Part shown: piece after piece, positions 1-64,000 of the stretch
Layout: every line of letters starts with the position of its first letter
How positions within the stretch are numbered: position 1 is the stretch's first letter
Origin: Pseudomonas kribbensis
GTDB lineage: Bacteria; Pseudomonadota; Gammaproteobacteria; Pseudomonadales; Pseudomonadaceae
NCBI RefSeq assembly: GCF_003352185.1
Contig: NZ_CP029608.1
Coordinates: 1,674,001 to 1,738,000 of the forward strand
Direction: 5' to 3'
Length of the DNA stretch: 64,000 nucleotides
The notes under the pieces: generated by a model
What the model was told of the DNA's origin: nothing
Seen by the model: only the letters and a program-made list of their open reading frames with translations
Databases searched by the model: none
Made by a program: the position numbers and the translations under genes

Positions 1-595
1 CTACCTCAAGTGGTACGACAAACCGCTGCCTTCGGCCGAGACCCTGTGCCCGAAAACCGTGGCACTGGTGAGTGCCATCCCCAACGTCAAGGGCGCGATG
101 TTCGCGCTGTTGCCGGGCGGCAGCCACTTGAACCCGCACCGTGATCCGTTCGCCGGTTCCCTGCGTTATCACCTGGGCCTGTCGACGCCGAACTCCGACG
201 ATTGCCGGATCTTCGTCGACGGTCAGGTCTACGCCTGGCGTGACGGTGAAGACGTGATGTTCGACGAGACCTATGTGCATTGGGTCAAGAACGAAACCGA
301 ACAGACCCGCGTCATCCTGTTCTGTGACGTCGAGCGTCCGCTGAGCAACCGCCTCATGACCCGCATCAACCGCTCCATCAGCGCCTGGCTGGGCCGCGCC
401 ACCGCACCGCAGAACCTCGACGACGAGCGCGTCGGCGGGATCAACCAGGCCTATGCCTGGACCAAGAACTTCAGCGACCGGTTCAGCGGCGTGGTCAAGC
501 AGTGGAAGCGCCGCAATCCAAAGGCCTACCGTGTGATGCGGCCAGTGCTGGCGGTGGTGGTGTTGACGTTGCTGGGGTATTGGCTGTTTGGTTGA
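1..595 (+). CDS. lpxO: LpxO-type aspartyl/asparaginyl beta-hydroxylase (3' part)
   Basis: The gene enters from the left edge, and codons are open from base 2 to the TGA at 593-595, so only about the last 197 residues are present. The HRD of SHLNPHRDPF and the later YVHWVKNET provide the metal-binding His-x-Asp...His pattern of the Asp/Asn hydroxylase fold (Fe(II)/2-oxoglutarate dioxygenases). A conserved Arg follows in TRVILF. The protein ends in a hydrophobic segment (VLAVVVLTLLGYWLFG) that looks like a C-terminal membrane anchor. LpxO hydroxylates the secondary acyl chain of lipid A at the inner membrane, and the anchor and family fit that role. The missing N-terminus prevents separation from other hydroxylases of the same family, so the symbol is tentative. 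Confidence 0.75.
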   Translation, partial: YLKWYDKPLPSAETLCPKTVALVSAIPNVKGAMFALLPGGSHLNPHRDPFAGSLRYHLGLSTPNSDDCRIFVDGQVYAWRDGEDVMFDETYVHWVKNETEQTRVILFCDVERPLSNRLMTRINRSISAWLGRATAPQNLDDERVGGINQAYAWTKNFSDRFSGVVKQWKRRNPKAYRVMRPVLAVVVLTLLGYWLFG

Positions 596-613
596 GGCTG
601 GATTCAGGCGTGT

Positions 614-645
614 AAAAAAACCGCTCCTTGTGAGCGGTTTTTTTA
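614..645. terminator. Bidirectional intrinsic terminator
   Basis: An A-run, the stem ACCGCTC/GAGCGGT with a 5-nt loop, and a T-run. It lies between the convergent lpxO-like gene and the small minus-strand gene, and its T-run overlaps the stop codon of the latter. Confidence 0.85.
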
Positions 646-822
646 TGAGGGAAAGGTAAAAGACGCGCCGGCGAGAACACCCCCTGGCTCTTCCACTGCT
701 GGATTAGCCAATGTCTCTCTAATTCGGAGTAGCTCCTTTTCAGATAACTCTCCAGAAGAGCGCTTACCTTTGGCCTTTACAAGTTTGGCGTCTGATGCTT
801 TGTTTTCAACGACAGCTTTCAT
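643..822 (-). CDS. Small hypothetical protein (59 aa)
   Basis: No family is recognised. The preferred start is the internal ATG at 822, because GGAGG lies 4 nt upstream of it; a start 21 nt further upstream has no such site. The protein is Lys-rich at the N-terminus (KASDAKLVKAKGKR), has a short charged helix (SEKELLRIRETLANP), and ends with a flexible Gly/Pro segment. There is no signal peptide or membrane helix. It lies 49 nt downstream of the GNAT-like gene on the same strand, so the two are probably cotranscribed. The pairing of a small charged protein with an acetyltransferase-like protein could be a partner pair, but nothing in the sequence proves it. Confidence 0.55.
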   Translation of the reverse strand: MKAVVENKASDAKLVKAKGKRSSGELSEKELLRIRETLANPAVEEPGGVLAGASFTFPS

Positions 823-871
823 GGCACCTCCGGCGTTGATCATTTAATGAGCAGTTGATCCGATACTAGTC

Positions 872-1432
872 TTAGTCAATAGGCTTCACAAGCCGACCCT
901 CTGAGTCGAACTCAAACCCCAGTTGTCTATAAAGTGGTATCACTCCGGGAAGAGGCTCCTGAATTTCGATTTGCTTGCTGCCTACGATTCGTGCGAAGTG
1001 CGTCACGGCAGTCAAGGCAAATGTTGCGATTCGGCTCTTGAGGGGGTGATCGTTTCCAGGTTTTCCTTCCAGACGCACGATTTTGACTCTCAACCGGCTC
1101 TGATTCGGATTCGCAAAACAGAGTCCGCATAGTTCATGCTCAAACCAGATCGCCAAATCGAATCCCATTTGCTCTCTGGCTTTCCACCTGACAACTTCCT
1201 GCCAGGAGAAATAAGGATCCAGCCATTGTTCGTAGGCGCTCAGTGCCAAAGCGTCGATAGCTTCGAACCGAACTCTGGAGTAATCGACATCCACAATTCC
1301 TTTTTGCTCCAGGTCCTCCTGCAACTTTGCGAAAGTGCTGCCCGCGTACTTCCTGGCTTGTGATCTGTACAGTTGGTACCGCAGATATGTCCGTTCCCTT
1401 GGCATGTGATCTCGCGCATTCCATATCCCCAT
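872..1432 (-). CDS. GNAT-like hypothetical protein
   Basis: A 186-residue protein taken from the ATG at 1432; a TTG nine nt upstream is the alternative, and neither has a clear Shine-Dalgarno. The C-terminal end (IPLYRQLGFEFDSEGRLV) resembles the closing strand and helix of GNAT N-acetyltransferases (typically YxxLGF), preceded by FDLAIWFEHELCGLCFANPN, which could be the beta2-beta3 hairpin. No canonical Q/RxxGxG/A acetyl-CoA loop is evident, so catalysis is uncertain. There is no signal peptide. Base composition is lower in GC than in the flanking core genes, hinting at an accessory origin. The small gene at 643-822 follows on the same strand. Confidence 0.6.
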   Translation of the reverse strand: MGIWNARDHMPRERTYLRYQLYRSQARKYAGSTFAKLQEDLEQKGIVDVDYSRVRFEAIDALALSAYEQWLDPYFSWQEVVRWKAREQMGFDLAIWFEHELCGLCFANPNQSRLRVKIVRLEGKPGNDHPLKSRIATFALTAVTHFARIVGSKQIEIQEPLPGVIPLYRQLGFEFDSEGRLVKPID

Positions 1433-1495
1433 CAATTGCAAACGAGCCTATGCGCCTGCATCCAGCCTGTCGCTAGCGGCCCTTTGCCCAACTCA

Positions 1496-1525
1496 TTGCA
1501 ATCCATGTCGCAGGCTGGTTATAGT
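1496..1525 (+). promoter_or_regulatory. Sigma-70 promoter for the leader/EamA unit
   Basis: TTGCAA at 1496-1501 and TATAGT at 1520-1525 with an 18-bp spacer. Transcription would begin near 1532, giving a ~310-nt leader before the EamA start at 1843. Confidence 0.6.
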
Positions 1526-1581
1526 CGGCGCTCGTGAGTTCTACGGCTCACCTTTCAATCCCTCGAAAAAGATCAGCCCAG

Positions 1582-1740
1582 ATGCCTGCATCCCTCATCA
1601 ACGCGGTAGTCGATTCAGCGGTCAACGCTGGCGTCGTGCCGTGCGGGAATCAGCAGCCTGTGCAGATCAGCCATTACCCCCCACCTGTCAGTAGCACGCC
1701 GGTGTGCGCAGTCGTATCACCGCCGGGCGTTGGCGTTTAG
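1582..1740 (+). CDS. Candidate proline/valine-rich leader peptide (52 aa)
   Basis: A short ORF from ATG 1582 to TAG 1740 in the long 5' leader of the EamA exporter. An in-frame GTG at 1534 would be essentially leaderless. The peptide has about 12 Val and 9 Pro in 52 residues, two Cys, an internal HYPPPV and a C-terminal SPPGVGV. Poly-Pro and PPG are known ribosome-stalling sequences. Third positions are only moderately GC-rich (about two thirds) and no good Shine-Dalgarno precedes the ATG, so translation is not certain. Its main interest is regulatory: the PPPV codons are complementary to the ribosome binding site of the next gene (see the adjacent regulatory feature). I recall similar small Pseudomonas proteins but cannot confirm it here. 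Confidence 0.45.
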   Translation: MPASLINAVVDSAVNAGVVPCGNQQPVQISHYPPPVSSTPVCAVVSPPGVGV

Positions 1741-1837
1741 GGCTGATCAGCGTTTTCTGCTGACCCCTGTGCCCGCCTGAAAAAACCTACTGAATTTCAG
1801 CTTCGGCTGAGTTGGCTATTTGCCTGACTACAGGTGG
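1681..1837 (+). promoter_or_regulatory. Anti-SD/SD pairing and alternative hairpins upstream of EamA gene
   Basis: CCACCTGT at 1681-1688, spanning the second and third Pro codons and the Val codon of the leader's PPPV, is a perfect 8-nt complement of ACAGGTGG at 1830-1837, the Shine-Dalgarno region of the exporter. Between them lie repeated complementary pentamers: GCTGA at 1742, 1759 and 1806, and TCAGC at 1747 and 1797. These allow mutually exclusive stems, including a CAGC-TTCG-GCTG tetraloop hairpin at 1798-1809. No T-run follows, so a translational rather than terminator-based switch is inferred. Confidence 0.45.
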
Positions 1838-1842
1838 TATTC

Positions 1843-2706
1843 ATGTTTGTCCTTTCGAAAAAATCCGCGCTCGCGGCGGCGTCCACGAGCCTGTTCGTTC
1901 TGCTGTGGAGCAGCGGGGCGATCTTCTCCAAATGGGGGCTGGCCCACGCTTCGCCCTTTGCCTTTCTGCTGATCCGTTTTGTGATTGCCCTGTGCGGGCT
2001 GGTGCTGCTGGTGCCGTTGCTCAAACTGAAACTGCCCAAGGGCGGCCGGCCGATGCTGTATGCGATGGCTACCGGAGTGGTGCTGTTGGGCGCTTATCAG
2101 ATCTTTTATCTGCTGGCGCTGGACCTGAAAGTCACCCCCGGGGTGATGGCGACCATCATGGGCGTGCAGCCGATCCTCACGGTGGTGATCATGGAACGGC
2201 AGCGCTCGGCAAGCCGGATCTTCGGCCTGGCGCTGGGATTGGCCGGTCTGATCATGGTGGTTTACCAGGGCATCGGCCTGGCCGGGATGTCGCTGGCGGG
2301 GATGCTGTTCGGTTTGTTGGCATTGGCGAGCATGACGTTCGGCTCGATCATGCAAAAGCGCATCACCGACAATCCTCTCGGCACGCTGCCGGTGCAGTAT
2401 CTGGCAGGACTGTTGCTGTGCGGGATCTTCGTGCCGTTCCAGCCGTTCCACTTCGAGCACAGTGCCGGTTTCATCGTGCCGGTGTTGTGGATGGGACTGG
2501 TGGTTTCCGTGCTGGCAACGTTGCTGCTGTATCGACTGATCGCCCGGGGCAATCTGGTGAATGTCACCAGTCTGTTCTATCTGGTGCCGGCCGTGACGGC
2601 GGTGATGGATTACCTGATCTTCGGCAACCGCCTGGCCGCGTTGAGCGTGTTGGGGATGCTGTTGATCATCGTCGGTCTGGTATTCGTGTTCCGTAAGTCG
2701 GCGTAA
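1843..2706 (+). CDS. EamA (DMT) family transporter
   Basis: A 287-residue inner-membrane protein with about ten hydrophobic helices in two EamA repeats, beginning LFVLLWSSGAIFSKWGL and ending in LGMLLIIVGLVFVF. These drug/metabolite transporters usually export amino acids or other small metabolites; the substrate cannot be read from sequence. The ATG at 1843 is chosen over the in-frame GTG nine nt upstream because AGGTGG ends five nt before the ATG. Its unusually long leader contains a candidate stalling peptide whose codons can pair with this Shine-Dalgarno, so translation may respond to ribosome stalling. It is convergent with another EamA gene across a shared terminator. Confidence 0.88.
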   Translation: MFVLSKKSALAAASTSLFVLLWSSGAIFSKWGLAHASPFAFLLIRFVIALCGLVLLVPLLKLKLPKGGRPMLYAMATGVVLLGAYQIFYLLALDLKVTPGVMATIMGVQPILTVVIMERQRSASRIFGLALGLAGLIMVVYQGIGLAGMSLAGMLFGLLALASMTFGSIMQKRITDNPLGTLPVQYLAGLLLCGIFVPFQPFHFEHSAGFIVPVLWMGLVVSVLATLLLYRLIARGNLVNVTSLFYLVPAVTAVMDYLIFGNRLAALSVLGMLLIIVGLVFVFRKSA

Positions 2707-2717
2707 CAGCCGCACAT

Positions 2718-2752
2718 AAAAAAGGCCCGGGAGGAAACTCCCGGGCCTTTTT
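2718..2752. terminator. Bidirectional intrinsic terminator
   Basis: Perfect stem AAGGCCCGGGAG/CTCCCGGGCCTT with A- and T-runs, between two convergent EamA genes. Confidence 0.92.
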
Positions 2753-2763
2753 GCATCTGCTGA

Positions 2764-3672
2764 TCAGCGAGTCGCGACTTCTACCGGTTTCACCGCCGCC
2801 GGCTTCAATACCAGCCACAGCGCAATCGCGATCAACACCCCGCCATACACGTGGGCCATCGACAGCGGTTCGTCGAGAAACAGCGCGCCCCACAACACGC
2901 CGAACGGCGGGATCATGAAGGTCACGGTCATCGATTTCACCGGCCCGATGGAGCTCAGCAGGCGGAAGTAAATGATGTACGCAAACGCGGTGCAGCCCAG
3001 ACCCAGGCCCAACAGCGACAGCCAGACATTCCAGCCGCCCCAGCTCACGGGTGGCTGGGTAATGACGCTGTAGCCGAACAGCGGCAGCAGGAACAGCGTC
3101 GCCCCGAGCATGCTGCCCAGCGCCGAAAGACGGCTGTCGAGCCCGCCGGCCTGATCCAGCCAGCGCCGGGCGAGGAAACCGGCGAAACCGTAGCAGGTCG
3201 TTGCGAGCAGGCAGGCAACGGCACCCATCAACAGCGGCAGGTCGAACGCGACCGGGCCGGCGCGGGTCAGCACGCCCACGCCGAGCAGACCAAGGAACAC
3301 CCCGGCCAGTTTGGCCGCCGTGAGTTTTTCACTGAAGAACAACCCGCCGATCAACACGCCCATCAGCGGCGTGGTGGCATTGAAGATTGCAGAGTACCCG
3401 GCCGGCAGCACCTGGGCGGCGACGGAATACAGGGTGGCCGGAACGCCGGAGTTGATCACCCCCAGCATCATCACGGTCTTGAGTTTGCCTTTGAAATCCC
3501 AGCTGATGCGCATCAGACCAAGGATTACCAACAAACCGACGGCCGCAATCGAGACCCGGAAAAAACCGGTCGGAACGGTGCCGATCGCGGGGGCGATGAT
3601 GCGCATGAACAGGAAGCTCGCACCCCAGATCGCAGCCAGCGACAACATGCGGAAAATATCGACAGGGCTCAC
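2764..3672 (-). CDS. EamA (DMT) family transporter
   Basis: A 302-residue, ten-helix membrane protein with two EamA domains. The first helix, LSLAAIWGASFLFMRII, carries the typical WG(S/A)xF signature, and the second half has MTVTFMIPPFGVLWGALFLDEPL. The start is the GTG at 3672, preceded by AAGGAG at good spacing; a longer frame to 3729 reads through that ribosome binding site and is rejected. It is probably an efflux carrier for a small metabolite, substrate unknown. It is convergent with the EamA gene at 1843 but the two are too different to be a recent duplication. Confidence 0.88.
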   Translation of the reverse strand: MSPVDIFRMLSLAAIWGASFLFMRIIAPAIGTVPTGFFRVSIAAVGLLVILGLMRISWDFKGKLKTVMMLGVINSGVPATLYSVAAQVLPAGYSAIFNATTPLMGVLIGGLFFSEKLTAAKLAGVFLGLLGVGVLTRAGPVAFDLPLLMGAVACLLATTCYGFAGFLARRWLDQAGGLDSRLSALGSMLGATLFLLPLFGYSVITQPPVSWGGWNVWLSLLGLGLGCTAFAYIIYFRLLSSIGPVKSMTVTFMIPPFGVLWGALFLDEPLSMAHVYGGVLIAIALWLVLKPAAVKPVEVATR

Positions 3673-3756
3673 GGGCAACTCCTTCCTTGATGGGGACGAG
3701 AGTGTTGCCGAGCGCCCTGACGATGGCAACCGCTAATCGGGCATTTAATTTTCCCG

Positions 3757-5382
3757 TCAGAGCACGAAGCGCGTCACCAGCCCGTTGAGGTCGACGGCCA
3801 GGCGCGACAGTTCCTGACTGGCGGCAGAGGTCTGGGTCGCGCCGGCGGCGGTTTGCGTGGACAGATCGCGGATGGTCACCAGGTTTTCATCGACTTCCCG
3901 GGCCACCAGCGCCTGTTGCTCGGCGGCGCTGGCGATCACCAGATTGCGCTGGTTGATCTGCGAGATCGACGCTGTGATTTTCTCCAGTGCATGGCCGGCG
4001 CTGTTGGCCCGGCGCAAGGTCTGGCTGGCCTGTTCGGCACTGCTTTGCAACGCGCCGACGGTGGCACCGGTGCCTTGCTGGATGCTGCTGATCATCAGCT
4101 CGATTTCTTCGGTGGAGTTCTGCGTGCGCTGGGCCAGCGAACGGACTTCATCGGCAACGACTGCAAAACCACGTCCTGCCTCGCCGGCCCGCGCCGCTTC
4201 AATGGCGGCATTGAGCGCCAGCAGGTTGGTCTGCCCGGCGATGCCGCGAATCACTTCCAGCACCTTGCTGATGTCCTGGGCCTGAGTCGCCAGGCCCTCG
4301 GCCTGTTCGGACGCACCGAGCACCGCGCTGACCAGTTCCTGAATCGAACTGATGGTCTCACTGACCTGCACATGCCCGTGTTTGCTGTCCTCGTTCGAGG
4401 CTTCGGACGCTTCGGCGCTGGACACCGCGTTGGCCGCGACTTCATCCACCGCCGTGCTCATCTCGGTGACGGCCGTGGCGGCCTGTTCGATCTGGTCGTT
4501 CTGCTGTTGCAGGCCGCGAGTGCTTTGCTCCATTACCGAACTCATTTCTTCAGCGGCGGAGGCCAGCTGTTGGGCCGACTCGCTGATACCGCGAATGGTC
4601 GAGCGCAGATTGCCCTGCATCTCGGCCAGCGCGGTGAGCAATTGCGCCGCTTCATCGCGGCCGTCGCTGTCGATGCGGCCGCTGAGATCGCCGGAAGCAA
4701 TCCGCCGGGCCACATTCAACGCCTGATTGATCGGCGCGGTGATGCTGCGGGTCAGCAGCCACGCCAGCAGCAATGTGGCGATCAGGGCGATGACGATGAT
4801 TGTCGCGACGATCCACAGTGACTGCTGATAGGTCGCGGCTGCGGATTTTGCGGCGGCATCGGCGCCTTGCTGATTGAGGGTGATCATTTGCTCCAGGGTC
4901 TTGTCGAGCACGCTGCCCTGAGGCGCCAGTTCAGTGGTCAGCCGCGTGTAGGCCTGATCGTTCTGCCCGGCGTCGATCTGTTTGATGATCTGGTCGAGGA
5001 TGCTCAGGTACTTGGCGGTGTCGGCACCCAGACCTTCCAGCATCGCCCGTTCCTGATCGTTGGCGAGCAGGACTTTGTGATCGTCGAGGCGCTTGAGCAA
5101 CTCCTGACGTTGCGCCGTGAGAATGCCTTTGCTGCGTTCGCGCACAGCGGCCTGGGTACTGGTGATCAGGCGCAGGGATTCGAGGCGGATGCTGGCGATG
5201 TTCGCCGCTGCGTCATGAATGCTTTCGATGCTGGGCATCCACGATTCTTCGATCACCGCTGCGCTTTCACGCAGGGCCTTCATCTGGCCCAGACCGAACA
5301 GGCCAACCACCATCAGCAGACCGGCCAGAACGGCAAAACTCAAACTGGCGCGCAAACCTATGCGCAGATTCCGGATAGACAT
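3757..5382 (-). CDS. Methyl-accepting chemotaxis protein
   Basis: A 541-residue chemoreceptor. The order is TM1 at about 12-33, a helical periplasmic sensor at about 34-185 of the four-helix-bundle (4HB_MCP) type, TM2 at about 187-210 ending in [14 protein letters not shown] to about 263, and a long cytoplasmic coiled coil. The conserved signalling hairpin tip is present ([20 protein letters not shown], then [14 protein letters not shown]). There is no C-terminal CheR/CheB pentapeptide; the protein ends in VTRFVL. The start is the ATG at 5382, with GGAG upstream; a TTG one codon earlier is less likely. The ligand is not predictable, and no che genes are nearby. Confidence 0.93.
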
Positions 5383-5799
5383 CAATGTGCTCCTTGAACG
5401 TTGAGAAAGAGGGCGTCCTCGTGGGCCGAGGATCTTGTTGTGAGGCGGGTGATGGCGGGCTGTATATCAAAGTGCCATCACCTTGGTAAGGTCACTGCAC
5501 AGTCAAGGTCACAGGCAATGGACAGGAATACGCAGGTCGGGCAAAGCCGCGGAATAGAGATGTCACGGCTTGATTGGATCCGAAACCCAGAGAATTCGCG
5601 GGCTGGCGCCGAACGGCGGGAACGACCGGTTGATGTGTTTGCTGACCGAACGGTCGATTAAAAAAACTTTGATAAAAACTGTGTCGCTGTACAACGCCGT
5701 CGCGGATTTGGCAGAAATTACGCTTCTCCTGTCCCCGGTTCCGTGGCTAAGCTCAGGCCTTCGAGCACAGATTCTTCAATTCCCGCAGAGGTCTCATCT
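5383..5799. other. Divergent intergenic region upstream of MCP and aceK
   Basis: About 417 bp without a convincing gene; short ORFs here lack ribosome binding sites and coding character. It contains a perfect palindrome, GACCGAACGGTC, at 5644-5655, followed by an A-rich stretch. This could be an operator for a dimeric repressor acting on aceK, but no promoter could be placed with confidence. Confidence 0.4.
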
Positions 5800-7521
5800 A
5801 TGCCGCAGCAATGGCCAGCCACCGACATCGCCCGCATGATCCTCGATGGCTTTGACGATTACCGCGAGCATTTCCGGCGGATCACCGACGGCGCTCGGGA
5901 GCGCTTCGAGCAGGCGCGCTGGCAGGACACGCAAACCGCGTCGGCGGCGCGGATCAACCTCTACGAAGACAAGGTCGGCGAAACCGTCGCGCGCCTGCGC
6001 GAGCATTTCGAGGCAGACACGCTGATGGAAGTCAGTTGCTGGCCGCTGGTGAAAAGCGCCTACATCAGCATCATCGACCTGCGCTTCGACGATGAACTCT
6101 CCGAGACCTGGTACAACTCGATTTTCTGCGGCCTGTTCAGCCACGATCTGATCAGCGACGGCTGCATGTTCATCCATACCACCCGGCCAAGCCTGCGCCG
6201 CGCCCGGGCTGCGCAAACCCGCACCTACAAACCGCAAGGGCAGTTGTCGGGCATGCTCGCGAGCATTTTTGCCGATTACCGATTCAGCGAGGATTACGCC
6301 GATCTGCCCCGGGATCTGCAGCGCCTGGAAGCGCAACTGCGCGAGAACCTGCCGGACTGGGTGTGCAAGGACCCGGAACTGAGCGTCGAGCTGTTTTCCT
6401 CGGTGCTGTACCGCAACAAGGGCGCCTATCTGGTGGGGCGCATCTACACCAACGACGATCAGTGGCCGCTGGTGATTCCGCTGCTGCACCGCGAGGGACG
6501 GGGGATTCAGATTGACGCGCTGATTACCGACGAAGCCGATGTGTCGATCATCTTCTCGTTCACCCGTTCGTATTTCATGGTGGATGTGCCGGTGCCGGCG
6601 GAATTCATCGGTTTCCTCAAACGCATCCTGCCGGGCAAGCACATCGCCGAGCTGTACACCTCGATCGGCTTCTACAAGCACGGCAAATCCGAGTTCTATC
6701 GTGCGCTGATCAACCACCTGGCCAATACCGACGACCAGTTCATCATGGCCCCGGGTGTGCGCGGCATGGTCATGAGCGTGTTCACGCTGCCGGGTTTCAA
6801 CACCGTGTTCAAGATCATCAAGGACCGCTTCTCGCCGTCGAAGAACGTCGACCGCGCTACGGTGATCGAAAAGTACCGACTGGTGAAAAGCGTCGACCGC
6901 GTAGGGCGCATGGCCGATACCCAGGAGTTCGCCGACTTCCGTTTTCCGCTGAGCAAATTCGATCCGGCGTGTCTGGCGGAATTACTGGAAGTTGCACCGT
7001 CCACGGTGTCGCTGGAAGGCGAAACCGTGCTCATCCGCCACTGCTGGACCGAACGCCGGATGACCCCGCTGAACCTGTATCTGGACAACGCCAACGAAGC
7101 CCAGGTACGCGAAGCGCTGGAGGACTATGGGCTGGCGATCAAGCAACTGGCGGCGGCCAACATCTTCCCCGGCGACATGCTGCTGAAGAACTTCGGCGTC
7201 ACCCGCCATGGCCGGGTGGTGTTCTACGACTATGACGAAATCTGCTTCCTGACTGAGGCCAACTTTCGCCACATCCCGGCACCGCGCACGCCGGAGGATG
7301 AAATGGCCTCCGAGCCTTGGTACTCGATCGGGCCGCTGGACGTGTTCCCCGAGGAGTTTCCGCCGTTTCTGTTTGCCGACTCGGCGCAGCGCAAATTGTT
7401 CGATCAGTTGCATGGCGAGCTGTACAACGCCGATTACTGGAAGGGCTTGCAGGAGGCGATCCGGGCGGGGAAGGTCATCGATGTCTTTCCGTATCGGCGC
7501 AAGGGCCTCGATAACGAGTGA
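5800..7521 (+). CDS. aceK: Isocitrate dehydrogenase kinase/phosphatase
   Basis: A 573-residue protein, close to the 578 of E. coli AceK. AceK reversibly phosphorylates isocitrate dehydrogenase and so directs carbon into the glyoxylate bypass during growth on acetate or fatty acids. Recognisable blocks are [20 protein letters not shown], matching the ATP-binding region, then [17 protein letters not shown], and the kinase-like catalytic stretch [20 protein letters not shown] with its Asp residues. The ATG at 5800 is chosen because AGAGG lies nine nt upstream and homology begins at [11 protein letters not shown]; the frame is open further upstream without such support. It is monocistronic and separated from aceA/aceB, as is usual in Pseudomonas. 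A REPIN follows the stop codon. Confidence 0.96.
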
Positions 7522-7545
7522 CTTTCTGGAATTGCTGCGCAATTC

Positions 7546-7637
7546 ATCGCGAGCAGGCTCGCTCCCACATTTGATCGCGCTGTGCACCGGTTTTATGGCC
7601 GCTGGAGATCCAGGGTGGGAGCGAGCCTGCTCGCGAT
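7546..7637. repeat. REPIN (inverted REP pair)
   Basis: Two 23-nt REP arms in inverted orientation, 7546-7568 and 7615-7637, each with the core GCGAGCAGGCTCGC and ending in the CTCCCAC side. It occupies the aceK-hrpA gap. The same class recurs at 43277 and 61632. Confidence 0.92.
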
Positions 7638-7709
7638 CGGCCGCGCAGCGGTCGTAAAATCTGCGACAATCGCGTCCTTGCGCCACTAGACGACCGAATT
7701 GCGTACCCG

Positions 7710-10700
7710 ATGACCGACGAATCGCCCTCCATCGACAAACTGCTGAAAAATCTCGATCACGCCATGCTCGCCGACCGCCACCGGCTGCGGCGGCAGTTGC
7801 TTGAGCTGCGCAAGAAACCTGACGAGGCCAAGCTGGCCCAGTGGGTGGCGCGCATGCAGGCGTCTTGCGATCAGGTGCTGGCGCGCAAGGCCAGCCTGCC
7901 GGTGATCCGTTACGACGACAGCCTGCCGATCGCGGCCAAGCGTGACGAAATCAAGAAGGCCCTGGAAAAGCATCAGGTGCTGATCATCGCCGGTGAAACC
8001 GGCTCGGGTAAAACCACCCAGTTGCCGAAAATCTGCCTGGAAATCGGTCGCGGCCAGCATGGCCTGATCGGCCATACCCAGCCGCGGCGGATCGCGGCGC
8101 GCAGTGTGGCCAGTCGGGTTGCCGAAGAACTCGGTACGCCGCTGGGCGCGCTGGTCGGTTATCAGGTGCGCTTCGAAGACCAAAGCGATTCGAACACCCT
8201 GATCAAACTGATGACCGACGGCATCCTGCTGGCGGAAACCCAGAACGACCGCTACCTTGAGCGCTACGACACGATCATCGTCGACGAAGCCCACGAACGC
8301 AGCCTCAACATCGACTTCCTGCTCGGCTACCTGAAAACCCTGCTGCCGCGTCGTCCGGACCTGAAAGTCATCATCACCTCGGCGACCATCGATCTGGAGC
8401 GTTTCTCCAAGCATTTTGACGATGCCCCGATTGTTGAAGTGTCCGGCCGCACCTTCCCGGTGGAAACCTGGTATCGCCCGCTGACGCTTGAGCAGGACGA
8501 AGAGGGCAACCGCGTCGAGGACGACCTGACCGTGGATCAGGCGATCCTCGCCACACTCGACGAAATCGCCGCCTATGAGCGCAGCGAGCGCCGCAGCCCT
8601 GGCGACGTGCTAGTGTTCCTGCCCGGCGAGCGTGAGATCCGCGACGCCGCCGACATGCTGCGCAAGGCCCAGCTCAAACACACCGAAATCCTGCCGTTGT
8701 ACGCCCGCCTGTCGCCGGCAGAGCAGCAGCGGATCTTCCAGTCCCACCCGGGCCGTCGTGTGGTGCTGGCGACCAACGTTGCCGAAACCTCGCTGACCGT
8801 GCCGGGCATCCGTTACGTGATCGACAGCGGCACCGCACGCATCAGCCGCTACAGCTACCGCGCCAAGGTCCAGCGCCTGCCGATCGAGGCGATTTCCCAG
8901 GCCAGTGCCAACCAGCGTAAAGGTCGCTGCGGACGGGTCGAGCCGGGTATCTGCGTGCGCCTGTACAGCGAAGAGGATTTCCTTGGTCGGCCGGAATTTA
9001 CCGATCCGGAAATCCTGCGTACCAACCTCGCGGCAGTTATTTTGCAGATGCTGCATCTGCGCCTCGGCGAGATCACCGCGTTCCCGTTCATCGAGCCGCC
9101 GGACGGCAAGGCGATCAGCGACGGTTTCAACCTGCTGCAAGAACTCTCGGCGGTGGATCGCAACAGTCAGCTGACCCCGCTCGGCCGCCAGCTGGCGCGT
9201 CTGCCGGTGGACCCGCGCATGGGCCGCATGCTGCTCGAAGCCGCCAAGCTCGGCAGCTTGCAGGAAGTGCTGATCGTCGCCAGTGCCATGTCGATTCAGG
9301 ATCCGCGCGAGCGTCCGCCGGAGCGTCAGCAAGCCGCCGATCAGGCCCATGCACAATGGAAGGATGCCGATTCGGACTTCGCTGCGCTGGTCAATCTGTG
9401 GCGTGGCTTCGAAGAACAGCGCCAGGCGTTGACCGCCAATCCGCTGCGCAACTGGTGCCGCAAGAATTTCCTCAACTACCTGCGCTTGCGCGAGTGGCGC
9501 GATTCCCATCGCCAGTTGAGCCTGATCTGCCGCGACTTGCAGTTGAGCCTCAATAAAGAGCCGGCGGACTATCCGAAACTGCACAAGGCTGTGCTGGTCG
9601 GTCTGCTCAGCCAGATCGGCCAGAAAACCGAGGACGGCGACTATCTTGGCGCCCGTCAGCGGCGCTTCTGGATTCACCCGTCGTCGGGCATCGGCAAGAA
9701 GCGCCCGCAGTGGGTGATGACCGCCGAACTGGTGGAAACCACCAAGCTCTACGCGCGGATGGTGGCGAAGATCGACGCCGACTGGATCGAGCCGCTGGCC
9801 GGGCACCTCATCAAGAAGAACCACTTCGAACCGCACTGGGAGAAGAAGCGCGGTCAGGTCGTCGCATTCGAACAGATCACCCTGTTCGGGCTGATCGTGG
9901 TCGGTCGCCGACCGGTGCATTACGGCCCGGTGGATCCTGTGGTTTCGCGGGAGCTGTTCATCCGCGAAGGCCTGGTGCGGGGCGAGATTCAGTCCCGGGC
10001 CAAATGCCTGACCGCCAACAAGCAATTGCTGGAGCAGCTCGACGAACTGGAAGCCAAGGCCCGTCGCCGGGACATTCTGGCCGACGAGGAAACCCTCTAC
10101 GCGTTCTACGACGCGCGACTGCCGGCGGAGATCCACCAGACCGCGACCTTCGACAGCTGGTATCGGGTCAACAGCCAGAAAGACCCGCAACTGCTGATCA
10201 TGCGCGAGGAAGACGTGCTGGCCCGCGAAGCCAGCGAAGTCACCGCCCAGCATTACCCGGACACCCTGCACATCGGCGATCTGGAACTGGCGCTGAGTTA
10301 CCACTTCGAACCGAATCACCCGCGCGACGGCGTGACCCTGCGCGTGCCGGCGCCGTTGTTGCCGATGCTGCCACCGGAACGCCTGGAATGGCTGGTGCCA
10401 GGACTGATCGAGGCCAAGTGCATCGCGCTGGTGCGCAACCTGCCCAAGGCCCTGCGCAAGAACTTCGTGCCGGTGCCGGACTTCATCAAGGCTGCCCTGC
10501 AACGCATGACCTTCGCCGAAGGTTCGTTGCCGCAAGCGTTGGGCCGTGAACTGCTGCGCATGACCGGTGCGCGGGTCAGTGATGAGGCCTGGGCCGAAGC
10601 GGCGCAGCAGGTCGAAAGCCATCTGCGGATGAACCTGGAAATCGTCGACGGCCAGGGCAAGTTCCTCGGCGAGGGCCGGGATCTGGCGGAACTGACCGCA

Positions 10701-11621
10701 CGTTTCGCTGAAGCCAGCCAGGCCGCGTTGGCCGTGCCGCAAAGTGCGAAAAGTCAGCAACCGGTGGAGGCCAAGGTCTTCGCGCCGGTGGCGGAAAAGA
10801 CTCAGCAGAAGATTGCCGGGCTGTCGATGACGGTCTATCCGGCGCTGGTGGAAGAGGGCGGCACGGTCAAGGAAGGGCGCTTCTCGACCCCGGCCGAAGC
10901 CGAGTTCCAGCACCGCCGCGCCTTGCAGCGTCTGCTGATGCAGCAACTGGCCGAACCGGCCAAGTTCCTGCGCGGCAAGTTGCCGGGACTGACCGAACTG
11001 GGCCTGCTGTACCGCGAACTGGGTCGGGTCGATGCGCTGGTCGAAGACATTCTGCTGGCCAGCCTCGACAGCTGCATTCTTGATGGTGAAGACCCGTTGC
11101 CTCGCGACGGCGCAGGTCTGGCAGCATTGGCCGAGCGCAAGCGTGGCAGCTGGACCGAGCATGCGGAGCGCGTGGCGCGTCTGACCCTGGAAATCCTTAA
11201 GCTCTGGCATGGCCTGCAAAAACGCTTCAAGGGCAAGATCGACCTGGCTCAGGCAGTGGCGCTTAACGACATCAAGCAGCAGCTCAGTCATCTGGTGTAT
11301 CCGGGCTTCGTCCGGGAAACGCCGATGCTCTGGCTCAAAGAGTTGCCGCGCTATCTGAAGGCCGTCGAGCAACGTTTCGAGAAGCTTGGCGCCCAGGTGC
11401 AGAAGGATCGGGTCTGGAGCGGCGAACTCGCCGGCCTCTGGACGCAATACCAGACTCGCGCCGCCAAACATGCCCAGGAAGGCAAGCGTGATCCGCAGCT
11501 TGAGCTGTATCGCTGGTGGCTGGAGGAGTACCGGGTGTCGCTGTTCGCCCAGCAGTTGGGGACGAAAGTGCCGATCTCCGACAAGCGCCTGAACAAACAG
11601 TGGACGCAGGTCGAGGCCTGA
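7710..11621 (+). CDS. hrpA: ATP-dependent RNA helicase HrpA
   Basis: A 1303-residue DEAH-box helicase, the full length expected for HrpA. It has Walker A GETGSGKTT at about 95-103, the DEAH box in IIVDEAHERS at about 190-198, SAT in VIITSATID, motif V TNVAETSLTV and motif VI QRKGRCGRV. HA2 and OB domains follow, then the long HrpA-specific C-terminal region (DUF3418). HrpA unwinds structured RNA and in E. coli rescues stalled or collided ribosomes. The ATG at 7710 starts MTDESPSID; the Shine-Dalgarno is weak. An apparent 1059-residue ORF on the opposite strand is a composition artefact. Confidence 0.96.
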   Translation: MTDESPSIDKLLKNLDHAMLADRHRLRRQLLELRKKPDEAKLAQWVARMQASCDQVLARKASLPVIRYDDSLPIAAKRDEIKKALEKHQVLIIAGETGSGKTTQLPKICLEIGRGQHGLIGHTQPRRIAARSVASRVAEELGTPLGALVGYQVRFEDQSDSNTLIKLMTDGILLAETQNDRYLERYDTIIVDEAHERSLNIDFLLGYLKTLLPRRPDLKVIITSATIDLERFSKHFDDAPIVEVSGRTFPVETWYRPLTLEQDEEGNRVEDDLTVDQAILATLDEIAAYERSERRSPGDVLVFLPGEREIRDAADMLRKAQLKHTEILPLYARLSPAEQQRIFQSHPGRRVVLATNVAETSLTVPGIRYVIDSGTARISRYSYRAKVQRLPIEAISQASANQRKGRCGRVEPGICVRLYSEEDFLGRPEFTDPEILRTNLAAVILQMLHLRLGEITAFPFIEPPDGKAISDGFNLLQELSAVDRNSQLTPLGRQLARLPVDPRMGRMLLEAAKLGSLQEVLIVASAMSIQDPRERPPERQQAADQAHAQWKDADSDFAALVNLWRGFEEQRQALTANPLRNWCRKNFLNYLRLREWRDSHRQLSLICRDLQLSLNKEPADYPKLHKAVLVGLLSQIGQKTEDGDYLGARQRRFWIHPSSGIGKKRPQWVMTAELVETTKLYARMVAKIDADWIEPLAGHLIKKNHFEPHWEKKRGQVVAFEQITLFGLIVVGRRPVHYGPVDPVVSRELFIREGLVRGEIQSRAKCLTANKQLLEQLDELEAKARRRDILADEETLYAFYDARLPAEIHQTATFDSWYRVNSQKDPQLLIMREEDVLAREASEVTAQHYPDTLHIGDLELALSYHFEPNHPRDGVTLRVPAPLLPMLPPERLEWLVPGLIEAKCIALVRNLPKALRKNFVPVPDFIKAALQRMTFAEGSLPQALGRELLRMTGARVSDEAWAEAAQQVESHLRMNLEIVDGQGKFLGEGRDLAELTARFAEASQAALAVPQSAKSQQPVEAKVFAPVAEKTQQKIAGLSMTVYPALVEEGGTVKEGRFSTPAEAEFQHRRALQRLLMQQLAEPAKFLRGKLPGLTELGLLYRELGRVDALVEDILLASLDSCILDGEDPLPRDGAGLAALAERKRGSWTEHAERVARLTLEILKLWHGLQKRFKGKIDLAQAVALNDIKQQLSHLVYPGFVRETPMLWLKELPRYLKAVEQRFEKLGAQVQKDRVWSGELAGLWTQYQTRAAKHAQEGKRDPQLELYRWWLEEYRVSLFAQQLGTKVPISDKRLNKQWTQVEA

Positions 11622-11783
11622 CCTCCGATCCTGCAAAAGGCGCCAAATGCCAAGGTTTATGGCAAACTTCGCGCCTATAAACGCCGGCCCCGCGGTTTTG
11701 AGCCTTGTCAGCCGCGGGCGAGGTCGGAATAAAGCGATGCCAGGTTTTTGCGTCCCCTCTATGGGAATAGACCCTTTGCGTGT

Positions 11784-11799
11784 TGGCACGTCGGTGCCA
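11784..11799. promoter_or_regulatory. Palindrome upstream of the FabH2-like gene
   Basis: TGGCAC and GTGCCA form a perfect inverted repeat with a 4-nt spacer, about 35 nt before the start codon. It superficially resembles a sigma-54 element but the spacing is one base short, so a repressor site is the better guess. Confidence 0.3.
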
Positions 11800-11833
11800 G
11801 CACTTTCTGCCTGAACAGATTAGAGAAACGACC

Positions 11834-12955
11834 ATGCATAACGTCGTCATCAGCGGCACCGGCCTGTATACCCCGGCCAACAGCATCTCCAACGAAGAGC
11901 TGGTGCAGTCTTTCAATACCTACGTCGCGCAGTTCAACGCGGACAACGCCGACGCCATCGCCAGCGGCGAGATCCAGGCCCTGACCGAATCCAGCGCCGC
12001 GTTCATCGAAAAAGCCTCGGGCATCAAGAGCCGCTTTGTCATGGACAAGGACGGCATCCTTGATCCGCAACGCATGGCGCCACGCCTGCCGGAGCGCTCC
12101 AACGACGAATGGTCGGTGCTTTGCCAGATGGCCATCGGCGCTGCCGAGCAAGCCTTGCAGCGCGCCGGCAAGACCGCCGCTGATATCGACGGCGTAATCG
12201 TCGCCTGCTCCAACCTGCAACGTGCCTATCCGGCCATCGCCATCGAAGTCCAGGAAGCACTGGGCATCCAGGGTTTCGGTTTCGACATGAACGTTGCCTG
12301 CTCGTCGGCGACCTTCGGCATCCAGCAAGCCGCCAACACCGTGCAACTGGGCCAGGCCCGGGCGATCCTGATGGTCAACCCGGAAGTCTGCACCGGTCAC
12401 CTGAACTTCCGCGATCGCGACAGCCACTTCATCTTCGGTGACGCGGCTACTGCTGTCGTCATCGAGCGTGCCGATACGGCAACGTCGAAGCACCAGTTCG
12501 ACGTGGTCAGCACCAAACTGCTGACCAAGTTCTCCAACAACATCCGCAACAACTTCGGCTTCCTCAACCGCGCAGCGGAAGAGGGCATCGGTGCTCGCGA
12601 CAAACTGTTCGTGCAGGAAGGCCGCAAGGTGTTCAAGGACGTGTGTCCGATGGTGGCCGAACTGATCGGTGAACACCTGGAAGAGAACAAGCTCAACGTC
12701 GGTGACGTGAAGCGCTTCTGGCTGCACCAGGCCAACCTGAGCATGAACCACCTGATCGTGCGCAAGTTGCTGGGCCGCGAAGCGACCGAAGAAGAAGCAC
12801 CGGTGATTCTCGACACTTACGCCAACACCAGCTCCGCCGGTTCCGTGATCGCGTTCCACAAGTATCAGGACGATCTGGCGGCCGGTTCGCTGGCGGTGCT
12901 GAGTTCGTTCGGCGCCGGTTATTCGATTGGTAGCGTGATTCTGCGCAAGCGCTGA
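11834..12955 (+). CDS. Beta-ketoacyl-ACP synthase III family protein (FabH2-like)
   Basis: A 373-residue thiolase-fold condensing enzyme. The catalytic triad of the KAS III family is visible: Cys156 in NVACSSATF, His298 in FWLHQANLSMNHL and Asn331 in YANTSSAGS. It is longer than FabH (about 320), with an extra N-terminal region around residues 25-60. In P. aeruginosa the similar PA3286 (FabH2) condenses octanoyl-CoA from beta-oxidation with malonyl-ACP, feeding it back into fatty-acid synthesis; that function is inferred here from family, length and the following ECF sigma gene. The ATG at 11834 follows AGAGAAACGACC, a modest ribosome binding site. An intrinsic terminator follows the stop. 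Confidence 0.88.
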   Translation: MHNVVISGTGLYTPANSISNEELVQSFNTYVAQFNADNADAIASGEIQALTESSAAFIEKASGIKSRFVMDKDGILDPQRMAPRLPERSNDEWSVLCQMAIGAAEQALQRAGKTAADIDGVIVACSNLQRAYPAIAIEVQEALGIQGFGFDMNVACSSATFGIQQAANTVQLGQARAILMVNPEVCTGHLNFRDRDSHFIFGDAATAVVIERADTATSKHQFDVVSTKLLTKFSNNIRNNFGFLNRAAEEGIGARDKLFVQEGRKVFKDVCPMVAELIGEHLEENKLNVGDVKRFWLHQANLSMNHLIVRKLLGREATEEEAPVILDTYANTSSAGSVIAFHKYQDDLAAGSLAVLSSFGAGYSIGSVILRKR

Positions 12956-12968
12956 GTCCGTGTTAAAA

Positions 12969-13020
12969 GATCGCAGTCTGCACGCTCCTTCGGAAGCCGT
13001 CGCAGGCTGCGATTTTTTTT
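12969..13020 (+). terminator. Intrinsic terminator after FabH2-like gene
   Basis: ATCGCAG...CTGCGAT imperfect stem followed by eight T. It ends only 15 nt before the ECF sigma start codon, so the sigma gene needs read-through or a promoter further upstream. Confidence 0.75.
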
Positions 13021-13035
13021 GCCCGTGAGGTATCG

Positions 13036-13650
13036 ATGGCTGCAACGGATGACTCTCAATTGCTGGCACGCCTGCTGGCCGGCGAGCAAAAGGCTTTCAA
13101 GGAACTGGTCACCACCTACCAGAGCGCCATGCGCGCGGTGGCCTATGCGATTGTCGGCCAGCGCCACGTCGAAGAAGTAGTGCAGGACGCCTGGCTGTCA
13201 GTGGTGCGGCATATCGGCAGCTTCGAGGGACGCTCCAGTCTCAAGACCTGGTTGCTGACCATCACCGCCAATTCGGCCAAGGGCCGTTACAAGCAGAACC
13301 GCCGCGAGGTGCTGATGGATGATCTGCCGTCGCCTCACGGCACCATAGACGATGATCGCTTTTCCCCCGGCGACGGCCACTGGCTGGTCGCACCGTTCGC
13401 CTGGCATCAGGACACGCCCGAAGCGTTGCTGACCGAAAATGAACTGCGCGAATGCCTGGAGCACACGTTGCTCAGCCTGTCAGAACTGCAAAGCAGTGTG
13501 CTGTTGCTGCGCGAGCGTCAGGGGCTGGAGCTGGAGGAGATCTGTAATCTTCTGGAGATCTCGCTCTCCAATGTCCGTGTGCTGCTGCATCGTGCGCGGC
13601 TGAAAGTCTTCGCCACCGTGGAGCATTTCGAGGAGACCGGCGAATGCTGA
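13036..13650 (+). CDS. ECF-family RNA polymerase sigma factor
   Basis: A 204-residue sigma-70 family protein. Region 2 is at about residues 12-90 (FKELVTTYQSAMRAVAYAI, then VVQDAWLSVVRHIGSFEGRS and LKTWLLTITAN), and region 4 at about 135-195 (LSLSELQSSVLLLRERQGLELEEICNLLEIS, then VRVLLHRARLKV). It redirects RNA polymerase to a stress regulon; targets are not deducible. A roughly 30-residue acidic linker between regions 2 and 4 is longer than in minimal ECFs. It overlaps the start of the downstream zinc-finger protein by 7 nt, indicating translational coupling. I recall an ECF gene in the same place (PA3285) in P. aeruginosa. Confidence 0.92.
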   Translation: MAATDDSQLLARLLAGEQKAFKELVTTYQSAMRAVAYAIVGQRHVEEVVQDAWLSVVRHIGSFEGRSSLKTWLLTITANSAKGRYKQNRREVLMDDLPSPHGTIDDDRFSPGDGHWLVAPFAWHQDTPEALLTENELRECLEHTLLSLSELQSSVLLLRERQGLELEEICNLLEISLSNVRVLLHRARLKVFATVEHFEETGEC

Positions 13651-13880
13651 CCTGTAAAGAACAAGTGGCGCGCTCCAGCGATTATCTCGATGGCCAGTTG
13701 AGCTTTCGCGAGAAGCTGATGGTGCGTCATCACCTGATGTTCTGCCGAAATTGCCGGCGCTTCATCCGCCAGATGCGCTTGATGCAGGCGACATTGCGGG
13801 TGATGCCGGAGAAACCGGATGAGGGTGTGGATGCGTTGGCCGAGCGGCTGGCGGCGCAGCGCCGCAAAGACAATTCCTGA
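13644..13880 (+). CDS. Zinc-finger anti-sigma-like protein
   Basis: A 78-residue protein overlapping the ECF sigma gene by 7 nt. It carries the HC2-type pattern: Cys4 (MLTCKEQ), then HHLMFCRNCRRF with His/His and CxxC, the zinc-binding module of soluble ZAS-type anti-sigma factors. No transmembrane helix is present, so the partner is probably a cytoplasmic anti-sigma factor that senses redox or metal state through the thiols. Coupling to the ECF gene strongly supports this. A regulator with a different role (for example an adaptor) is possible but less likely. Confidence 0.85.
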   Translation: MLTCKEQVARSSDYLDGQLSFREKLMVRHHLMFCRNCRRFIRQMRLMQATLRVMPEKPDEGVDALAERLAAQRRKDNS

Positions 13881-13882
13881 GG

Positions 13883-13949
13883 CAAAAAAACAGCCCGGCG
13901 TAACAGCAGCGAACGGATGATGGGGATCGCTGCTGCGGCGCCGGGCTGT
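13883..13949 (-). terminator. Two-tier hairpin terminator downstream of the porin
   Basis: ACAGCCCGGCG/CGCCGGGCTGT (11 bp) encloses CAGCAGCGA/TCGCTGCTG (9 bp). On the minus strand it runs into seven T, so it mainly terminates the porin transcript; plus-strand genes end just upstream. Confidence 0.8.
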
Positions 13950-13960
13950 AGGATAACTTC

Positions 13961-14017
13961 AGCTTCAAGCTTCAAGCTTCAAGCTTCAAGCTTCAAGCGA
14001 GGCATTCACTTGAAGCT
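13961..14017. repeat. AGCTTCA heptamer tandem repeat with inverted copy
   Basis: Five tandem AGCTTCA units at 13961-13995, followed at 14011-14017 by the reverse complement TGAAGCT. The array can fold back on the inverted unit to form a hairpin between porin stop and terminator. Low-complexity arrays of this kind are, as I recall, common in Pseudomonas intergenic DNA. Confidence 0.85.
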
Positions 14018-14037
14018 TGCCGCTTATGACTGCTGTT

Positions 14038-15369
14038 TTAGAACTTGGCTTCAGCATCCAGTTGCAGGGTGTTGATGTCGGAGTCGGTCTTCTTCAGGCT
14101 GGCGTTGGTGTAGTCCGAGTTAGCCATGAAGTAGGTGGCGCCGAGGGTGAAGTTCTTGTCCAGCTCGTAGCTCACTTTCAGCTTGCTGCCGCGGGAACCG
14201 GTGTAACCGTTGGCGAAGTCGGAGTCGGTGAAGGCACCCACCACCGCGTTACGCTGTACGTCGCGGTAGTTGTAATCGATGCCGAAGCCGTAAACCTTGG
14301 TCTTCACGCCGGCCAGCCAGCCAGTGTCCTGGTCGTTGCTGGCATCGTTGTTGTTCACGTACTGACCGTAGATCGACAGCGGAACCGGCAGGTTGGCGAT
14401 GTCCAGCTGACCAAAGCCTTCATACAGTTTGAAGGTTTCGTTCGGGCTGTTGCCGTTGACGGCCAGGGCGCATGGTGCAGTAACGGTGCCGCTGGTAGGG
14501 CAGGCGCTGTCCTTGTCGTTGTCGTAGGAGTAGATGCTGCCGCCCAAGGTCAGTTTCAGGCTGTCGGTCAGCGCGAAGCGACCGCCCAGCTGGCCAGCGT
14601 ACAGACGCAGGTCGTGCTTGAACTGCACACCTTCGCCGTCGACGTTGTCCTTGAGGGTGTAGTGACCGGCGCTACCGAACAGTTCGGCGCTGCCGTTCAG
14701 CGGGTACTTGTAGGTGACAGCCAGGCCTTCCGGGTTGATGTCGCTGTCCCAGATGATGTCGCCCATGCTCACCCAAGGCTGATTCATTTTACCGGCGATC
14801 AGGTGCAGGTTCTTGACCGCGTCAGGGTGGTAGTCGACGTAGCCCAGGTCGAGCCAGATCTGCTTCTTGTCGAAGTAGTTGTTCAGGTCCTGGTTGGTGG
14901 AGCGGGCGTCGTCGCTGCTGCCGGTGGCGATACGGATACCGGTGTCAACCTGCGGGTTGATTTCGGTGTAGGCACCCAGACGGGCACGAATGCGCTGACG
15001 GTCCTGGTCCTTGGCGTTCGGCACGCCATCGTTCTTCACGGTTTCCTGACGGAAACGTACGTCACCCTTGAACTGGGTCTTGGCAGCCCAGGCCAGCTTC
15101 TGGTCGAAGCTGCTCAGCTCGTTGGTTTTCTTCGCGGTTGCCGCGATTTGCTCGTTGGTCTCTTGCTGCGCCTGCTGCGCGATTTGCTGGGCCTTCTGAT
15201 CCTGGGCCAGTTCGGTTTGCAGTTCTACGTACTGCGCCTGGGTGATGGAACCGTTAGCCTTGAGCATGTCGAGCAGTTTGGCGTCGACTGCGGCACTGGC
15301 CGGAACACTCATGGCCAGCAACAGGCCACCGCACAGGGCCGCCGCAGTTTTCGTGGAAGCAAGACGCAT
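14038..15369 (-). CDS. Putative outer-membrane porin
   Basis: A 443-residue protein with a cleavable signal peptide (residues 1-27, ending VPASA), then a predicted coiled-coil at about 35-80 rich in Gln and Ala (QAQYVELQTELAQDQ...). A beta-barrel follows with alternating aromatic strands and a C-terminal Phe (LQLDAEAKF) as recognised by the BAM machinery. The domain layout matches the Pseudomonas putative porin family with an N-terminal coiled coil. Substrate is unknown. The ATG at 15369 has CGGAG seven nt upstream; the open frame extends to 15513 but lacks a ribosome binding site. It is divergent from the FemAB-like gene. Confidence 0.87.
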   Translation of the reverse strand: MRLASTKTAAALCGGLLLAMSVPASAAVDAKLLDMLKANGSITQAQYVELQTELAQDQKAQQIAQQAQQETNEQIAATAKKTNELSSFDQKLAWAAKTQFKGDVRFRQETVKNDGVPNAKDQDRQRIRARLGAYTEINPQVDTGIRIATGSSDDARSTNQDLNNYFDKKQIWLDLGYVDYHPDAVKNLHLIAGKMNQPWVSMGDIIWDSDINPEGLAVTYKYPLNGSAELFGSAGHYTLKDNVDGEGVQFKHDLRLYAGQLGGRFALTDSLKLTLGGSIYSYDNDKDSACPTSGTVTAPCALAVNGNSPNETFKLYEGFGQLDIANLPVPLSIYGQYVNNNDASNDQDTGWLAGVKTKVYGFGIDYNYRDVQRNAVVGAFTDSDFANGYTGSRGSKLKVSYELDKNFTLGATYFMANSDYTNASLKKTDSDINTLQLDAEAKF

Positions 15370-15649
15370 AGCAATCTCCGAAGATGAGAGGGATGGCTGA
15401 ACCATCCTGGGCACAACCGACGATTTGAACGTCGGAAAACTGTGTCCGGGTAGAACCCGGCGCTCTAAAAACAGGCGCCAGTATCGCGATGGTTTATGAC
15501 AGAGCAGTGGCACGGTGATGGCAGGTTGATGACGATGCGAAACTTGCGTGAACTATTGATCTAGAGCGCTGTCGCGCAATCGGACGTGGGCAAGACAGGG
15601 CCGATCAGCGATACTCGCGAGGCTTTCAGGGCCAAAAGTGGAGAGGAAA

Positions 15650-16783
15650 ATGCCGTTGCAGCGCCTGCAAAAACTGTCGGAAATCGAACCGGCACTCTGG
15701 GATGCACTGGTGCCGGACAACCAGCCGTTTCTGCGCCATGCCTTCCTCGGCGCGCTGGAAGACAGCGGCAGTGTCGGCCCGCACACCGGCTGGCAGGCGG
15801 AGCATTTGCTGCATGTCGAAGACGGTCGTCTGATCGCGGCGCTGCCCGGTTATCGCAAGTGGCATTCCTATGGCGAATACGTCTTCGATCACGGCTGGGC
15901 CGATGCCTGCGCCCGTGCCGGCATCGATTACTACCCCAAGTTTTTGAGTGCGGTGCCGTTCAGTCCGGTCACCGGGCCACGCCTGTTGGCGGCGAACGTC
16001 GAGGACGGATTCGAACTGCTCAAGAGCCTGCCGGGCTATCTGGAAATCGAAGAACTCTCTGGCGCCCACATCAACTTCACCGATGCCTTTACCGACGCTG
16101 CGATGTCCGAGCAGCCGGGCTGGCTGCAACGCATCGGCTGTCAGTACCACTGGCAGAATCGCGGCTATCGCGACTTCCAGGACTTTCTCGACGTGCTCAG
16201 CTCGCGCAAGCGCAAGCAGATGCGCAAGGAGCGCGAGCAAGTGGCGGGGCAGGGCTTCGAATTCGAATGGCTTGAGGGGCGAGAGCTGGACGAGGCGCAG
16301 TGGGATTTTGTCTATGCCTGCTACGCCAACACTTATGCGGTACGCCGTCAGGCACCGTACCTGACGCGGGAGTTTTTCAGCCTGCTGGCTGAGCGCATGC
16401 CGGAATCGATTCGTGTCGTGCTGGCCAAACAGGGGTCAAGGCCGGTGGCGATGGCGTTCAGCCTTGTGGGTGGCGACAGTTTCTACGGGCGTTACTGGGG
16501 ATGTCTGGCCGAGTACGACCGGCTGCATTTCGAAACCTGTTTTTACCAGGGCATGGACTACGCGATTGCCCAGGGTTACCAACGTTTCGACGCCGGTGCT
16601 CAGGGCGAACACAAGTTGATTCGCGGTTTTGAACCCGTGATTACCCACTCTTGGCACTACTTGCGCCATCCCGGCCTGAAAGCCGCCGTGAAGGATTTTC
16701 TTCAGCAGGAGCGCGCCGGTGTGATGAGTTATGTAGAGCAGGCTCGTGAGGCGCTGCCCTACAAACAGCCACAAGGTTTTTGA
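15650..16783 (+). CDS. FemAB-like peptidogalycan/GNAT-superfamily protein
   Basis: A 377-residue protein of the FemAB_like (PF04339, formerly DUF482) type, two GNAT folds in tandem. Characteristic blocks are QPFLRHAFLGALEDSGSVG and GWQAEHLLHVEDGRLIAALP near the N-terminus, RKRKQMRKEREQV in the middle, and YGRYWGCLAEYDRLHFETCF with the FDAGAQGEHKLIRGFEP block near the end. The biochemical reaction of this family is not established; acyl or aminoacyl transfer is suggested by the fold. The ATG at 15650 is preceded by GGAGAGG; an upstream GTG in frame (15638) overlaps that site. It is a single gene, divergent from the porin. Confidence 0.87.
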   Translation: MPLQRLQKLSEIEPALWDALVPDNQPFLRHAFLGALEDSGSVGPHTGWQAEHLLHVEDGRLIAALPGYRKWHSYGEYVFDHGWADACARAGIDYYPKFLSAVPFSPVTGPRLLAANVEDGFELLKSLPGYLEIEELSGAHINFTDAFTDAAMSEQPGWLQRIGCQYHWQNRGYRDFQDFLDVLSSRKRKQMRKEREQVAGQGFEFEWLEGRELDEAQWDFVYACYANTYAVRRQAPYLTREFFSLLAERMPESIRVVLAKQGSRPVAMAFSLVGGDSFYGRYWGCLAEYDRLHFETCFYQGMDYAIAQGYQRFDAGAQGEHKLIRGFEPVITHSWHYLRHPGLKAAVKDFLQQERAGVMSYVEQAREALPYKQPQGF

Positions 16784-16870
16784 ACTTCGACCAGGGCTCA
16801 ATAGATGAAAGCCCCCCGGCCGATTCATTGTCACGAAAACCGATGTTAAATCATGGCCAGGTCGTGCTGA

Positions 16871-17206
16871 TCAAAAACTGCCGGCGTAGCAGTTGGACAG
16901 GCCTTTGGATCTCGCCTGAGTGTCGAACTCCTCGATAGTGGCAATGTTGGAATGGTATTGAATTAAAAGGCTCGGTCGCTTGGCGACGGAGCAGGTATAA
17001 AGATAAGTGGGCCTCACACATTGAGTTATGCCAGTTGTATGATCGTCGGAACAATTAAGTTCTGGCCGAATTTCCGATAATGCGTCGACCATATCAACTT
17101 CCAACGGATGGTTCGAATTGATCATTGGCGACAGGGCTGCCGAGGCAAAACCAATGTATACGGGAAGAACAAGCAGGCTGAGCAGGGTGTTTCGAATAAG
17201 GTTCAT
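16871..17206 (-). CDS. Secreted hypothetical protein, four cysteines
   Basis: A 111-residue protein with a clear signal peptide (MNLIRNTLLSLLVLPVYIGFASA) followed by an 88-residue mature part containing four Cys (NCSDD, QCVRP, TCSVA, NCYAG), compatible with two disulfides in the periplasm or outside the cell. No family is recognised. The gene and its flanks are distinctly AT-richer than neighbours, suggesting recent acquisition. It is isolated between the FemAB-like gene (convergent) and the aqpZ terminator. Confidence 0.6.
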   Translation of the reverse strand: MNLIRNTLLSLLVLPVYIGFASAALSPMINSNHPLEVDMVDALSEIRPELNCSDDHTTGITQCVRPTYLYTCSVAKRPSLLIQYHSNIATIEEFDTQARSKGLSNCYAGSF

Positions 17207-17401
17207 TTTATCAATTCCATGATTTCGTTATTCAAGGGTATGTTTGCCTGCGACAGGCAGGCATGTTTCATTCCTCTGAACTTTGATTGTTGTCGTGTGT
17301 TGTTGCGTCCTTGATTGGCGCATTTACAAGTTAATGGATTTTTATTTGAGTGTCAGTCACTTGCTTGTTGCGGGATATTGTTGTTTTTATTTATTTTTTC
17401 A

Positions 17402-17443
17402 AAAAGAAGACCGCGTGGGAAGTTCTTGCACGCGGTCTTTTTT
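17402..17443. terminator. Bidirectional intrinsic terminator (aqpZ)
   Basis: AAGACCGCGTG/CACGCGGTCTT, perfect 11-bp stem with A- and T-runs just beyond the aqpZ stop. Confidence 0.92.
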
Positions 17444-17453
17444 CGAGCTGAAA

Positions 17454-18149
17454 CTACTTGTCTTCGTCACCCAGCCAACGATAAATCCCCCCGCCAAGCA
17501 CCGCACCCAACAGCGGCGCGACCCAGAACATCCACAACTGCGCGATGGCCCAGCCACCGACCATCAGCGCCGGGCCCGTGCTGCGGGCCGGGTTGACTGA
17601 GGTGTTGGTCACCGGAATCGAGATCAGGTGGATCAGCGTCAGGGCCAGGCCGATGGCAATCGGTGCCAGTCCCGCGGGGGCGCGTTTGTCAGTGGCGCCG
17701 AGGATGATCACCACGAACATGGCGGTCATCACCAGCTCTGTGACGAACCCGGAGGCCATCGAGTATTTGCCTGGCGAGTGCTCGCCATAACCGTTTGAAG
17801 CAAGGCCGGCGGCGATGTCGAATCCTTCCTTGCCGCTGGCGATGTGATACAGCAGTGCCGCTGCCAGGATCCCGCCGATCACCTGGGCGATGATGTAGGC
17901 GGGCAGTTCTTTGGCCGGGAACCGACCACCGACGACCAGACCGACCGACACGGCCGGGTTGAGATGACAGCCGCTGATGTGGCCGATGGCAAACGCCATG
18001 GTCAGCACCGTCAGGCCAAATGCCAGGGCCACCCCCAGCACGCCGATCCCCACAGGTGAGGACGCGGCGATCACCGCACTGCCGCAACCACCCAGCACCA
18101 ACCAGAACGTACCCAACAACTCCGTGGCCGAACGTTTTAACAGAGACAT
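17454..18149 (-). CDS. aqpZ: Aquaporin Z
   Basis: A 231-residue inner-membrane water channel with six helices and the two half-helix signatures [10 protein letters not shown] and NTSVNPARS (NPA boxes). The selectivity-filter residues of water-specific channels are visible: His in LIHLISIP, Thr in VTNTS and Arg in NPARS, pointing to a water channel rather than a glycerol facilitator. The start is the ATG at 18149 with AAGGA upstream; the frame is open for 19 further codons without support. It is a single gene with its own terminator. Confidence 0.96.
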
Positions 18150-18275
18150 GAGAGAGTCCTTGATAGACGCGCTATCGAGACTGCATCGAGTTGTGCTTCC
18201 TTGCAATTACGACAGGTTCATCTCCAGAGCCTTCGCTGAGTACAGCAGGGAATGCGGGGATTTCCAGCAGCCATG

Positions 18276-18319
18276 AAAAAACCGCCAGAGCCCGTGGTGG
18301 AAGGGCTGTGGCGGTTTTT
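18276..18319. terminator. Intrinsic terminator of the ABC transporter gene
   Basis: AACCGCCA...TGGCGGTT with inner GAGCCC/GGGCTG (one mismatch) and A/T-runs both sides. Confidence 0.85.
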
Positions 18320-18334
18320 GCGTTTCTTGCCGGA

Positions 18335-20167
18335 TCAGTCGATGCCGACAAACCCTCCGGTCTGGTGCGCCCATAGCCGTGCGTACAATCCGCCATGGGC
18401 CAGCAGTTCGGCATGGTTGCCGGTCTCGGCGATCCTGCCGTTTTCCAGCACCACCAGCCGGTCCATGCGGGCAATGGTCGAGAGTCGGTGAGCAATGGCG
18501 ATCACGGTCTTGCCCTGCATCAGGGTTTCGAGGCTTTCCTGGATCGCCGCTTCGACTTCCGAGTCCAGCGCCGAGGTCGCTTCGTCCATGATCAGAATCG
18601 GCGCGTCCTTGAGCAGCACTCGCGCAATCGCGATCCGCTGGCGCTGGCCGCCGGACAGCTTCACCCCGCGCTCGCCGACATGGGCATCGAATCCGGTGCG
18701 TCCTTCGGCATCCGATAGCAGCGGAATGAACTCGTCGGCCCGGGCCTTGCGCACCGCTTCCCAGAGCTCGGCGTCGGTGGCGTCGGGCTTGCCGTACAGC
18801 AAGTTGTCGCGGATCGAACGGTGCAGCAGCGAGGTGTCCTGGGTGATCATGCCGATCCGCGCACGCAGGCTTTCCTGGCCGACTTCGGCGATGTTCTGGC
18901 CGTCGATCAGGATCCGCCCGCCCTCGACGTCGTACAGCCGCAGCAGCAGGTTGACCAGGGTCGATTTGCCGGCGCCGGACGGGCCGATCAGGCCGATTTT
19001 CTCGCCGGGTTTGATGGTCAGGTTGAGGTCGCCGATGATGCCTTTCTTCTTGCCGTAGTGAAAATCCACGTGCTCGAAACGCACTTCGCCACGGGCCACA
19101 GCCAGCGGTTTGGCCTGTTCGCGGTCGGTGACGCTGACCGGTTGCGAGATGGTCTGCAGACCGTCCTGGACCATGCCGATGTTCTCGAAGATGCCGGTTA
19201 CCACCCACATGATCCAGCCGGACATGTTGACGATACGGATCACCAGGCCGGTGGCCAGGGCGATGGCGCCGACGCTGATCACCGATTGCGTCCACAGCCA
19301 CAGGGCCAGCCCCGTCGTGCCGACGATCAGCAGACCGTTCATGGTGGTGATGGCCACGTCCATGCTGGTGACCACGCGGCCGGCCAGCTGGGCTTTTTCG
19401 GTCTGTTCCTGAATCGCCTCGCGGGCGTAGTGCTGTTCGAAGTTGGTGTGGGCGAACAGCTTCAGGGTGGCGATGTTGGTGTAGCCGTCGACGATGCGGC
19501 CCATCAGTTTCGAGCGCGCGTCGGAAGCGGCGACGGAGCGGTCCTTGACCCGTGGCACGAAGTAGTAGAGCGCGCCGATGTAGGCGGCGATCCACGTCAG
19601 CAGCGGGATCATCAGGCGCCAGTCGGCTTCGGCGAACAGCACCAGCGAGCTGATCGCATAGATCAGCACGTGCCACAACGCGTCCACCGCCTGCACCGCG
19701 GAATCACGCAGCGAGTTGCCGGTCTGCATGATGCGCTGGGCGATGCGCCCGGCGAAGTCGTTCTGGAAGAAATTCAGGCTCTGCTTGAGCACGTAACTGT
19801 GGTTCTGCCAGCGGATGAGGCTGGTCATGCTCGGGCTCAGGGTCTGGTGCACCAGCATGTCGTGCAGGGCCAGGAACAGGGGTCGCAGGAGCAGGGCCAC
19901 CACGGCCATCCACGCCAGTTCGGCGCCATGCACCTTGAAGAAATCGACGTTCGGCGTGCCTTGTGCAAGGTCGATGATGCGGCTCAGGTAGCTGAACAGC
20001 GCCACTTCGATCAGGGCACCGAACAGACCGACGATCAGCAGGGCGGCGAAACTCGGCCAGACCTGCTTCAGGTAATAGGTATAGAAGGGCAGAACACGGT
20101 CCGGCGGGGATGCCGTAGGCGCGTCACGGAATATGTCGATCAGTTGTTCGAAACGGCGATAGAGCAT
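18335..20167 (-). CDS. ABC transporter, fused permease/ATPase (MsbA/MDR type)
   Basis: A 610-residue half-transporter. An N-terminal six-helix exporter domain (about 30-330) is followed by an ATPase domain with Walker A GPSGAGKST, Q-loop MITQDTSLL, signature VKLSGGQRQRIAIAR, Walker B ILIMDEATSALD and switch His in IAIAHRLST. It would function as a homodimeric exporter of a lipid or hydrophobic drug across the inner membrane. In P. aeruginosa I recall the similar PA3228 beside ppiA. ATG at 20167. A terminator lies just beyond the stop codon. Confidence 0.92.
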   Translation of the reverse strand: MLYRRFEQLIDIFRDAPTASPPDRVLPFYTYYLKQVWPSFAALLIVGLFGALIEVALFSYLSRIIDLAQGTPNVDFFKVHGAELAWMAVVALLLRPLFLALHDMLVHQTLSPSMTSLIRWQNHSYVLKQSLNFFQNDFAGRIAQRIMQTGNSLRDSAVQAVDALWHVLIYAISSLVLFAEADWRLMIPLLTWIAAYIGALYYFVPRVKDRSVAASDARSKLMGRIVDGYTNIATLKLFAHTNFEQHYAREAIQEQTEKAQLAGRVVTSMDVAITTMNGLLIVGTTGLALWLWTQSVISVGAIALATGLVIRIVNMSGWIMWVVTGIFENIGMVQDGLQTISQPVSVTDREQAKPLAVARGEVRFEHVDFHYGKKKGIIGDLNLTIKPGEKIGLIGPSGAGKSTLVNLLLRLYDVEGGRILIDGQNIAEVGQESLRARIGMITQDTSLLHRSIRDNLLYGKPDATDAELWEAVRKARADEFIPLLSDAEGRTGFDAHVGERGVKLSGGQRQRIAIARVLLKDAPILIMDEATSALDSEVEAAIQESLETLMQGKTVIAIAHRLSTIARMDRLVVLENGRIAETGNHAELLAHGGLYARLWAHQTGGFVGID

Positions 20168-20255
20168 CAGATAACCGCCCGGAGTACGGGCTCTCCTTTT
20201 ATCAGTGTGAGCGGCGCGGTGTTCAACCGTCGCCGCTCGATATGCCCTGTAAAGC

Positions 20256-20819
20256 TTAGTCGATGCGCTTGGCCGACTTGATGATCACAGGGTCGACAGG
20301 CACGTTTTGCATGCCCTGTTTGGTGGTGGTCTGGGAGTTGACGATGATGTCGACCACGTCCATGCCCTTGACCACTTTGGCGAACACCGCGTAACCGGCG
20401 TCGCGGCCCGGATCGAGGAACGCGTTGTCGGCGACGTTGATGAAGAACTGGCTGGTGGCCGAGTTCGGATCGGAAGTGCGGGCCATCGACAGGGTGCCGC
20501 GAACGTTGTGCAGACCGTTGCTGGCTTCGTTCTTGATCGGGGCCTTGGTTTCTTTTTGCTGCATCTGCTGGGTGAAGCCGCCGCCCTGGGCCATGAAGCC
20601 CGGGATCACACGGTGAAAAATGGTGTTGGTGTAGAAACCGCTGTCGACGTAATCGAGGAAGTTCTTGGTACTGATCGGCGCCTTGACCGGATCCAGCTCG
20701 ATTTCGATGGTGCCATTGGTGGTCACCAGTTCAACGTGTGGCGCCTTGGCCGGCGTGGCAGCCATCAGGTTGGCGGCGAACAGCACGGTGCCGGCGGCGA
20801 GGGCGAGTTTTTTCAGCAT
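20256..20819 (-). CDS. ppiA: Periplasmic peptidyl-prolyl cis-trans isomerase A
   Basis: A 187-residue cyclophilin with a signal peptide ([20 protein letters not shown]), so it acts in the periplasm on proline bonds of folding exported proteins. Core motifs are [16 protein letters not shown] with the catalytic Arg, and [17 protein letters not shown]. It begins 3 nt after the stop of the hydrolase gene, with which it is cotranscribed. Ends IIKSAKRID. Confidence 0.95.
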
Positions 20820-20822
20820 GGT

Positions 20823-21626
20823 TCAGTGATCCTGAGGGTGAATATCGGCTGTGGCGAGAAACGCCAGCAGCGTTTGATTGAAGCGTTCGGGTTGATCGAG
20901 CGGGGTGGCGTGGCGCGAATCGGCGATCACCACCAGCCGCGCATCGGGCAGCAGTCTGACATAGGTTTCTTTCAGCGAGACGGGGGTGTAGTCCCGGTCG
21001 GCGCTGACGACGAGCGTTGGACAGGAGATCCTCGAAAGTCGTTCCTGAACCCCCCAGCCAACAATCGCATCGAAGCTGGCGAGATAAGCACGTTTGTCGT
21101 TTTTTGCCCAGCGCTCGGCCATCTTCTGTCGCAAATCCGCCTGCTCCGGTTTGGGGAACAGTTTGGCGCCCAAGGCCTTGCCGATGGTGGCCAGACTCAG
21201 CAAACGCATCAGGCTCCAGCGCTTGAACCACTGCCAATAATCGTCACGACTGCGCACCTTGACCTCGGGCGCGCTGTTGACGATGGTCAGGCTCTTGAGC
21301 ATCTGCGGCTGATCGACGGCGAACTGGAAGCCGATCATGCCGCCCATGGACAGCCCGGCGTAGTGCACCGGGCCGAGCTTCAAATGTTCGATCAGGGCGA
21401 CAATGTCGGCGCTGAAACCGGCGATGCTGTAGCGCTCGCGGGGCTTGTCGGAGCGACCATGGCCGCGCACGTCCGGGACGATCACTCGGTATTGTGCGGC
21501 CAGTGCCGGGATCTGCATTTCCCAGTCCAGGGTGCTTGAGCCGAGCCCGTGAACCAGCAGCAACGGATCGCCGTGGCCATATTCCTCGTAGTGCAGGTTG
21601 CAGCCTTCATGCTCGAAATACGCCAT
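20823..21626 (-). CDS. Alpha/beta-fold hydrolase
   Basis: A 267-residue soluble alpha/beta hydrolase. The oxyanion stretch LLVHGLGSSTLDWE, nucleophile elbow AGLSMGGMIG, an acid in VVSADRDYTPVSL and the catalytic His in IADSRHATPLDQPE are all present in order. Substrate is unknown; the 3-oxoadipate-lactonase/esterase branch is the closest in appearance. It starts at ATG 21626, 14 nt after the LysR stop, and runs into ppiA with a 3-nt gap, so LysR-hydrolase-ppiA may form one transcript. Confidence 0.88.
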   Translation of the reverse strand: MAYFEHEGCNLHYEEYGHGDPLLLVHGLGSSTLDWEMQIPALAAQYRVIVPDVRGHGRSDKPRERYSIAGFSADIVALIEHLKLGPVHYAGLSMGGMIGFQFAVDQPQMLKSLTIVNSAPEVKVRSRDDYWQWFKRWSLMRLLSLATIGKALGAKLFPKPEQADLRQKMAERWAKNDKRAYLASFDAIVGWGVQERLSRISCPTLVVSADRDYTPVSLKETYVRLLPDARLVVIADSRHATPLDQPERFNQTLLAFLATADIHPQDH

Positions 21627-21640
21627 CGGTGAACTCCGTG

Positions 21641-22564
21641 TCAGGCTTGTTCGGGGGCGGCGAACGGTGCGTCCAGCGGCAAGGTGTCGAAGGTGCGCAA
21701 CAGTTCGACGAGGATCTGCGAAGCCGGGCCCAGCGGTTTGTCCTTGTTCGAATACAGATAGAAACTCGGATTGCGGCTGCCGCCCTGATCCAACGGTAGC
21801 AGCTTGAGCAGGCCTTCCTTCAATTCACGTTCGATCATGTGCCGTGGCAGCCAGGCAAAGCCCAGGCCGCTGGAGACGAAATTGGCGGCGGTGGCGAGGC
21901 TGCCGACGGTCCACCGCTGCTCCGCACCGAGCCAGCCGACGTCCCGGGGTTGCTGGCGGCCGGAGTCGCGGATCACCACTTGCATCTGGGTTTCCAGGTC
22001 CTGGAAATTCAGTTCACGGTTCAGCCGATGCAGCGCGTGTTCGGGGTGGGCGACGGCGACAAATTCCACATCGCTCAACTCCGCGCCGAGGTAGCCGGGA
22101 ATGCTCAGGCCGGTGATCGCCAGATCGGCCACGCCTTCGAGCAACACCTCCTCGACCCCCGACAGCACTTCTTCACGCAGACGCACGCGGCAGCCACGGC
22201 TCTGCGGCATGAATGCGGTCAATGCGCGAACGAGGCGGGCGCTCGGGTAGGCGGCATCGACCACCAGTCGCACTTCGGCTTCCCAGCCTTGCTCCATGTG
22301 ATGGGCGAGGTCTTCCAGTTGGCTGGCCTGTTTCACCAGTTGTCGCGAACGCCGCAGCAACACGCCGCCGGCTTCGGTCAGCACCGCCTTGCGGCCGTCG
22401 ATGCGCAGCAACGGCACACCGAGCTGGTCCTGCATGCGGGCGACGGTGTAGCTCACCGACGATTGCGAACGGTGCAACGCTTCGGCGGCCTGGGCGAATC
22501 CGCCGTGGTCGACCACCGCCTGCAATGTTCGCCATTGATCGAGGGTCACGCGGGGCGCTTTCAT
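21641..22564 (-). CDS. LysR-family transcriptional regulator
   Basis: A 307-residue LTTR. The N-terminal winged HTH covers about residues 5-65 (LQAVVDHGGFAQAAEALHRSQSSVSYTVARMQ), followed by a linker helix and a periplasmic-binding-like effector domain with the sensor stretch SSGLGFAWLPRHM. It is divergent from the small secreted-protein gene at 22614 with only 49 bp between them and sits upstream of the hydrolase gene on its own strand. Its targets are probably one or both neighbours. Confidence 0.9.
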   Translation of the reverse strand: MKAPRVTLDQWRTLQAVVDHGGFAQAAEALHRSQSSVSYTVARMQDQLGVPLLRIDGRKAVLTEAGGVLLRRSRQLVKQASQLEDLAHHMEQGWEAEVRLVVDAAYPSARLVRALTAFMPQSRGCRVRLREEVLSGVEEVLLEGVADLAITGLSIPGYLGAELSDVEFVAVAHPEHALHRLNRELNFQDLETQMQVVIRDSGRQQPRDVGWLGAEQRWTVGSLATAANFVSSGLGFAWLPRHMIERELKEGLLKLLPLDQGGSRNPSFYLYSNKDKPLGPASQILVELLRTFDTLPLDAPFAAPEQA

Positions 22565-22613
22565 CGATAGCTCCTCTTGTCCTAAGCTGGCTGTCCCTCA
22601 TGGAGACTGCCGA

Positions 22614-22928
22614 ATGAAAAAATTCTGTTGTGTGGTACTGGCGTTGCTGCCGCTGACCGCGTTTGCGTATCCGATCGATGTGCAGAAGAATCTCAATGGC
22701 CTGAAGATCGACTACGAGTCCTTCGATACCGATAAAGACATCGGCTCCATCCGGGTCGCCAACTACGGCGAGGTCGACGCGGTCTGCAAAGTCGTGTTCA
22801 GCAATGGCCCGGAAGCGCCGCGCACCCGCAATATCGAAGTGCCGGCCGGCAAACACACCAACGCCACCGCCAAGTTCTCCCGGGAGATCATCAAGCTGCG
22901 CGTCGAACTGACCTGCAACCCGAAATAG
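22614..22928 (+). CDS. Periplasmic hypothetical protein (104 aa)
   Basis: A signal peptide (MKKFCCVVLALLPLTAFA, cleavage before YPIDV) is followed by an 86-residue mature domain, probably all-beta, with two Cys (AVCKVV, LTCNPK) that could form a disulfide. A similar gene sits between the LysR and azoR genes in P. aeruginosa, as I recall (PA3224). Function unknown. TGGAG lies nine nt before ATG 22614. Divergent from the LysR gene. Confidence 0.75.
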   Translation: MKKFCCVVLALLPLTAFAYPIDVQKNLNGLKIDYESFDTDKDIGSIRVANYGEVDAVCKVVFSNGPEAPRTRNIEVPAGKHTNATAKFSREIIKLRVELTCNPK

Positions 22929-22941
22929 CGGTTTTGCCTCT

Positions 22942-22973
22942 CTGTAGGAGCGAGTCAGCCCGCTCCTGCAGGT
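22942..22973. repeat. Solitary REP-like hairpin
   Basis: TGTAGGAGCG and CGCTCCTGCA flank a short loop, a degenerate REP singlet just after the stop of the small secreted-protein gene. Confidence 0.65.
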
Positions 22974-23097
22974 GTAGCTTGCATCTAAACGAATATTTCG
23001 ATGGTTTGCAGCAATTATTTGCGCTTTTTCATCGATACGACTCTGTTTAACCTTCACTCCATCGACTTACAACATTCTCGGATGGAGGCTACACACC

Positions 23098-23697
23098 ATG
23101 TCCCGCGTTCTGATCATCGAAAGCAGCGCCCGCCAGCAAGACTCGGTATCCCGTCAACTGACCCAGACTTTCATCAGTCAGTGGAAAGCTGCACATCCGG
23201 CCGATCAGATCACCGTCCGTGACCTCGCCGTGAACCCGGTGCCACACCTGGACAGCAACCTGCTGGGCGGCTGGATGAAATCCGCGGAACAGCGCAACGC
23301 CAACGAACAGTCCTCGCTGGATCGCTCCAACGAACTGACCGATGAACTGCTGGCCGCCGACGTGCTGGTGATGGCCGCGCCGATGTACAACTTCGCGATT
23401 CCAAGCACCCTGAAAGCCTGGCTCGACCATGTGTTGCGTGCCGGCGTGACCTTCAAGTACACCGAGACCGGTCCGCAAGGCCTGCTCAGCGGCAAGCGTG
23501 CCTACGTGCTGACCGCTCGCGGCGGCATCTACGCCGGCGGCCCGGCGGATCACCAGGAACCGTACCTGCGTCAGGTGATGGGTTTCATCGGCATCCACGA
23601 CGTGACCTTCATCCACGCTGAAGGCATGAACCTGGGCGGCGACTTCCAGGAGAAAGGCCTCAACCAGGCCAACGCCAAACTCTCCCAGGTCGCTTGA
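23098..23697 (+). CDS. azoR: FMN-dependent NADH-azoreductase
   Basis: A 199-residue flavodoxin-fold quinone/azo reductase (AcpD family). It has the FMN phosphate site SSARQQDSVSRQL near residue 7, the AAPMYNFAIPSTLKAWLDHV flavin-binding stretch typical of AzoR, and LTARGGIY. It reduces quinones, nitroaromatics and azo compounds with NADH in the cytoplasm. GGAGG precedes ATG 23098 by nine nt. It lies alone, followed by an intrinsic terminator. Confidence 0.95.
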   Translation: MSRVLIIESSARQQDSVSRQLTQTFISQWKAAHPADQITVRDLAVNPVPHLDSNLLGGWMKSAEQRNANEQSSLDRSNELTDELLAADVLVMAAPMYNFAIPSTLKAWLDHVLRAGVTFKYTETGPQGLLSGKRAYVLTARGGIYAGGPADHQEPYLRQVMGFIGIHDVTFIHAEGMNLGGDFQEKGLNQANAKLSQVA

Positions 23698-23805
23698 TAT
23701 GTTAATCGCCAGATAATCGCCGATTGTTCTAGTGACCTGGCGCAACCCCTTCAAGGCTCTACGCGCATCGAACCTCCCTTTGCACTTGTTGCTCCTGAGT
23801 GCTGT

Positions 23806-23844
23806 AGCCCGATTGAACGCTTTAGCGAGATCGGGCTTTTTTTT
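23806..23844 (+). terminator. Intrinsic terminator downstream of azoR
   Basis: AGCCCGA/TCGGGCT stem with eight T. Confidence 0.88.
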
Positions 23845-23909
23845 GCCCGGGATTTAGCGATGGCCGGGAAAAACCGCTATCGTCGCCGCCATTCGAAATC
23901 GAGGCGACC

Positions 23910-24791
23910 ATGGGCTATCTACTTATTGTCACGCTGATCCAGGCGTTTTCCTTCAGTCTGATCGGCGAATACCTGGCCGGGCATGTCGACAGCTACTTCG
24001 CGGTGCTGGTGCGTGTGGTGCTGGCCGGGCTGGTGTTCATCCCGCTGACGCGCTGGCGCTCGGTGGAACCGGCGTTCATGCGCGGCATGCTGCTGATCGG
24101 TGCGTTGCAGTTCGGCGTGACCTACGTCTGCCTGTACCTGAGCTTCCGCGTGCTGACGGTGCCGGAAGTGCTGCTGTTCACCATCCTCACGCCGTTGCAT
24201 GTGACGTTGATCGAAGACGCTCTCAACCGACGCTTCAACCCGTGGGCGCTGATCGCCGCACTGGTGGCGGTCGCAGGCGCTGCGGTGATTCGCTACGACC
24301 GGATCAACCCGGACTTCTTCATGGGTTTCCTGTTGCTGCAACTGGCCAACTTCACCTACGCCGCCGGGCAGGTGCTGTACAAGCATCTGGTGGCGAAGCA
24401 CCCGAGCGATCTGCCGCACTACCGGCGCTTCGGTTTCTTCTACCTCGGCGCACTGGCGGTGGCGTTGCCGGCGTTCCTGCTGTTCGGCAAATCCAGTTTC
24501 CTGCCCGAAGCGCCGCTGCAATGGGGCGTGCTGGTGTTCCTCGGTCTGGTCTCGACCGCACTCGGCCTGTACTGGTGGAACAAGGGCGCGTGCCTGGTCA
24601 ACGGCGGCACCCTGGCGGTGATGAACAACCTGCACGTGCCGGTGGGGTTGCTGCTGAACCTGCTGATCTGGAATCAGCATGAAGAGTTGGGTCGATTGTT
24701 CCTCGGTGGCAGCGTGATTCTGGCGGCGGTGTGGATCAGCCGGTTGGGGATTCGCAAGCCGGCGCCAGTTGCCCCACCAGAAACTCGATAA
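23910..24791 (+). CDS. EamA-type carboxylate/amino acid/amine transporter
   Basis: A 293-residue protein with about ten hydrophobic helices, two EamA repeats (FSFSLIGEYLAGHVDSYF at the N-terminus; TALGLYWWNKGACLVNGG and MNNLHVPVGLLLNLLIWN in the second). It resembles the carboxylate/amino-acid/amine transporter subgroup, substrate undetermined. Starts at ATG 23910. Its last 56 nt overlap, tail to tail, the 3' end of the minus-strand LysR gene. Confidence 0.88.
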   Translation: MGYLLIVTLIQAFSFSLIGEYLAGHVDSYFAVLVRVVLAGLVFIPLTRWRSVEPAFMRGMLLIGALQFGVTYVCLYLSFRVLTVPEVLLFTILTPLHVTLIEDALNRRFNPWALIAALVAVAGAAVIRYDRINPDFFMGFLLLQLANFTYAAGQVLYKHLVAKHPSDLPHYRRFGFFYLGALAVALPAFLLFGKSSFLPEAPLQWGVLVFLGLVSTALGLYWWNKGACLVNGGTLAVMNNLHVPVGLLLNLLIWNQHEELGRLFLGGSVILAAVWISRLGIRKPAPVAPPETR

Positions 24792-25641
24792 ACGCCCGGG
24801 TCTTCTGCGGCACCCGCCGCGCTGACGAATACACCGCGTTGATGGTGATCGCCGGGGCCTGCCATTCGCACAGCACCGGCACCAGTCGCCCGGCCGCCAG
24901 TGCTTCTTCGACGATGAAGTCCGGCAGCAGCGCGATGCCCATGCCGGCCTCGGCCGCTTGCGCCAGCAAGTCGCCGTTGTTGGCGTGCAGCGGTCCGGTG
25001 ACGTTGACTCGCTGCGTCTCCTTGCCGTTGCACAGTTGCAGACTGACGCCACTTTGCAGATAGCCGTAGTTCAAGCATTGATGCGAGCGCAGATCCTGCG
25101 GCGACTGCGGCGTGCCCGCGCGCTCGAGGTAAGCGGGGGAGGCGACCATGATGCGCGGCGCCGGCGCCAGTTGCCGGGCGATCATGGTCGAGTCGGGCAG
25201 GCTGGCGATGCGGATGGTCACGTCGAACCCGCCGCGCACCGGATCGACCTGTTGGTCGCTGAGTACCAGTTGCAGCTCGATGTTCGGGTGCTGTTCATGA
25301 AACAGCGGAATCAGTTTGCCCAGCCGCCGCAAGCCGAACGACATCGGCGCGTTGACCCGCAACACCCCGCGCAATTCGCCCACCCCGTCCCGCGCTCGCT
25401 GCTCGGCCTCGTCCAGTGCCGCAATCACTTCCCGCGCCGCTTCGAAATACTCCGCGCCAGCCTCGGTCAGGTGCAGGCTGCGGGTGGTGCGTTGCAGCAG
25501 TTGCACGCCGATGGCTTCTTCCAGCGCTTGAATCTGTTTGCTGACTTTCGACCGGGGCACGTCCATGGCCCGGGCGGCGGCTGCGAAGCCGTTTTCGCCG
25601 ACCGTCACCACGAAGGCGCGCATGCATTCGATGCGATCCAT
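24736..25641 (-). CDS. LysR-family transcriptional regulator
   Basis: A 301-residue LTTR with N-terminal HTH (FVVTVGENGFAAAARAMDVPRSKVSKQIQALE) and effector-binding domain with MGIALLPDFIVEEALAAGRLVPVL. It is of the CrgA/YafC-like subgroup. It is divergent from the isochorismatase-like gene (start 25811), 169 bp apart, the classic arrangement for a LysR regulator and its target. It overlaps the convergent EamA gene by 56 nt. Confidence 0.92.
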   Translation of the reverse strand: MDRIECMRAFVVTVGENGFAAAARAMDVPRSKVSKQIQALEEAIGVQLLQRTTRSLHLTEAGAEYFEAAREVIAALDEAEQRARDGVGELRGVLRVNAPMSFGLRRLGKLIPLFHEQHPNIELQLVLSDQQVDPVRGGFDVTIRIASLPDSTMIARQLAPAPRIMVASPAYLERAGTPQSPQDLRSHQCLNYGYLQSGVSLQLCNGKETQRVNVTGPLHANNGDLLAQAAEAGMGIALLPDFIVEEALAAGRLVPVLCEWQAPAITINAVYSSARRVPQKTRAFIEFLVGQLAPACESPTG

Positions 25642-25810
25642 GATTGTCCCTTTTTTAGAATCAATGATTCTCGATTTTAGGGAATTGTCCCTTTATCGGC
25701 CAGCCCCTAAAGTGACATCCAAGCCGAGACAACAACGCCGAAGACGGCAAGCCACTCGACTCCCCCATTACCCAATCGAAACTCTGAATCGACATCAAAA
25801 GGAACGCGCC

Positions 25811-26452
25811 ATGTCTATCCGTGAACTGCTCAACCCGACCAACTCCGCCCTGATCCTGATCGACCACCAGCCGCAAATGGCTTTCGGCGTGCAGTCGATC
25901 GACCGTCAGACCCTGAAGAACAACACCGTCGGCCTGGCCAAGGCAGCGAAGATCTTCAACGTGCCGACCATCTACACCTCGGTCGAAACCGAAAGCTTCA
26001 GCGGCTACATCTGGCCGGAACTGCTGGCGGTGCACCCGGAACAGAAGCCGATCGAGCGCACCTCGATGAACTCCTGGGAAGACAAGGCGCTGGTTGACGC
26101 GGTGAAGGCCACTGGCCGCAAGAAGCTGATCATCGCCGCGCTGTGGACCGAGGTCTGCCTGACGTTCCCGGCCCTGGAAGCGCTGGCTGAAGGTTACGAG
26201 GTTTACATCGTCACCGACGCATCCGGCGGCACCACCAAAGAAGCCCACGACATGTCGGTGCAGCGGATGATTCAGGCCGGTGCCGTACCGGTGACCTGGC
26301 AGCAAGTGCTGCTCGAGTACCAGCGTGACTGGGCACACAAAGACACTTATCAGGCGGTGATGGACCTGGTGCTGGAACACAGCGGCGCGTACGGCATGGG
26401 TGTCGACTACGCCTACACCATGGTGCACAAGGCACCGCAGCGTCAGGCCTGA
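25811..26452 (+). CDS. YcaC-like isochorismatase-family hydrolase
   Basis: A 213-residue cysteine hydrolase. Asp in LILIDHQPQMAFG, Lys in KATGRKKLIIAALW and Cys in TEVCLTFPALEAL form the Asp-Lys-Cys triad of the family; the closing DASGGTTKEAHDMSVQRM matches YcaC. YcaC itself is an oligomeric hydrolase without an assigned physiological substrate. The open frame begins earlier but ATG 25811 is chosen because AAGGAA precedes it and homology starts at SIRELLNP. Divergent from a LysR regulator, which probably controls it. Terminator follows. Confidence 0.9.
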   Translation: MSIRELLNPTNSALILIDHQPQMAFGVQSIDRQTLKNNTVGLAKAAKIFNVPTIYTSVETESFSGYIWPELLAVHPEQKPIERTSMNSWEDKALVDAVKATGRKKLIIAALWTEVCLTFPALEALAEGYEVYIVTDASGGTTKEAHDMSVQRMIQAGAVPVTWQQVLLEYQRDWAHKDTYQAVMDLVLEHSGAYGMGVDYAYTMVHKAPQRQA

Positions 26453-26466
26453 CAAGTCAGCCGGAC

Positions 26467-26499
26467 AAAAAAAGACGCAACCTGGGTTGCGTCTTTTTT
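26467..26499. terminator. Bidirectional intrinsic terminator
   Basis: AAAAGACGCAACC/GGTTGCGTCTTTT between convergent genes. Confidence 0.92.
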
Positions 26500-26517
26500 G
26501 TTGCGCTCAAGAAAACT

Positions 26518-27816
26518 CTACATCACATGTTTTTCGGCTTCTGGAATGTGGCTTGCGCCGAGGACCGCCGGCAATATCCCGGAACGCAAATCCCCACCAC
26601 TCGGCTGCTGATACAGGCTCAACCCGAACTCCGGCAGCACCGCCAGCAGGTAATCGAAAATATCCCCCTGGATCCGCTCGTAATCGGCCCACACCGTGGT
26701 GGTGGTAAAGCAGTAGATTTCCAGCGGAATGCCCTGGGCCGTGGTCTGCATCTGGCGGACCATGCAGGTCATGTTCGGCTGGATCTCCGGATGACTCTTC
26801 AGATAGGCCAGCGCGTAGGCGCGGAAGGTGCCGATGTTGGTCATGCGCCGACGGTTGGCCGACATCGCCGCGACGTTGCCCTGCGCTTCGTTCCAGGCCT
26901 TGAGCTCGGCTTTCTTGCGGCCCATGTAGGCGGTCAGCAGGTGCACCTGGGACAGTTTCTCTTCTTCATCGTCGCGGATAAAACGCACACCGCTGGCGTC
27001 GATGAACAGGCTGCGCTTGATCCGCCGCCCGCCGGACTGCTGCATGCCGCGCCAGTTTCGGAACGACTCGGACATCAGGCGCCAGGTCGGGATCGAGACG
27101 ATGGTCTTGTCGAAGTTCTGCACCTTGACCGTGTGCAGGGTGATGTCGACCACATCGCCATCGGCACCGACTTGCGGCATTTCGATCCAGTCGCCGACCC
27201 GCAGCATGTCGTTGCTGGTCAGTTGCACACTGGCGACGAACGACAGGAGCGTGTCCTTGTAGACCAACAGGATCACCGCCGACATCGCACCCAGACCCGA
27301 CAGCAGCAACAGCGGCGAACGGTCGATCAGGGTGGCGACGATGATGATCGCGCCGAACACGTACAAGACCATTTTCGCCAGTTGCACATAACCCTTGATC
27401 GAGCGGGTGCGGGCGTGTTCGGTGCGGGCATAGATGTCCAGCAGCGCATTGAGCAGGGCGCTGACCGACAGCAGCAGGAACAGAATGGTGAACGCCAGCG
27501 CCACGTTGCCGAGGAATACCATGGCGGTCTTGCTCAGCTCCGGCACCAGGTGCAGGCCGAACTGGATCACCAGCGACGGCGTCATCTGCGCCAGGCGCTG
27601 AAACACCTTGTTATGCCGAAAGTCGTTGATCCAGTGCAGCGCGGGCTGGCGACCGAGCATGCGGCTGGCATGCAGGATCAGGTAACGCGCCACTCGTCCG
27701 AGGACCAGCGCGATCACCAGCAGCAGGATCAGTGCCAGGCCGGCGTGCAGGAGCGGGTGCTGATCGAGGGCACCCCAGAGGTCTTGGGCGTTGAGCCAGA
27801 GCTGTTTGAAATCCAT
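26518..27816 (-). CDS. MscS-family mechanosensitive channel (YbdG/MscM type)
   Basis: A 432-residue inner-membrane protein with five predicted helices followed by the MscS core. The pore-lining helix region is LLLLSGLGAMSAVILLVYKDTLLSFVASVQL, then the beta domain GDWIEMPQVGADGDVVDITLHTVKVQNFDKTIVSIPTW. The C-terminal cytoplasmic extension with a long insertion resembles E. coli YbdG, a small-conductance channel component. It likely releases solutes on hypo-osmotic shock. Starts at ATG 27816, divergent from the DEAD-box helicase gene by 191 bp. Confidence 0.9.
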   Translation of the reverse strand: MDFKQLWLNAQDLWGALDQHPLLHAGLALILLLVIALVLGRVARYLILHASRMLGRQPALHWINDFRHNKVFQRLAQMTPSLVIQFGLHLVPELSKTAMVFLGNVALAFTILFLLLSVSALLNALLDIYARTEHARTRSIKGYVQLAKMVLYVFGAIIIVATLIDRSPLLLLSGLGAMSAVILLVYKDTLLSFVASVQLTSNDMLRVGDWIEMPQVGADGDVVDITLHTVKVQNFDKTIVSIPTWRLMSESFRNWRGMQQSGGRRIKRSLFIDASGVRFIRDDEEEKLSQVHLLTAYMGRKKAELKAWNEAQGNVAAMSANRRRMTNIGTFRAYALAYLKSHPEIQPNMTCMVRQMQTTAQGIPLEIYCFTTTTVWADYERIQGDIFDYLLAVLPEFGLSLYQQPSGGDLRSGILPAVLGASHIPEAEKHVM

Positions 27817-28007
27817 GAGGGCAACGATTCTTCTGTAGGACGCGACGGGCGATTAGAGCATTTAAGACGCTGTGTATTACCGTTGGAGACAAATCGAGCA
27901 ACAAAAAAGCCACTGATTGCGGCTGATTTCATAAAGAAACTCGGCCTGAGCGCTCGAAACCGGTAACCTATGCAGCTGTTTTTCTGCATATCTTCGAGGT
28001 AGCACCC

Positions 28008-29348
28008 GTGTTTTCCCAATTCGCCCTGCACGAACGCCTGCTCAAAGCCGTGGCCGAGCTGAAATTTGTCGAGCCAACGCCTGTGCAAGCCGCGGCCATT
28101 CCGCTGGCGCTTCAGGGGCGTGACCTGCGGGTGACGGCGCAAACCGGTAGCGGCAAGACCGCCGCGTTTGTCCTGCCGATCCTCAACCGCCTGATCGGCC
28201 CGGCCAAGATCCGCGTCAGCATCAAGACCCTGATCCTGCTGCCGACCCGCGAGCTGGCCCAGCAGACCCTGAAGGAAGTCGAGCGCTTTTCGCAGTTCAC
28301 TTTCATCAAGTCCGGCCTGATCACCGGCGGTGAAGACTTCAAGGTCCAGGCCGCCATGCTGCGCAAGGTGCCGGACATCCTGATCGGCACCCCGGGCCGG
28401 ATGATCGAGCAACTGAACGCCGGCAACCTCGATCTGAAAGAAGTCGAAGTGCTGGTGCTCGACGAAGCCGACCGCATGCTCGACATGGGTTTCGCCGAAG
28501 ACGTGCAGCGTCTGGTCGATGAATGCCCGAACCGTCAGCAGACCATGCTGTTCTCCGCCACCACCGGCGGTTCCGGCCTGCGCGAGATGATCGCCAAGGT
28601 GCTGAACAACCCTGAGCACCTGCAGCTCAACGCGGTCAGCCAGCTGAACGACACCACCCGTCAGCAGATCATCACCGCTGACCACAACCAGCACAAAGAA
28701 CAGATCGTCAACTGGCTGCTGGCCAACGAGACCTATCAGAAGGCTATCGTCTTCACCAACACCCGGGCCATGGCCGACCGCATCTACGGTCGTCTCGTCG
28801 CCCAGGAATACAAGGCGTTCGTGCTGCACGGCGAGAAAGACCAGAAGGATCGCAAACTGGCGATCGACCGTCTGAAGCAGGGCGGCGTGAAGATTCTGGT
28901 GGCCACCGACGTGGCGGCCCGTGGTCTGGACGTTGATGGCCTGGATCTGGTGATCAACTTCGACATGCCACGCAGCGGCGATGAATACGTACACCGCATC
29001 GGTCGTACCGGCCGTGCCGGCAACGACGGTCTGGCGATCTCGCTGATCTGCCACGGCGACTGGAACCTGATGTCGAGCATCGAGCGTTATCTGAAGCAGA
29101 GCTTCGAGCGCCGCACCATCAAGGAAGTCAAAGGCACCTACGGCGGACCGAAAAAGGTCAAGGCCTCGGGCAAGGCTGTTGGCGTGAAGAAGAAAAAGAC
29201 CGATGCCAAGGGCGACAAGAAAAAAGCCGCCGCCAAGACCCCGACCAAGCGCAAGAGCGCCAACCGTCCGAAACCGGATTCTCTGGTGAGCAGCGACGGC
29301 ATGGCCCCGCTCAAGCGCCGCAAGCCGGCTGCACCTGCGGCCGAGTAA
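28008..29348 (+). CDS. DEAD-box ATP-dependent RNA helicase (SrmB/RhlE-like)
   Basis: A 446-residue helicase starting at GTG 28008 with GAGGT upstream. All core motifs are present: Q motif with TPVQAAAIPLAL, Walker A AQTGSGKTAAF, PTRELAQQ, TPGR, DEAD (LVLDEADRMLDMGF), SAT, ATDVAARGLD and HRIGRTGRAG. The C-terminus from about residue 380 is a Lys/Ala-rich basic tail (VKKKKTDAKGDKKKAAAK) that would bind RNA nonspecifically, as in ribosome-assembly or cold-adaptation helicases. The exact orthologue (SrmB versus RhlE group) cannot be decided from sequence alone. Confidence 0.93.
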   Translation: MFSQFALHERLLKAVAELKFVEPTPVQAAAIPLALQGRDLRVTAQTGSGKTAAFVLPILNRLIGPAKIRVSIKTLILLPTRELAQQTLKEVERFSQFTFIKSGLITGGEDFKVQAAMLRKVPDILIGTPGRMIEQLNAGNLDLKEVEVLVLDEADRMLDMGFAEDVQRLVDECPNRQQTMLFSATTGGSGLREMIAKVLNNPEHLQLNAVSQLNDTTRQQIITADHNQHKEQIVNWLLANETYQKAIVFTNTRAMADRIYGRLVAQEYKAFVLHGEKDQKDRKLAIDRLKQGGVKILVATDVAARGLDVDGLDLVINFDMPRSGDEYVHRIGRTGRAGNDGLAISLICHGDWNLMSSIERYLKQSFERRTIKEVKGTYGGPKKVKASGKAVGVKKKKTDAKGDKKKAAAKTPTKRKSANRPKPDSLVSSDGMAPLKRRKPAAPAAE

Positions 29349-29360
29349 GGCGTTTCAGAC

Positions 29361-29404
29361 TGGCAATAAAAAAACCGGACAGTGTCCGGTTTTTTTTATT
29401 GCCA
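29361..29404. terminator. Long bidirectional intrinsic terminator
   Basis: A near-perfect palindrome: TGGCAATA + A-run + CCGGACA / TGTCCGG + T-run + ATTGCCA. It serves both the helicase gene and the convergent peptidase operon. Confidence 0.92.
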
Positions 29405-29411
29405 GCGTTTA

Positions 29412-30011
29412 TCAGCTGCCCAACTGTCCACGGGTGTCGGCATCAAAGCGTTGCTTGGTCTGATCCGCCTTCGGTTTGAGCTGCGCGAGCAGGGCGGCCT
29501 CGCTGTACAGCCCGGTCAGGGCCAGCTCCCTGGGCGTCGGCTCGATCGGGATCAGCACATCTTCACCGGCCGCGTGCAGCCAGATCGCCACGACATGCAG
29601 CGCCGAAACGAACAGCACTCGCAGCTCGACGGTTTTGCCCTGCAACTGTGGCGATTGCTCGGCCAGTTTCAGTGCATCGACCGTGGCGGCCGCCAGGTTG
29701 CCGTGGTTCAACGAGGCAAACTCGACGTGACCGCGGACTTCGGCCAATTGCGCATCGGCAATCGACACGCCGTCGGCAAACACCAGGTAATGCCAGTCAC
29801 CGACCCGGGCGTCCTTCAGGCCTTTGCCCTGGCTCAGATCCTCCAGGCTGAGCGAGTAGCCGCGATAGGCCTCACTGAGGCTGATTTTCGCCGGCGCCGC
29901 ACTGGCGAACAGGCGATTGATGCCAAATCCCTGGGTTTGCAGCGCCGCTTGCAGCACCGGACGCAAGGTCTGTACGCCGTTGGAAGGCGCCTTTGGATAA
30001 GTCAGTTGCAT
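29412..30011 (-). CDS. Hypothetical partner of papain-like peptidase
   Basis: A 199-residue protein with no recognised family. It has no signal peptide and no clear transmembrane segment; mixed alpha/beta character with a hydrophobic stretch VELRVLFVSALHVVAIWL. It follows the peptidase gene after 12 nt on the same strand and shares its terminator, so the two form an operon. Possible roles are substrate, inhibitor/immunity protein or chaperone of the peptidase; the sequence does not discriminate between these. Confidence 0.6.
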   Translation of the reverse strand: MQLTYPKAPSNGVQTLRPVLQAALQTQGFGINRLFASAAPAKISLSEAYRGYSLSLEDLSQGKGLKDARVGDWHYLVFADGVSIADAQLAEVRGHVEFASLNHGNLAAATVDALKLAEQSPQLQGKTVELRVLFVSALHVVAIWLHAAGEDVLIPIEPTPRELALTGLYSEAALLAQLKPKADQTKQRFDADTRGQLGS

Positions 30012-30023
30012 GATGTCGCCCTC

Positions 30024-30608
30024 CTAGTTTTTCGCCGTGAAGTAAGTGTGGGTCCAGTTGCCGCCACCGTTGTAGGAACCGGGGAACGAGCTCAGTGCGC
30101 GGGTCGAGTAGCCGTAGATCGAATCCGCGACCAACACGTAGTTGCCGTTGGTGCCATAGATCGTCAGGAAGTGCGCACCGCCGCCGTACCAGGCACAGCG
30201 CAGACCGACGGGGCGACCCATGTTGATCTGGTTCTGGATGGCCGACATCTGCAACGAACCCTGATTCATCCCGTTGTAGCTGCGGGTGGTTTGCAGGGCC
30301 GAATCCAGATAGCCGTAGACGTTGCACGGCCCCGGCTGGCTGCAGCAGTTGCGGTTCAACTGGGTGCTGGCAACGCCGCATTGGGTCCAGGACCCGGTGC
30401 CGTAATAGTTGCCGACCGAAGCGGAAACCGCGGCCCAGCACCAGTTGGTCTGGGTCTGTTGCTGCATCGTGAAGTTCAGGCTAGAGGCCGCCAGGGCCTC
30501 GGTCTGTGGCGCGGCTTCAACCTCGACCAGTTGCGCGTCGAGCAGGTGGCCGGAAAGGCACCTGGGCAGGGTGTTGCCGGTGTATTGCGTTGTTTCAGTG
30601 GTTAACAT
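30024..30608 (-). CDS. Papain-like cysteine peptidase (AvrRpt2/C70-like)
   Basis: A 194-residue protein with the papain-fold signature QTNWCWAAVSASV (Cys57), a His in GGGAHFLTIYG (His146) and an Asp in VADSIYGYSTR (Asp162), the order and spacing of AvrRpt2-family peptidases. GRPVGLRCAWYGGGAH is also typical. It has no signal peptide; residues 1-45 look like an unstructured propeptide. Seven other residues in the chain are Cys, several clustered (NCCSQPGPC), unusual for a cytoplasmic enzyme. GGAGG lies eight nt upstream of ATG 30608. A promoter with a palindromic operator lies about 150 nt upstream and an unknown gene follows in the same operon. It may be a secreted effector or a bacteriocin-type protein; no type III genes are nearby. 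Confidence 0.78.
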   Translation of the reverse strand: MLTTETTQYTGNTLPRCLSGHLLDAQLVEVEAAPQTEALAASSLNFTMQQQTQTNWCWAAVSASVGNYYGTGSWTQCGVASTQLNRNCCSQPGPCNVYGYLDSALQTTRSYNGMNQGSLQMSAIQNQINMGRPVGLRCAWYGGGAHFLTIYGTNGNYVLVADSIYGYSTRALSSFPGSYNGGGNWTHTYFTAKN

Positions 30609-30728
30609 TTTTCAATCCTCCATGAATGAAAACAAATGTCCTGCATGTATTACGAGCCGTCGGCGGTTAAGGGGTGCCACTTCTGCGGCGGGTTCCGATC
30701 AGGCTCGAGGTAACCCTAGGTCTGAATA

Positions 30729-30768
30729 TGCATTTGTGCAAATAAATAAATGCACAAATGCAATTATA
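30729..30768 (-). promoter_or_regulatory. Promoter with palindromic operator for peptidase operon
   Basis: On the minus strand a perfect TATAAT (30768-30763) is followed immediately by a 12-bp-arm inverted repeat, TGCATTTGTGCA and TGCACAAATGCA, separated by a 10-nt AT-only spacer (30729-30762). The start site would fall inside the palindrome. The -35 region is weak (TCAAAG). This geometry fits repression by a dimeric or tetrameric regulator bound at +1. Confidence 0.55.
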
Positions 30769-30828
30769 CGGACGGAAGGACACTGCTTTGAGCATGTCCT
30801 TTGTGGTGGAGGCTGAAGCCCGAGGCCG

Positions 30829-31104
30829 TTAACCCTCGGTTTTGTGCTCGGCCGAATCCAGCTCCTTCAAGCGCTGGTCGATCAACTGGCATTTGTCCGG
30901 CAGATCGGCAGAGGCGGTGCCCAGATCCATTTTCTGCAGCTCGGCGTTGATTTCCTTGGCCTTGGTCGGGTTTTGTTCGGTGAGTTTTGCCACTTCCTGG
31001 GCCAGTTGCTCGCGCTTGGCGGTGGCTTCTTCCGGGGTGCAGGCCCACACGGGCAGAGCACAGGCGAAGGTGGTGGCGAGTGTGAGAGTGAGCAGGGTTT
31101 TCAT
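30829..31104 (-). CDS. Small periplasmic hypothetical protein (91 aa)
   Basis: A signal peptide (MKTLLTLTLATTFACALPVWA) precedes a ~70-residue Glu/Lys-rich helical domain (EEATAKREQLAQEVAKLTEQNPTKAKEINAELQ) containing DKCQLIDQRLKEL. The residue after the predicted cleavage is Cys, so a lipoprotein is conceivable, but Trp at -2 is atypical for a lipobox. Two Cys in the mature form may pair. Function unknown. The start has no convincing Shine-Dalgarno. Confidence 0.7.
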   Translation of the reverse strand: MKTLLTLTLATTFACALPVWACTPEEATAKREQLAQEVAKLTEQNPTKAKEINAELQKMDLGTASADLPDKCQLIDQRLKELDSAEHKTEG

Positions 31105-31200
31105 GGGGGCAGGCCTCGGATCCGGTTAAGGCGGGGTAACCGGTTGAGGGTTTTTGTCAGCAAAAAGTTCATTACGGCCAGTGTTGCGATGATGTCTCGT

Positions 31201-31812
31201 TCAACAGTCGACCTCGGCAATTGAATTACCTATGCATCGGTTGAACACATCGACAATAAGTTCGTCATCACCGTGGTAGGAATGAATGCATGCCTTGATC
31301 CATTCCTCTTGATCGACCATCCCCCAGTCGATGAGATAGCCGGCATTGAAAATGATGTACTCGAACGGGATGCGTTGGGTTCGGCCATTCCCCTCCCTGA
31401 ACGGGTGAGCCACATTGAGAGTCCCGTATGACTCGGCGACAGCCGGAACCAGCTGTTGACGGGAAAACCCTTCAAACCAGCCAGCATCCGCCATCTTCGA
31501 AAGCTCTTTTGCGACCTCTCGCTCAATGTATTCCGGGCTGCAAAACCGCGTGCTGCCTTTACTGATTGCCAGTGTCCGGATTTCGCCAGCCCATGGATAG
31601 ATCGCTTCAAACAAGGTGCGGTGCACATGTTTTAAAGTTGCAAGGCTGTAGGGGGGAGGAATGAATTCCAGATGCGCAGAGGCTACTTCATTGATGTAGC
31701 GTTCTGCTTCATCCAGATCTTCGGCATTGCGTAAGTCGAGCAAATTGACAAGAACGTCGGTGCCCGGATAACAATCCGGGGCCTGGTCAGAACCGTATTT
31801 ATCGTTGCTCAA
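31201..31812 (-). CDS. fic: Fic-domain AMP-transferase toxin
   Basis: A 203-residue Fic protein with the full catalytic motif HPFREGNGRTQR (His136 to Arg147), which transfers AMP from ATP to a protein hydroxyl. There is no N-terminal inhibitory helix of its own, consistent with class I Fic proteins inhibited by a separate antitoxin. It starts at TTG 31812, overlapping the antitoxin stop by four nt (TTGA), so it is translationally coupled to YhfG. Bacterial Fic toxins of this type modify DNA gyrase and topoisomerase IV in tested cases; the target here is inferred. Local GC is lower than in core genes. Confidence 0.92.
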   Translation of the reverse strand: MSNDKYGSDQAPDCYPGTDVLVNLLDLRNAEDLDEAERYINEVASAHLEFIPPPYSLATLKHVHRTLFEAIYPWAGEIRTLAISKGSTRFCSPEYIEREVAKELSKMADAGWFEGFSRQQLVPAVAESYGTLNVAHPFREGNGRTQRIPFEYIIFNAGYLIDWGMVDQEEWIKACIHSYHGDDELIVDVFNRCIGNSIAEVDC

Positions 31813-31979
31813 GCTTTCAAGAGCTGGACCGCTCTCAAGGCAGCGGCCCTGACGGGAAGTTTGATATCGCCATCAGTCGGTGATGGAACAAAGCCTTCCA
31901 GGCGCAGGCTGGCCGCGAAATTGGCTTTGCGGTGCTTAGCGAACCAGGCCTTCTTGGTTTGCAGACTCAGCTTTTCCAT
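31809..31979 (-). CDS. yhfG: YhfG-family antitoxin of Fic
   Basis: A 56-residue protein from ATG 31979; the open frame extends 26 codons further but AGAGA lies upstream of this ATG and homology begins here. The segment RKANFAASLRLEGF matches YhfG and carries the Fic-inhibitory pattern S-x-x-x-E-G (Ser24, Glu28, Gly29), whose Glu blocks productive ATP binding in the partner. Immediately upstream of and overlapping fic. Confidence 0.88.
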   Translation of the reverse strand: MEKLSLQTKKAWFAKHRKANFAASLRLEGFVPSPTDGDIKLPVRAAALRAVQLLKA

Positions 31980-32092
31980 ATCAGTCTCTTGATGCGGGAA
32001 TGTGCCAATTATAGTCGAACGAAGCCGTGTCGGCTCGTTCGACCTAGCATCGCACATCCTGCGTTACCATTGAACCTGCTCAGGCTGAAAGG

Positions 32093-32827
32093 CTATCCAT
32101 CATGGCAGCAGCTGGAATTTTCTGCCCCGTCATACCGATCATGATGCCGCACCCACTCCATGATTTCGTCCTCGTTTCGCCCCTTGGGCGTGAGGTCGAG
32201 AAAGTTATAGGCGCCCACCAGCATGTCCAGACCCCGGGCGTAGGTTGAGTAGGTGTGGAATATCTCGCCGTTATTGGCGCGATAGAACACGCTCAGCCCG
32301 GGCATTTCCTCTTCGCCACTGTCAGTCTTTTCATAGTTGTACGTAGCCTTTCCGGCTTCGGCGTCTTCAGCACGGGCGCAAACGCCAAAGTCGTAGTTGA
32401 AATCGGAACCGTCCGACGACACCCAGTCGAACTTCCAGCCCATCCGCCGCTTGAACGTCTGGAATTCGGCGAATGGCGCGTGGGATACCGCCACCAGCGC
32501 AATGTCATGATGGGCCAGGTGCAGATTGGCGCCGTCGAAGTGATCGCCGAGGAACGAACAACCCTGGCAGCCTTCTTCCCAGCCCTTGGCGAACATGAAG
32601 TGATAGACGATGAGTTGACTGTGCTGGCCGAACAGGTCGGCGAGTTTCATTTCGCCGTCCGGCCCCATGAAGCGGTAGTCCTTGTCGACTTTCACCCACG
32701 GCAGCGCGCGGCGTTTGGCGCTGAGGCGGTCGCGTTCCCTGGTGAAGGCCTTTTCATCGGCCAGATGCTGCTTGCGGGCGGCGAGCCATTCTTCGCGCGA
32801 CACCACCGGATGATTCTCAACGTTCAT
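32093..32827 (-). CDS. DUF899 thioredoxin-like protein
   Basis: A 244-residue DUF899 protein (AhpC/TSA-like thioredoxin fold). It shows VSREEWLAARKQHLADEKAFTR at the N-terminus, KLADLFGQHSQLIVYHFMF and the CxxC of EGCQGCSFLGD, followed by LGLD-like ends MEWVRHHDRY. The redox role of the family is not established biochemically. Ends with adjacent Cys (SSCCHDG), unusual and possibly metal-binding. AGGAG lies eight nt upstream of ATG 32827. Single gene. Confidence 0.9.
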   Translation of the reverse strand: MNVENHPVVSREEWLAARKQHLADEKAFTRERDRLSAKRRALPWVKVDKDYRFMGPDGEMKLADLFGQHSQLIVYHFMFAKGWEEGCQGCSFLGDHFDGANLHLAHHDIALVAVSHAPFAEFQTFKRRMGWKFDWVSSDGSDFNYDFGVCARAEDAEAGKATYNYEKTDSGEEEMPGLSVFYRANNGEIFHTYSTYARGLDMLVGAYNFLDLTPKGRNEDEIMEWVRHHDRYDGAENSSCCHDG

Positions 32828-32998
32828 GATGATTTCTCCTGCGGGGTTGAAACCGTCTGTCTCAGACTAGTCGCTTAACGCCGTCGGAAATCGACAGACC
32901 GCCGGTCGGTCGGTGCCGCAAATGAAGCTGAACGGCTATTGCTCGCTCGGGTCACAACCTAAGACAGCGCCATTAATCACGCGCACCGGAGGTTCAGG

Positions 32999-33391
32999 AT
33001 GACGACTTATAACTGGGATTTGATTGAACGCCTGCTGCATGAAGTGCAGAACGGCGCAGGCCACAGCTTTGCACCGCGTTCCTATGCCGAAGACTATGCA
33101 GCGGAAAAAGCGGCGGCAGGCGAGCCGATCGAGAATCTGGATCATCTGAAAACCATCGCCTGTGAATACGAGCAGAAGCTGTTGCTGCGCGGTTATATCG
33201 AACCCCGTGGCGACGATGAAGGCAGCACCGGCAACAACTTCAGCCTGACCCCGCGTGGGTCGAGCCTGTTGAGCCTGATCGACAGCAGCATTCCCGGTAA
33301 CGATCATCCGCGTCAGGTGCTGGATGAACAGGAGGATGCACTGGATGAGGCGACCTTCGACCGTGTAGCGTCAAAAGCGCAGATTGCCTGA
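32999..33391 (+). CDS. Hypothetical protein, DUF2513-like
   Basis: A 130-residue acidic protein beginning MTTYNWDLIERLLHEVQNG, with a compact helical and winged-helix-like pattern (YEQKLLLRGYIEP...FSLTPRGSSLLSLI), the look of small DUF2513/winged-helix regulators. No signal peptide. GGAGG is seven nt before ATG 32999. Function unknown; a transcriptional role is only suggested by the LTPRG(x)LL turn. Confidence 0.75.
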   Translation: MTTYNWDLIERLLHEVQNGAGHSFAPRSYAEDYAAEKAAAGEPIENLDHLKTIACEYEQKLLLRGYIEPRGDDEGSTGNNFSLTPRGSSLLSLIDSSIPGNDHPRQVLDEQEDALDEATFDRVASKAQIA

Positions 33392-33411
33392 AGGCCTGCT
33401 GCGATCCCTCT

Positions 33412-33432
33412 GGAGCCGGATTTTCCGGCTCC
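33412..33432. terminator. Hairpin between convergent genes
   Basis: GGAGCCGGA/TCCGGCTCC, 9-bp stem with a TTT loop, no T-run on either strand; a weak terminator or processing stem. Confidence 0.5.
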
Positions 33433-33449
33433 CGCAGGTTCAATGAACC

Positions 33450-34319
33450 TCAGCCTGCTTTCGCCGCTTTCAGACACTTCAAATCATTGAAGTCCTTGCG
33501 CACCCCTTCGATTTTCTTCAACAGGCGCTGGCGTTGTTGCGGTGTGCTTTCTGCCATCAGATCCACTGCCAGCGAGCGCGCCTGAGCCTCGGTGTCGGCG
33601 TAGGCCTTGCGGTAATCCGCTGTCCATAAACGCTCGCGATAGACCAGAAGTGTCTCGATACGCTGTGGGAATTCCGGACTTTTGCGCTGGGCAACGGCGG
33701 CGCTGAACTGCTGTTGCCAGTGCGCACGGTTGGCGATCCATTGAGTGTTCTGATCGCCGAGTGCGGTTGACCACGCCATCACCCGTTGCTCTTGCGTGAC
33801 ACTCAATGGCCCGAGCCAGTCGTTGAGGCGCTTGTCCATGCGGGCGCCACGCTCGGCGATCTGCTGAGCCAGCGGTGGCTTCACATACTCCTGCTGACGT
33901 TTGCGCAGGTCCTTGGCAAACGCATCGTTCATGTCGGCGACCTGTTTGTCGTCCAGCCCTTGCAGCAACTCGATGGCCGATGGGGTGATTTCCCGGGCGG
34001 TTTCGGCAATCGCCTGCTTGGCTTCCAGAGTGCGGGCCTGAAGTGCGGCGTCGGTGACCTGATTGGTCTCGACCATGGTTTGCAGGCGATCCAGCCAGTC
34101 CAGATAACCCGGCAATTGCGTGGTGCAGTGCCAGCTGAGGTGTTCCTTGAGGCGTTCGTTGAACCAGCCTTTCTGCTCGCCGGTCATGTCCAGGTAGTCG
34201 CTGAGCGTCCATGGAATGATCACGTCGAGATTGCGGTAGGCCAGGCCGACGCGGCTGCACGCGCCGAGGGCGAGGGTGAAGACCAACAGGGTGGCGCAGT
34301 GTTTGAACCAGCGAGACAT
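33450..34319 (-). CDS. DUF6279-family lipoprotein
   Basis: A 289-residue protein with a type II signal peptide and lipobox LALGAC (lipidated Cys21), then an all-helical domain (LDVIIPWTLSDYLDMTGEQKGWFNERLKEHLSWH) matching a Pseudomonas lipoprotein family without known function. Ser at +2 does not give the inner-membrane retention signal Asp, so outer-membrane anchoring is likely. AGGA precedes ATG 34319. Confidence 0.87.
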   Translation of the reverse strand: MSRWFKHCATLLVFTLALGACSRVGLAYRNLDVIIPWTLSDYLDMTGEQKGWFNERLKEHLSWHCTTQLPGYLDWLDRLQTMVETNQVTDAALQARTLEAKQAIAETAREITPSAIELLQGLDDKQVADMNDAFAKDLRKRQQEYVKPPLAQQIAERGARMDKRLNDWLGPLSVTQEQRVMAWSTALGDQNTQWIANRAHWQQQFSAAVAQRKSPEFPQRIETLLVYRERLWTADYRKAYADTEAQARSLAVDLMAESTPQQRQRLLKKIEGVRKDFNDLKCLKAAKAG

Positions 34320-34390
34320 GAGCGAGTCCTTGCGAAAGCCTGGCGTCTGATTCTTATGTGAACGCAGGATGCTCCCGGCAGTTCAGCCAA

Positions 34391-35107
34391 TCAATAGAAC
34401 GCGCGTTCGGCCTTGAGCGTGACCAGCCCGTCGCACTGGCTGTTGTGCCCGGAATAGGCGGAGCAATCGCTGCCGCTGAGGCTGGAATTGCTGTAGATCA
34501 GGTCCAGGTCGATGCCCATCACCGGCCGGGAAAATTTCACCGACCAATCGGTAAAACTGCTGACATAACCGCCGTCCACCGAGACCGGCGTATTGAGCTG
34601 ATGGGTGGTGTATTTCATGCTGATCCCGATGCCGAACGGCTGGTTGCCGCCCAGATCGGCAAACAGCGTGTTGTTCTGTTTGTCCGGATCGTTGCTCAGT
34701 GCGATGCCGAAACGGCTGCCGAGCAGGGTCAGTCCGCCAAACAGCTCCTGGCTGTCGAGGGTGTCGACCTTCGGATAGCTGTAATGGATCATCCCGACTT
34801 CGTAGCCGAGGGTTTGATCGAAGGGTTGTTTGAAGCCTACGTAGGAGTCGATCTCCAGATTCTTGCCCGGCGTCAGCCCCATGCTCGGCGCGTATTGGCC
34901 AACGTAGAGGCCGCTGTCATGGGTCAGATCGAGGCCGCCGTGAAACGAGCCGGCCGCCGAGGGCTTGACCAGGCCCTGAGCCATGCTGCGGCTGGGCGTA
35001 GTGCCGAGCTTGAGGTCGAAGTCGCCGAGTTCGCGCTGGAAAATCTGCGCGTGCGCCACCGGGCTCGCCAGCAGTCCTGCAAGAAATAAACAGAGGGGTT
35101 TGAGCAT
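34391..35107 (-). CDS. TorF-family putative porin
   Basis: A 238-residue protein with signal peptide MLKPLCLFLAGLLASPVAHA and a small beta-barrel with alternating strands (GGLDLTHDSGLYVGQYAP, GYEVGMIHYSYPKVD, DLDLIYSNSSLSG) ending in ALKAERAFY-like aromatic residues (TLKAERAFY). This is the layout of the TorF/TIGR02001 porin-like family. Two Cys (SDCSAYS, SQCDGLV) near the C-terminus may form a disulfide. GGAG is six nt before ATG 35107. Substrate unknown. Confidence 0.85.
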   Translation of the reverse strand: MLKPLCLFLAGLLASPVAHAQIFQRELGDFDLKLGTTPSRSMAQGLVKPSAAGSFHGGLDLTHDSGLYVGQYAPSMGLTPGKNLEIDSYVGFKQPFDQTLGYEVGMIHYSYPKVDTLDSQELFGGLTLLGSRFGIALSNDPDKQNNTLFADLGGNQPFGIGISMKYTTHQLNTPVSVDGGYVSSFTDWSVKFSRPVMGIDLDLIYSNSSLSGSDCSAYSGHNSQCDGLVTLKAERAFY

Positions 35108-35322
35108 GCGTCACTCCATGAACAGCGAGCGCAGGCCGACGTACCTGCTGAAACGCTTGATCCAGACGCGTGCAAGGATACCGGCGAATGATCGGCATCG
35201 AGGGCCGTTCGTCGATTTCTGATGTTTTGTCGGTTTGATTAAACGCGAGAGAGGTCTTGCGAGGGTTCCGGTCCAGACGCTTCGAAGCTCAAAGCGCCTT
35301 GGGACTGGGATGTTGCGGGGTG

Positions 35323-35511
35323 TTACTTCTTGCCCAGGCTGATCTGCTTGGACGGGCCGAACGTCTGGCCGCTGACGCCCTTGGCAATTTGCTGGATCTC
35401 GCCGCCGGACTTGAGGAATGCCGCGATCTGATCGTTGATCGATTCGCTGGTTTCAACGGCTGGAGCTGGCTTTGCTTTGCTGGTGGATGCTTTTACACGC
35501 ATGGCGGCCAT
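35323..35511 (-). CDS. Small SutA-like hypothetical protein (62 aa)
   Basis: A disordered, Lys/Ala/Pro-rich N-terminus (KASTSKAKPAPAVETSE) is followed by INDQIAAFLKSGGEIQQI and a Ser/Gly/Lys-rich tail. The FLxxGGxxQxI element resembles the C-terminal motif I recall in the Pseudomonas RNA-polymerase-associated protein SutA; this is only motif-level similarity. There is no signal peptide or membrane helix. Two ATGs three codons apart are possible starts; the first is kept. Confidence 0.65.
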   Translation of the reverse strand: MAAMRVKASTSKAKPAPAVETSESINDQIAAFLKSGGEIQQIAKGVSGQTFGPSKQISLGKK

Positions 35512-35861
35512 TAACCTGTAGAAAAGTAACTCGGCCAGGCATCGTACAGGAATAACTTGACAATTGCTTGGTAAATATCCCCCGGAATAACCCGGCGTGT
35601 GGGTGGATTATTCTCGATTAATTATTAGAAATATCCCGCTAACCTGCTGTTTTAAATAACAACATTTATCGAGATCGGTGGCTTTTTCGCGGGGGCGGCG
35701 CGCTGCGAAGTCGCCGAGGTGGTCTGACGAGTGGCGCCCGCTCGGTGGCAAACCAAGGAAAATCAAGGCTTCGCGCAATTTTCGGTTTGCCGGAGCATCT
35801 GCCGGCCAACGAACCCGGCAAAACCGGGTAGAATGCCGCCCACGCAATGAGGGTATTGGAA
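35512..35861. other. AT-rich intergenic region upstream of S1-domain gene
   Basis: About 350 bp with no gene. The left half (35530-35660) is AT-rich. A TAGAAT at 35829-35834 just after a CCCGG/CCGGG stem could be the -10 of the S1-domain gene, without a good -35. Confidence 0.4.
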
Positions 35862-36698
35862 ATGGCTTTAGTCGGGCGCTACAACAGTTTGCAAGTGGTT
35901 AAACACACTAACTTCGGTTTATATCTGGACGGCGGTGCCGACGGCGAAATTCTTTTGCCCAACCGTTATATCCCCAAAGATATTCCCAGCGAAGATGAAG
36001 ACTGGCTCAATGTTTTCATTTATCTGGACAGCGATGACAAACTAATTGCCACCACTGAAAAACCAAAAGTTCAGGTCGGTGAATTTGCCAGTTTGAAAGT
36101 TGTTGAAGTCAACAGCATCGGTGTGTTCCTCGATTGGGGGCTGCCGAAGGATCTGCTGCTGCCTTACTCCGAAGAAAAACGCCAGATGACCGCCGGCGAA
36201 TACTGCGTGGTGCATGTCTACCTCGACAAACACACCCGCCGCATCACCGCCACCGCGCGTCTTGATCGCTACCTCGACAAGACCCCGGCCAACTACAGCG
36301 TGGGCCAGGAAGTCGATCTACTGGTGGCCGAAGCCACTGACATGGGTTTCAAGGCCGTCATCAACAACAAGCACTGGGGTTTGATCCACAAGAATGAAAT
36401 CTTCAAGTTCATGCGTTCCGGCATGCGCGAGAAAGGCTTCATCAAGGAAGTGCGCGCCGACGGCAAGATCAGCCTGAGCCTGCAACCGGTGGGGCAGGAA
36501 GCGGCCAGCAGCCTGAGTTCGAAGATTCTCGCCAAGTTGCGCGAAAGCAACGGCACCCTGGCCGTCAGCGACAAGAGCGACCCGGCGCTGATCAGCAGCC
36601 TGTTCGGTGTCAGCAAGGGCAACTTCAAGAAGGCCATCGGTTCGTTGTACAAGGAAGGCAAGATCGTCATTCATGCCGATCGCATTGAACTAACCTGA
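35862..36698 (+). CDS. S1 RNA-binding domain protein (CvfB-like)
   Basis: A 278-residue protein with three S1-type beta-barrels in tandem: residues about 1-60 (VGRYNSLQVVKHTNFGLYLDGG...EILLPNRYIP), about 65-130 (VGEFASLKVVEVNSIGVFLDWGLPKDLLLPYSE) and about 145-210 (VGQEVDLLVAEATDMGFKAVINNKHWGLIHKNEIF). It closes with a winged helix (LISSLFGVSKGNFKKAIGSLYKEGKI). This is the CvfB layout, a nucleic-acid-binding regulator of virulence genes in Gram-positives; function in Pseudomonas is unknown. ATG 35862 is preferred over the ATG five codons upstream because AGGG is then correctly spaced. Confidence 0.9.
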   Translation: MALVGRYNSLQVVKHTNFGLYLDGGADGEILLPNRYIPKDIPSEDEDWLNVFIYLDSDDKLIATTEKPKVQVGEFASLKVVEVNSIGVFLDWGLPKDLLLPYSEEKRQMTAGEYCVVHVYLDKHTRRITATARLDRYLDKTPANYSVGQEVDLLVAEATDMGFKAVINNKHWGLIHKNEIFKFMRSGMREKGFIKEVRADGKISLSLQPVGQEAASSLSSKILAKLRESNGTLAVSDKSDPALISSLFGVSKGNFKKAIGSLYKEGKIVIHADRIELT

Positions 36699-36743
36699 GC
36701 CTGACGTGGCCCATGTTGCATGGGCCAACCTGAGGTCGGGCAA

Positions 36744-37154
36744 ATGAAAAAAGCGCTGATTGCCTACGTCGCCACGCTGCTGACGTTTCTTTTGCTCGAC
36801 GGCCTCTGGCTCGGCGTGTTGATGGCGCCGACCTATCGCGAACTGCTCGGTCCGCTGATGCTCGAAAAACCGTTGCTGGTGCCAGCAGCGGTTTTTTATT
36901 GCCTGTACGTTTTCGGCTGCGTGGCGTTTGTGGTGTTGCCGGCGCTGACCTGGCAACGTGCTGTCCGCATGGGGGCGCTGCTCGGGCTGGTCGCTTACGG
37001 CACCTATGACCTGACCAACTGGGCGACGCTACGTGGCTGGTCGGTGCAGGTGACGTTGCTGGATTGGGCATGGGGGACGTTTGCCACGGCGCTGGCCTGT
37101 ACGGTCGGATTTGTCGTGGCCGGCCGGTTTGGCAGGTCAACCCATCACCGCTGA
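36744..37154 (+). CDS. DUF2177 membrane protein
   Basis: A 136-residue protein with four transmembrane helices and the DUF2177 marks LLLDGLWLGVLMAPTYRELLG and YGTYDLTNWATLRGWS. Function unknown. GAGGT precedes ATG 36744; an ATG eight codons upstream lies before this site. It follows the S1-domain gene after 45 nt and may be cotranscribed. A terminator follows. Confidence 0.9.
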   Translation: MKKALIAYVATLLTFLLLDGLWLGVLMAPTYRELLGPLMLEKPLLVPAAVFYCLYVFGCVAFVVLPALTWQRAVRMGALLGLVAYGTYDLTNWATLRGWSVQVTLLDWAWGTFATALACTVGFVVAGRFGRSTHHR

Positions 37155-37230
37155 CGCTTCAGGAGAATGAAGTGTCTCTTCCAGACGGCTTTTTCTGGCC
37201 AACTGGTTAATAATCCCCGAGACCATTTTT

Positions 37231-37260
37231 TGCCCCGGACGAAGAGCCGGGGCTTTGTTT
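37231..37260 (+). terminator. Intrinsic terminator
   Basis: GCCCCGG/CCGGGGC stem followed by TTTGTTTT. Confidence 0.75.
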
Positions 37261-37306
37261 TGACCTTTGGAAAAACTGCCATGTCGTGTGTGTTCGAGGT
37301 GTTGCG

Positions 37307-38239
37307 GTGAGCGTCAGTCGGCGCAGTGCCGACGGCTTTGCCCTGCAGGTGATGATCGGCCTGTGCCTGATCTGGGGCGTGCAGCAGGTGCTGATCAAGT
37401 GGGCGGCGACCGACATTGCGCCGGTGATGCAGGCGGCGGGGCGGTCGGGAATTTCCGCACTGCTTGTAGGACTGCTCATCTGCTGGAAGGGCGGCTGGGA
37501 TCAGGTCGGCACGACCTGGCGCGGCGGCTTGCTGGCCGGTGCCTTGTTCGGGCTTGAGTTCCTGTTCATTTCCGAAGGTTTGCAACTGACCACTGCGGCG
37601 CACATGTCGGTTTTCCTCTATACCGCGCCGATCTTCACTGCGCTGGGCGTGCATTTCCTGTTGCCCAGCGAGCGTCTGCGGCCAGTGCAATGGCTGGGGA
37701 TCTTCATGGCATTTGTCGGGATCGCGGTAGCGTTTGCCGGCGGCGTGTCATGGGACAACCTCGATCACCGCATGCTGCTGGGCGATGCCCTCGGCGTGCT
37801 GGCCGGGGCCAGTTGGGGCGCGACCACCGTGGTGGTGCGCGCCTCGCGCCTGTCGGAAGCGCCGGTGACGCTGACGCTGTTTTATCAGTTGATCGTCGGT
37901 TTCGTCGGCCTGCTGCTGATCGCGCTGCTCAGCGGCCAGATCACCCATGTCAGCCTGACCGCCGTGGCGGTGGGCAGCGTGTTGTTCCAGGGCCTGGTGG
38001 TGTCGTTCTTCAGTTACCTGACCTGGTTCTGGCTGCTGCGCCGTTATCTGGCGGCCAACCTGGCGGTGTTTTCCTTCATGACCCCGTTGTTCGGTGTCAC
38101 GTTCGGCGTGGTGCTGCTCGGCGAAGAACTGAGCCTGAACTTCATCATCGGTGCCGTGCTGGTGTTGCTCGGCATCACCTTCGTCAGCGCGGAACAGTGG
38201 GTGCGTCGGCGTTTGCGCAAAGCGCTCGGCCAGTCGTAA
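37307..38239 (+). CDS. EamA (DMT) family transporter
   Basis: A 310-residue ten-helix protein with two EamA domains (LCLIWGVQQVLIKWAATDIAPVMQAAGRSG at the start; WGATTVVVRASRLSEAPVTLTLFYQ at the start of the second). GTG 37307 is preferred to the frame start at 37286 because GAGGT is seven nt upstream. Probably an exporter; substrate unknown. Its last 56 nt overlap the 3' end of the convergent MFS gene. Confidence 0.88.
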   Translation: MSVSRRSADGFALQVMIGLCLIWGVQQVLIKWAATDIAPVMQAAGRSGISALLVGLLICWKGGWDQVGTTWRGGLLAGALFGLEFLFISEGLQLTTAAHMSVFLYTAPIFTALGVHFLLPSERLRPVQWLGIFMAFVGIAVAFAGGVSWDNLDHRMLLGDALGVLAGASWGATTVVVRASRLSEAPVTLTLFYQLIVGFVGLLLIALLSGQITHVSLTAVAVGSVLFQGLVVSFFSYLTWFWLLRRYLAANLAVFSFMTPLFGVTFGVVLLGEELSLNFIIGAVLVLLGITFVSAEQWVRRRLRKALGQS

Positions 38240-39365
38240 GCGGCTTCCACGCCAGACCGCCGGCAATCAGCAGGCCGCTGCCGGCGATCACCAGCGCCGG
38301 TTGCAGGCCACCGCTGAAGTGGCTGCTGACCGCCGCCAGCAACGGCCCGCTGAGCTGACCGACAGCGAAGCACGCGGTGAGCAGGCCGGCGTTGCGCTGG
38401 GTGGCGTGGGGCGCCAGTTCCCGGGAACGCTGCATCACCAGTTGCATGCAGGCCAGGAACGGCGTGCCGCACAGGATCACGCCCAAAGCCAGGCCGAGGC
38501 CGCTGCCCAGCAGGCAGGCAAAGACACCAGCCGCTTGCAACCACAACGTCGCCACCAGCCAGTGACGGGTGGTGTCCGGATCGTGCCGACGCAGACTCAC
38601 CAGCAACACACCGAGAGCGGCGCCGAGGCCGAAGCATGGCCAGAACAGATCCGCCTGCCATTGTCCGTGAAACTGCGCGTTGGCCATCTGCGACAGGAAC
38701 GTGGCCGGAATGATGTAGCCCACGCCGTACAAGGCATACACCACTGCCAATCGCCCAATGCCGCGATTCGAATGATTGTCGGCGGCAGGCGCGACGCTTG
38801 CACTGACGCCCGGTTGCGGCAGGATCCGTACGATCCCCAGCAACATCACCAACGCCACGGCGGCATAGATCAGCCACAAAGTGGCGGAAGTTTGCTGCGC
38901 CAGATGCGAGAACAGCGCCAGCAACCCCGTCAGAAAGATTCCAAGGCCCGGCCCGGCAAATACCAGCGCTCCCAATCTCGGGCGACCCGCCGCCGCAGCC
39001 AGCGGCTGACTCAGCGCCGTAATCATCACCAGCACCCAGGCACTCGCTACACCCGTGCCGAAGCGCAGCAGCAGATGCGACCAGAAACCGTTGGCCCAGA
39101 ACGACGCCAGCGTCAGCAGTACACATAGCCACAAGCCGCCATGCAGGCGCCGCTGCACCTGATCGGGCCGGCGGGAAAACATCGCGTCCACGGCGCCGAG
39201 CAGATAGCCGAGGTAGTTGGCGGCGGCAATCAGACCGGCGGCGGTCAGATCAATCTGCCCTTCGCTGATCAGGTGGGGAAGTTGCGGCGTGAGGGCGAAA
39301 CGCCCGATGCCCATGGCCATCATCAGGGCAATGAAACTGGCGGATAAGCGAATCAGCGGCGACAT
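38184..39365 (-). CDS. YbfB/YjiJ-family MFS transporter
   Basis: A 393-residue, twelve-helix major facilitator of the YbfB/YjiJ (DUF1228) group. The N-terminal MGIGRFALTPQLPHLI signature and LGYLLGAVDAM are typical. The substrate is unknown. It is divergent from the LysR gene at 39470 across 104 bp, so it is the likely target of that regulator. It overlaps the convergent EamA gene by 56 nt at its 3' end. Confidence 0.9.
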   Translation of the reverse strand: MSPLIRLSASFIALMMAMGIGRFALTPQLPHLISEGQIDLTAAGLIAAANYLGYLLGAVDAMFSRRPDQVQRRLHGGLWLCVLLTLASFWANGFWSHLLLRFGTGVASAWVLVMITALSQPLAAAAGRPRLGALVFAGPGLGIFLTGLLALFSHLAQQTSATLWLIYAAVALVMLLGIVRILPQPGVSASVAPAADNHSNRGIGRLAVVYALYGVGYIIPATFLSQMANAQFHGQWQADLFWPCFGLGAALGVLLVSLRRHDPDTTRHWLVATLWLQAAGVFACLLGSGLGLALGVILCGTPFLACMQLVMQRSRELAPHATQRNAGLLTACFAVGQLSGPLLAAVSSHFSGGLQPALVIAGSGLLIAGGLAWKPLTTGRALCANADAPTVPR

Positions 39366-39469
39366 GGTCTGGATTCCGTTAGAGGTTCAATGACCGTCAG
39401 GCTAGGACTGATTGACTTTCTTTAAAATTGAATAATAGTGAGTAACTTGTTCTGTTCAGGAGAAAGGTT

Positions 39470-40363
39470 GTGGAGTTCAGCCAGCTGCGAATCTTCCAGG
39501 CCGTGGCGGAGGAGGGCTCGATCACTCGCGCCGCCGAACGCCTGCATCGCGTACCGTCGAACCTGTCGACCCGGCTCAAGCAGCTCGAAGAGCAATTGGG
39601 CGTCGAACTATTCGTCCGCGAGCGTCAGCGTTTGCAGTTGTCGCCTGCAGGAAAAGTCCTGCTGGACTACACCGGCAAACTGTTCGCCCTGCGCGATCAG
39701 GCCAGCGCGGCGGTGATGGGCGGGCAACCGGCGGGGGATTTCGTGCTCGGCACCCTGTACAGCACCGCCGCAATTCACTTGCCGGCGTTGCTGGCGCGGT
39801 ATCACAAGCAGTATCCGGCGGTGAATCTGCAGGTGCAGTCCGGGCCCAGTGGCGAGTTGCTGGAGGGGCTGCTCACCGGGCGGCTCGATGCTGCGCTGGT
39901 GGACGGCCCGCCGCAACTGGCCGGGATCGACGGCGTGCCGTTGTGCAACGAGCGGCTGGTACTGATCAGCGAGGCCGATCACCCACCGGTGCGCAGTGCC
40001 AAGGATGTCGAGGGGCGGGCGGTGTTCACCTTTCGCCATGGCTGCGCCTACCGCGCGCGGCTGGAGTCGTGGTTCGCTCACTATCACGCGGCGATGGGCC
40101 GGGCGATGGAGATCGAGTCCTACCAGGGCATGCTCGCCTGCGTGATTGCCGGCAGCGGCGTGGCGCTGATGTCGGAGTCGATGCTCGCCAGCCTGCCGGG
40201 CCGCGAAAGTGTCGCGGTGCACCCGCTGGCCGAACCTTTTGCCAGTGCGACAACATGGCTCATGTGGCGCCGGGGCATGGTCGGGGCCAACCTCAACGCG
40301 TGGATTGAACAGCAGCAGGCGCTCTATCCCGTGGCTGGCGAAGATACCCGGGAAACGGCTTGA
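39470..40363 (+). CDS. LysR-family transcriptional regulator
   Basis: A 297-residue LTTR: HTH at about 3-60 (FQAVAEEGSITRAAERLHRVPSNLSTRLKQLEEQLG) and effector domain (GDFVLGTLYSTAAIHLPALLARYHKQYPAVNLQVQSGPSGELLEGLLTG pattern). The start is GTG 39470. Divergent from the MFS gene. The 104-bp gap contains TTGACT (39412-39417) and TAATAG (39433-39438), 15 bp apart, a weak promoter candidate for this gene. Confidence 0.92.
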   Translation: MEFSQLRIFQAVAEEGSITRAAERLHRVPSNLSTRLKQLEEQLGVELFVRERQRLQLSPAGKVLLDYTGKLFALRDQASAAVMGGQPAGDFVLGTLYSTAAIHLPALLARYHKQYPAVNLQVQSGPSGELLEGLLTGRLDAALVDGPPQLAGIDGVPLCNERLVLISEADHPPVRSAKDVEGRAVFTFRHGCAYRARLESWFAHYHAAMGRAMEIESYQGMLACVIAGSGVALMSESMLASLPGRESVAVHPLAEPFASATTWLMWRRGMVGANLNAWIEQQQALYPVAGEDTRETA

Positions 40364-40505
40364 ACGATCGGTCAGGGATTCTGATCCATTCAGTAACAGA
40401 TCATTGCGGATTTCGCCGAGCATTGCGTAGGACTTCGGACTATTATCAGTGCGAAGCGGCTACAGAATTCCGGCCGCTCAGCACCACCCTGAAGGGGGCA
40501 TGACG

Positions 40506-40634
40506 ATGAAAGAGAAAATTCAGAACTGGCTGCACGATTTGGGTGTTGCCCTCGGCTTGATCGAACCGCCTCTGCAACCGGTCCCGATTCGCACTGACGA
40601 CGAACAGCGTCGGCGTCAGCAGCGTCGGCGGTAA
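40506..40634 (+). CDS. Small basic hypothetical protein (42 aa)
   Basis: MKEKIQNWLHDLGVALGLIEPPLQPVP followed by an Arg/Gln-rich tail (RRRQQRRR). An amphipathic N-terminal helix and a strongly basic C-terminus suggest membrane or nucleic-acid contact. GGGGG lies seven nt before ATG 40506; an ATG two codons earlier is too close to it. A perfect 23-bp hairpin follows. Too short for family assignment; I believe similar small ORFs exist in other Pseudomonas. Confidence 0.6.
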   Translation: MKEKIQNWLHDLGVALGLIEPPLQPVPIRTDDEQRRRQQRRR

Positions 40635-40666
40635 TGCCTTCCGGCTCCAAGGATTAAAGATTAGAG

Positions 40667-40736
40667 AGGTCGCCGTTTCGGGCGGCTCCGGCAGAAAAGA
40701 AGCTGGAGCCGCCCGAAACGGCGACCTTTTGCTTTT
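40667..40736. terminator. Exceptionally long perfect hairpin terminator
   Basis: Arms 40667-40689 and 40705-40727 are perfectly complementary over 23 bp, with a 15-nt loop, followed by TTTTGCTTTT. It lies between the 42-aa gene and the convergent ACP-like gene and overlaps the latter's stop region. Confidence 0.85.
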
Positions 40737-40984
40737 CAGTGCCGCCCTATTTCCAACAGAAACCGGCTCAAGTCATTCGCGGTTTTCGCGCTCTTGAGCA
40801 TTCGGTCCTCTTCTGCGGTGAAGGCCGTCAGTCCGAATTCATCTTCCAGGTGGAAGATCAGATCCTCGATGTCCGCCTTCTCCAGACCCAGCTCCGCCAG
40901 ACTGGTGTTGTCATTGAAGTCGCGGTGTTCCAGCAGGCGTTTGATGAATCGGTGCACGGCGGCACGCACGGCAGCTCTTCTCAT
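40736..40984 (-). CDS. Acyl-carrier-protein-like protein lacking the attachment serine
   Basis: An 82-residue helical protein aligning with ACPs: LLEHRDFNDNTSLAELGLEKADIEDLIFHLEDEFGL matches the helix II region, but the position of the phosphopantetheine Ser (DSL in ACPs) is Lys36 in GLEKAD. It therefore cannot be pantetheinylated and cannot carry an acyl chain in the usual way. The basic N-terminal helix (RRAAVRAAVHRFIKRLL) is also unusual for ACPs. It may be a regulatory or docking ACP mimic. ATG 40984 has a weak Shine-Dalgarno. Confidence 0.7.
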   Translation of the reverse strand: MRRAAVRAAVHRFIKRLLEHRDFNDNTSLAELGLEKADIEDLIFHLEDEFGLTAFTAEEDRMLKSAKTANDLSRFLLEIGRH

Positions 40985-41031
40985 GGCAGATGTTCAAAAA
41001 GTGGCGGGATCTGACTGGAGTACAGCAGGCC

Positions 41032-41757
41032 TCAGGCGTGTCGGCGCAACCATTCGTCAATCATCGAGCGTAAATGCTCTCCCGAGAAACTGCCGAAATG
41101 GCCGCCATGCACCGTGCGGATCTTCAGGACCTGCAAGCGTCGCAGGCTGGCGGCGTAGTCCTCGAGATTGGAGTGGTAGGCGTCTTCGATCAACGGCCCG
41201 TCGTAGATGATGTCGCCGCTGAACAGGGTTTCGGTGGCCGCTTCATAGAGACTGATCCCGCCCGGTGAATGCCCCGGCGTGTGCAGCACCTGCAACGTGC
41301 GGTTGCCGAGGTCCAGCACATCACCGTCCTCGACAAACCCGGTGGCCGGCGCAGCCTTGACCCGGTATTCGGCGTAGCACAACGGGCAATCCGGGTGCGC
41401 TTCGAACATGTCGTCGCCGACGAAGGCGCGGCTCAAGTCATTCTCGCCATCCGGCGCTGCCAGAATGTCCGCCTCGGCGGGATGCACCAGCCGTTCGGCA
41501 AATTCGTGATGACCGGCGATGTGGTCGAAATGGCAATGACTGGCCACCGCCACCAGCGGCCGCTCGGTCAGCCACGGCAGTTGCTCGCGCAGGCTCACCA
41601 GGCCTGAACCGCTGTCGAGCAGCAGATCCTTGTCCCGCCCCTGAACATGCCAGAGGTTGCAGCGATAGAACGGGCGGATGTAGGGCTCATGGATCAGGCG
41701 AATGCCATCGTTCAGGTGCTGCACCTCGAACCACTGATCGCGAGAAACAATCTTCAT
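41032..41757 (-). CDS. MBL-fold metallo-hydrolase
   Basis: A 241-residue metallo-beta-lactamase-fold hydrolase with the dinuclear zinc motif HCHFDH (His74-x-His76-x-Asp78-His79), the second metal His in LHTPGHSPGG, Asp in LFSGDIIYDG and the final His in VHGGHFGSF. Substrate unknown (thioester or lactone hydrolases share this fold). ATG 41757 with GGAG upstream; the open frame continues 23 codons further without support. Confidence 0.9.
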   Translation of the reverse strand: MKIVSRDQWFEVQHLNDGIRLIHEPYIRPFYRCNLWHVQGRDKDLLLDSGSGLVSLREQLPWLTERPLVAVASHCHFDHIAGHHEFAERLVHPAEADILAAPDGENDLSRAFVGDDMFEAHPDCPLCYAEYRVKAAPATGFVEDGDVLDLGNRTLQVLHTPGHSPGGISLYEAATETLFSGDIIYDGPLIEDAYHSNLEDYAASLRRLQVLKIRTVHGGHFGSFSGEHLRSMIDEWLRRHA

Positions 41758-41841
41758 AAAGCATTTCTCCAGACGAAAAAAAACGAGTATGGCAACCGAC
41801 GCCACACTCGTCGAAGAAAGCATCAAGTCGTTATGTTCAGC

Positions 41842-43221
41842 TTAGATCGCGCTGGCCACCGGGGCAGGGCGACGGGATACCAGGCTCACCACCACAAAAC
41901 TCACCAGACCCACAGCCAGGCTGTAGTAGATCGGGGTGTTGGCGTCCAGACCGTCCTTGACCATGAACAGCAGTGCGGTGGCGAAACCCAGGCCCATGCT
42001 GGCGATGGCGCCGGCGGTGGTGGCGCGTTTCCAGAAAATCGCACCGATCAGCGGGATCAGCATGCCGCCCACCAGCAGGTTGTAGGCCAGGGTCAGGGCG
42101 CTGATCACGTCATTCACAATCAGCGCGATACCCAGCACCACAACACCGGTCAGCAGGGTGAACAGGCGGTTGATGCCCAGGCTCGATTGTTTGCCGCCAC
42201 GCAGTTTCGGCAGCAGGTCTTCAGTCAGGGTGGTGGCGGCGGCGAGCAGACCGGCGCTGGCGGTGGACATCATCGCGGCCAGGGCAGCGGCGATCACCAG
42301 ACCACGGATGCCGTCCGGCAGCGACAGTTTGACGATGGCGGCGAAGGCGTTGTTGACGTTGTCCAGATCCGGGATCAGCACGTGTGCTGCCATGCCGATC
42401 AGGGCGCAGGCCAGACCGTAGAGGATGCAGTAGATGCCCGCGAAGCTGCCGGCGTACTGAGCCACTTTTTCATTCTTGACGGTGAACACCCGTTGCCAGA
42501 TGTCCTGACCGATCAGGATGCCGAAGAAGTAGATCATGAAGTAGGTGATGATCGTGTCCCAGCCGATGGTGGTGAAGTTGAACGCCGCCGCCGGCAGCTT
42601 CAGCACCAGTTCGTCCCAGCCACCGACTTTGTACAGGCAGATTGGCAACAGGATGAACATCAGGCCCACGGTCTTGATGATGAACTGGACGATGTCGGTC
42701 AGGGTCAGCGACCACATGCCGCCGATGGCCGAGTACACCACCACCACGCCACCGCCGAGCAGCACCGAGACCCAGAACGGCAGGCCGAACAGCACTTGCA
42801 GCACGGTGCCGATGGCGAGGATCGAGGTCACGCCGATCATCAGCGCGTAGGCCAGCATGATTGCCGCGCTCGCCGAGCGGGCCATCGGGTTGTAGCGTTT
42901 TTCCAGGACCTGGGTAACGGTGTAGATCTTCAGTTTCAGCAGCGGCTTGGCCAGGAACAGGTTCAGCGCGACGATGCCGCAACCCAGTGCCGCGCACAGC
43001 CAGAAACCGGAGATGCCGTGCACGTAGCCCAGACGCACGGTGCCGACGGTGGACGCGCCACCCAGAACGGTCGCGGCCATGGTGCCCATGTACAGGCTCG
43101 GGCCGAGGTTACGCCCGGCGACGAGGAAGTCCTCGTTGGTCTTGGCTTTGCGCATGCCGAAATAGCCGAGCAACAGCATGCCGGCCGCGTAGATGAGGAC
43201 GACGAATAAATCCAAAGCCAT
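41842..43221 (-). CDS. Sodium:solute symporter (SSF)
   Basis: A 459-residue protein with about 13 helices of the SSS family, with the core MGTMAATVLGGASTVGTVRLGY and the Na-site stretch AALAAMMSTASAGLLAAATTLTEDL. It lies in the 4-guanidinobutyrate block as in P. aeruginosa (PA1418 in my recollection) and probably imports guanidino compounds or related solutes with Na+. GGAG is about ten nt before ATG 43221. A REPIN separates it from the NCS1 gene, so cotranscription is uncertain. Confidence 0.9.
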   Translation of the reverse strand: MALDLFVVLIYAAGMLLLGYFGMRKAKTNEDFLVAGRNLGPSLYMGTMAATVLGGASTVGTVRLGYVHGISGFWLCAALGCGIVALNLFLAKPLLKLKIYTVTQVLEKRYNPMARSASAAIMLAYALMIGVTSILAIGTVLQVLFGLPFWVSVLLGGGVVVVYSAIGGMWSLTLTDIVQFIIKTVGLMFILLPICLYKVGGWDELVLKLPAAAFNFTTIGWDTIITYFMIYFFGILIGQDIWQRVFTVKNEKVAQYAGSFAGIYCILYGLACALIGMAAHVLIPDLDNVNNAFAAIVKLSLPDGIRGLVIAAALAAMMSTASAGLLAAATTLTEDLLPKLRGGKQSSLGINRLFTLLTGVVVLGIALIVNDVISALTLAYNLLVGGMLIPLIGAIFWKRATTAGAIASMGLGFATALLFMVKDGLDANTPIYYSLAVGLVSFVVVSLVSRRPAPVASAI

Positions 43222-43276
43222 GATGGCGTGTCTCCGATTGTCTTTTTTATGGTGAGGCTGGAATCAGTTTTCCCTT

Positions 43277-43363
43277 GTGGGAGCGAGCCTGCTCGCGATA
43301 GCGATTTTTCAGTCACATCGATGTTGGATGTGCTGCCGTCATCGCGAGCAGGCTCGCTCCCAC
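43277..43363. repeat. REPIN (inverted REP pair)
   Basis: Arms 43277-43299 and 43341-43363, same class as at 7546 and 61632, in the gap between two transporter genes. Confidence 0.92.
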
Positions 43364-43375
43364 AGGGGGATGGTG

Positions 43376-44887
43376 TCAGGCTGGCTGACGCATTTCAGGC
43401 TTTGCTGCCGTGGCAGCACCCTTGCTCCGTGGATCCTTCGGCCCGTAGACCAGCGCCGGTTCCGGGAACAGGCTCAGCAGCATCAGGTACATCACCGAGG
43501 CCAGACCGAGGGTCACCAGCAGGCTGATGTCGATGCCGCCAGCCAACTCACCGAGCGGCCCGACGAACTGCCCCGGCAGGTTGACGAAGCACAGGCCGAC
43601 CGCCGCGCTCGGGATCCACGCGCCCAGGCCGCGCCAGTTCCAGCCATGGCTGAACCAGTAGCGTCCGCCTTGCTCCCCGCGAGTAAACACTTGCAGGTCG
43701 TCCGGGCAGTAGAAGCCGCGACGCACCACCAGGCCGATGATCATGATCACCATCCATGGGGTGGTGCAGGTGATGATCAGCACCGCGAAGGTCGACACGC
43801 TCTGCACCAGGTTCGCCGCGAAGCGCCCGATGAAGATGAAGGCAATCGACAGCACGCCGATCAGCAACGTCGCCTTCACTCGCGACAGCAGGCGCGGGAA
43901 CACGCTGGACATGTCCAGCCCGGTGCCATACAGCGACGTGGTGCCGGTGGACATGCCGCCGATCACCGCAATCAGGCACACCGGCAGGAAGAACCAGCTC
44001 GGCGACACCGCCAGCAGACCGCCGACGTAGTTGTTGGCCGCGATGTAGTCCGGTGCCTGGATCGCCACGATGGTCGCGGTGGTCAGGCCGAACAGGAACG
44101 GAATGAAGGTGGCGACCTGCGAGAAAATCACCGCCGCCATGATCCGCTTGCGTGAGGTTTCACGCGGGATGTAGCGGGCCCAGTCGCCGAGGAACGCGCC
44201 GAAGGAAATCGGGTTGCTCATGGCCACCAGTGCGGCGCCGATGAACGCGGCCCAGAAGCCAGGCTGGCCGAGGCTGACGGTGCCGGCGTAGTGCGAATCG
44301 AAAGGACCGACGAAAGCGAAGATGCCCAGCAGGAACAGCAGGCTCGCGCTCCAAACCGCAACCTTGTTAACCCACAGCAGGAAGCGGAAGCCGTAGATGC
44401 ACACGGTCAGCACCAGAATCGCGAACAGACCGTAGGCCAGGCCCAGGGTCAGGTCGGTTTCCGGCAGGCCGATCAGGCGTTTCGCACCACCAATCAACGC
44501 ATCCCCCGAACTCCACACCGAGAGCGAGAAGAAGGCGATGGCGGTCAGCAGCGACAGGAACGAACCGACGATCCGCCCATGCACGCCAAAGTGTGCACCG
44601 GACGACACGGCATTGTTGGTGCCGTTGAGCGGTCCGAACAGGCCCATCGGTGCGAGGATCAGCGAACCGAGCAGCACGCCCGAGACAATCGCCCAGACGC
44701 CCGCCTGAAACGACAGGCCGAACAGCACCGGGAAACTGCCGAGCACGGCGGTGGCAAAGGTATTCGCGCCGCCAAAGATCATGCGGAACAAGTCCACGGG
44801 ACCGGCGGTGCGTTCGTTGTCCGGGATCTGTTCGACCCCGTGGGTTTCAATCTGCGTAAGGCTTTGGTCTTTGTTGTTGTTATTCAT
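43376..44887 (-). CDS. NCS1-family nucleobase/cation transporter
   Basis: A 503-residue, twelve-helix transporter of the NCS1 (cytosine/purine, uracil, allantoin permease) type, with DLFRMIFGGANTFATAVLGSFPVLFG at helix 1 and WARYIPRETSRKRIMAAVIF. In this context it probably takes up guanidinobutyrate or a related metabolite. GGAG is upstream of ATG 44887. The first codons, AAT AAC AAC AAC AAA, form a Hfq/Crc-type A-rich target, suggesting catabolite repression. Part of the gbu transcription unit with the SnoaL-like gene. Confidence 0.92.
   Translation of the reverse strand: MNNNNKDQSLTQIETHGVEQIPDNERTAGPVDLFRMIFGGANTFATAVLGSFPVLFGLSFQAGVWAIVSGVLLGSLILAPMGLFGPLNGTNNAVSSGAHFGVHGRIVGSFLSLLTAIAFFSLSVWSSGDALIGGAKRLIGLPETDLTLGLAYGLFAILVLTVCIYGFRFLLWVNKVAVWSASLLFLLGIFAFVGPFDSHYAGTVSLGQPGFWAAFIGAALVAMSNPISFGAFLGDWARYIPRETSRKRIMAAVIFSQVATFIPFLFGLTTATIVAIQAPDYIAANNYVGGLLAVSPSWFFLPVCLIAVIGGMSTGTTSLYGTGLDMSSVFPRLLSRVKATLLIGVLSIAFIFIGRFAANLVQSVSTFAVLIITCTTPWMVIMIIGLVVRRGFYCPDDLQVFTRGEQGGRYWFSHGWNWRGLGAWIPSAAVGLCFVNLPGQFVGPLGELAGGIDISLLVTLGLASVMYLMLLSLFPEPALVYGPKDPRSKGAATAAKPEMRQPA
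44871..44886 (-). promoter_or_regulatory. Candidate Hfq/Crc translational-repression site
   Basis: The mRNA has AATAACAACAACAA directly after the start codon, five consecutive ARN triplets, the sequence bound by Hfq with Crc in Pseudomonas catabolite repression. Confidence 0.5.
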
Positions 44888-44942
44888 GATCTGCTCCGAT
44901 CATAAAGGCGCGCTCATCGTGCGTGAGCGTCACCTGTCTTGG

Positions 44943-45365
44943 CTAAGGGGGTGGCAGCCCTTCCGGCATTGCGGACAAATGTTCGTGGCAGGCCAGCCAA
45001 TGGCCTTGTTGTTCTAGGCTCGACGCTTGTTTCCTGAAAACAATCGTCTCGCGCTCCTGGCTGAAGTGTTGCTCCCCTTGCATGCGCAGCTCGGTGGCCA
45101 CGTCATGGATAAACACCGCCACGTCACCCTGCAGGCTGACGAAAGCGTTGCTCGAGGTGCACGACAGCACCTCGAAGCCATCCTCGGCGCGCCAGCTGTC
45201 CCACAAGGCCTGATAGGCATCGCGCGACAGCAGGGGCTGTTCGAGGGTGTAGAACACGAAGCTCGCATCGGCGCTGAACGCGCCGAAGTAGGCTTCGCGA
45301 TCGTTGCGGGCGAAGGCGGACACCAGATCGGCGGCCGCTTTCAGAACCTGATCACGTTCGTTCAT
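44943..45365 (-). CDS. SnoaL-like/DUF4440 protein
   Basis: A 140-residue NTF2-fold protein (LVSAFARNDREAYFGAFSADASFVFYTLEQPL; LQGDVAVFIHDVATELRMQG; IVFRKQ). ATG 45365 is chosen with GAGGG close upstream; the open frame runs further into gbuA and is not real. Its stop lies 56 nt upstream of the NCS1 start. It is 10 nt downstream of gbuA on the same strand, in the same order as in P. aeruginosa. Function unknown, possibly an isomerase or hydrolase in the pathway. Confidence 0.83.
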   Translation of the reverse strand: MNERDQVLKAAADLVSAFARNDREAYFGAFSADASFVFYTLEQPLLSRDAYQALWDSWRAEDGFEVLSCTSSNAFVSLQGDVAVFIHDVATELRMQGEQHFSQERETIVFRKQASSLEQQGHWLACHEHLSAMPEGLPPP

Positions 45366-45375
45366 GACCCGACCC

Positions 45376-46326
45376 TCAGCGGTGGACCACGCCCGGCAGT
45401 ACGCAGAGCATTTCGTACAGCAGGTTGGCGGCCAGCAGCGAGGTGTTGCCGGTGGTGTCATAAGCGGGCGAGACTTCTACCAGATCGCAACCGATCAGGT
45501 CGAGGCCCTGGCAGCCGCGAACGATTTCAATCGCCTGAATGGTCGTCAGACCACCGATTTCCGGGGTGCCGGTGCCCGGTGCCCAGGCCGGGTCGATGCC
45601 GTCGATGTCGAAGCTCAGGTACACCGGGCCGCCACCGACTTTCTCGCGCACTTCGGCCATCAGCGGTTCCAGCGACTTGTGCCAGCACTCTTCGGCCTGC
45701 ACCACGCGGAAGCCCTGATCACGGCTCCAGTTGAAGTCGTCAGCGGTGTAGCCCTGCGCACGCAGACCAATCTGCACCACGCGGTCGCAGTCCAGAAGAC
45801 CTTCTTCGACGGCGCGACGGAAGGTCGTACCGTGGGCGATCTTCTCGCCGAACATGTGATCGTTAACGTCAGCGTGAGCGTCGATGTGCACCAGACCGAC
45901 CTTGCCGTGCTTTTTATGGATGGCACGCAGGATCGGCAGGGTGATGGTGTGGTCGCCACCCAGGGTCATCGGGATCACGTTGTGCTCGAGGATGTTGTCG
46001 TAGGCTTCTTCGATGATGCGCACGGCGTCGAGCAGGTTGAAGGTGTTGATCGCCACGTCACCGATGTCGGCAACCGACAGCGAGTCGAACGGCGCAGCGC
46101 CGGTGGCCATGTTGTACGGACGGATCATTACCGATTCGGTGCGGATGTCGCGCGGCCCGAAGCGGGTGCCGGGGCGCAGCGAAGTACCGATGTCCAGTGG
46201 CACGCCAACGAAGGCAGCGTCCAGGCCGGCAGCGGTCGGTACATGGGGGAGTCGGAGCATGGTGGCGATGCCGCCGAAGCGCGGCATTTCGTTGCCGCCC
46301 AGTGGTTGGTGAAGAATCTTGTCCAC
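45376..46326 (-). CDS. gbuA: Guanidinobutyrase (agmatinase/arginase family)
   Basis: A 316-residue ureohydrolase with manganese ligands GGDHT (His126), DAHAD (Asp149, His151, Asp153) and SFDIDGIDP (Asp240, Asp242). Length and gene context match GbuA, which hydrolyses 4-guanidinobutyrate to GABA and urea in the arginine dehydrogenase route. The start is GTG 46326 with GAGG upstream. It is divergent from the LysR gene gbuR, and transporters follow downstream. Agmatinase or guanidinopropionase activity cannot be excluded by sequence alone. Confidence 0.9.
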   Translation of the reverse strand: MDKILHQPLGGNEMPRFGGIATMLRLPHVPTAAGLDAAFVGVPLDIGTSLRPGTRFGPRDIRTESVMIRPYNMATGAAPFDSLSVADIGDVAINTFNLLDAVRIIEEAYDNILEHNVIPMTLGGDHTITLPILRAIHKKHGKVGLVHIDAHADVNDHMFGEKIAHGTTFRRAVEEGLLDCDRVVQIGLRAQGYTADDFNWSRDQGFRVVQAEECWHKSLEPLMAEVREKVGGGPVYLSFDIDGIDPAWAPGTGTPEIGGLTTIQAIEIVRGCQGLDLIGCDLVEVSPAYDTTGNTSLLAANLLYEMLCVLPGVVHR

Positions 46327-46449
46327 GGGTAGGGCCTCATCGTCTTTGTTTTATTTATGTCGGCGCGCCGTTCAGCACAGGTTCGGACGCCGCTGTGGGG
46401 CCGATTCTGCGAAATGTAGTGAGATGGAAGAATCGCTACGAACAAAAAC

Positions 46450-46473
46450 TTAGTTCAGAATTTTCTAAACTAA
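46450..46473. promoter_or_regulatory. Candidate LysR box between gbuA and gbuR
   Basis: TTAGTT and AACTAA form a perfect inverted repeat around a 12-nt spacer (with T-N11-A registers), midway in the 205-bp divergent region, the expected place for GbuR binding. Confidence 0.55.
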
Positions 46474-46531
46474 TCGGAAGGCTGGAGATAGACTTCTCGC
46501 CCATGCTCGTTGCCCGATCAGTGGAGTCCCC

Positions 46532-47425
46532 ATGGCCAACGCTTTACCCGACCTGAAACTTTTGCGCATCTTCGTCAGCGTCGTGCGGCATCAGGGGTTT
46601 GCCAACGCGCAGCAGGAACTCAACCTGTCGACCTCGGCAATCAGTACCTACATGAGTCAGCTCGAAGCCGCGCTCGGCCTGGTCCTGTGCCATCGTGGTC
46701 GCGGTGGTTTCAGCCTGACCAGCAAGGGCGAGCTGTTCCATCAGGAAACCTTGCGTCTGCTCGCCGAACTCGAAGGTTTCGAGCAATACGCCGCGGCGCT
46801 CAAGGGCGAGTTGCGCGGCACGCTCAATCTGGGGGTGATCGACTCTACGGTCAGCGACAAGGCCTTGCCGTTCGCCGAAGCCATCGGCGCCTACAGTCAG
46901 GAACACCCGGCGGTGCATTTGCACCTGTCGGTGATGAGCCCCTACGAATTGCAACTCGGCGTGCAGGACAACCGCCTCGATCTGGCCATCGGCGCGTTTT
47001 CCACGCGCATGAGCGGTCTGGTGTACATGCCGCTGTACCGCGAACAGCACTGGCTGTATTGCAGCAGCCGTCACCCGTTATTCAACGAACGGCGAATTCC
47101 CGAACAGGTCATCACCCAGCAACGCATGGTCGGACGCGGCTACTGGAGCCAGGCGGAACTGGCACGCCACGGTTTCAAACACAGTGCCGCTACCGTGGAA
47201 AGTATGGAGGCGCAGCTGATTCTGGTGCTGTCCGGCGCCTACATCGGTTACCTGCCGGAGCACTATGCGCAAGCCTGGGCCGACAAGGGCGACCTGCGGG
47301 TTTTGCTGCCGGCGACCTTCGGTTATCAGGCGCCGTTTTCCATGATCATGCGCCGTGGCCGCAGCCGCGAGCCGCTGATCCAGACTTTCCGTGACCTGCT
47401 CAAAGCGCAGCTCAATCAGGCATAA
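46532..47425 (+). CDS. gbuR: LysR-family regulator of guanidinobutyrate genes
   Basis: A 297-residue LTTR. N-terminal HTH (FVSVVRHQGFANAQQELNLSTSAISTYMSQLEAALG), effector domain ending SRLFIQTFRDLL-like (EPLIQTFRDLLKAQL). It is divergent from gbuA with a perfect inverted repeat in the intergenic region, the layout of the gbuR-gbuA pair of P. aeruginosa, so it most likely activates gbuA in response to 4-guanidinobutyrate. ATG 46532. tapT follows after 6 nt and may be cotranscribed. Confidence 0.85.
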   Translation: MANALPDLKLLRIFVSVVRHQGFANAQQELNLSTSAISTYMSQLEAALGLVLCHRGRGGFSLTSKGELFHQETLRLLAELEGFEQYAAALKGELRGTLNLGVIDSTVSDKALPFAEAIGAYSQEHPAVHLHLSVMSPYELQLGVQDNRLDLAIGAFSTRMSGLVYMPLYREQHWLYCSSRHPLFNERRIPEQVITQQRMVGRGYWSQAELARHGFKHSAATVESMEAQLILVLSGAYIGYLPEHYAQAWADKGDLRVLLPATFGYQAPFSMIMRRGRSREPLIQTFRDLLKAQLNQA

Positions 47426-47431
47426 GAATTC

Positions 47432-48028
47432 ATGTCCAGACCTCAATGCCCGCGCTGCCTGCGCCCACAAACCCACTGCCTGTGCCCGCTGATCCCCAGC
47501 CTCGACAGCCGCACCCGCGTGTTGCTGCTGCAGCACCCGAGCGAGGTCAATCACGCGCTCAACACCGCACGGCTGGCAGCGCTCGGTTTGAACAATGCCG
47601 AACTGATCGTCGGTGAGGTGTTCGAGGATTTGCCAACGCTGCTGAACCAGCCGGGCTATCGGGCGCGGTTGCTGTTCCCGGCGGACGATGCACAGCCGAT
47701 GCAGGCTTACACCGCGTCCGATGAACCGCTGCTGCTGGTGGTACCGGACGGCACGTGGCGCAAGGCGCGCAAGATGTTGCACCTCAATCCCTTGCTGGCG
47801 GCGTTGCCACGGGTGACGCTGGCGCTGGGCGGGGTATCACGGTATCGGCTGCGCAAGGCACCGGGGCCGGGGGCGTTGTCGACCATCGAGGCGATTGTTC
47901 AGGCGTTGCAGACACTGGAAGCGCCGGCCTCTTTCGATCCGTTGCTTAAACCGTTCGAGGCGTTGATCGAGGGGCAGATTGCGGCGATGGGGGAGGAGAC
48001 CTTTCAGCGCAATCATGCTGGAAATTAA
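47432..48028 (+). CDS. tapT: tRNA-uridine aminocarboxypropyltransferase (DTW domain)
   Basis: A 198-residue DTW-domain protein. It has a zinc-binding CxxCx6CxC knuckle (Cys6, 9, 16, 18), LLLQHPSEVNHALNTARLA, and the signature VPDGTWRKARKML, followed by SRYRLRKAP. TapT transfers the aminocarboxypropyl group from SAM to U47 of tRNAs (acp3U). ATG 47432 is 6 nt after the gbuR stop. A REPIN starts 13 nt beyond the stop. Confidence 0.92.
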   Translation: MSRPQCPRCLRPQTHCLCPLIPSLDSRTRVLLLQHPSEVNHALNTARLAALGLNNAELIVGEVFEDLPTLLNQPGYRARLLFPADDAQPMQAYTASDEPLLLVVPDGTWRKARKMLHLNPLLAALPRVTLALGGVSRYRLRKAPGPGALSTIEAIVQALQTLEAPASFDPLLKPFEALIEGQIAAMGEETFQRNHAGN

Positions 48029-48041
48029 GGGTGTTCTCACT

Positions 48042-48147
48042 GGCCCCTTCGCGGGCAAGCCCGCTCCCACATTTGATCGTAGATGCGCACAAATAATGCG
48101 CTCCGCTCAAATCCCCTGTGGGAGCGGGCTTGCCCGCGAAGAGGCCC
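48042..48147. repeat. REPIN, second subclass
   Basis: Arms 48048-48070 and 48118-48140 with core TTCGCGGGCAAGCCCGC, extended by GGCC/GGCC outside. Different from the GCGAGCAGGCTCGC class. Sits between the stops of convergent tapT and the HlyD gene. Confidence 0.92.
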
Positions 48148-48176
48148 GATCATTCACCATCCAATCCGGATCACCA

Positions 48177-49538
48177 CTACCGCTCGCGCATCGCTTCGGT
48201 CCGGGCCTTCAGCACCGGTTTGAGCAAGTAATCCAGCACGCTTTTCTCCCCGGTAATGATGTCCACCGTGGCGACCATCCCCGGGATGATCAGCAACGGC
48301 TTCACATCCCCGCCCAAATGGTTTTTGTCGGTACGCACCTGGATCAGGTAGAAGCTGTTGCCCTTGTCGTCGGTGATGGTGTCAGCACCGATCAGCTCAA
48401 GTTTGGCACTGAGTCCGCCGTAGATCGTGTAGTCATAGGCACTGAACTTGACCATGGCCTTCTGGCCTGGATGCAGGAACGCCACGTCCTGCGGGCGAAC
48501 CTTGGCTTCGATCAGCAGGTTGTCTTCCAGCGGCACGATTTCCACCATGTCGCTGCCCGGTTGAACCACGCCGCCGATGGTGTTGACCTTCAATTGCTTG
48601 ATCACCCCGTGTACCGGCGAGGTCACAGTGGTGCGGCTGACACGGTCGTCGATGGCGATGCTCGACGCGGTGATTTTCGACAGGTCGGTGCGTTTCTGGT
48701 TGAGGTCCTTGGCAGCGTCGGAACGGAAGGTCTGTTCCGATTCGTCGATCTTGCTCTTGATCTCGTTGATCGCCGATTCAGCCCGGGGAATCGCCAGGGT
48801 CGTCGCATTCAACGATCCGCGAATTTCCACTGCGCTGCGCTTGAGCCGCAGGATCTCCACCGGCGACACCGCCCCGGTGCCCACCAGCGGCGATGACATG
48901 TTCATCTCTTGCTGGAGCAACGCCAGACTGGAACTGTACTGACCCTGCTTGGAGCGAAACTCCGCCAGTTCCTGAGTCTTCTGCCGCAGCTGTTCGGTGA
49001 GGGTGCGCTGCTCGCTGGCCAGGCGCCGCTGGCGCTGGTCGTAGAGCGCGCGTTCATCTTCGGCCACTTGCGGCGCCTTGCTGACGATCTCGTCCGAGAG
49101 CTTCATCGGCCGGCCTTCGGACTCTGCCGACAGGCGTTCGACCTGCGCCATCAACGCATAGCGATCCGCCTCGCTCTCGCCCTTGTTCGACAGAAACCGC
49201 GTGTCATCCAGGCGCAGCAGGGTGTCGCCCTTGTTCACCATTTGCCCTTCACGCACGAAGATCTCGGTGACGATCCCTCCCTCGAGGTTCTGGATCACCT
49301 GGACCTTGCTCGACGGAATCGCCTTGCCTTCGCCCATGGTCACTTCTTCGAGCACTGCAAACTTGGCCCAGACCAGCGCGCTGATCAGCAACGCTGCCGC
49401 CAGCCACACGGTGATCCGCGACCAGCGCGGCGAATCCTGCAACGACGCGCCGGCGGTTTCAGGCATGAATTCGGCCTCGGCGCTTTTGCCGAAACTGTCG
49501 AAGTAGCCGCGCGATTTTGAAGAAGAGGAAGCAGACAT
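48177..49538 (-). CDS. Type I secretion periplasmic adaptor (LapC/MapC, HlyD family)
   Basis: A 453-residue membrane-fusion protein. A cytosolic tail is followed by one transmembrane helix (VWLAAALLISALVWAKF, about 46-65), a long alpha-hairpin/coiled coil (about 130-285, SLALLQQEMNMSSPLVGTGAVSPVEIL) and lipoyl halves (VQVIQNLEGGIVTEIFVREGQMVNKGDTLLRLDD; VTSPVHGVIKQLKVNTIGGVVQPG). It links the inner-membrane ABC transporter to the TolC-like outer-membrane pore. AGGAG is spaced six nt before ATG 49538. It is the last gene of the TolC-ABC-HlyD operon, which diverges from the adhesin. Confidence 0.93.
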   Translation of the reverse strand: MSASSSSKSRGYFDSFGKSAEAEFMPETAGASLQDSPRWSRITVWLAAALLISALVWAKFAVLEEVTMGEGKAIPSSKVQVIQNLEGGIVTEIFVREGQMVNKGDTLLRLDDTRFLSNKGESEADRYALMAQVERLSAESEGRPMKLSDEIVSKAPQVAEDERALYDQRQRRLASEQRTLTEQLRQKTQELAEFRSKQGQYSSSLALLQQEMNMSSPLVGTGAVSPVEILRLKRSAVEIRGSLNATTLAIPRAESAINEIKSKIDESEQTFRSDAAKDLNQKRTDLSKITASSIAIDDRVSRTTVTSPVHGVIKQLKVNTIGGVVQPGSDMVEIVPLEDNLLIEAKVRPQDVAFLHPGQKAMVKFSAYDYTIYGGLSAKLELIGADTITDDKGNSFYLIQVRTDKNHLGGDVKPLLIIPGMVATVDIITGEKSVLDYLLKPVLKARTEAMRER

Positions 49539-49547
49539 GGGCAACTC

Positions 49548-51707
49548 CTAGACCGCCGCCGAGCCGACCCGGCCCTTGCGCAGTGCATCGATGACCGCAT
49601 CCTTCGGACCGTCGGCGACGATCCGGCCGTTGTCCAGCACCAGCAACCGGTCCACCAGGCTCAGCATCGAGGTGCGGTGGGTGACCAGCAGCAGCGTCTT
49701 GCCCTGCACCCAGCCGTGGAGCTTCTGGCGCAGCACGTCTTCGCTGCTGTTGTCCATGGCGCTGGTGGGTTCGTCGAGCAGCATGATCGGCGGGTCGAGC
49801 AATAGCGCCCGGGCCAGCAGCACGGCCTGGCGCTGACCGCCGGAGAGCAATTGCCCACGCTCGCCAACGGGCCGGTCGAAGCCTTGCGGATGTTGCCGGG
49901 CCAGTTCGGTGACGCCGGTCAATTCGGCCACTTCGAGCATCCGCGAATCGCTGACGTAGCGAGCGCCGAGCGTGAGGTTGTCGCGCAGGCTGCCGGCCAG
50001 CAGCGGCAGATCGTGGGCGACGTAACCGATCTGCTGGCGCAGGTCGGCGACATCCAGTTGCCGCAGGTCGAGGCCGTCGAGCAGCAACTGGCCTTCTTCA
50101 GGTTCGTAGAAACCCATCACCAGCCGCGCCAGAGTGCTTTTGCCGGAACCGCTGCGGCCGATGATGCCGATCCGTTCGCCGGGTTTGAGGCTGAAACTGA
50201 CATTGCTCAGGGCCGGCGCATTCTGGCCGTTGTAATGGAAGGTCACACCGCTGACATCCAGTGCGCCTTGCAGTTGCGTGCGCTCCAGGGGCCGCTGTTT
50301 GCCGTCGCGCTCCTGAGGCAGGGCCATCAGCGCGTCGGTGCTTTTCATGGTCAGTTGCGCTTGCTGGTAGCGGGTGATCAGCCCGGCGATCTGGCCCAGT
50401 GGCGCGAGGACGCGACTGCCGAGCATGTAGCTGGCCACCAGTGCGCCGACGCTGAGGTTGCCGGCGATGATGCTGTAGACCCCGGCCACAATCGTCGCCA
50501 TCCCCGAAAACTGCTGGATGAACAGCGTGCCGTTGGTGGCCAGTGCGGAGAGATTGCGCGCATGGCTGTCGAGGCGGGTGAGGGCACCGTGGGTGCTTTC
50601 CCATTTGTGCTGGCGCTCGCTTTCGGCGCTGCAGGCCTTGAGGGTTTCCAGGCCGCCGAGGGTTTCGATCAGCAATGCCTGACGCTCGGCGCCGAGACTC
50701 AGGCTTTTTTGCACGGTGTCGCGCAGGCGCACCTGAATGATCATCGCGAACATGATCGTGATCGGAAACGCCAGCAACGGAATCACCACCAGCCAGCCAC
50801 CGAGCAGGCCGATCACCACCAGCATCAGCACCACGAAGGGCAGGTCGATCAGGCTGGTCAGGGTCACGGCGGTGAGAAACTCCCGCAGCCCCTGAAAGTC
50901 GTGAATGCTCTGGGCGAAGCCGCCGATGGTCGCTGGCCGGGCCTTCATCGCCATGCCGGTGATGCGTTCGAACAAAGTGGCGGAAAGGATCACGTCGGTC
51001 TTCTTGCCGGCGGTGTCCAGCAGGTGCGCGCGCACCACCCGCAGCACCAGTTCGAAACCGGTGCCGATCAACAATCCGATGGCCAGCACCCACAGGGTCG
51101 ATGTGGCCTGGTTAGGCACCACTCGGTCGTAGGTCTGCATGACGAACAGCGGCACCATCAGGCCCAGCAGGTTGATCAGGAAACTGGCGAGGATCGCGTC
51201 GCTGTACAGCCATTTCGAAAGCTTCAGGGTGTCGCGAAACCACGCCTGAACCCTCGGCACCAGCGGTGAGCGCAGGTCTTCCAGTTCATGCCGGGGCCGG
51301 GCGAATAACGCCTGACCGCTGTAGTGTTCGGCGAGTTCTTCGCGGCTGACCCACTGCTCGCCGCCGTCGGCTTCACTGGGCAGGATCAGGGCCTTGCCAT
51401 CGTCGGCAAAACGGCGCAGCACCGCCGTGCGACCATTGCCCAGCAGCAACAGCACCGGCAGGTTGAGCGGGGAGATGTCCTTGAGGTCGCGGCGCAGCAG
51501 CCGTGCCTGCAACCCGGCCCGGGCGGCGGCGCGGGGCAGCAGGTCCAGGCTCAGGCGTTGTTTGTCCAGGGGCAGCCCGGCACTCAGGCTGGCGCGACTG
51601 ACCGTCGCGCCATGGAGTTTGCAGAGGATCAACAGACCGTCGAGTAACGGATCATCGAAGCTCAGCCGCGGATCGATCCCGGAAACACCGGGTTCCATGC
51701 TGGTCAT
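49548..51707 (-). CDS. Type I secretion ABC transporter (LapB/MapB type)
   Basis: A 719-residue exporter. Residues about 20-135 are a C39-like domain (LLDGLLILCKLHGATVSRASLSAGLPL) that lacks a convincing catalytic Cys/His arrangement and so binds rather than cleaves, as in RTX-adhesin exporters. A six-helix membrane domain (about 165-440) follows, then an ATPase with Walker A GRSGSGKST, signature LLSGGQRQAVLLARA, Walker B IMLLDEPTSAMD and VTHRTSML. It exports the large adhesin encoded divergently. Nine nt to the next gene. Confidence 0.94.
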   Translation of the reverse strand: MTSMEPGVSGIDPRLSFDDPLLDGLLILCKLHGATVSRASLSAGLPLDKQRLSLDLLPRAAARAGLQARLLRRDLKDISPLNLPVLLLLGNGRTAVLRRFADDGKALILPSEADGGEQWVSREELAEHYSGQALFARPRHELEDLRSPLVPRVQAWFRDTLKLSKWLYSDAILASFLINLLGLMVPLFVMQTYDRVVPNQATSTLWVLAIGLLIGTGFELVLRVVRAHLLDTAGKKTDVILSATLFERITGMAMKARPATIGGFAQSIHDFQGLREFLTAVTLTSLIDLPFVVLMLVVIGLLGGWLVVIPLLAFPITIMFAMIIQVRLRDTVQKSLSLGAERQALLIETLGGLETLKACSAESERQHKWESTHGALTRLDSHARNLSALATNGTLFIQQFSGMATIVAGVYSIIAGNLSVGALVASYMLGSRVLAPLGQIAGLITRYQQAQLTMKSTDALMALPQERDGKQRPLERTQLQGALDVSGVTFHYNGQNAPALSNVSFSLKPGERIGIIGRSGSGKSTLARLVMGFYEPEEGQLLLDGLDLRQLDVADLRQQIGYVAHDLPLLAGSLRDNLTLGARYVSDSRMLEVAELTGVTELARQHPQGFDRPVGERGQLLSGGQRQAVLLARALLLDPPIMLLDEPTSAMDNSSEDVLRQKLHGWVQGKTLLLVTHRTSMLSLVDRLLVLDNGRIVADGPKDAVIDALRKGRVGSAAV

Positions 51708-51737
51708 ATTGATCGCTCCCTGGCTACATCATCGGGA

Positions 51738-53102
51738 CTACTTCAGTTCGGGCAAGCGCGCCTCGTTCTTCACTTCGGCAGCGGCAATCGCGTCGGCCGG
51801 CAGCACCACCCGTTGCTTGCTCAGCAACTGCCCCATGTTCGCCAGCACGCGGTACATCGAAAACTCCTCGGTGTAGCGGATTTCTGTGTAGCGGCGGTTG
51901 GCGTTGTACAGCTCGTTTTCACTGTCGAGCAGGTCGAGCAGGGTGCGTTGGCCGAGGCCGAACTGATCCTGATACGCGGCGCGTACACGCTTGGTGGTCT
52001 CGGCGTATTCGCGGGCGGTCGGGGTCTGTTTCTTGGCGTTGACCATGGCGTTCCAGGCCAGGTGAATGTTCTCGTTGAGCTGGCGCAGGGCGTTGTTGCG
52101 GATGTCCATGGCCTGGTTGATCTGGTGCGCATCGGAGGCCAGTCGCGCCTTGTCGCTGCCGCCGCGGAACAGGTTGTAGTTCATCACTACGCCGACCCGC
52201 CATTCGTTGTCGTGGCCTTCGTCACCCTGCACGTTGTTGTTGGCGCCGACCGCCGCTTCCGCATCGAAGCGCGGATAGAACGGCGACTTGGCGACTTCGT
52301 ACTGGCTCTCGGCCGATTGCACGTCGGCCTGGGCGGATTTCAGATAGGGGTTGTTCTCGACCATGCTCTGCTGGGCTTCCGGCAGGGTGGCGGGCAATTC
52401 ACCACGGGTCGAGGCAGGCGTTTCCAGCTCGTCGGGCATGCGTCCGACCACGCTGTAGAAGTTCGATTCGGCGTCCGCCAGATCGACCTCGGCGGTGTCG
52501 AGGTTGTTCTGCGCCAGCGCCTTACGGGCAACCGACTGATCGGAGTCGGCGGTGCTGCCGATGCCGCGCTGGGTACGCAGGCCGATCTGGTCGTTGACGC
52601 GCAGGTGCGCCTGCAGGTTGTTTTTGGCCAGGGTCACCAGTTCGCGGCGCTTGAGCACTTCGAGATAGACCTCGATGGTGCGCAGGGCCAGGTCCTGGGC
52701 GGTGCCTTGCGCGTAATACGCGCGCGAATTGGACACGCCTTTGGTGCGCGCAACTTCGTTGGACGTGTTGAAACCGTCGAACAGCATCTGACGCAGGCGC
52801 AGCTCGGACTGGGTGTAGTTGAGGGTTTCAGTGTTGTGGCCGCTCGGGGTCAGCGCACGGGTGTTGGTGTTGTCGCTATAGCCGCGCCCATAGGAGGCAT
52901 TCAGATCGACGGACGGATAGTAGCCGCCCTTGGCGACGTTCACCTGTTCATCCGCCGACAGTTTCGCGTCGACCCGCGAAGCGAGATCCGGATGGGTCGC
53001 AATGGTGCTCTGAATGGCTTCGGTGAGGTTCATGGCCTGGGCTTGGGAAGTGCAAGCCATGGCCAGCAAAACCGCACTGCAGAGGGGGGTTAGAACGCGC
53101 AT
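51738..53102 (-). CDS. TolC-family outer-membrane protein (LapE/MapE type)
   Basis: A 454-residue TolC-like exit duct with a signal peptide (cleaved after TSQAQA) and the repeated TolC fold (about 30-240 and 245-440): AIQSTIATHPDLASR...ELRLRQMLFDGFNTSNEV; DQFGLGQRTLLDLLDSENELYNA. It opens the type I secretion path in the outer membrane. First gene of the operon; only 31 nt to the ABC gene. ATG 53102. Shares the 533-bp divergent region with the adhesin gene. Confidence 0.94.
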   Translation of the reverse strand: MRVLTPLCSAVLLAMACTSQAQAMNLTEAIQSTIATHPDLASRVDAKLSADEQVNVAKGGYYPSVDLNASYGRGYSDNTNTRALTPSGHNTETLNYTQSELRLRQMLFDGFNTSNEVARTKGVSNSRAYYAQGTAQDLALRTIEVYLEVLKRRELVTLAKNNLQAHLRVNDQIGLRTQRGIGSTADSDQSVARKALAQNNLDTAEVDLADAESNFYSVVGRMPDELETPASTRGELPATLPEAQQSMVENNPYLKSAQADVQSAESQYEVAKSPFYPRFDAEAAVGANNNVQGDEGHDNEWRVGVVMNYNLFRGGSDKARLASDAHQINQAMDIRNNALRQLNENIHLAWNAMVNAKKQTPTAREYAETTKRVRAAYQDQFGLGQRTLLDLLDSENELYNANRRYTEIRYTEEFSMYRVLANMGQLLSKQRVVLPADAIAAAEVKNEARLPELK

Positions 53103-53635
53103 GGGTGCATCTCCCTGAGTCCTGATGGTATTCCGCTGTCGCCAATTTATTGACGATATTTTTAGTGTTTAGCGTCTCATCGCTGTTACAACAGAGCTAA
53201 GAACATCCTGAAGCGTAGCTAAGAAAAATTTTTCATATGGCTTATGCCAAAAAAAACTTATGCGCTTCGCCGAATCCAGCACATTGTTCCATTCGAAAGC
53301 CTTTGTTTTATGTGCTTTAGGGAGTGCATGAAGGCTTGAGGAAAGTTCCACTCACTTTGCGACATACGGGCGAAGTACTGCTAAAGGGGAGGGACGCGTA
53401 GCGGCAAATGGGCGACAGTTTTTTGTCACTCGGGTGATTCACCACCGTTACGTAGCGCTAGTGGGCGTGCTGCATTGATCAGGGATTCCAGGTGCCTGAG
53501 GGCGCTGGGGTTTCTGAACTTGCGCAACCTGCGAAACGAACTGTCGAGGTGCGAGCGTCGCCCCGACAACCCGCTTGAGCCATGGGCTGCTTCGCGAACC
53601 AGTGCCGACGGTGGTCGGCAGCGGAGGAAATGCAC
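53103..53635. promoter_or_regulatory. Divergent region between type I secretion operon and adhesin
   Basis: 533 bp. The half nearest the TolC gene (53140-53330) is AT-rich, as expected for promoters; the half nearest the adhesin is GC-rich. Small inverted repeats occur at 53414-53427 (GACA...TGTC) and 53426-53437 (TCAC...GTGA). No convincing -35/-10 pair, sigma-54 element or FleQ-type box was found by eye. GGAGG lies eight nt before adhesin ATG 53636. Confidence 0.5.
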
Positions 53636-56600
53636 ATGGCAACGCTCATCGGGACCGTCACCAAAGTCATTGGTCAGGTTTTCGCTCAAGCCGCTGACGG
53701 AAGTCGGCGTGCATTGGTAGAAGGCGATCGGCTGTTTACAGGGGATCAATTGATCACCGGTGCGGAAGGGGCGGTCGCCGTCCATCTGCAAAACGGCCAG
53801 GAACTGACCCTGGGCCGCGACAGCAGCTTGACCCTGACCGGACAACTGCTGGCCAACCACGCGCCCCATGTGGATGCCCCGGAAGCGCTGACCCCGAGCG
53901 ATGCGCAACTCAGCGACGTGGCACAGATCCAGAAAGCCATCGCCGCCGGTGAAGACCCGACCAAATCTGCTGAGGCCACAGCCGCAGGCCCTGATGCCCC
54001 CGGCGATGCCAATGGCGGCAAGGGCGGTGGCCACAGTTTCGTATTGCTGACGGAAGTCGCCGGGCGGGTCGATCCGGTCGTCGGTTTCCCCACTGCCGGT
54101 TTCAATGGCATTCCCGAGTTCCCGCAAGAGCGCCACTACGCGGTGATCGACAACGGCGACAACACACCGGCGTCGGTCATCCCGCCACCGGTCAATAACC
54201 TTGTGACCCTCACAGGCCTTGATGTACCCGGAGGCGAACTGACGCTCAACGAGGCCAATCTGCCGGACGGTTCCGCCGCCAATCCCGGCGCGCTGACCCA
54301 GGCCGGCAGCTTCAGCATCTCGGCGCCTGATGGTCTGACGAGTCTGAGCATCGGCGGTATCAGCGTGATCGTCGGCGGCGTGCCCGTCGGTTTCCCGCAA
54401 TCGATCACCACGCAACTGGGCAACACCCTGACCATCACCGGTTACAACCCGGCGAACGGCACGGTCAGCTACAGCTACACCCTCAATGGCAACGACGCCC
54501 ATCCTGCGGGCGATGGGGCCAACAATCTGAGTGAACATTTCACGGTGATTGCCGGTGACAGCAACGGCGATACCGCCACCGGTTCGCTGGACGTGAACAT
54601 CACCGATGACGTGCCCAAAGCGGTGGATGACAGCAACGTCAGCACCGCTTCGGAAACCAACCTGAGCCTGACCGGCAACGTGCTGAGCAACGACGTCCAG
54701 GGCGCTGACCGCATTCCTGTAGGCCCCAACAGCGGCCCGGTAGTAGCCGGTACGTTTACCGGGACTTACGGCACGCTGGTGCTGAGCGCCAACGGCACTT
54801 ACACCTACACACTCAACACCAGCGACGCGGATTTCAAGGCGTTGCATGGCGGCGGCAACGGCACAGAAACCTTTACCTACACCCTGCGCGATTCCGATGG
54901 TGACACCAGCACTGCAAACCTCGTTCTGCAGATCCACAACAACGACGATCCGGTGCTCATCAACGGGTTGAACGTCGAGGGCGGCGAGCTGACGGTTTTC
55001 GAGAAAAACCTCAGCACCGGTAGTGCGCCGGATGCTGCGGCTTTGACTCAGAGCGGCACTTTCACCATCACTGCTTTGGACGGTGTCACCACGCTGACCG
55101 TAGGCGGCATCGCCGTTGTCACCAACGGTGTAGCCGCCGGTTTCCCGCAATCCGTTACGACTCCGCTGGGCAGCACGCTGACCATCACCGGCTTCAACGC
55201 CACGACCGGCGTCGTCAGCTACAGCTACACCCTGGATCACAACGACGCTCATCCAACTGCCAACGGCGCCAACACTTTGAGCGAGCAATTTGCTGTGACA
55301 GTGGTGGATGACAACGGCACCACCGCCAATGCTTCGCTGGACGTGAACATCGTCGACGACCTGCCCAAAGCCGTGGACGACAGCAACACCGGCACGGCTT
55401 CGGAAACCAACCTCACGCTGACCGGCAACGTGCTGACCAACGACGTGCAAGGCGCCGACCGCGTCCCGACCGGCCCGGTCACCGCCGGAACCTTCACCGG
55501 TACTTACGGCACCCTGGTGCTGAATGCCGATGGTTCCTACACCTACACCGTCAACCCTAATGACGCCGACTTCAAAAACCTGCACGGCGGTGGCAACGGC
55601 ACCGAGACCTTCACCTACACCATCACCGACTCGGACGGCGATACCAGCACCGCGAATCTCGTGCTGCAAATCCACAACAACGACGATCCGGTGGTTATCA
55701 GCGGCCTCGACGTTAACGGCGGTGAACTCACTGTTTTCGAGAAAAACCTCAGTACCGGCAGTGCACCGGATGCTACTGCGCTCACTCAAAGTGGCACGTT
55801 CACCATCACTGCTTTGGATGGAGTGACCACGCTGACCGTGGGTGGAATCGCGGTCGTCACCAACGGCGTGGCCGCAGGCTTCCCGCAATCGGTCACGACT
55901 CCGCTGGGCAGCACACTGACCATCACAGGGTTCAATGCCGCGACCGGTGTGGTGAGTTACAGCTACACCCTCGATCACAACGACACGCATCCGACTGCCA
56001 ACGGCGCCAATACCTTGAGCGAGCAGTTCGCGGTCACCGTGGTGGATGACAACGGCACCACCGCCAATGCTTCGCTGGACGTGAACATCGTCGACGACCT
56101 GCCCAAAGCCGTGGACGACAGCAACACCGGCACGGCTTCGGAAACCAACCTGACGCTCACCGGGAACGTCCTGACCAACGACGTGCAAGGTGCCGACCGT
56201 GTTCCGACCGGCCCGGTCACCGCCGGAACTTTCACCGGGACTTACGGCACTCTGGTGCTGAATGCTGATGGTTCCTACACCTACACCGTCAACCCAAACG
56301 ACGCCGACTTCAAGAACCTGCACGGCGGTGGCAGCGGCACGGAAACTTTCACCTACACCATCACCGATTCGGACGGCGATACCAGCACCGCGAACCTCGT
56401 GCTGCAGATCCACAACAACGACGATCCGGTGATCATCAACGGCCTCGACGTTAACGGCGGCGAGCTGACGGTTTTCGAGAAAAACCTGAGCACTGGCAGC
56501 GCGCCGGATGCTACCGCGCTGACTCAGAGCGGTACTTTCACGATCACTGCTTTGGACGGTGTCACCACGCTGACCGTGGGTGGTATCGCGGTCGTCACTA

Positions 56601-59600
56601 ATGGCGTGGCGGCAGGCTTCCCGCAATCGGTCACGACTCCGCTGGGCAGCACGCTGACGATTACAGGTTTCAACGCCACGACCGGCGTCGTCAGCTACAG
56701 CTACACACTCGACCACAATGACGCCCACCCGACCGCCAACGGTGCCAACACGCTAAGTGAGCAATTCGCTGTCACCGTGGTGGATGACAACGGCACCACG
56801 GCCAACGCATCGCTGGATGTGAACATCGTCGACGACCTGCCAAAAGCCGTGGATGACAGCAACGCCGGTACCGCTTCGGAAACGAATCTGACCCTGACCG
56901 GTAACGTATTGACCAACGACGTACAGGGCGCTGACCGCGTGCCAACAGGGCCGAACGCTGGCCCGATTACTGCCGGTACTTTTACGGGTACTTACGGCAC
57001 GCTGGTGTTGAATGCCAACGGCACTTACACCTACACCGTCAACCCTAACGACGCCGACTTCAAAGCTCTGCATGGTGGCGGCAACGGTACGGAAACTTTC
57101 ACCTACACCATCACCGACTCGGACGGCGATACCAGTACCGCCAATCTGGTGCTGCAGATCCACAACAACGACGATCCGGTGATCATCAACGGCCTGGATG
57201 TAAACGGCGGCGAGCTGACGGTTTTCGAGAAGAACCTCAGCACCGGTAGCGCCCCGGATGCTACCGCGCTGACTCAAAGCGGCACCTTCACCATCACTGC
57301 TTTGGACGGTGTGACCACGCTGACTGTCGGCGGCATTGCCGTTGTCACCAACGGTGTAGCCGCCGGCTTCCCGCAATCGGTCACGACTCCGCTGGGCAGC
57401 ACACTGACCATCACCGGGTTCAACGCCGCCACCGGCGTTGTCAGCTACAGCTACACCCTCGACCACAACGATGCACACCCAACCGCCAATGGCGCGAACA
57501 CACTGAGTGAGCAATTTGCTGTGACAGTGGTGGATGACAACGGCACCACGGCCAATGCTTCGCTGGATGTAAACATCGTCGACGACCTGCCAAAGGCCGT
57601 CGATGACAGCAACACCGGCACGGCTTCGGAAACCAACCTGACGCTCACCGGCAACGTCCTGACCAACGACGTACAAGGCGCCGACCGCGTCCCGACCGGA
57701 CCCAACGCCGGCCCGATCACCGCCGGAACCTTCACCGGGACTTACGGCGCGCTGGTGCTGAACGCCAACGGCACTTACACCTACACCCTCAACACCAATG
57801 ACGCCGACTTCAAAGCCCTGCACGGCGGCGGCAATGGCACTGAAACTTTCACCTACACCATCACTGATTCCGACGGCGACACCAGCACAGCGAACCTCGT
57901 GCTGCAGATCCACAACAACGACGATCCGGTGATTCTCAGCGGCCTCGACGTCAATGGCGGCGAACTCACCGTCTACGAGAAAAACCTCGGCAACGGCACA
58001 GCGCCGGACGCCACGGCTCTGACCCAAAGCGGCACCTTCACTGTCACCGCACTCGACGGTCTGCAAACCCTCACCGTCGGCGGCATCGCGGTGGTTACCA
58101 ACGGCGTCGCCGCAGGCTTCCCGCAATCGGTCACCACGCCGCTGGGCAGCACGCTGACGGTCACCGGTTTTAACGCCGCTACCGGTGTCGTGAGTTACAG
58201 CTACACCCTGGTGCATAACGACGCGCACCCGACCGGCAACGGCGCCAACAGCATCACCGAGAACTTCAACGTGGTGGCCACCGACGGCGACGGCAGCACA
58301 GCGTCCGGGCAGATCAACGTCAACATCGTCGATGACCTGCCGACCGCCAAGGCCGACACCGGCTCGGTGGTGGAGGGCGGCACGGTCAACATCAGCGTGC
58401 TGGGCAACGACGTCACCGGTGCCGATGGCCCGGCAGCAGGTGGTGCAGTGGTGGGCGTAAGGGCCGGCAGCGACACGTCGACCTCGGCCATCGGCGGCCT
58501 CAACAGCAACATCAACGGCACCTACGGTTACCTGACCCTGGATGCGGCCGGCAACGCGGTCTATCACAGCAACCCGAACTCGGTGAGCCCGCCGGGCGCC
58601 ACCGACACGTTCACCTACACCATCCGCGACAGTGACGGCGACGAAAGCACCACCACCATCACCGTCAACGTCGCCGACAGCAAACTCGTGGCCTCGGTCG
58701 ATCAGGACGTGACCGTCTACGAAAAAGCCCTCGACCTGACCAAGGACGGACAAGACCTGGCCCCGGGCACGGTCACCGGCAGCGACCCGACCAACACCGG
58801 CGAAACCGCCTCCGGCACGCTGGTCGGCGCGGTCACCGGCGGCAGCGGCGCGATCACCTACACCCTGGTCGGCAGCGCTACCGGCACTTACGGGCAGATC
58901 CTGCTCAACCCCGACGGCACGTACACCTACACCCTGACCTCGGCGCCGAAAACCACGCCGAACGCCAACGACGGGCCGAACACCCTGAGCGAAAGTTTCA
59001 CCTACAAGGCCACCGATGCGCTGGGCAACAGCACCACCAGCACCATCGTGGTCAACATCGTCGACGACGTGCCAAAAGCGGTGGCCTCGGATCGCTCGGT
59101 GGCGGCGGTGGAGATCGACTCCAACATCCTCATCGTGCTCGACATCTCCGGCAGTATGGCCGACGCGTCCGGCGTGCCGGGCCTGTCGCGGCTGGACCTG
59201 GCCAAGCAGGCGATCAGTGCCTTGCTCGACAAGTACGACGACCTGGGCGATGTGAAAGTGCAGCTCGTCACCTTCAGCAGCAACGCCACCGACCGAACTT
59301 CGGTGTGGGTCGATGTGGCGACCGCCAAGACCCTGCTCGCCGGCCTCAGCGCCGGTGGCGGCACCAACTACGATGCGGCCGTGGCGACCATGCAGACCGC
59401 GTTCAACACCTCAGGCAAGCTGACCGGGGCGCAGAACGTCGGCTACTTCTTCTCCGATGGCAAACCCACCACCGGTCAGGAAATCGGTACCGCTGACGAA
59501 GCCGCGCTGAAAAACTTCCTTGATGCCAACAACATCAAGAACTACGCGATCGGCCTGGGCAACGGTGTCAGCAACGCCAACCTCGATCCACTGGCTTACG

Positions 59601-61543
59601 ACGGCATCAGCCACACCAACACCAATGCGGTGGTGGTCACTGATCTCAATCAACTGAACTCGGTGTTGTCCGGCACCGTGGAAGGCGCACCGGTCACGGG
59701 TTCGTTACTGGGGGACAGTGGTTCGTTCGGCGCCGATGGCGGTTTCATCAAGTCCATCGTGGTTGACGGCACCACCTACACCTACGACCCGAAAGCCAAC
59801 AGCGGCCAGGGTTCGCTCACCGCCAGTGGCGGTACCAATCACGGTACCTTCAACACGGTGAACAACACACTGAGCATCGCCACCAACAACAGCGGCACGC
59901 TGGTGGTCAACCTCGACACCGGCGACTACAGCTACACCTCGCAGAAAACCACCACGACGGTGATCACCGAGAACATCGGCTTCACCCTCAGCGACAACGA
60001 TGGCGACCTCGCCAGCTCCACGCTGACGGTGAAAGTGATTCCGAACTCGCCACCGGTGGCAGTGGACGACCACATCATCACCAACGTGCTGTCGAGCAAC
60101 GTTGTGGTGCCGGGCGAGTTGCTGCTGGCCAACGACACCGATCCGGACGGCGATACCCTCAGTGCTTCGCCCACCACCTTCAACACCGGTTGGGCCGCCA
60201 AGGGCGCGGACTTCACCGGCAGCGGCGCGATCAGCTTCACCGGCACCACCAACACCAGCGCCAACCAGAACCTGGCCGATGTGCGCAGCTCTTTTGCGGC
60301 CAACACGGCGGCGATGACCGCCGTGCTGGTGGTCAGTGGCTACCTCGGCGCGGTGACCACCGCCAATGCCAACGATGAAGACCTGATCACCGTCAAACTG
60401 AAACAGGGCGAGACCCTCAACCTTGATCACAACCTGGCGGCCGGACACATCACCATGGAGTATTCGGTGAACGGCGGGGCGTTTGTCAGCATCGCCGATG
60501 GCGGCACCATCACCGCCAGCGCCGATGGCACGTATCAGATCCACATCACCAACATCACCAACACCAGCGGCAGCAACACCAACGCTGCAGAAAACTATCA
60601 ACTGACCATGACGGTCAACTACGCCGGGGCCCACGACGTCACCCCGGACTTCCACGGCACCTACACCGCCAACGACAACCACGGCGGCAGCGACTCCGCC
60701 AACGTGACCATCACTTATCAGGACGGCCACACCCTCACCGGTACGTCCGGCGATGACGTGCTGGTGGCGGGCAGCGGCGACAACATCCTCAACGGTGGCG
60801 ACGGCAACGACGTGCTGACCGCAGGCTCCGGCAACAACGAACTGCACGGCGGCGCCGGCAATGACTTGCTCTACAGCGGCCCGGGCAACGACATCCTCGA
60901 TGGCGGCACCGGTATCGACACGGTGAGCTACGCCCACGCTACCGCCGGGGTCACGGTCAACCTGAGCCTGCTCGGTGCGCAGAACACCATCGGCGCGGGC
61001 ATCGACACCATCAGCAACGTCGAAAACCTCGTCGGCTCGAACTTCAACGACACCCTGACCGGCGACAACAATAACAACGTGATCAATGGAGGCCTGGGCA
61101 ACGACATCCTCAATGGCGGTGGCGGTGATGACCTGCTGATCGGCGGCATGGGCAACAACACCCTGACCGGTGGCCCGGGCGCCGACACCTTCCAGTGGCT
61201 CAAGGGCAACAGCGGCCACGACACCGTGACTGACTTCACTCCGGGCACCGACAAGCTCGACCTGTCGCAACTGCTGCAAGGTGAAAACGGCACGGCGGCG
61301 TCACTGGATGACTACCTGCACTTCACCGTCACCGGCAGCGGCGCCTCGGTGGTCACCACCATCGATGTCAGCGCCATGGCCGGCGCCACGCCGACTCAGA
61401 CCATTGACCTGGCAGGCGTCAACCTCGCCAGCCACTACGGCGTGACGCCGGGGGCGGGCGGAGTGATTGCCGGCGGGCACGACACGGCGACCATCATCAA
61501 CGGGATGCTGAATGATCATTCGTTAAAGGTGGACACGGTGTGA
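53636..61543 (+). CDS. LapA/MapA-family giant RTX adhesin with retention module
   Basis: A 2635-residue type I-secreted adhesin. Order: N-terminal retention module (1-110, ATLIGTVTKVIGQVFAQAADG), the LapG cleavage site TAAG at 115-118, a linker, then six tandem ~246-250-residue VCBS/Big-like repeats (about 186-1680). Two further beta domains follow, then a VWA domain (about 1830-2020) with complete MIDAS (DISGS Asp1836; GGGTNYD; FFSDG), more repeat-like segments, RTX nonapeptides (about 2370-2515) and a C-terminal secretion signal ending HSLKVDTV. It would stay plugged in the outer-membrane pore until LapG releases it. ATG 53636 has GGAGG at proper spacing; an ATG six nt upstream is too close. 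Likely the MapA counterpart of P. fluorescens, but lapA is also possible. No LapD/LapG genes are in the window. Confidence 0.92.
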   Translation: MATLIGTVTKVIGQVFAQAADGSRRALVEGDRLFTGDQLITGAEGAVAVHLQNGQELTLGRDSSLTLTGQLLANHAPHVDAPEALTPSDAQLSDVAQIQKAIAAGEDPTKSAEATAAGPDAPGDANGGKGGGHSFVLLTEVAGRVDPVVGFPTAGFNGIPEFPQERHYAVIDNGDNTPASVIPPPVNNLVTLTGLDVPGGELTLNEANLPDGSAANPGALTQAGSFSISAPDGLTSLSIGGISVIVGGVPVGFPQSITTQLGNTLTITGYNPANGTVSYSYTLNGNDAHPAGDGANNLSEHFTVIAGDSNGDTATGSLDVNITDDVPKAVDDSNVSTASETNLSLTGNVLSNDVQGADRIPVGPNSGPVVAGTFTGTYGTLVLSANGTYTYTLNTSDADFKALHGGGNGTETFTYTLRDSDGDTSTANLVLQIHNNDDPVLINGLNVEGGELTVFEKNLSTGSAPDAAALTQSGTFTITALDGVTTLTVGGIAVVTNGVAAGFPQSVTTPLGSTLTITGFNATTGVVSYSYTLDHNDAHPTANGANTLSEQFAVTVVDDNGTTANASLDVNIVDDLPKAVDDSNTGTASETNLTLTGNVLTNDVQGADRVPTGPVTAGTFTGTYGTLVLNADGSYTYTVNPNDADFKNLHGGGNGTETFTYTITDSDGDTSTANLVLQIHNNDDPVVISGLDVNGGELTVFEKNLSTGSAPDATALTQSGTFTITALDGVTTLTVGGIAVVTNGVAAGFPQSVTTPLGSTLTITGFNAATGVVSYSYTLDHNDTHPTANGANTLSEQFAVTVVDDNGTTANASLDVNIVDDLPKAVDDSNTGTASETNLTLTGNVLTNDVQGADRVPTGPVTAGTFTGTYGTLVLNADGSYTYTVNPNDADFKNLHGGGSGTETFTYTITDSDGDTSTANLVLQIHNNDDPVIINGLDVNGGELTVFEKNLSTGSAPDATALTQSGTFTITALDGVTTLTVGGIAVVTNGVAAGFPQSVTTPLGSTLTITGFNATTGVVSYSYTLDHNDAHPTANGANTLSEQFAVTVVDDNGTTANASLDVNIVDDLPKAVDDSNAGTASETNLTLTGNVLTNDVQGADRVPTGPNAGPITAGTFTGTYGTLVLNANGTYTYTVNPNDADFKALHGGGNGTETFTYTITDSDGDTSTANLVLQIHNNDDPVIINGLDVNGGELTVFEKNLSTGSAPDATALTQSGTFTITALDGVTTLTVGGIAVVTNGVAAGFPQSVTTPLGSTLTITGFNAATGVVSYSYTLDHNDAHPTANGANTLSEQFAVTVVDDNGTTANASLDVNIVDDLPKAVDDSNTGTASETNLTLTGNVLTNDVQGADRVPTGPNAGPITAGTFTGTYGALVLNANGTYTYTLNTNDADFKALHGGGNGTETFTYTITDSDGDTSTANLVLQIHNNDDPVILSGLDVNGGELTVYEKNLGNGTAPDATALTQSGTFTVTALDGLQTLTVGGIAVVTNGVAAGFPQSVTTPLGSTLTVTGFNAATGVVSYSYTLVHNDAHPTGNGANSITENFNVVATDGDGSTASGQINVNIVDDLPTAKADTGSVVEGGTVNISVLGNDVTGADGPAAGGAVVGVRAGSDTSTSAIGGLNSNINGTYGYLTLDAAGNAVYHSNPNSVSPPGATDTFTYTIRDSDGDESTTTITVNVADSKLVASVDQDVTVYEKALDLTKDGQDLAPGTVTGSDPTNTGETASGTLVGAVTGGSGAITYTLVGSATGTYGQILLNPDGTYTYTLTSAPKTTPNANDGPNTLSESFTYKATDALGNSTTSTIVVNIVDDVPKAVASDRSVAAVEIDSNILIVLDISGSMADASGVPGLSRLDLAKQAISALLDKYDDLGDVKVQLVTFSSNATDRTSVWVDVATAKTLLAGLSAGGGTNYDAAVATMQTAFNTSGKLTGAQNVGYFFSDGKPTTGQEIGTADEAALKNFLDANNIKNYAIGLGNGVSNANLDPLAYDGISHTNTNAVVVTDLNQLNSVLSGTVEGAPVTGSLLGDSGSFGADGGFIKSIVVDGTTYTYDPKANSGQGSLTASGGTNHGTFNTVNNTLSIATNNSGTLVVNLDTGDYSYTSQKTTTTVITENIGFTLSDNDGDLASSTLTVKVIPNSPPVAVDDHIITNVLSSNVVVPGELLLANDTDPDGDTLSASPTTFNTGWAAKGADFTGSGAISFTGTTNTSANQNLADVRSSFAANTAAMTAVLVVSGYLGAVTTANANDEDLITVKLKQGETLNLDHNLAAGHITMEYSVNGGAFVSIADGGTITASADGTYQIHITNITNTSGSNTNAAENYQLTMTVNYAGAHDVTPDFHGTYTANDNHGGSDSANVTITYQDGHTLTGTSGDDVLVAGSGDNILNGGDGNDVLTAGSGNNELHGGAGNDLLYSGPGNDILDGGTGIDTVSYAHATAGVTVNLSLLGAQNTIGAGIDTISNVENLVGSNFNDTLTGDNNNNVINGGLGNDILNGGGGDDLLIGGMGNNTLTGGPGADTFQWLKGNSGHDTVTDFTPGTDKLDLSQLLQGENGTAASLDDYLHFTVTGSGASVVTTIDVSAMAGATPTQTIDLAGVNLASHYGVTPGAGGVIAGGHDTATIINGMLNDHSLKVDTV
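54194..58679 (+). repeat. Tandem ~738-750 bp repeats inside the adhesin gene
   Basis: Unit boundaries at DDP-type codons: 54944, 55682, 56420, 57170, 57920, giving periods of 738, 738, 750 and 750 bp. The 750-bp units carry a four-residue insertion (NAGP) after VPTGP. Units from 54944 to 57919 are nearly identical; the first and last diverge. Confidence 0.9.
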
Positions 61544-61561
61544 GCCGGGGCTGAAACGACA

Positions 61562-61599
61562 AAACCCGCCGTCCCGATCAAACGGGGCGGCGGGTTTCA
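61562..61599 (+). terminator. Intrinsic terminator of the adhesin gene
   Basis: AAACCCGCCG...CGGCGGGTTT stem-loop just beyond the stop; T-run short. Related degenerate hairpins occur in the flanking repeats at ~62490 and ~63660. Confidence 0.75.
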
Positions 61600-61631
61600 T
61601 GTCTGACGGATGTGCTGACGTTGAGTCAGCC

Positions 61632-61696
61632 ATCGCGAGCAGGCTCGCTCCCACGGTCGGACGCATTCCAAGTGTGGGAGCGAGCCTGCTCGCGAT
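61632..61696. repeat. REPIN (inverted REP pair)
   Basis: Arms 61632-61654 and 61674-61696, same class as at 7546 and 43277, but with the shortest spacer (19 nt). Confidence 0.92.
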
Positions 61697-61742
61697 GGCG
61701 CCATGTCAGCAACGAATTAATCGGGACCGGACACACACTTCT

Positions 61743-62114
61743 CTACACCGCCGCTTCGGCTTTCAACTCAAGATTATCCAGCACCCGATTCACCGCCAGT
61801 TCCGCCAGCATGATCAGTTGCCCGATGCCCAGCAGCACATGCCGCTGCGGCGTATCGATCATCCCGGCGAAATCGCTGGCCATGGTTTTGGCCGAGGTCA
61901 GGGTTTCGCAGGCGTCGGCCAGCAGCTCTTCGCTCGGGATGCCGGGGGCGATGAGGTAGCGGGTGTTGGGTTTGAGCAGCGGTTTTCGGGGGTGGAACGG
62001 ATTGAGGTAGTGGTCGAGCGCGCGTTCGGCGGCTTCGTGGAATTTATTGGAGTCGAGGGTTTCGTAGGGGGAAGTCGAATCGACTTCCGGCGGGTTTGGC
62101 GTGGGTTTGATCAT
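61743..62114 (-). CDS. DUF6124 (DUF3077-like) family protein
   Basis: A 123-residue protein with a Pro-rich N-terminus (MIKPTPNPPEVDSTSPYETL), then a helical bundle (FHEAAERALDHYLNP; LLADACETLTSAKTMASDFAGMI; RHVLLGIGQLIMLAELAVNRVLDNLE). This layout is the Pseudomonas DUF3077/DUF6124 group, function unknown, common near accessory loci. No signal peptide. It lies between a REPIN and a structured intergenic region. Confidence 0.85.
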   Translation of the reverse strand: MIKPTPNPPEVDSTSPYETLDSNKFHEAAERALDHYLNPFHPRKPLLKPNTRYLIAPGIPSEELLADACETLTSAKTMASDFAGMIDTPQRHVLLGIGQLIMLAELAVNRVLDNLELKAEAAV

Positions 62115-62400
62115 GGGTAAAGCCTCTAGAGTAGTGGAGGCGCCACGCTTCGCTGCTAAACGAAAGAGGTGGCGGCCGTACGCGGGTTAGCAGACCAGGA
62201 CTCTAGAACCCGGCGCACCGAAGTGCCCCACGCAAAGCCGCCATAACGTGAACGGACAGGCGTGAGCCTGATCACGAACGAACGGCATTGTGCGTCTAGA
62301 GTAGATCCGGGCTGCTAAACCCGATCGCTGCTTTTCAGCGACCGCCAAACAATAGAACCCGCCCCCAAGGCGCACAAGCCGGCGGATTCTGGCGGATGCG
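62115..62400. other. Structured intergenic region with repeated TCTAGAGTAG/GCTGCTAAA motifs
   Basis: No gene supported. TCTAGAGTAG occurs at 62125 and 62295; GCTGCTAAA(C) at 62152 and 62311; CGGGTTAGCAG at 62183 is nearly the reverse complement of the latter, so long-range pairing is possible. CGCCAC/GTGGCG and TCGCTG/CAGCGA local stems also occur. Confidence 0.5.
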
Positions 62401-62524
62401 TAGGCAAAGGCGCAAGGTGGCGTGGCTTTGTGGACATAACCTTCAACACAATTAAACGTTGACTCTAGTTGACGTTGAAATGACAAAAACGCTACCCCGG
62501 TAGAAAGGGATGGCGGGTCTTCAT
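62401..62524. repeat. Direct repeat copy A (~125 bp) flanking the beta-propeller gene
   Basis: Begins TAGGCAAAGGCGCAAGG, continues GCGTGGCTTTG..GGACATAA and ends in a degenerate terminator-like hairpin. It matches copy B at 63573-63696 over its length with scattered substitutions and is followed by AAATACGTCCCCTTTT (62542-62557). Confidence 0.8.
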
Positions 62525-62541
62525 GGTTAGGGCTGGTATAT

Positions 62542-62557
62542 AAATACGTCCCCTTTT
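62542..62557. repeat. Left AAATACGTCCCCTTTT flank
   Basis: Same motif, with one base different, at 63552-63567 on the other side of the propeller gene, in the same orientation. Such GTCCCCTTTT strings recur, as I recall, beside REP-associated transposase genes and other mobile units. Confidence 0.6.
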
Positions 62558-62578
62558 CTTCCCCTTTTCTACACTTTT

Positions 62579-63538
62579 CTACTGAATCATGCTGAGGGGG
62601 ATTACCCAAACCTCCGTTCCCTTGATAACCCAGACAGAACGGCCATCCGAAGAGAAAGCAGGCCCAACAAATGGATCTCCAGGAAGGAACCTTTTAATCG
62701 TGAAATCTTGGGTGTCAATAATTAGTCCCGTGGTTTGAGTGCTGGTTATCAAATACTTTCCATCAGGAGAGATTGCTAGATAATAGGCGGGACCTTCTAA
62801 CGGAATCTGATGGGTTACTGAAAGAGTTTGAACATTGATCACCACAAGCATGTTGCGTTCAGAGCTGACCGAAAAAATGGTACTTCCATCCGGGCTCGCT
62901 ACTATTTCTTTAACGTTTGGAACCGTTTCGATGTTTTTGATTATGCGAGAATTCGCTGTATCAAATACCGAAACAGTACCTTTGGATACGCCATCTCCAT
63001 TTGGGTTGGTTGCGTAGATATAAGTACCGTTCGGGCTGATGGCGCCATGACCGGAATTATTTTGTAGTTGGATGGTCTGGATTGAGCGAAAGTTAATTAC
63101 ATCGATCTTCTCGAGTTTGCCATTAGGTAGTTCTCCTCCAAAACGGCCAACTAAATATACATATCTTCCAGCCGGGTCTACGACAACGTTTCCAAGTATT
63201 TCGGTTGTGATTTTTCCAAGAGTTGAAAGGTCACTGGCTTTAAATACTTCAAGATAATTACCGTTTTCAGTCCCAGTGCTTACATAAAATCGACTACTGT
63301 CATTTGAAACGCCTATGCGACTCCCGCCGCCGCGATAAGATGGGATAGTCTTGATGATTCTTCGGGCCTCGGTATCGATTACTGTTGTCAGAGCGTCGCT
63401 TGTAGTGGACAAGCCGCAGACGTAAGCGCGTTTTCCGTCGGGGCTGGTAGTTATTTTGTTGGGCCTATGTAAACCTGGAATCTTCGTAATAGACTCTTCC
63501 TCGGTCTCCACGAACACCCCCCACGTCGAAACCGGCAA
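62579..63538 (-). CDS. YncE-like beta-propeller protein, probably 5'-truncated
   Basis: About 319 residues of a seven-bladed YncE/YVTN-type beta-propeller (repeats VSPDGKRAYVCG, VDPAGRYVYLVG, ISPNGTYIYATN, ASPDGSTIFSV, ISPDGKYLITS). There is no ATG at the 5' end; only TTG 63538 or GTGs near 63511-63520 can start it, and no signal peptide is present, whereas YncE-type proteins usually have one. Codon usage and base composition are much AT-richer than the surroundings. The gene lies exactly between two direct repeats and carries AAATRCGTCCCCTTTT on both sides. I infer a moved fragment; whether it is expressed is unknown. Confidence 0.65.
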   Translation of the reverse strand: MPVSTWGVFVETEEESITKIPGLHRPNKITTSPDGKRAYVCGLSTTSDALTTVIDTEARRIIKTIPSYRGGGSRIGVSNDSSRFYVSTGTENGNYLEVFKASDLSTLGKITTEILGNVVVDPAGRYVYLVGRFGGELPNGKLEKIDVINFRSIQTIQLQNNSGHGAISPNGTYIYATNPNGDGVSKGTVSVFDTANSRIIKNIETVPNVKEIVASPDGSTIFSVSSERNMLVVINVQTLSVTHQIPLEGPAYYLAISPDGKYLITSTQTTGLIIDTQDFTIKRFLPGDPFVGPAFSSDGRSVWVIKGTEVWVIPLSMIQ

Positions 63539-63551
63539 TGCACTGATAAAT

Positions 63552-63567
63552 AAATGCGTCCCCTTTT
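63552..63567. repeat. Right AAATGCGTCCCCTTTT flank
   Basis: Partner of the motif at 62542; lies between the gene's 5' end and direct repeat copy B. Confidence 0.6.
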
Positions 63568-63572
63568 TTATT

Positions 63573-63696
63573 TAGGCAAAGGCGCAAGGTTGCGTGGCTT
63601 TGCGGACATAAGTTTCAACACTATTCAACAAAGGCTCTCGTTGGCGTTGAAATGACAAAACCCGCCCTCCCGGTTGAAGGGACGTGCGAGTTTCAG
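63573..63696. repeat. Direct repeat copy B (~125 bp)
   Basis: TAGGCAAAGGCGCAAGG start shared exactly with copy A; then GCGTGGCTTTG.GGACATAA, TTGGCGTTGAAATGACAAAA and a CCCGCC-type hairpin. Together the copies bracket a ~1.05-kb low-GC segment. Confidence 0.8.
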
Positions 63697-63768
63697 GGGG
63701 GGTAAAAAACGTCTCGGTTTGTTCTGTTTTTTTTACTTGCGAACTTTCTCGCCTTGTTTCTCTTTTGT

Positions 63769-64000
63769 CTAACTGTGGAAAAGCTGGAGGAGCGTGTTGC
63801 CGCTGTTTGGTACGATCTTGAATCGTTGCGATGGATTGTTGTCGTCCGGATCCAGATCCTGTCCAATCACCCCTGAACTCGTTATCGCCAGCACTTTTTT
63901 GGAGTAGCTGTTTTGTATTACTTCAGATCCATTGGCACGCGACAATATGAAAAAGCTCTCGCCTCGAGTGCCAGAGTAGGGCGCGCAACTAGCGACTTCG
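63769..64000 (-). CDS. C-terminal part of a lectin-like hypothetical protein
   Basis: An open frame enters from the right edge and ends at TAG 63769-63771, giving 76 residues. SYSKKVLAITSSGVIGQDLD, then DDNNPSQRFKIVPNSGNTLL resembles one subdomain of a ricin-type beta-trefoil (QxF/W box, here QRF). No start is available within the window, so the size and N-terminus are unknown. AT-richer than core genes. Assignment to RICIN lectins is by eye only. Confidence 0.5.
   Translation of the reverse strand, partial: EVASCAPYSGTRGESFFILSRANGSEVIQNSYSKKVLAITSSGVIGQDLDPDDNNPSQRFKIVPNSGNTLLQLFHS

Follow-up and report, generated by a model that had tools for sequence, protein, structure and literature searches.

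A 52-residue leader ORF upstream of an EamA-family exporter gene in Pseudomonas kribbensis probably acts as a translation attenuator: slowing of ribosomes at polyproline would uncover the Shine-Dalgarno (SD) sequence of the exporter; we put the probability of this reading at roughly 0.68. In the window, i.e., the whole 64,000-nucleotide stretch of contig NZ_CP029608.1 that was analyzed, the leader occupies positions 1582 to 1740 and ends with TAG. The exporter, a 287-residue protein of the DMT type (Pfam EamA, E 3.4e-21), occupies positions 1843 to 2706, with a gap of 102 nt between leader stop and exporter start. Both lie on the + strand, as do all elements described below unless stated otherwise. 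A sigma-70-like promoter at 1496 to 1525 (TTGCAA-18-TATAGT), predicted by a consensus scan with 9 of 12 matches, is the probable source of a transcript carrying leader and exporter. The leader contains two Pro clusters, PPPV at 1678 to 1689, the predicted stall site, and PPG at 1720 to 1728, close to the stop codon. The original prediction had drawn attention to the HYPPPV codons (1672 to 1689), to an 8-nt complementarity between leader and exporter SD, and to the exporter ATG at 1843, and all three were confirmed: CCACCTGT (1681 to 1688), within the codons of Pro34, Pro35 and Val36, is the exact complement of the SD, ACAGGTGG (1830 to 1837).

Comparison and folding show that the Pro-Pro-Val codons pair with the SD in the free transcript, which would keep it shut. 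Folding models indicate that a ribosome occupying the first Pro cluster would cover this anti-SD, releasing the SD for translation of the exporter, and it is likely that a ribosome in this position unlocks the gene. The lock is made of polyproline codons and would therefore remain open for the longest time under conditions of slow polyproline translation, e.g., when EF-P activity is low, prolyl-tRNA is scarce or ribosomes are slowed. Polyproline is expected to slow the ribosome since stalling at PPP and its relief by EF-P are established, as described in PMC4176338; stalling on this leader, its dependence on EF-P and the signal to which it responds are what we infer.

The leader is a conserved coding ORF tied to the exporter. 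Its peptide was matched in 84 of the 149 genomes of the genus, and the exporter lay just downstream in all 84 (at one locus, L068, as a partial match). The exporter itself was present in 97 of the 149, and the fetched upstream regions of 14 genus loci with no leader-peptide match each had a polyproline ORF at the same place, with a single Pro cluster at one of them (L209). The peptide matched no family in Pfam or NCBIfam, and its named protein relatives are hypothetical or uncharacterized proteins. A profile of the peptide gave 26 matches in 248 genomes of the family, nearly all within Pseudomonas, and in 369 genomes of the class it retrieved the leader itself and four marginal matches. As the profile finds little beyond the genus, the peptide alone misses the wider family, which a search with the exporter recovers (140 matches among 298 genomes of the family, in 10 of 19 genera). 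At the class level, the exporter search of 274 genomes returned just the window's own protein and one 35% relative.

We compared 229 distinct upstream regions, all except one from the family of the window, after removal of 7 duplicates from 236. The set omits loci L085 to L104 and L106 to L115 and the 80 named-genome loci L116 to L195, and identities for L271 to L346 were computed on approximately the first 100 residues. A polyproline ORF ending 76 to 122 nt before the exporter start was present in 228 of the 229 regions, the sole exception (L270) belonging to a distant class relative. At least two Pro clusters were found in 221 of the 229 regions, compared with 2.1% of 4000 random window positions, and at least two clusters including PPP in 213, compared with 0.4% of such positions. 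The cluster starts are usually 12 to 14 codons apart (163/221). Some leaders carry PP only, from which a weaker stall is expected. At L071 (G132) and at L105 and L210 (G276), the leader is out of frame at a C-rich run of Pro codons and the anti-SD nucleotides are retained, which may reflect either real decay or sequencing errors at a homopolymer.

Purifying selection on the peptide was evident in 124 QQ-type leaders, with a dN/dS of 0.41 overall, 0.27 over the QQPxxISHY motif and 0.08 over PPPV. In the window, the corresponding QQPVQISHY codons span positions 1651 to 1677; within the main clade, nothing else ahead of the Pro cluster is conserved as well. Its location directly before the predicted stall would suit a ligand-sensing arrest peptide, in which the exit tunnel reads QQPxxISHYPPP of the main clade and the ribosome stalls only in the presence of one specific small molecule, possibly the substrate of the exporter. 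We consider such a mechanism improbable, as most other genera lack the QQPxxISHY motif yet have both polyproline and anti-SD, and 96 of the 228 leaders do not belong to the QQ type. Outside this type, the leaders appear unrelated save for their prolines (for example, LAPPPVSPPAGYAPPPPAAA and CAPPPVTPRAGTPPPPPRA). Since leaders beyond the main clade share little else, the signal is more likely to be a general slowing of polyproline translation than a ligand read by the peptide.

The choice of Pro codons is also constrained. CCT represents 7.2% of Pro codons in the long ORFs of the window, a usage calculated from 34 ORFs of which at least one is a spurious antisense ORF displacing the exporter itself. 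In the leaders, the final Pro of the first cluster is encoded by CCT in 184 of 221 cases, versus 28 of 221 for the last cluster; for leaders of exporters with less than 70% identity, the figures are 62/97 and 15/97, respectively. The Val codon after the first cluster is GTC in 165 of 172 leaders, and synonymous change at P35 and V36 is nearly nil in the main clade (pS of 0.06 and 0.08, versus 0.39 overall). CCC and CCU have been reported as slow in diproline synthesis (PMC8129111), and slow decoding may thus be an additional or rival reason for CCT. That CCT is kept for its speed and not for pairing is nevertheless very unlikely, because the second cluster mostly uses other codons, and because co-variation with the SD and the frame-shifted and non-Pro versions of the element, described below, need pairing.

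At the window locus alone, the pairing is mildly better than chance, which is weak evidence, and it is the comparison between loci that decides. After synonymous recoding of the window leader, an equal or better duplex was obtained in approximately 3% of 200 draws (p 0.03). With the same codon null, p was ≤0.05 at 69 of 228 loci and above 0.05 at the other 159. Few loci pass because CCN codons resemble an anti-SD anyway, and we rejected this RNAduplex null as a test, any CCN run pairing with GG-rich SDs. The 159 loci that fall within the codon null are in line with the idea that Pro codons look like an anti-SD by chance. This idea is scarcely credible in light of the conservation of the rare codon CCT and of the following swap test with its controls.

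In 43 representatives picked by peptide similarity, helices between each leader and its own SD had a mean energy of -16.8 kcal/mol, versus -14.9 kcal/mol for swapped partners (z -6.0; p 2e-4, the minimum attainable with 5000 permutations). Thus, the expectation that orthologues would keep the peptide and its complementarity to the SD was not refuted, the leader being conserved and co-varying with the SD. The co-variation was localized to 36 nt around the first cluster (z -5.6). The controls were not significant, with z -1.1 and p 0.14 for the masked leader, z +1.2 for the second cluster and z +0.5 for the reversed leader. Coarser sets of 23 and 16 representatives were chosen by hand; the smaller one gave z -5.4 in the swap test, and the masked control yielded p 0.09 and 0.08 in the two sets, respectively.

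Individual base pairs changed on both sides. A G in the leader was associated with a C in the SD (Fisher p 2.4e-8) and a T in the leader with an A in the SD (p 2.5e-4). The pair beside the core occurs as C-G, G-C, A-U and U-A (L208, L215, L298, L307), and on the other side an A-U pair is flipped to U-A in L239, L297 and L307. In a tree of 42 sequences and 98 residues, displayed with no support values, the flip of L239 stands against its near sisters L299 and L205. The first flanking position forms a Watson-Crick pair in 47 of 50 leaders lacking the QQ motif. In the main clade the base beside CCTGT is usually mismatched (C/T in 87 and C/A in 16 of 175), and a leader T is opposite an SD T at 30 main-clade loci. 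The RNA element can also be found off the Pro codons, as Ala-Ser-Ser-Val (ASSV) in L330 and in another reading frame in L229; in L205 and L240 it is encoded with Ser (PSV) and includes one G.U pair. On comparative grounds the RNA pairing is almost certainly real, and the data support its maintenance by selection across 10 genera.

No run of seven pairs was present near the first cluster at 26 of the 228 loci. At 11 of these 26, there is a local hairpin instead, in which a CCTGT-like strand immediately precedes the SD. Within part of one genus (L236 to L238, L302 to L304, L306, L309, L313, L333 and L335), the anti-SD-like strand forms a short hairpin directly 5′ of the SD and the polyproline leader is kept. 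In another clade (L218, L283, L284, L286, L288, L294 and L295), the SD is AAAGGTGGC and the Pro clusters do not contain CCTGT, both sides of the pairing having changed together.

We then consider RNA structure. The minimum-energy fold of positions 1527 to 1860 includes the predicted anti-SD helix, with seven of its eight pairs (1681 to 1687 with 1831 to 1837); its z score is -2.07, and 3 of 100 shuffles were as good. The leader strand continues with TCAGTAG (1688 to 1694), which pairs with CTACTGA (1787 to 1793) and lengthens the helix. An RNAalifold consensus of 85 main-clade relatives contains all eight SD pairs and a second block, CAGTAG:CTACTG, with some compensatory A-T to C-G cells. It also includes a local hairpin between leader stop and SD (TTCAGC-TTCG-GCTGAG, 1796 to 1811), of which just the CAGC/GCTG core (1798 to 1801 with 1806 to 1809) is paired in the window's own fold. 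The GCTGA/TCAGC stem that had been proposed as an alternative structure refining the switch therefore exists, but as a local hairpin nested within the long-range helix. Another short hairpin, TTGCCTG-ACTA-CAGGTGG (1820 to 1837), detected in a scan as a terminator-like stem, is able to mask the SD and competes for it with the long-range helix. A search of window positions 1 to 6000 against Rfam gave six weak matches, all below the gathering score and none in the leader region. The motif GATCAGC recurs before the leader start (1570 to 1577), within the leader (1666 to 1674) and after its stop (1743 to 1750), where it occurs as the self-complementary GCTGATCAGC; alternative stems among the three copies are possible.

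Ribosome occupancy was modeled by folding each RNA with a ribosome-sized stretch held unpaired and reading out the openness of the SD. In the free RNA, openness was below 0.10 at 28 of 36 loci and at least 0.10, i.e., poorly hidden, at 8. A ribosome near the first cluster opened the SD more than a distant one at 30 of the 36 loci, with no gain at 6. In 26 loci, which were chosen after the 36-locus scan had been seen, openness was 0.03 in the free RNA, 0.31 with a ribosome on the first cluster, 0.10 on the second cluster and 0.04 at the stop codon. Changing CCT to CCG raised that of the free RNA to 0.25 in these loci and to 0.15 in the window. For the window, the values were 0.00 free, 0.20 at PPP, 0.02 at PPG and 0.00 at the stop. 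The claim that a ribosome at PPP frees the SD thus held in folding models (0.20 in the window; 0.31 versus 0.03 free in the 26 loci), and the accompanying one, that a stall at the C-terminal SPPG would suffice, was not supported by the window model (0.02). The small opening in the window is explained by the hairpin at 1820 to 1837, which also masks the SD, and the effect of the first cluster there is present but modest.

A stall at the second cluster might hold the open state if the next ribosome queued over the anti-SD. With a queued ribosome 10 codons behind, modeled openness rose to 0.31 in the 26 loci, and queueing rescued opening from the second cluster in the majority of other lineages; in the window it did not (0.03), and the idea is unsupported there. 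A bolder proposal, which we offer tentatively and consider unlikely, is that the whole family senses polyproline elongation capacity, i.e., EF-P activity or prolyl-tRNA supply. Two Pro clusters approximately one ribosome apart would let a strong downstream stall queue the next ribosome on the upstream Pro codons that form the anti-SD, and queueing would gate the switch; the exporter could then remove a compound that slows proline decoding, such as a proline analogue.

The models are compatible with plain translational coupling as well, as a modeled ribosome over the anti-SD opens the SD whatever codon it is on. Any ribosome crossing the leader would then open the helix and the exporter would be made in step, with prolines that slow the ribosome but sense nothing. 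Coupling is a doubtful explanation, as it accounts neither for the preservation of two Pro clusters in 221 of the 229 regions, in a peptide that otherwise drifts, nor for the retention of polyproline at loci whose anti-SD is no longer located in the Pro codons (L229 and L330).

In Escherichia coli devoid of EF-P, strong pauses are described at only a small share of PPX motifs (PMC4140641), so that stalling is not assured for this leader. Residues before the motif matter, His and Arg promoting and Cys and Thr suppressing stalling according to PMC4176338. The window leader has a His two residues ahead of PPP, and several other lineages have Cys or Ala immediately ahead of it.

Pro codons that double as an anti-SD are new, the principles of attenuation being already known from the mgtL, toiL, CutF and Erm leaders. 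Translation attenuators of the Erm type similarly combine a leader ORF with a sequestered SD that is released by a stalled ribosome, but their arrest depends on a drug. We know of none with a polyproline design. The original prediction had held that no such system was described for EamA genes. In the open-access full text searched, we found no paper on EamA with a leader peptide and ribosome-binding site, nor on EamA with an upstream ORF in Pseudomonas, and a paper on small proteins of P. stutzeri does not mention EamA in its main text. That claim thus stands within this literature, but systems close to it in principle have been published, and we compare them here with the leader.

In CutF-CutO of Rhodobacter (PMC9973294), an upstream ORF (uORF) has a C-terminal Pro-rich motif, and a slowed ribosome opens an SD-hiding stem-loop. 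CutF is an exported copper sensor with a copper-binding motif, and its Pro motif alone caused no stall in the test reported. In contrast, the window leader has its anti-SD inside the Pro codons and lacks a conserved Cys copper motif. In main-clade leaders, position 21 is Cys in 93 of 124 and position 42 in 48 of 124; no common Cys motif was seen across the leaders of the upstream-region set, and no CXXXC-type motif is conserved. In toiL-topAI of E. coli (PMC12121999), a ribosome stalled on the uORF alters a structure masking the downstream ribosome-binding site, and general translation stress is sensed. The stalls that it senses are induced at several codons by antibiotics, and the abstract mentions no polyproline anti-SD. 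In mgtQ-mgtB of Salmonella (PMC8092293), a short ORF before a transporter gene also opens a structure masking the ribosome-binding site, but it acts through destabilizing acidic codons and its Pro codon is not required.

Two further systems act on transcription. In mgtL-mgtA of Salmonella (PMC6460261), a short leader ORF with Pro codons precedes a transporter gene, and loss of EF-P raises the downstream mRNA in a manner dependent on the leader prolines. The mgtL prolines alternate, and transcription elongation is controlled via alternative stem-loops; in contrast, the prolines of the window leader follow one another directly in two clusters, and the exporter's anti-SD is formed by their codons. 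The uORF CruR of Bordetella (PMC9426467) precedes a transporter operon and has an arrest motif with Pro at its C-terminus (RAPP); it differs by its copper-sensing CXXC motif and by Rho-dependent termination. Slow translation of our leader could likewise alter Rho-dependent or intrinsic termination before the exporter, with SD pairing being secondary, given that Pro-motif leaders of this type are in print (PMC6460261, PMC9426467) and that translational repression can feed Rho termination (PMC12121999). We regard transcriptional control as distinctly improbable because it is specifically the SD that co-varies with the leader, and because the terminator-like match that a scan found in the + strand gap is the SD hairpin itself, with no canonical terminator.

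If attenuation at the SD is correct, the exporter would be tied to the capacity for proline translation via codons that serve both as peptide signal and as RNA lock, and the leader would be a natural, compact reporter of EF-P and prolyl-tRNA status. It would also offer one of the few examples where comparison can separate the constraint on the peptide from that on the RNA in the same codons, the RNA element staying paired after sliding off the prolines and the prolines staying when the element slides. A previously unnamed small ORF would thereby gain a likely function across 10 genera.

The exporter scored under the cut-off of TIGR00950 in an NCBIfam scan, and a PDB sequence search returned no relatives. 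We looked to the neighboring genes for a clue to its substrate; 5 of 10 neighboring ORFs had Pfam matches, with no shared theme. Between the upstream gene and the leader are ORFs of 66 and 189 residues (643 to 843 and 872 to 1441, both on the - strand), with no match in Pfam or NCBIfam. A polyproline ORF before a neighboring transporter gene (start at 3672, - strand) is out of frame within a coding gene, and we attribute it to chance. A second transporter-like ORF, EamA-like by eye, is convergent to the exporter (2764 to 3729, - strand); the two are separated, near 2718 to 2752, by a GC-rich hairpin with T residues behind it. The ORF at 3757 to 5385 (- strand) resembles, by eye, a methyl-accepting chemoreceptor.
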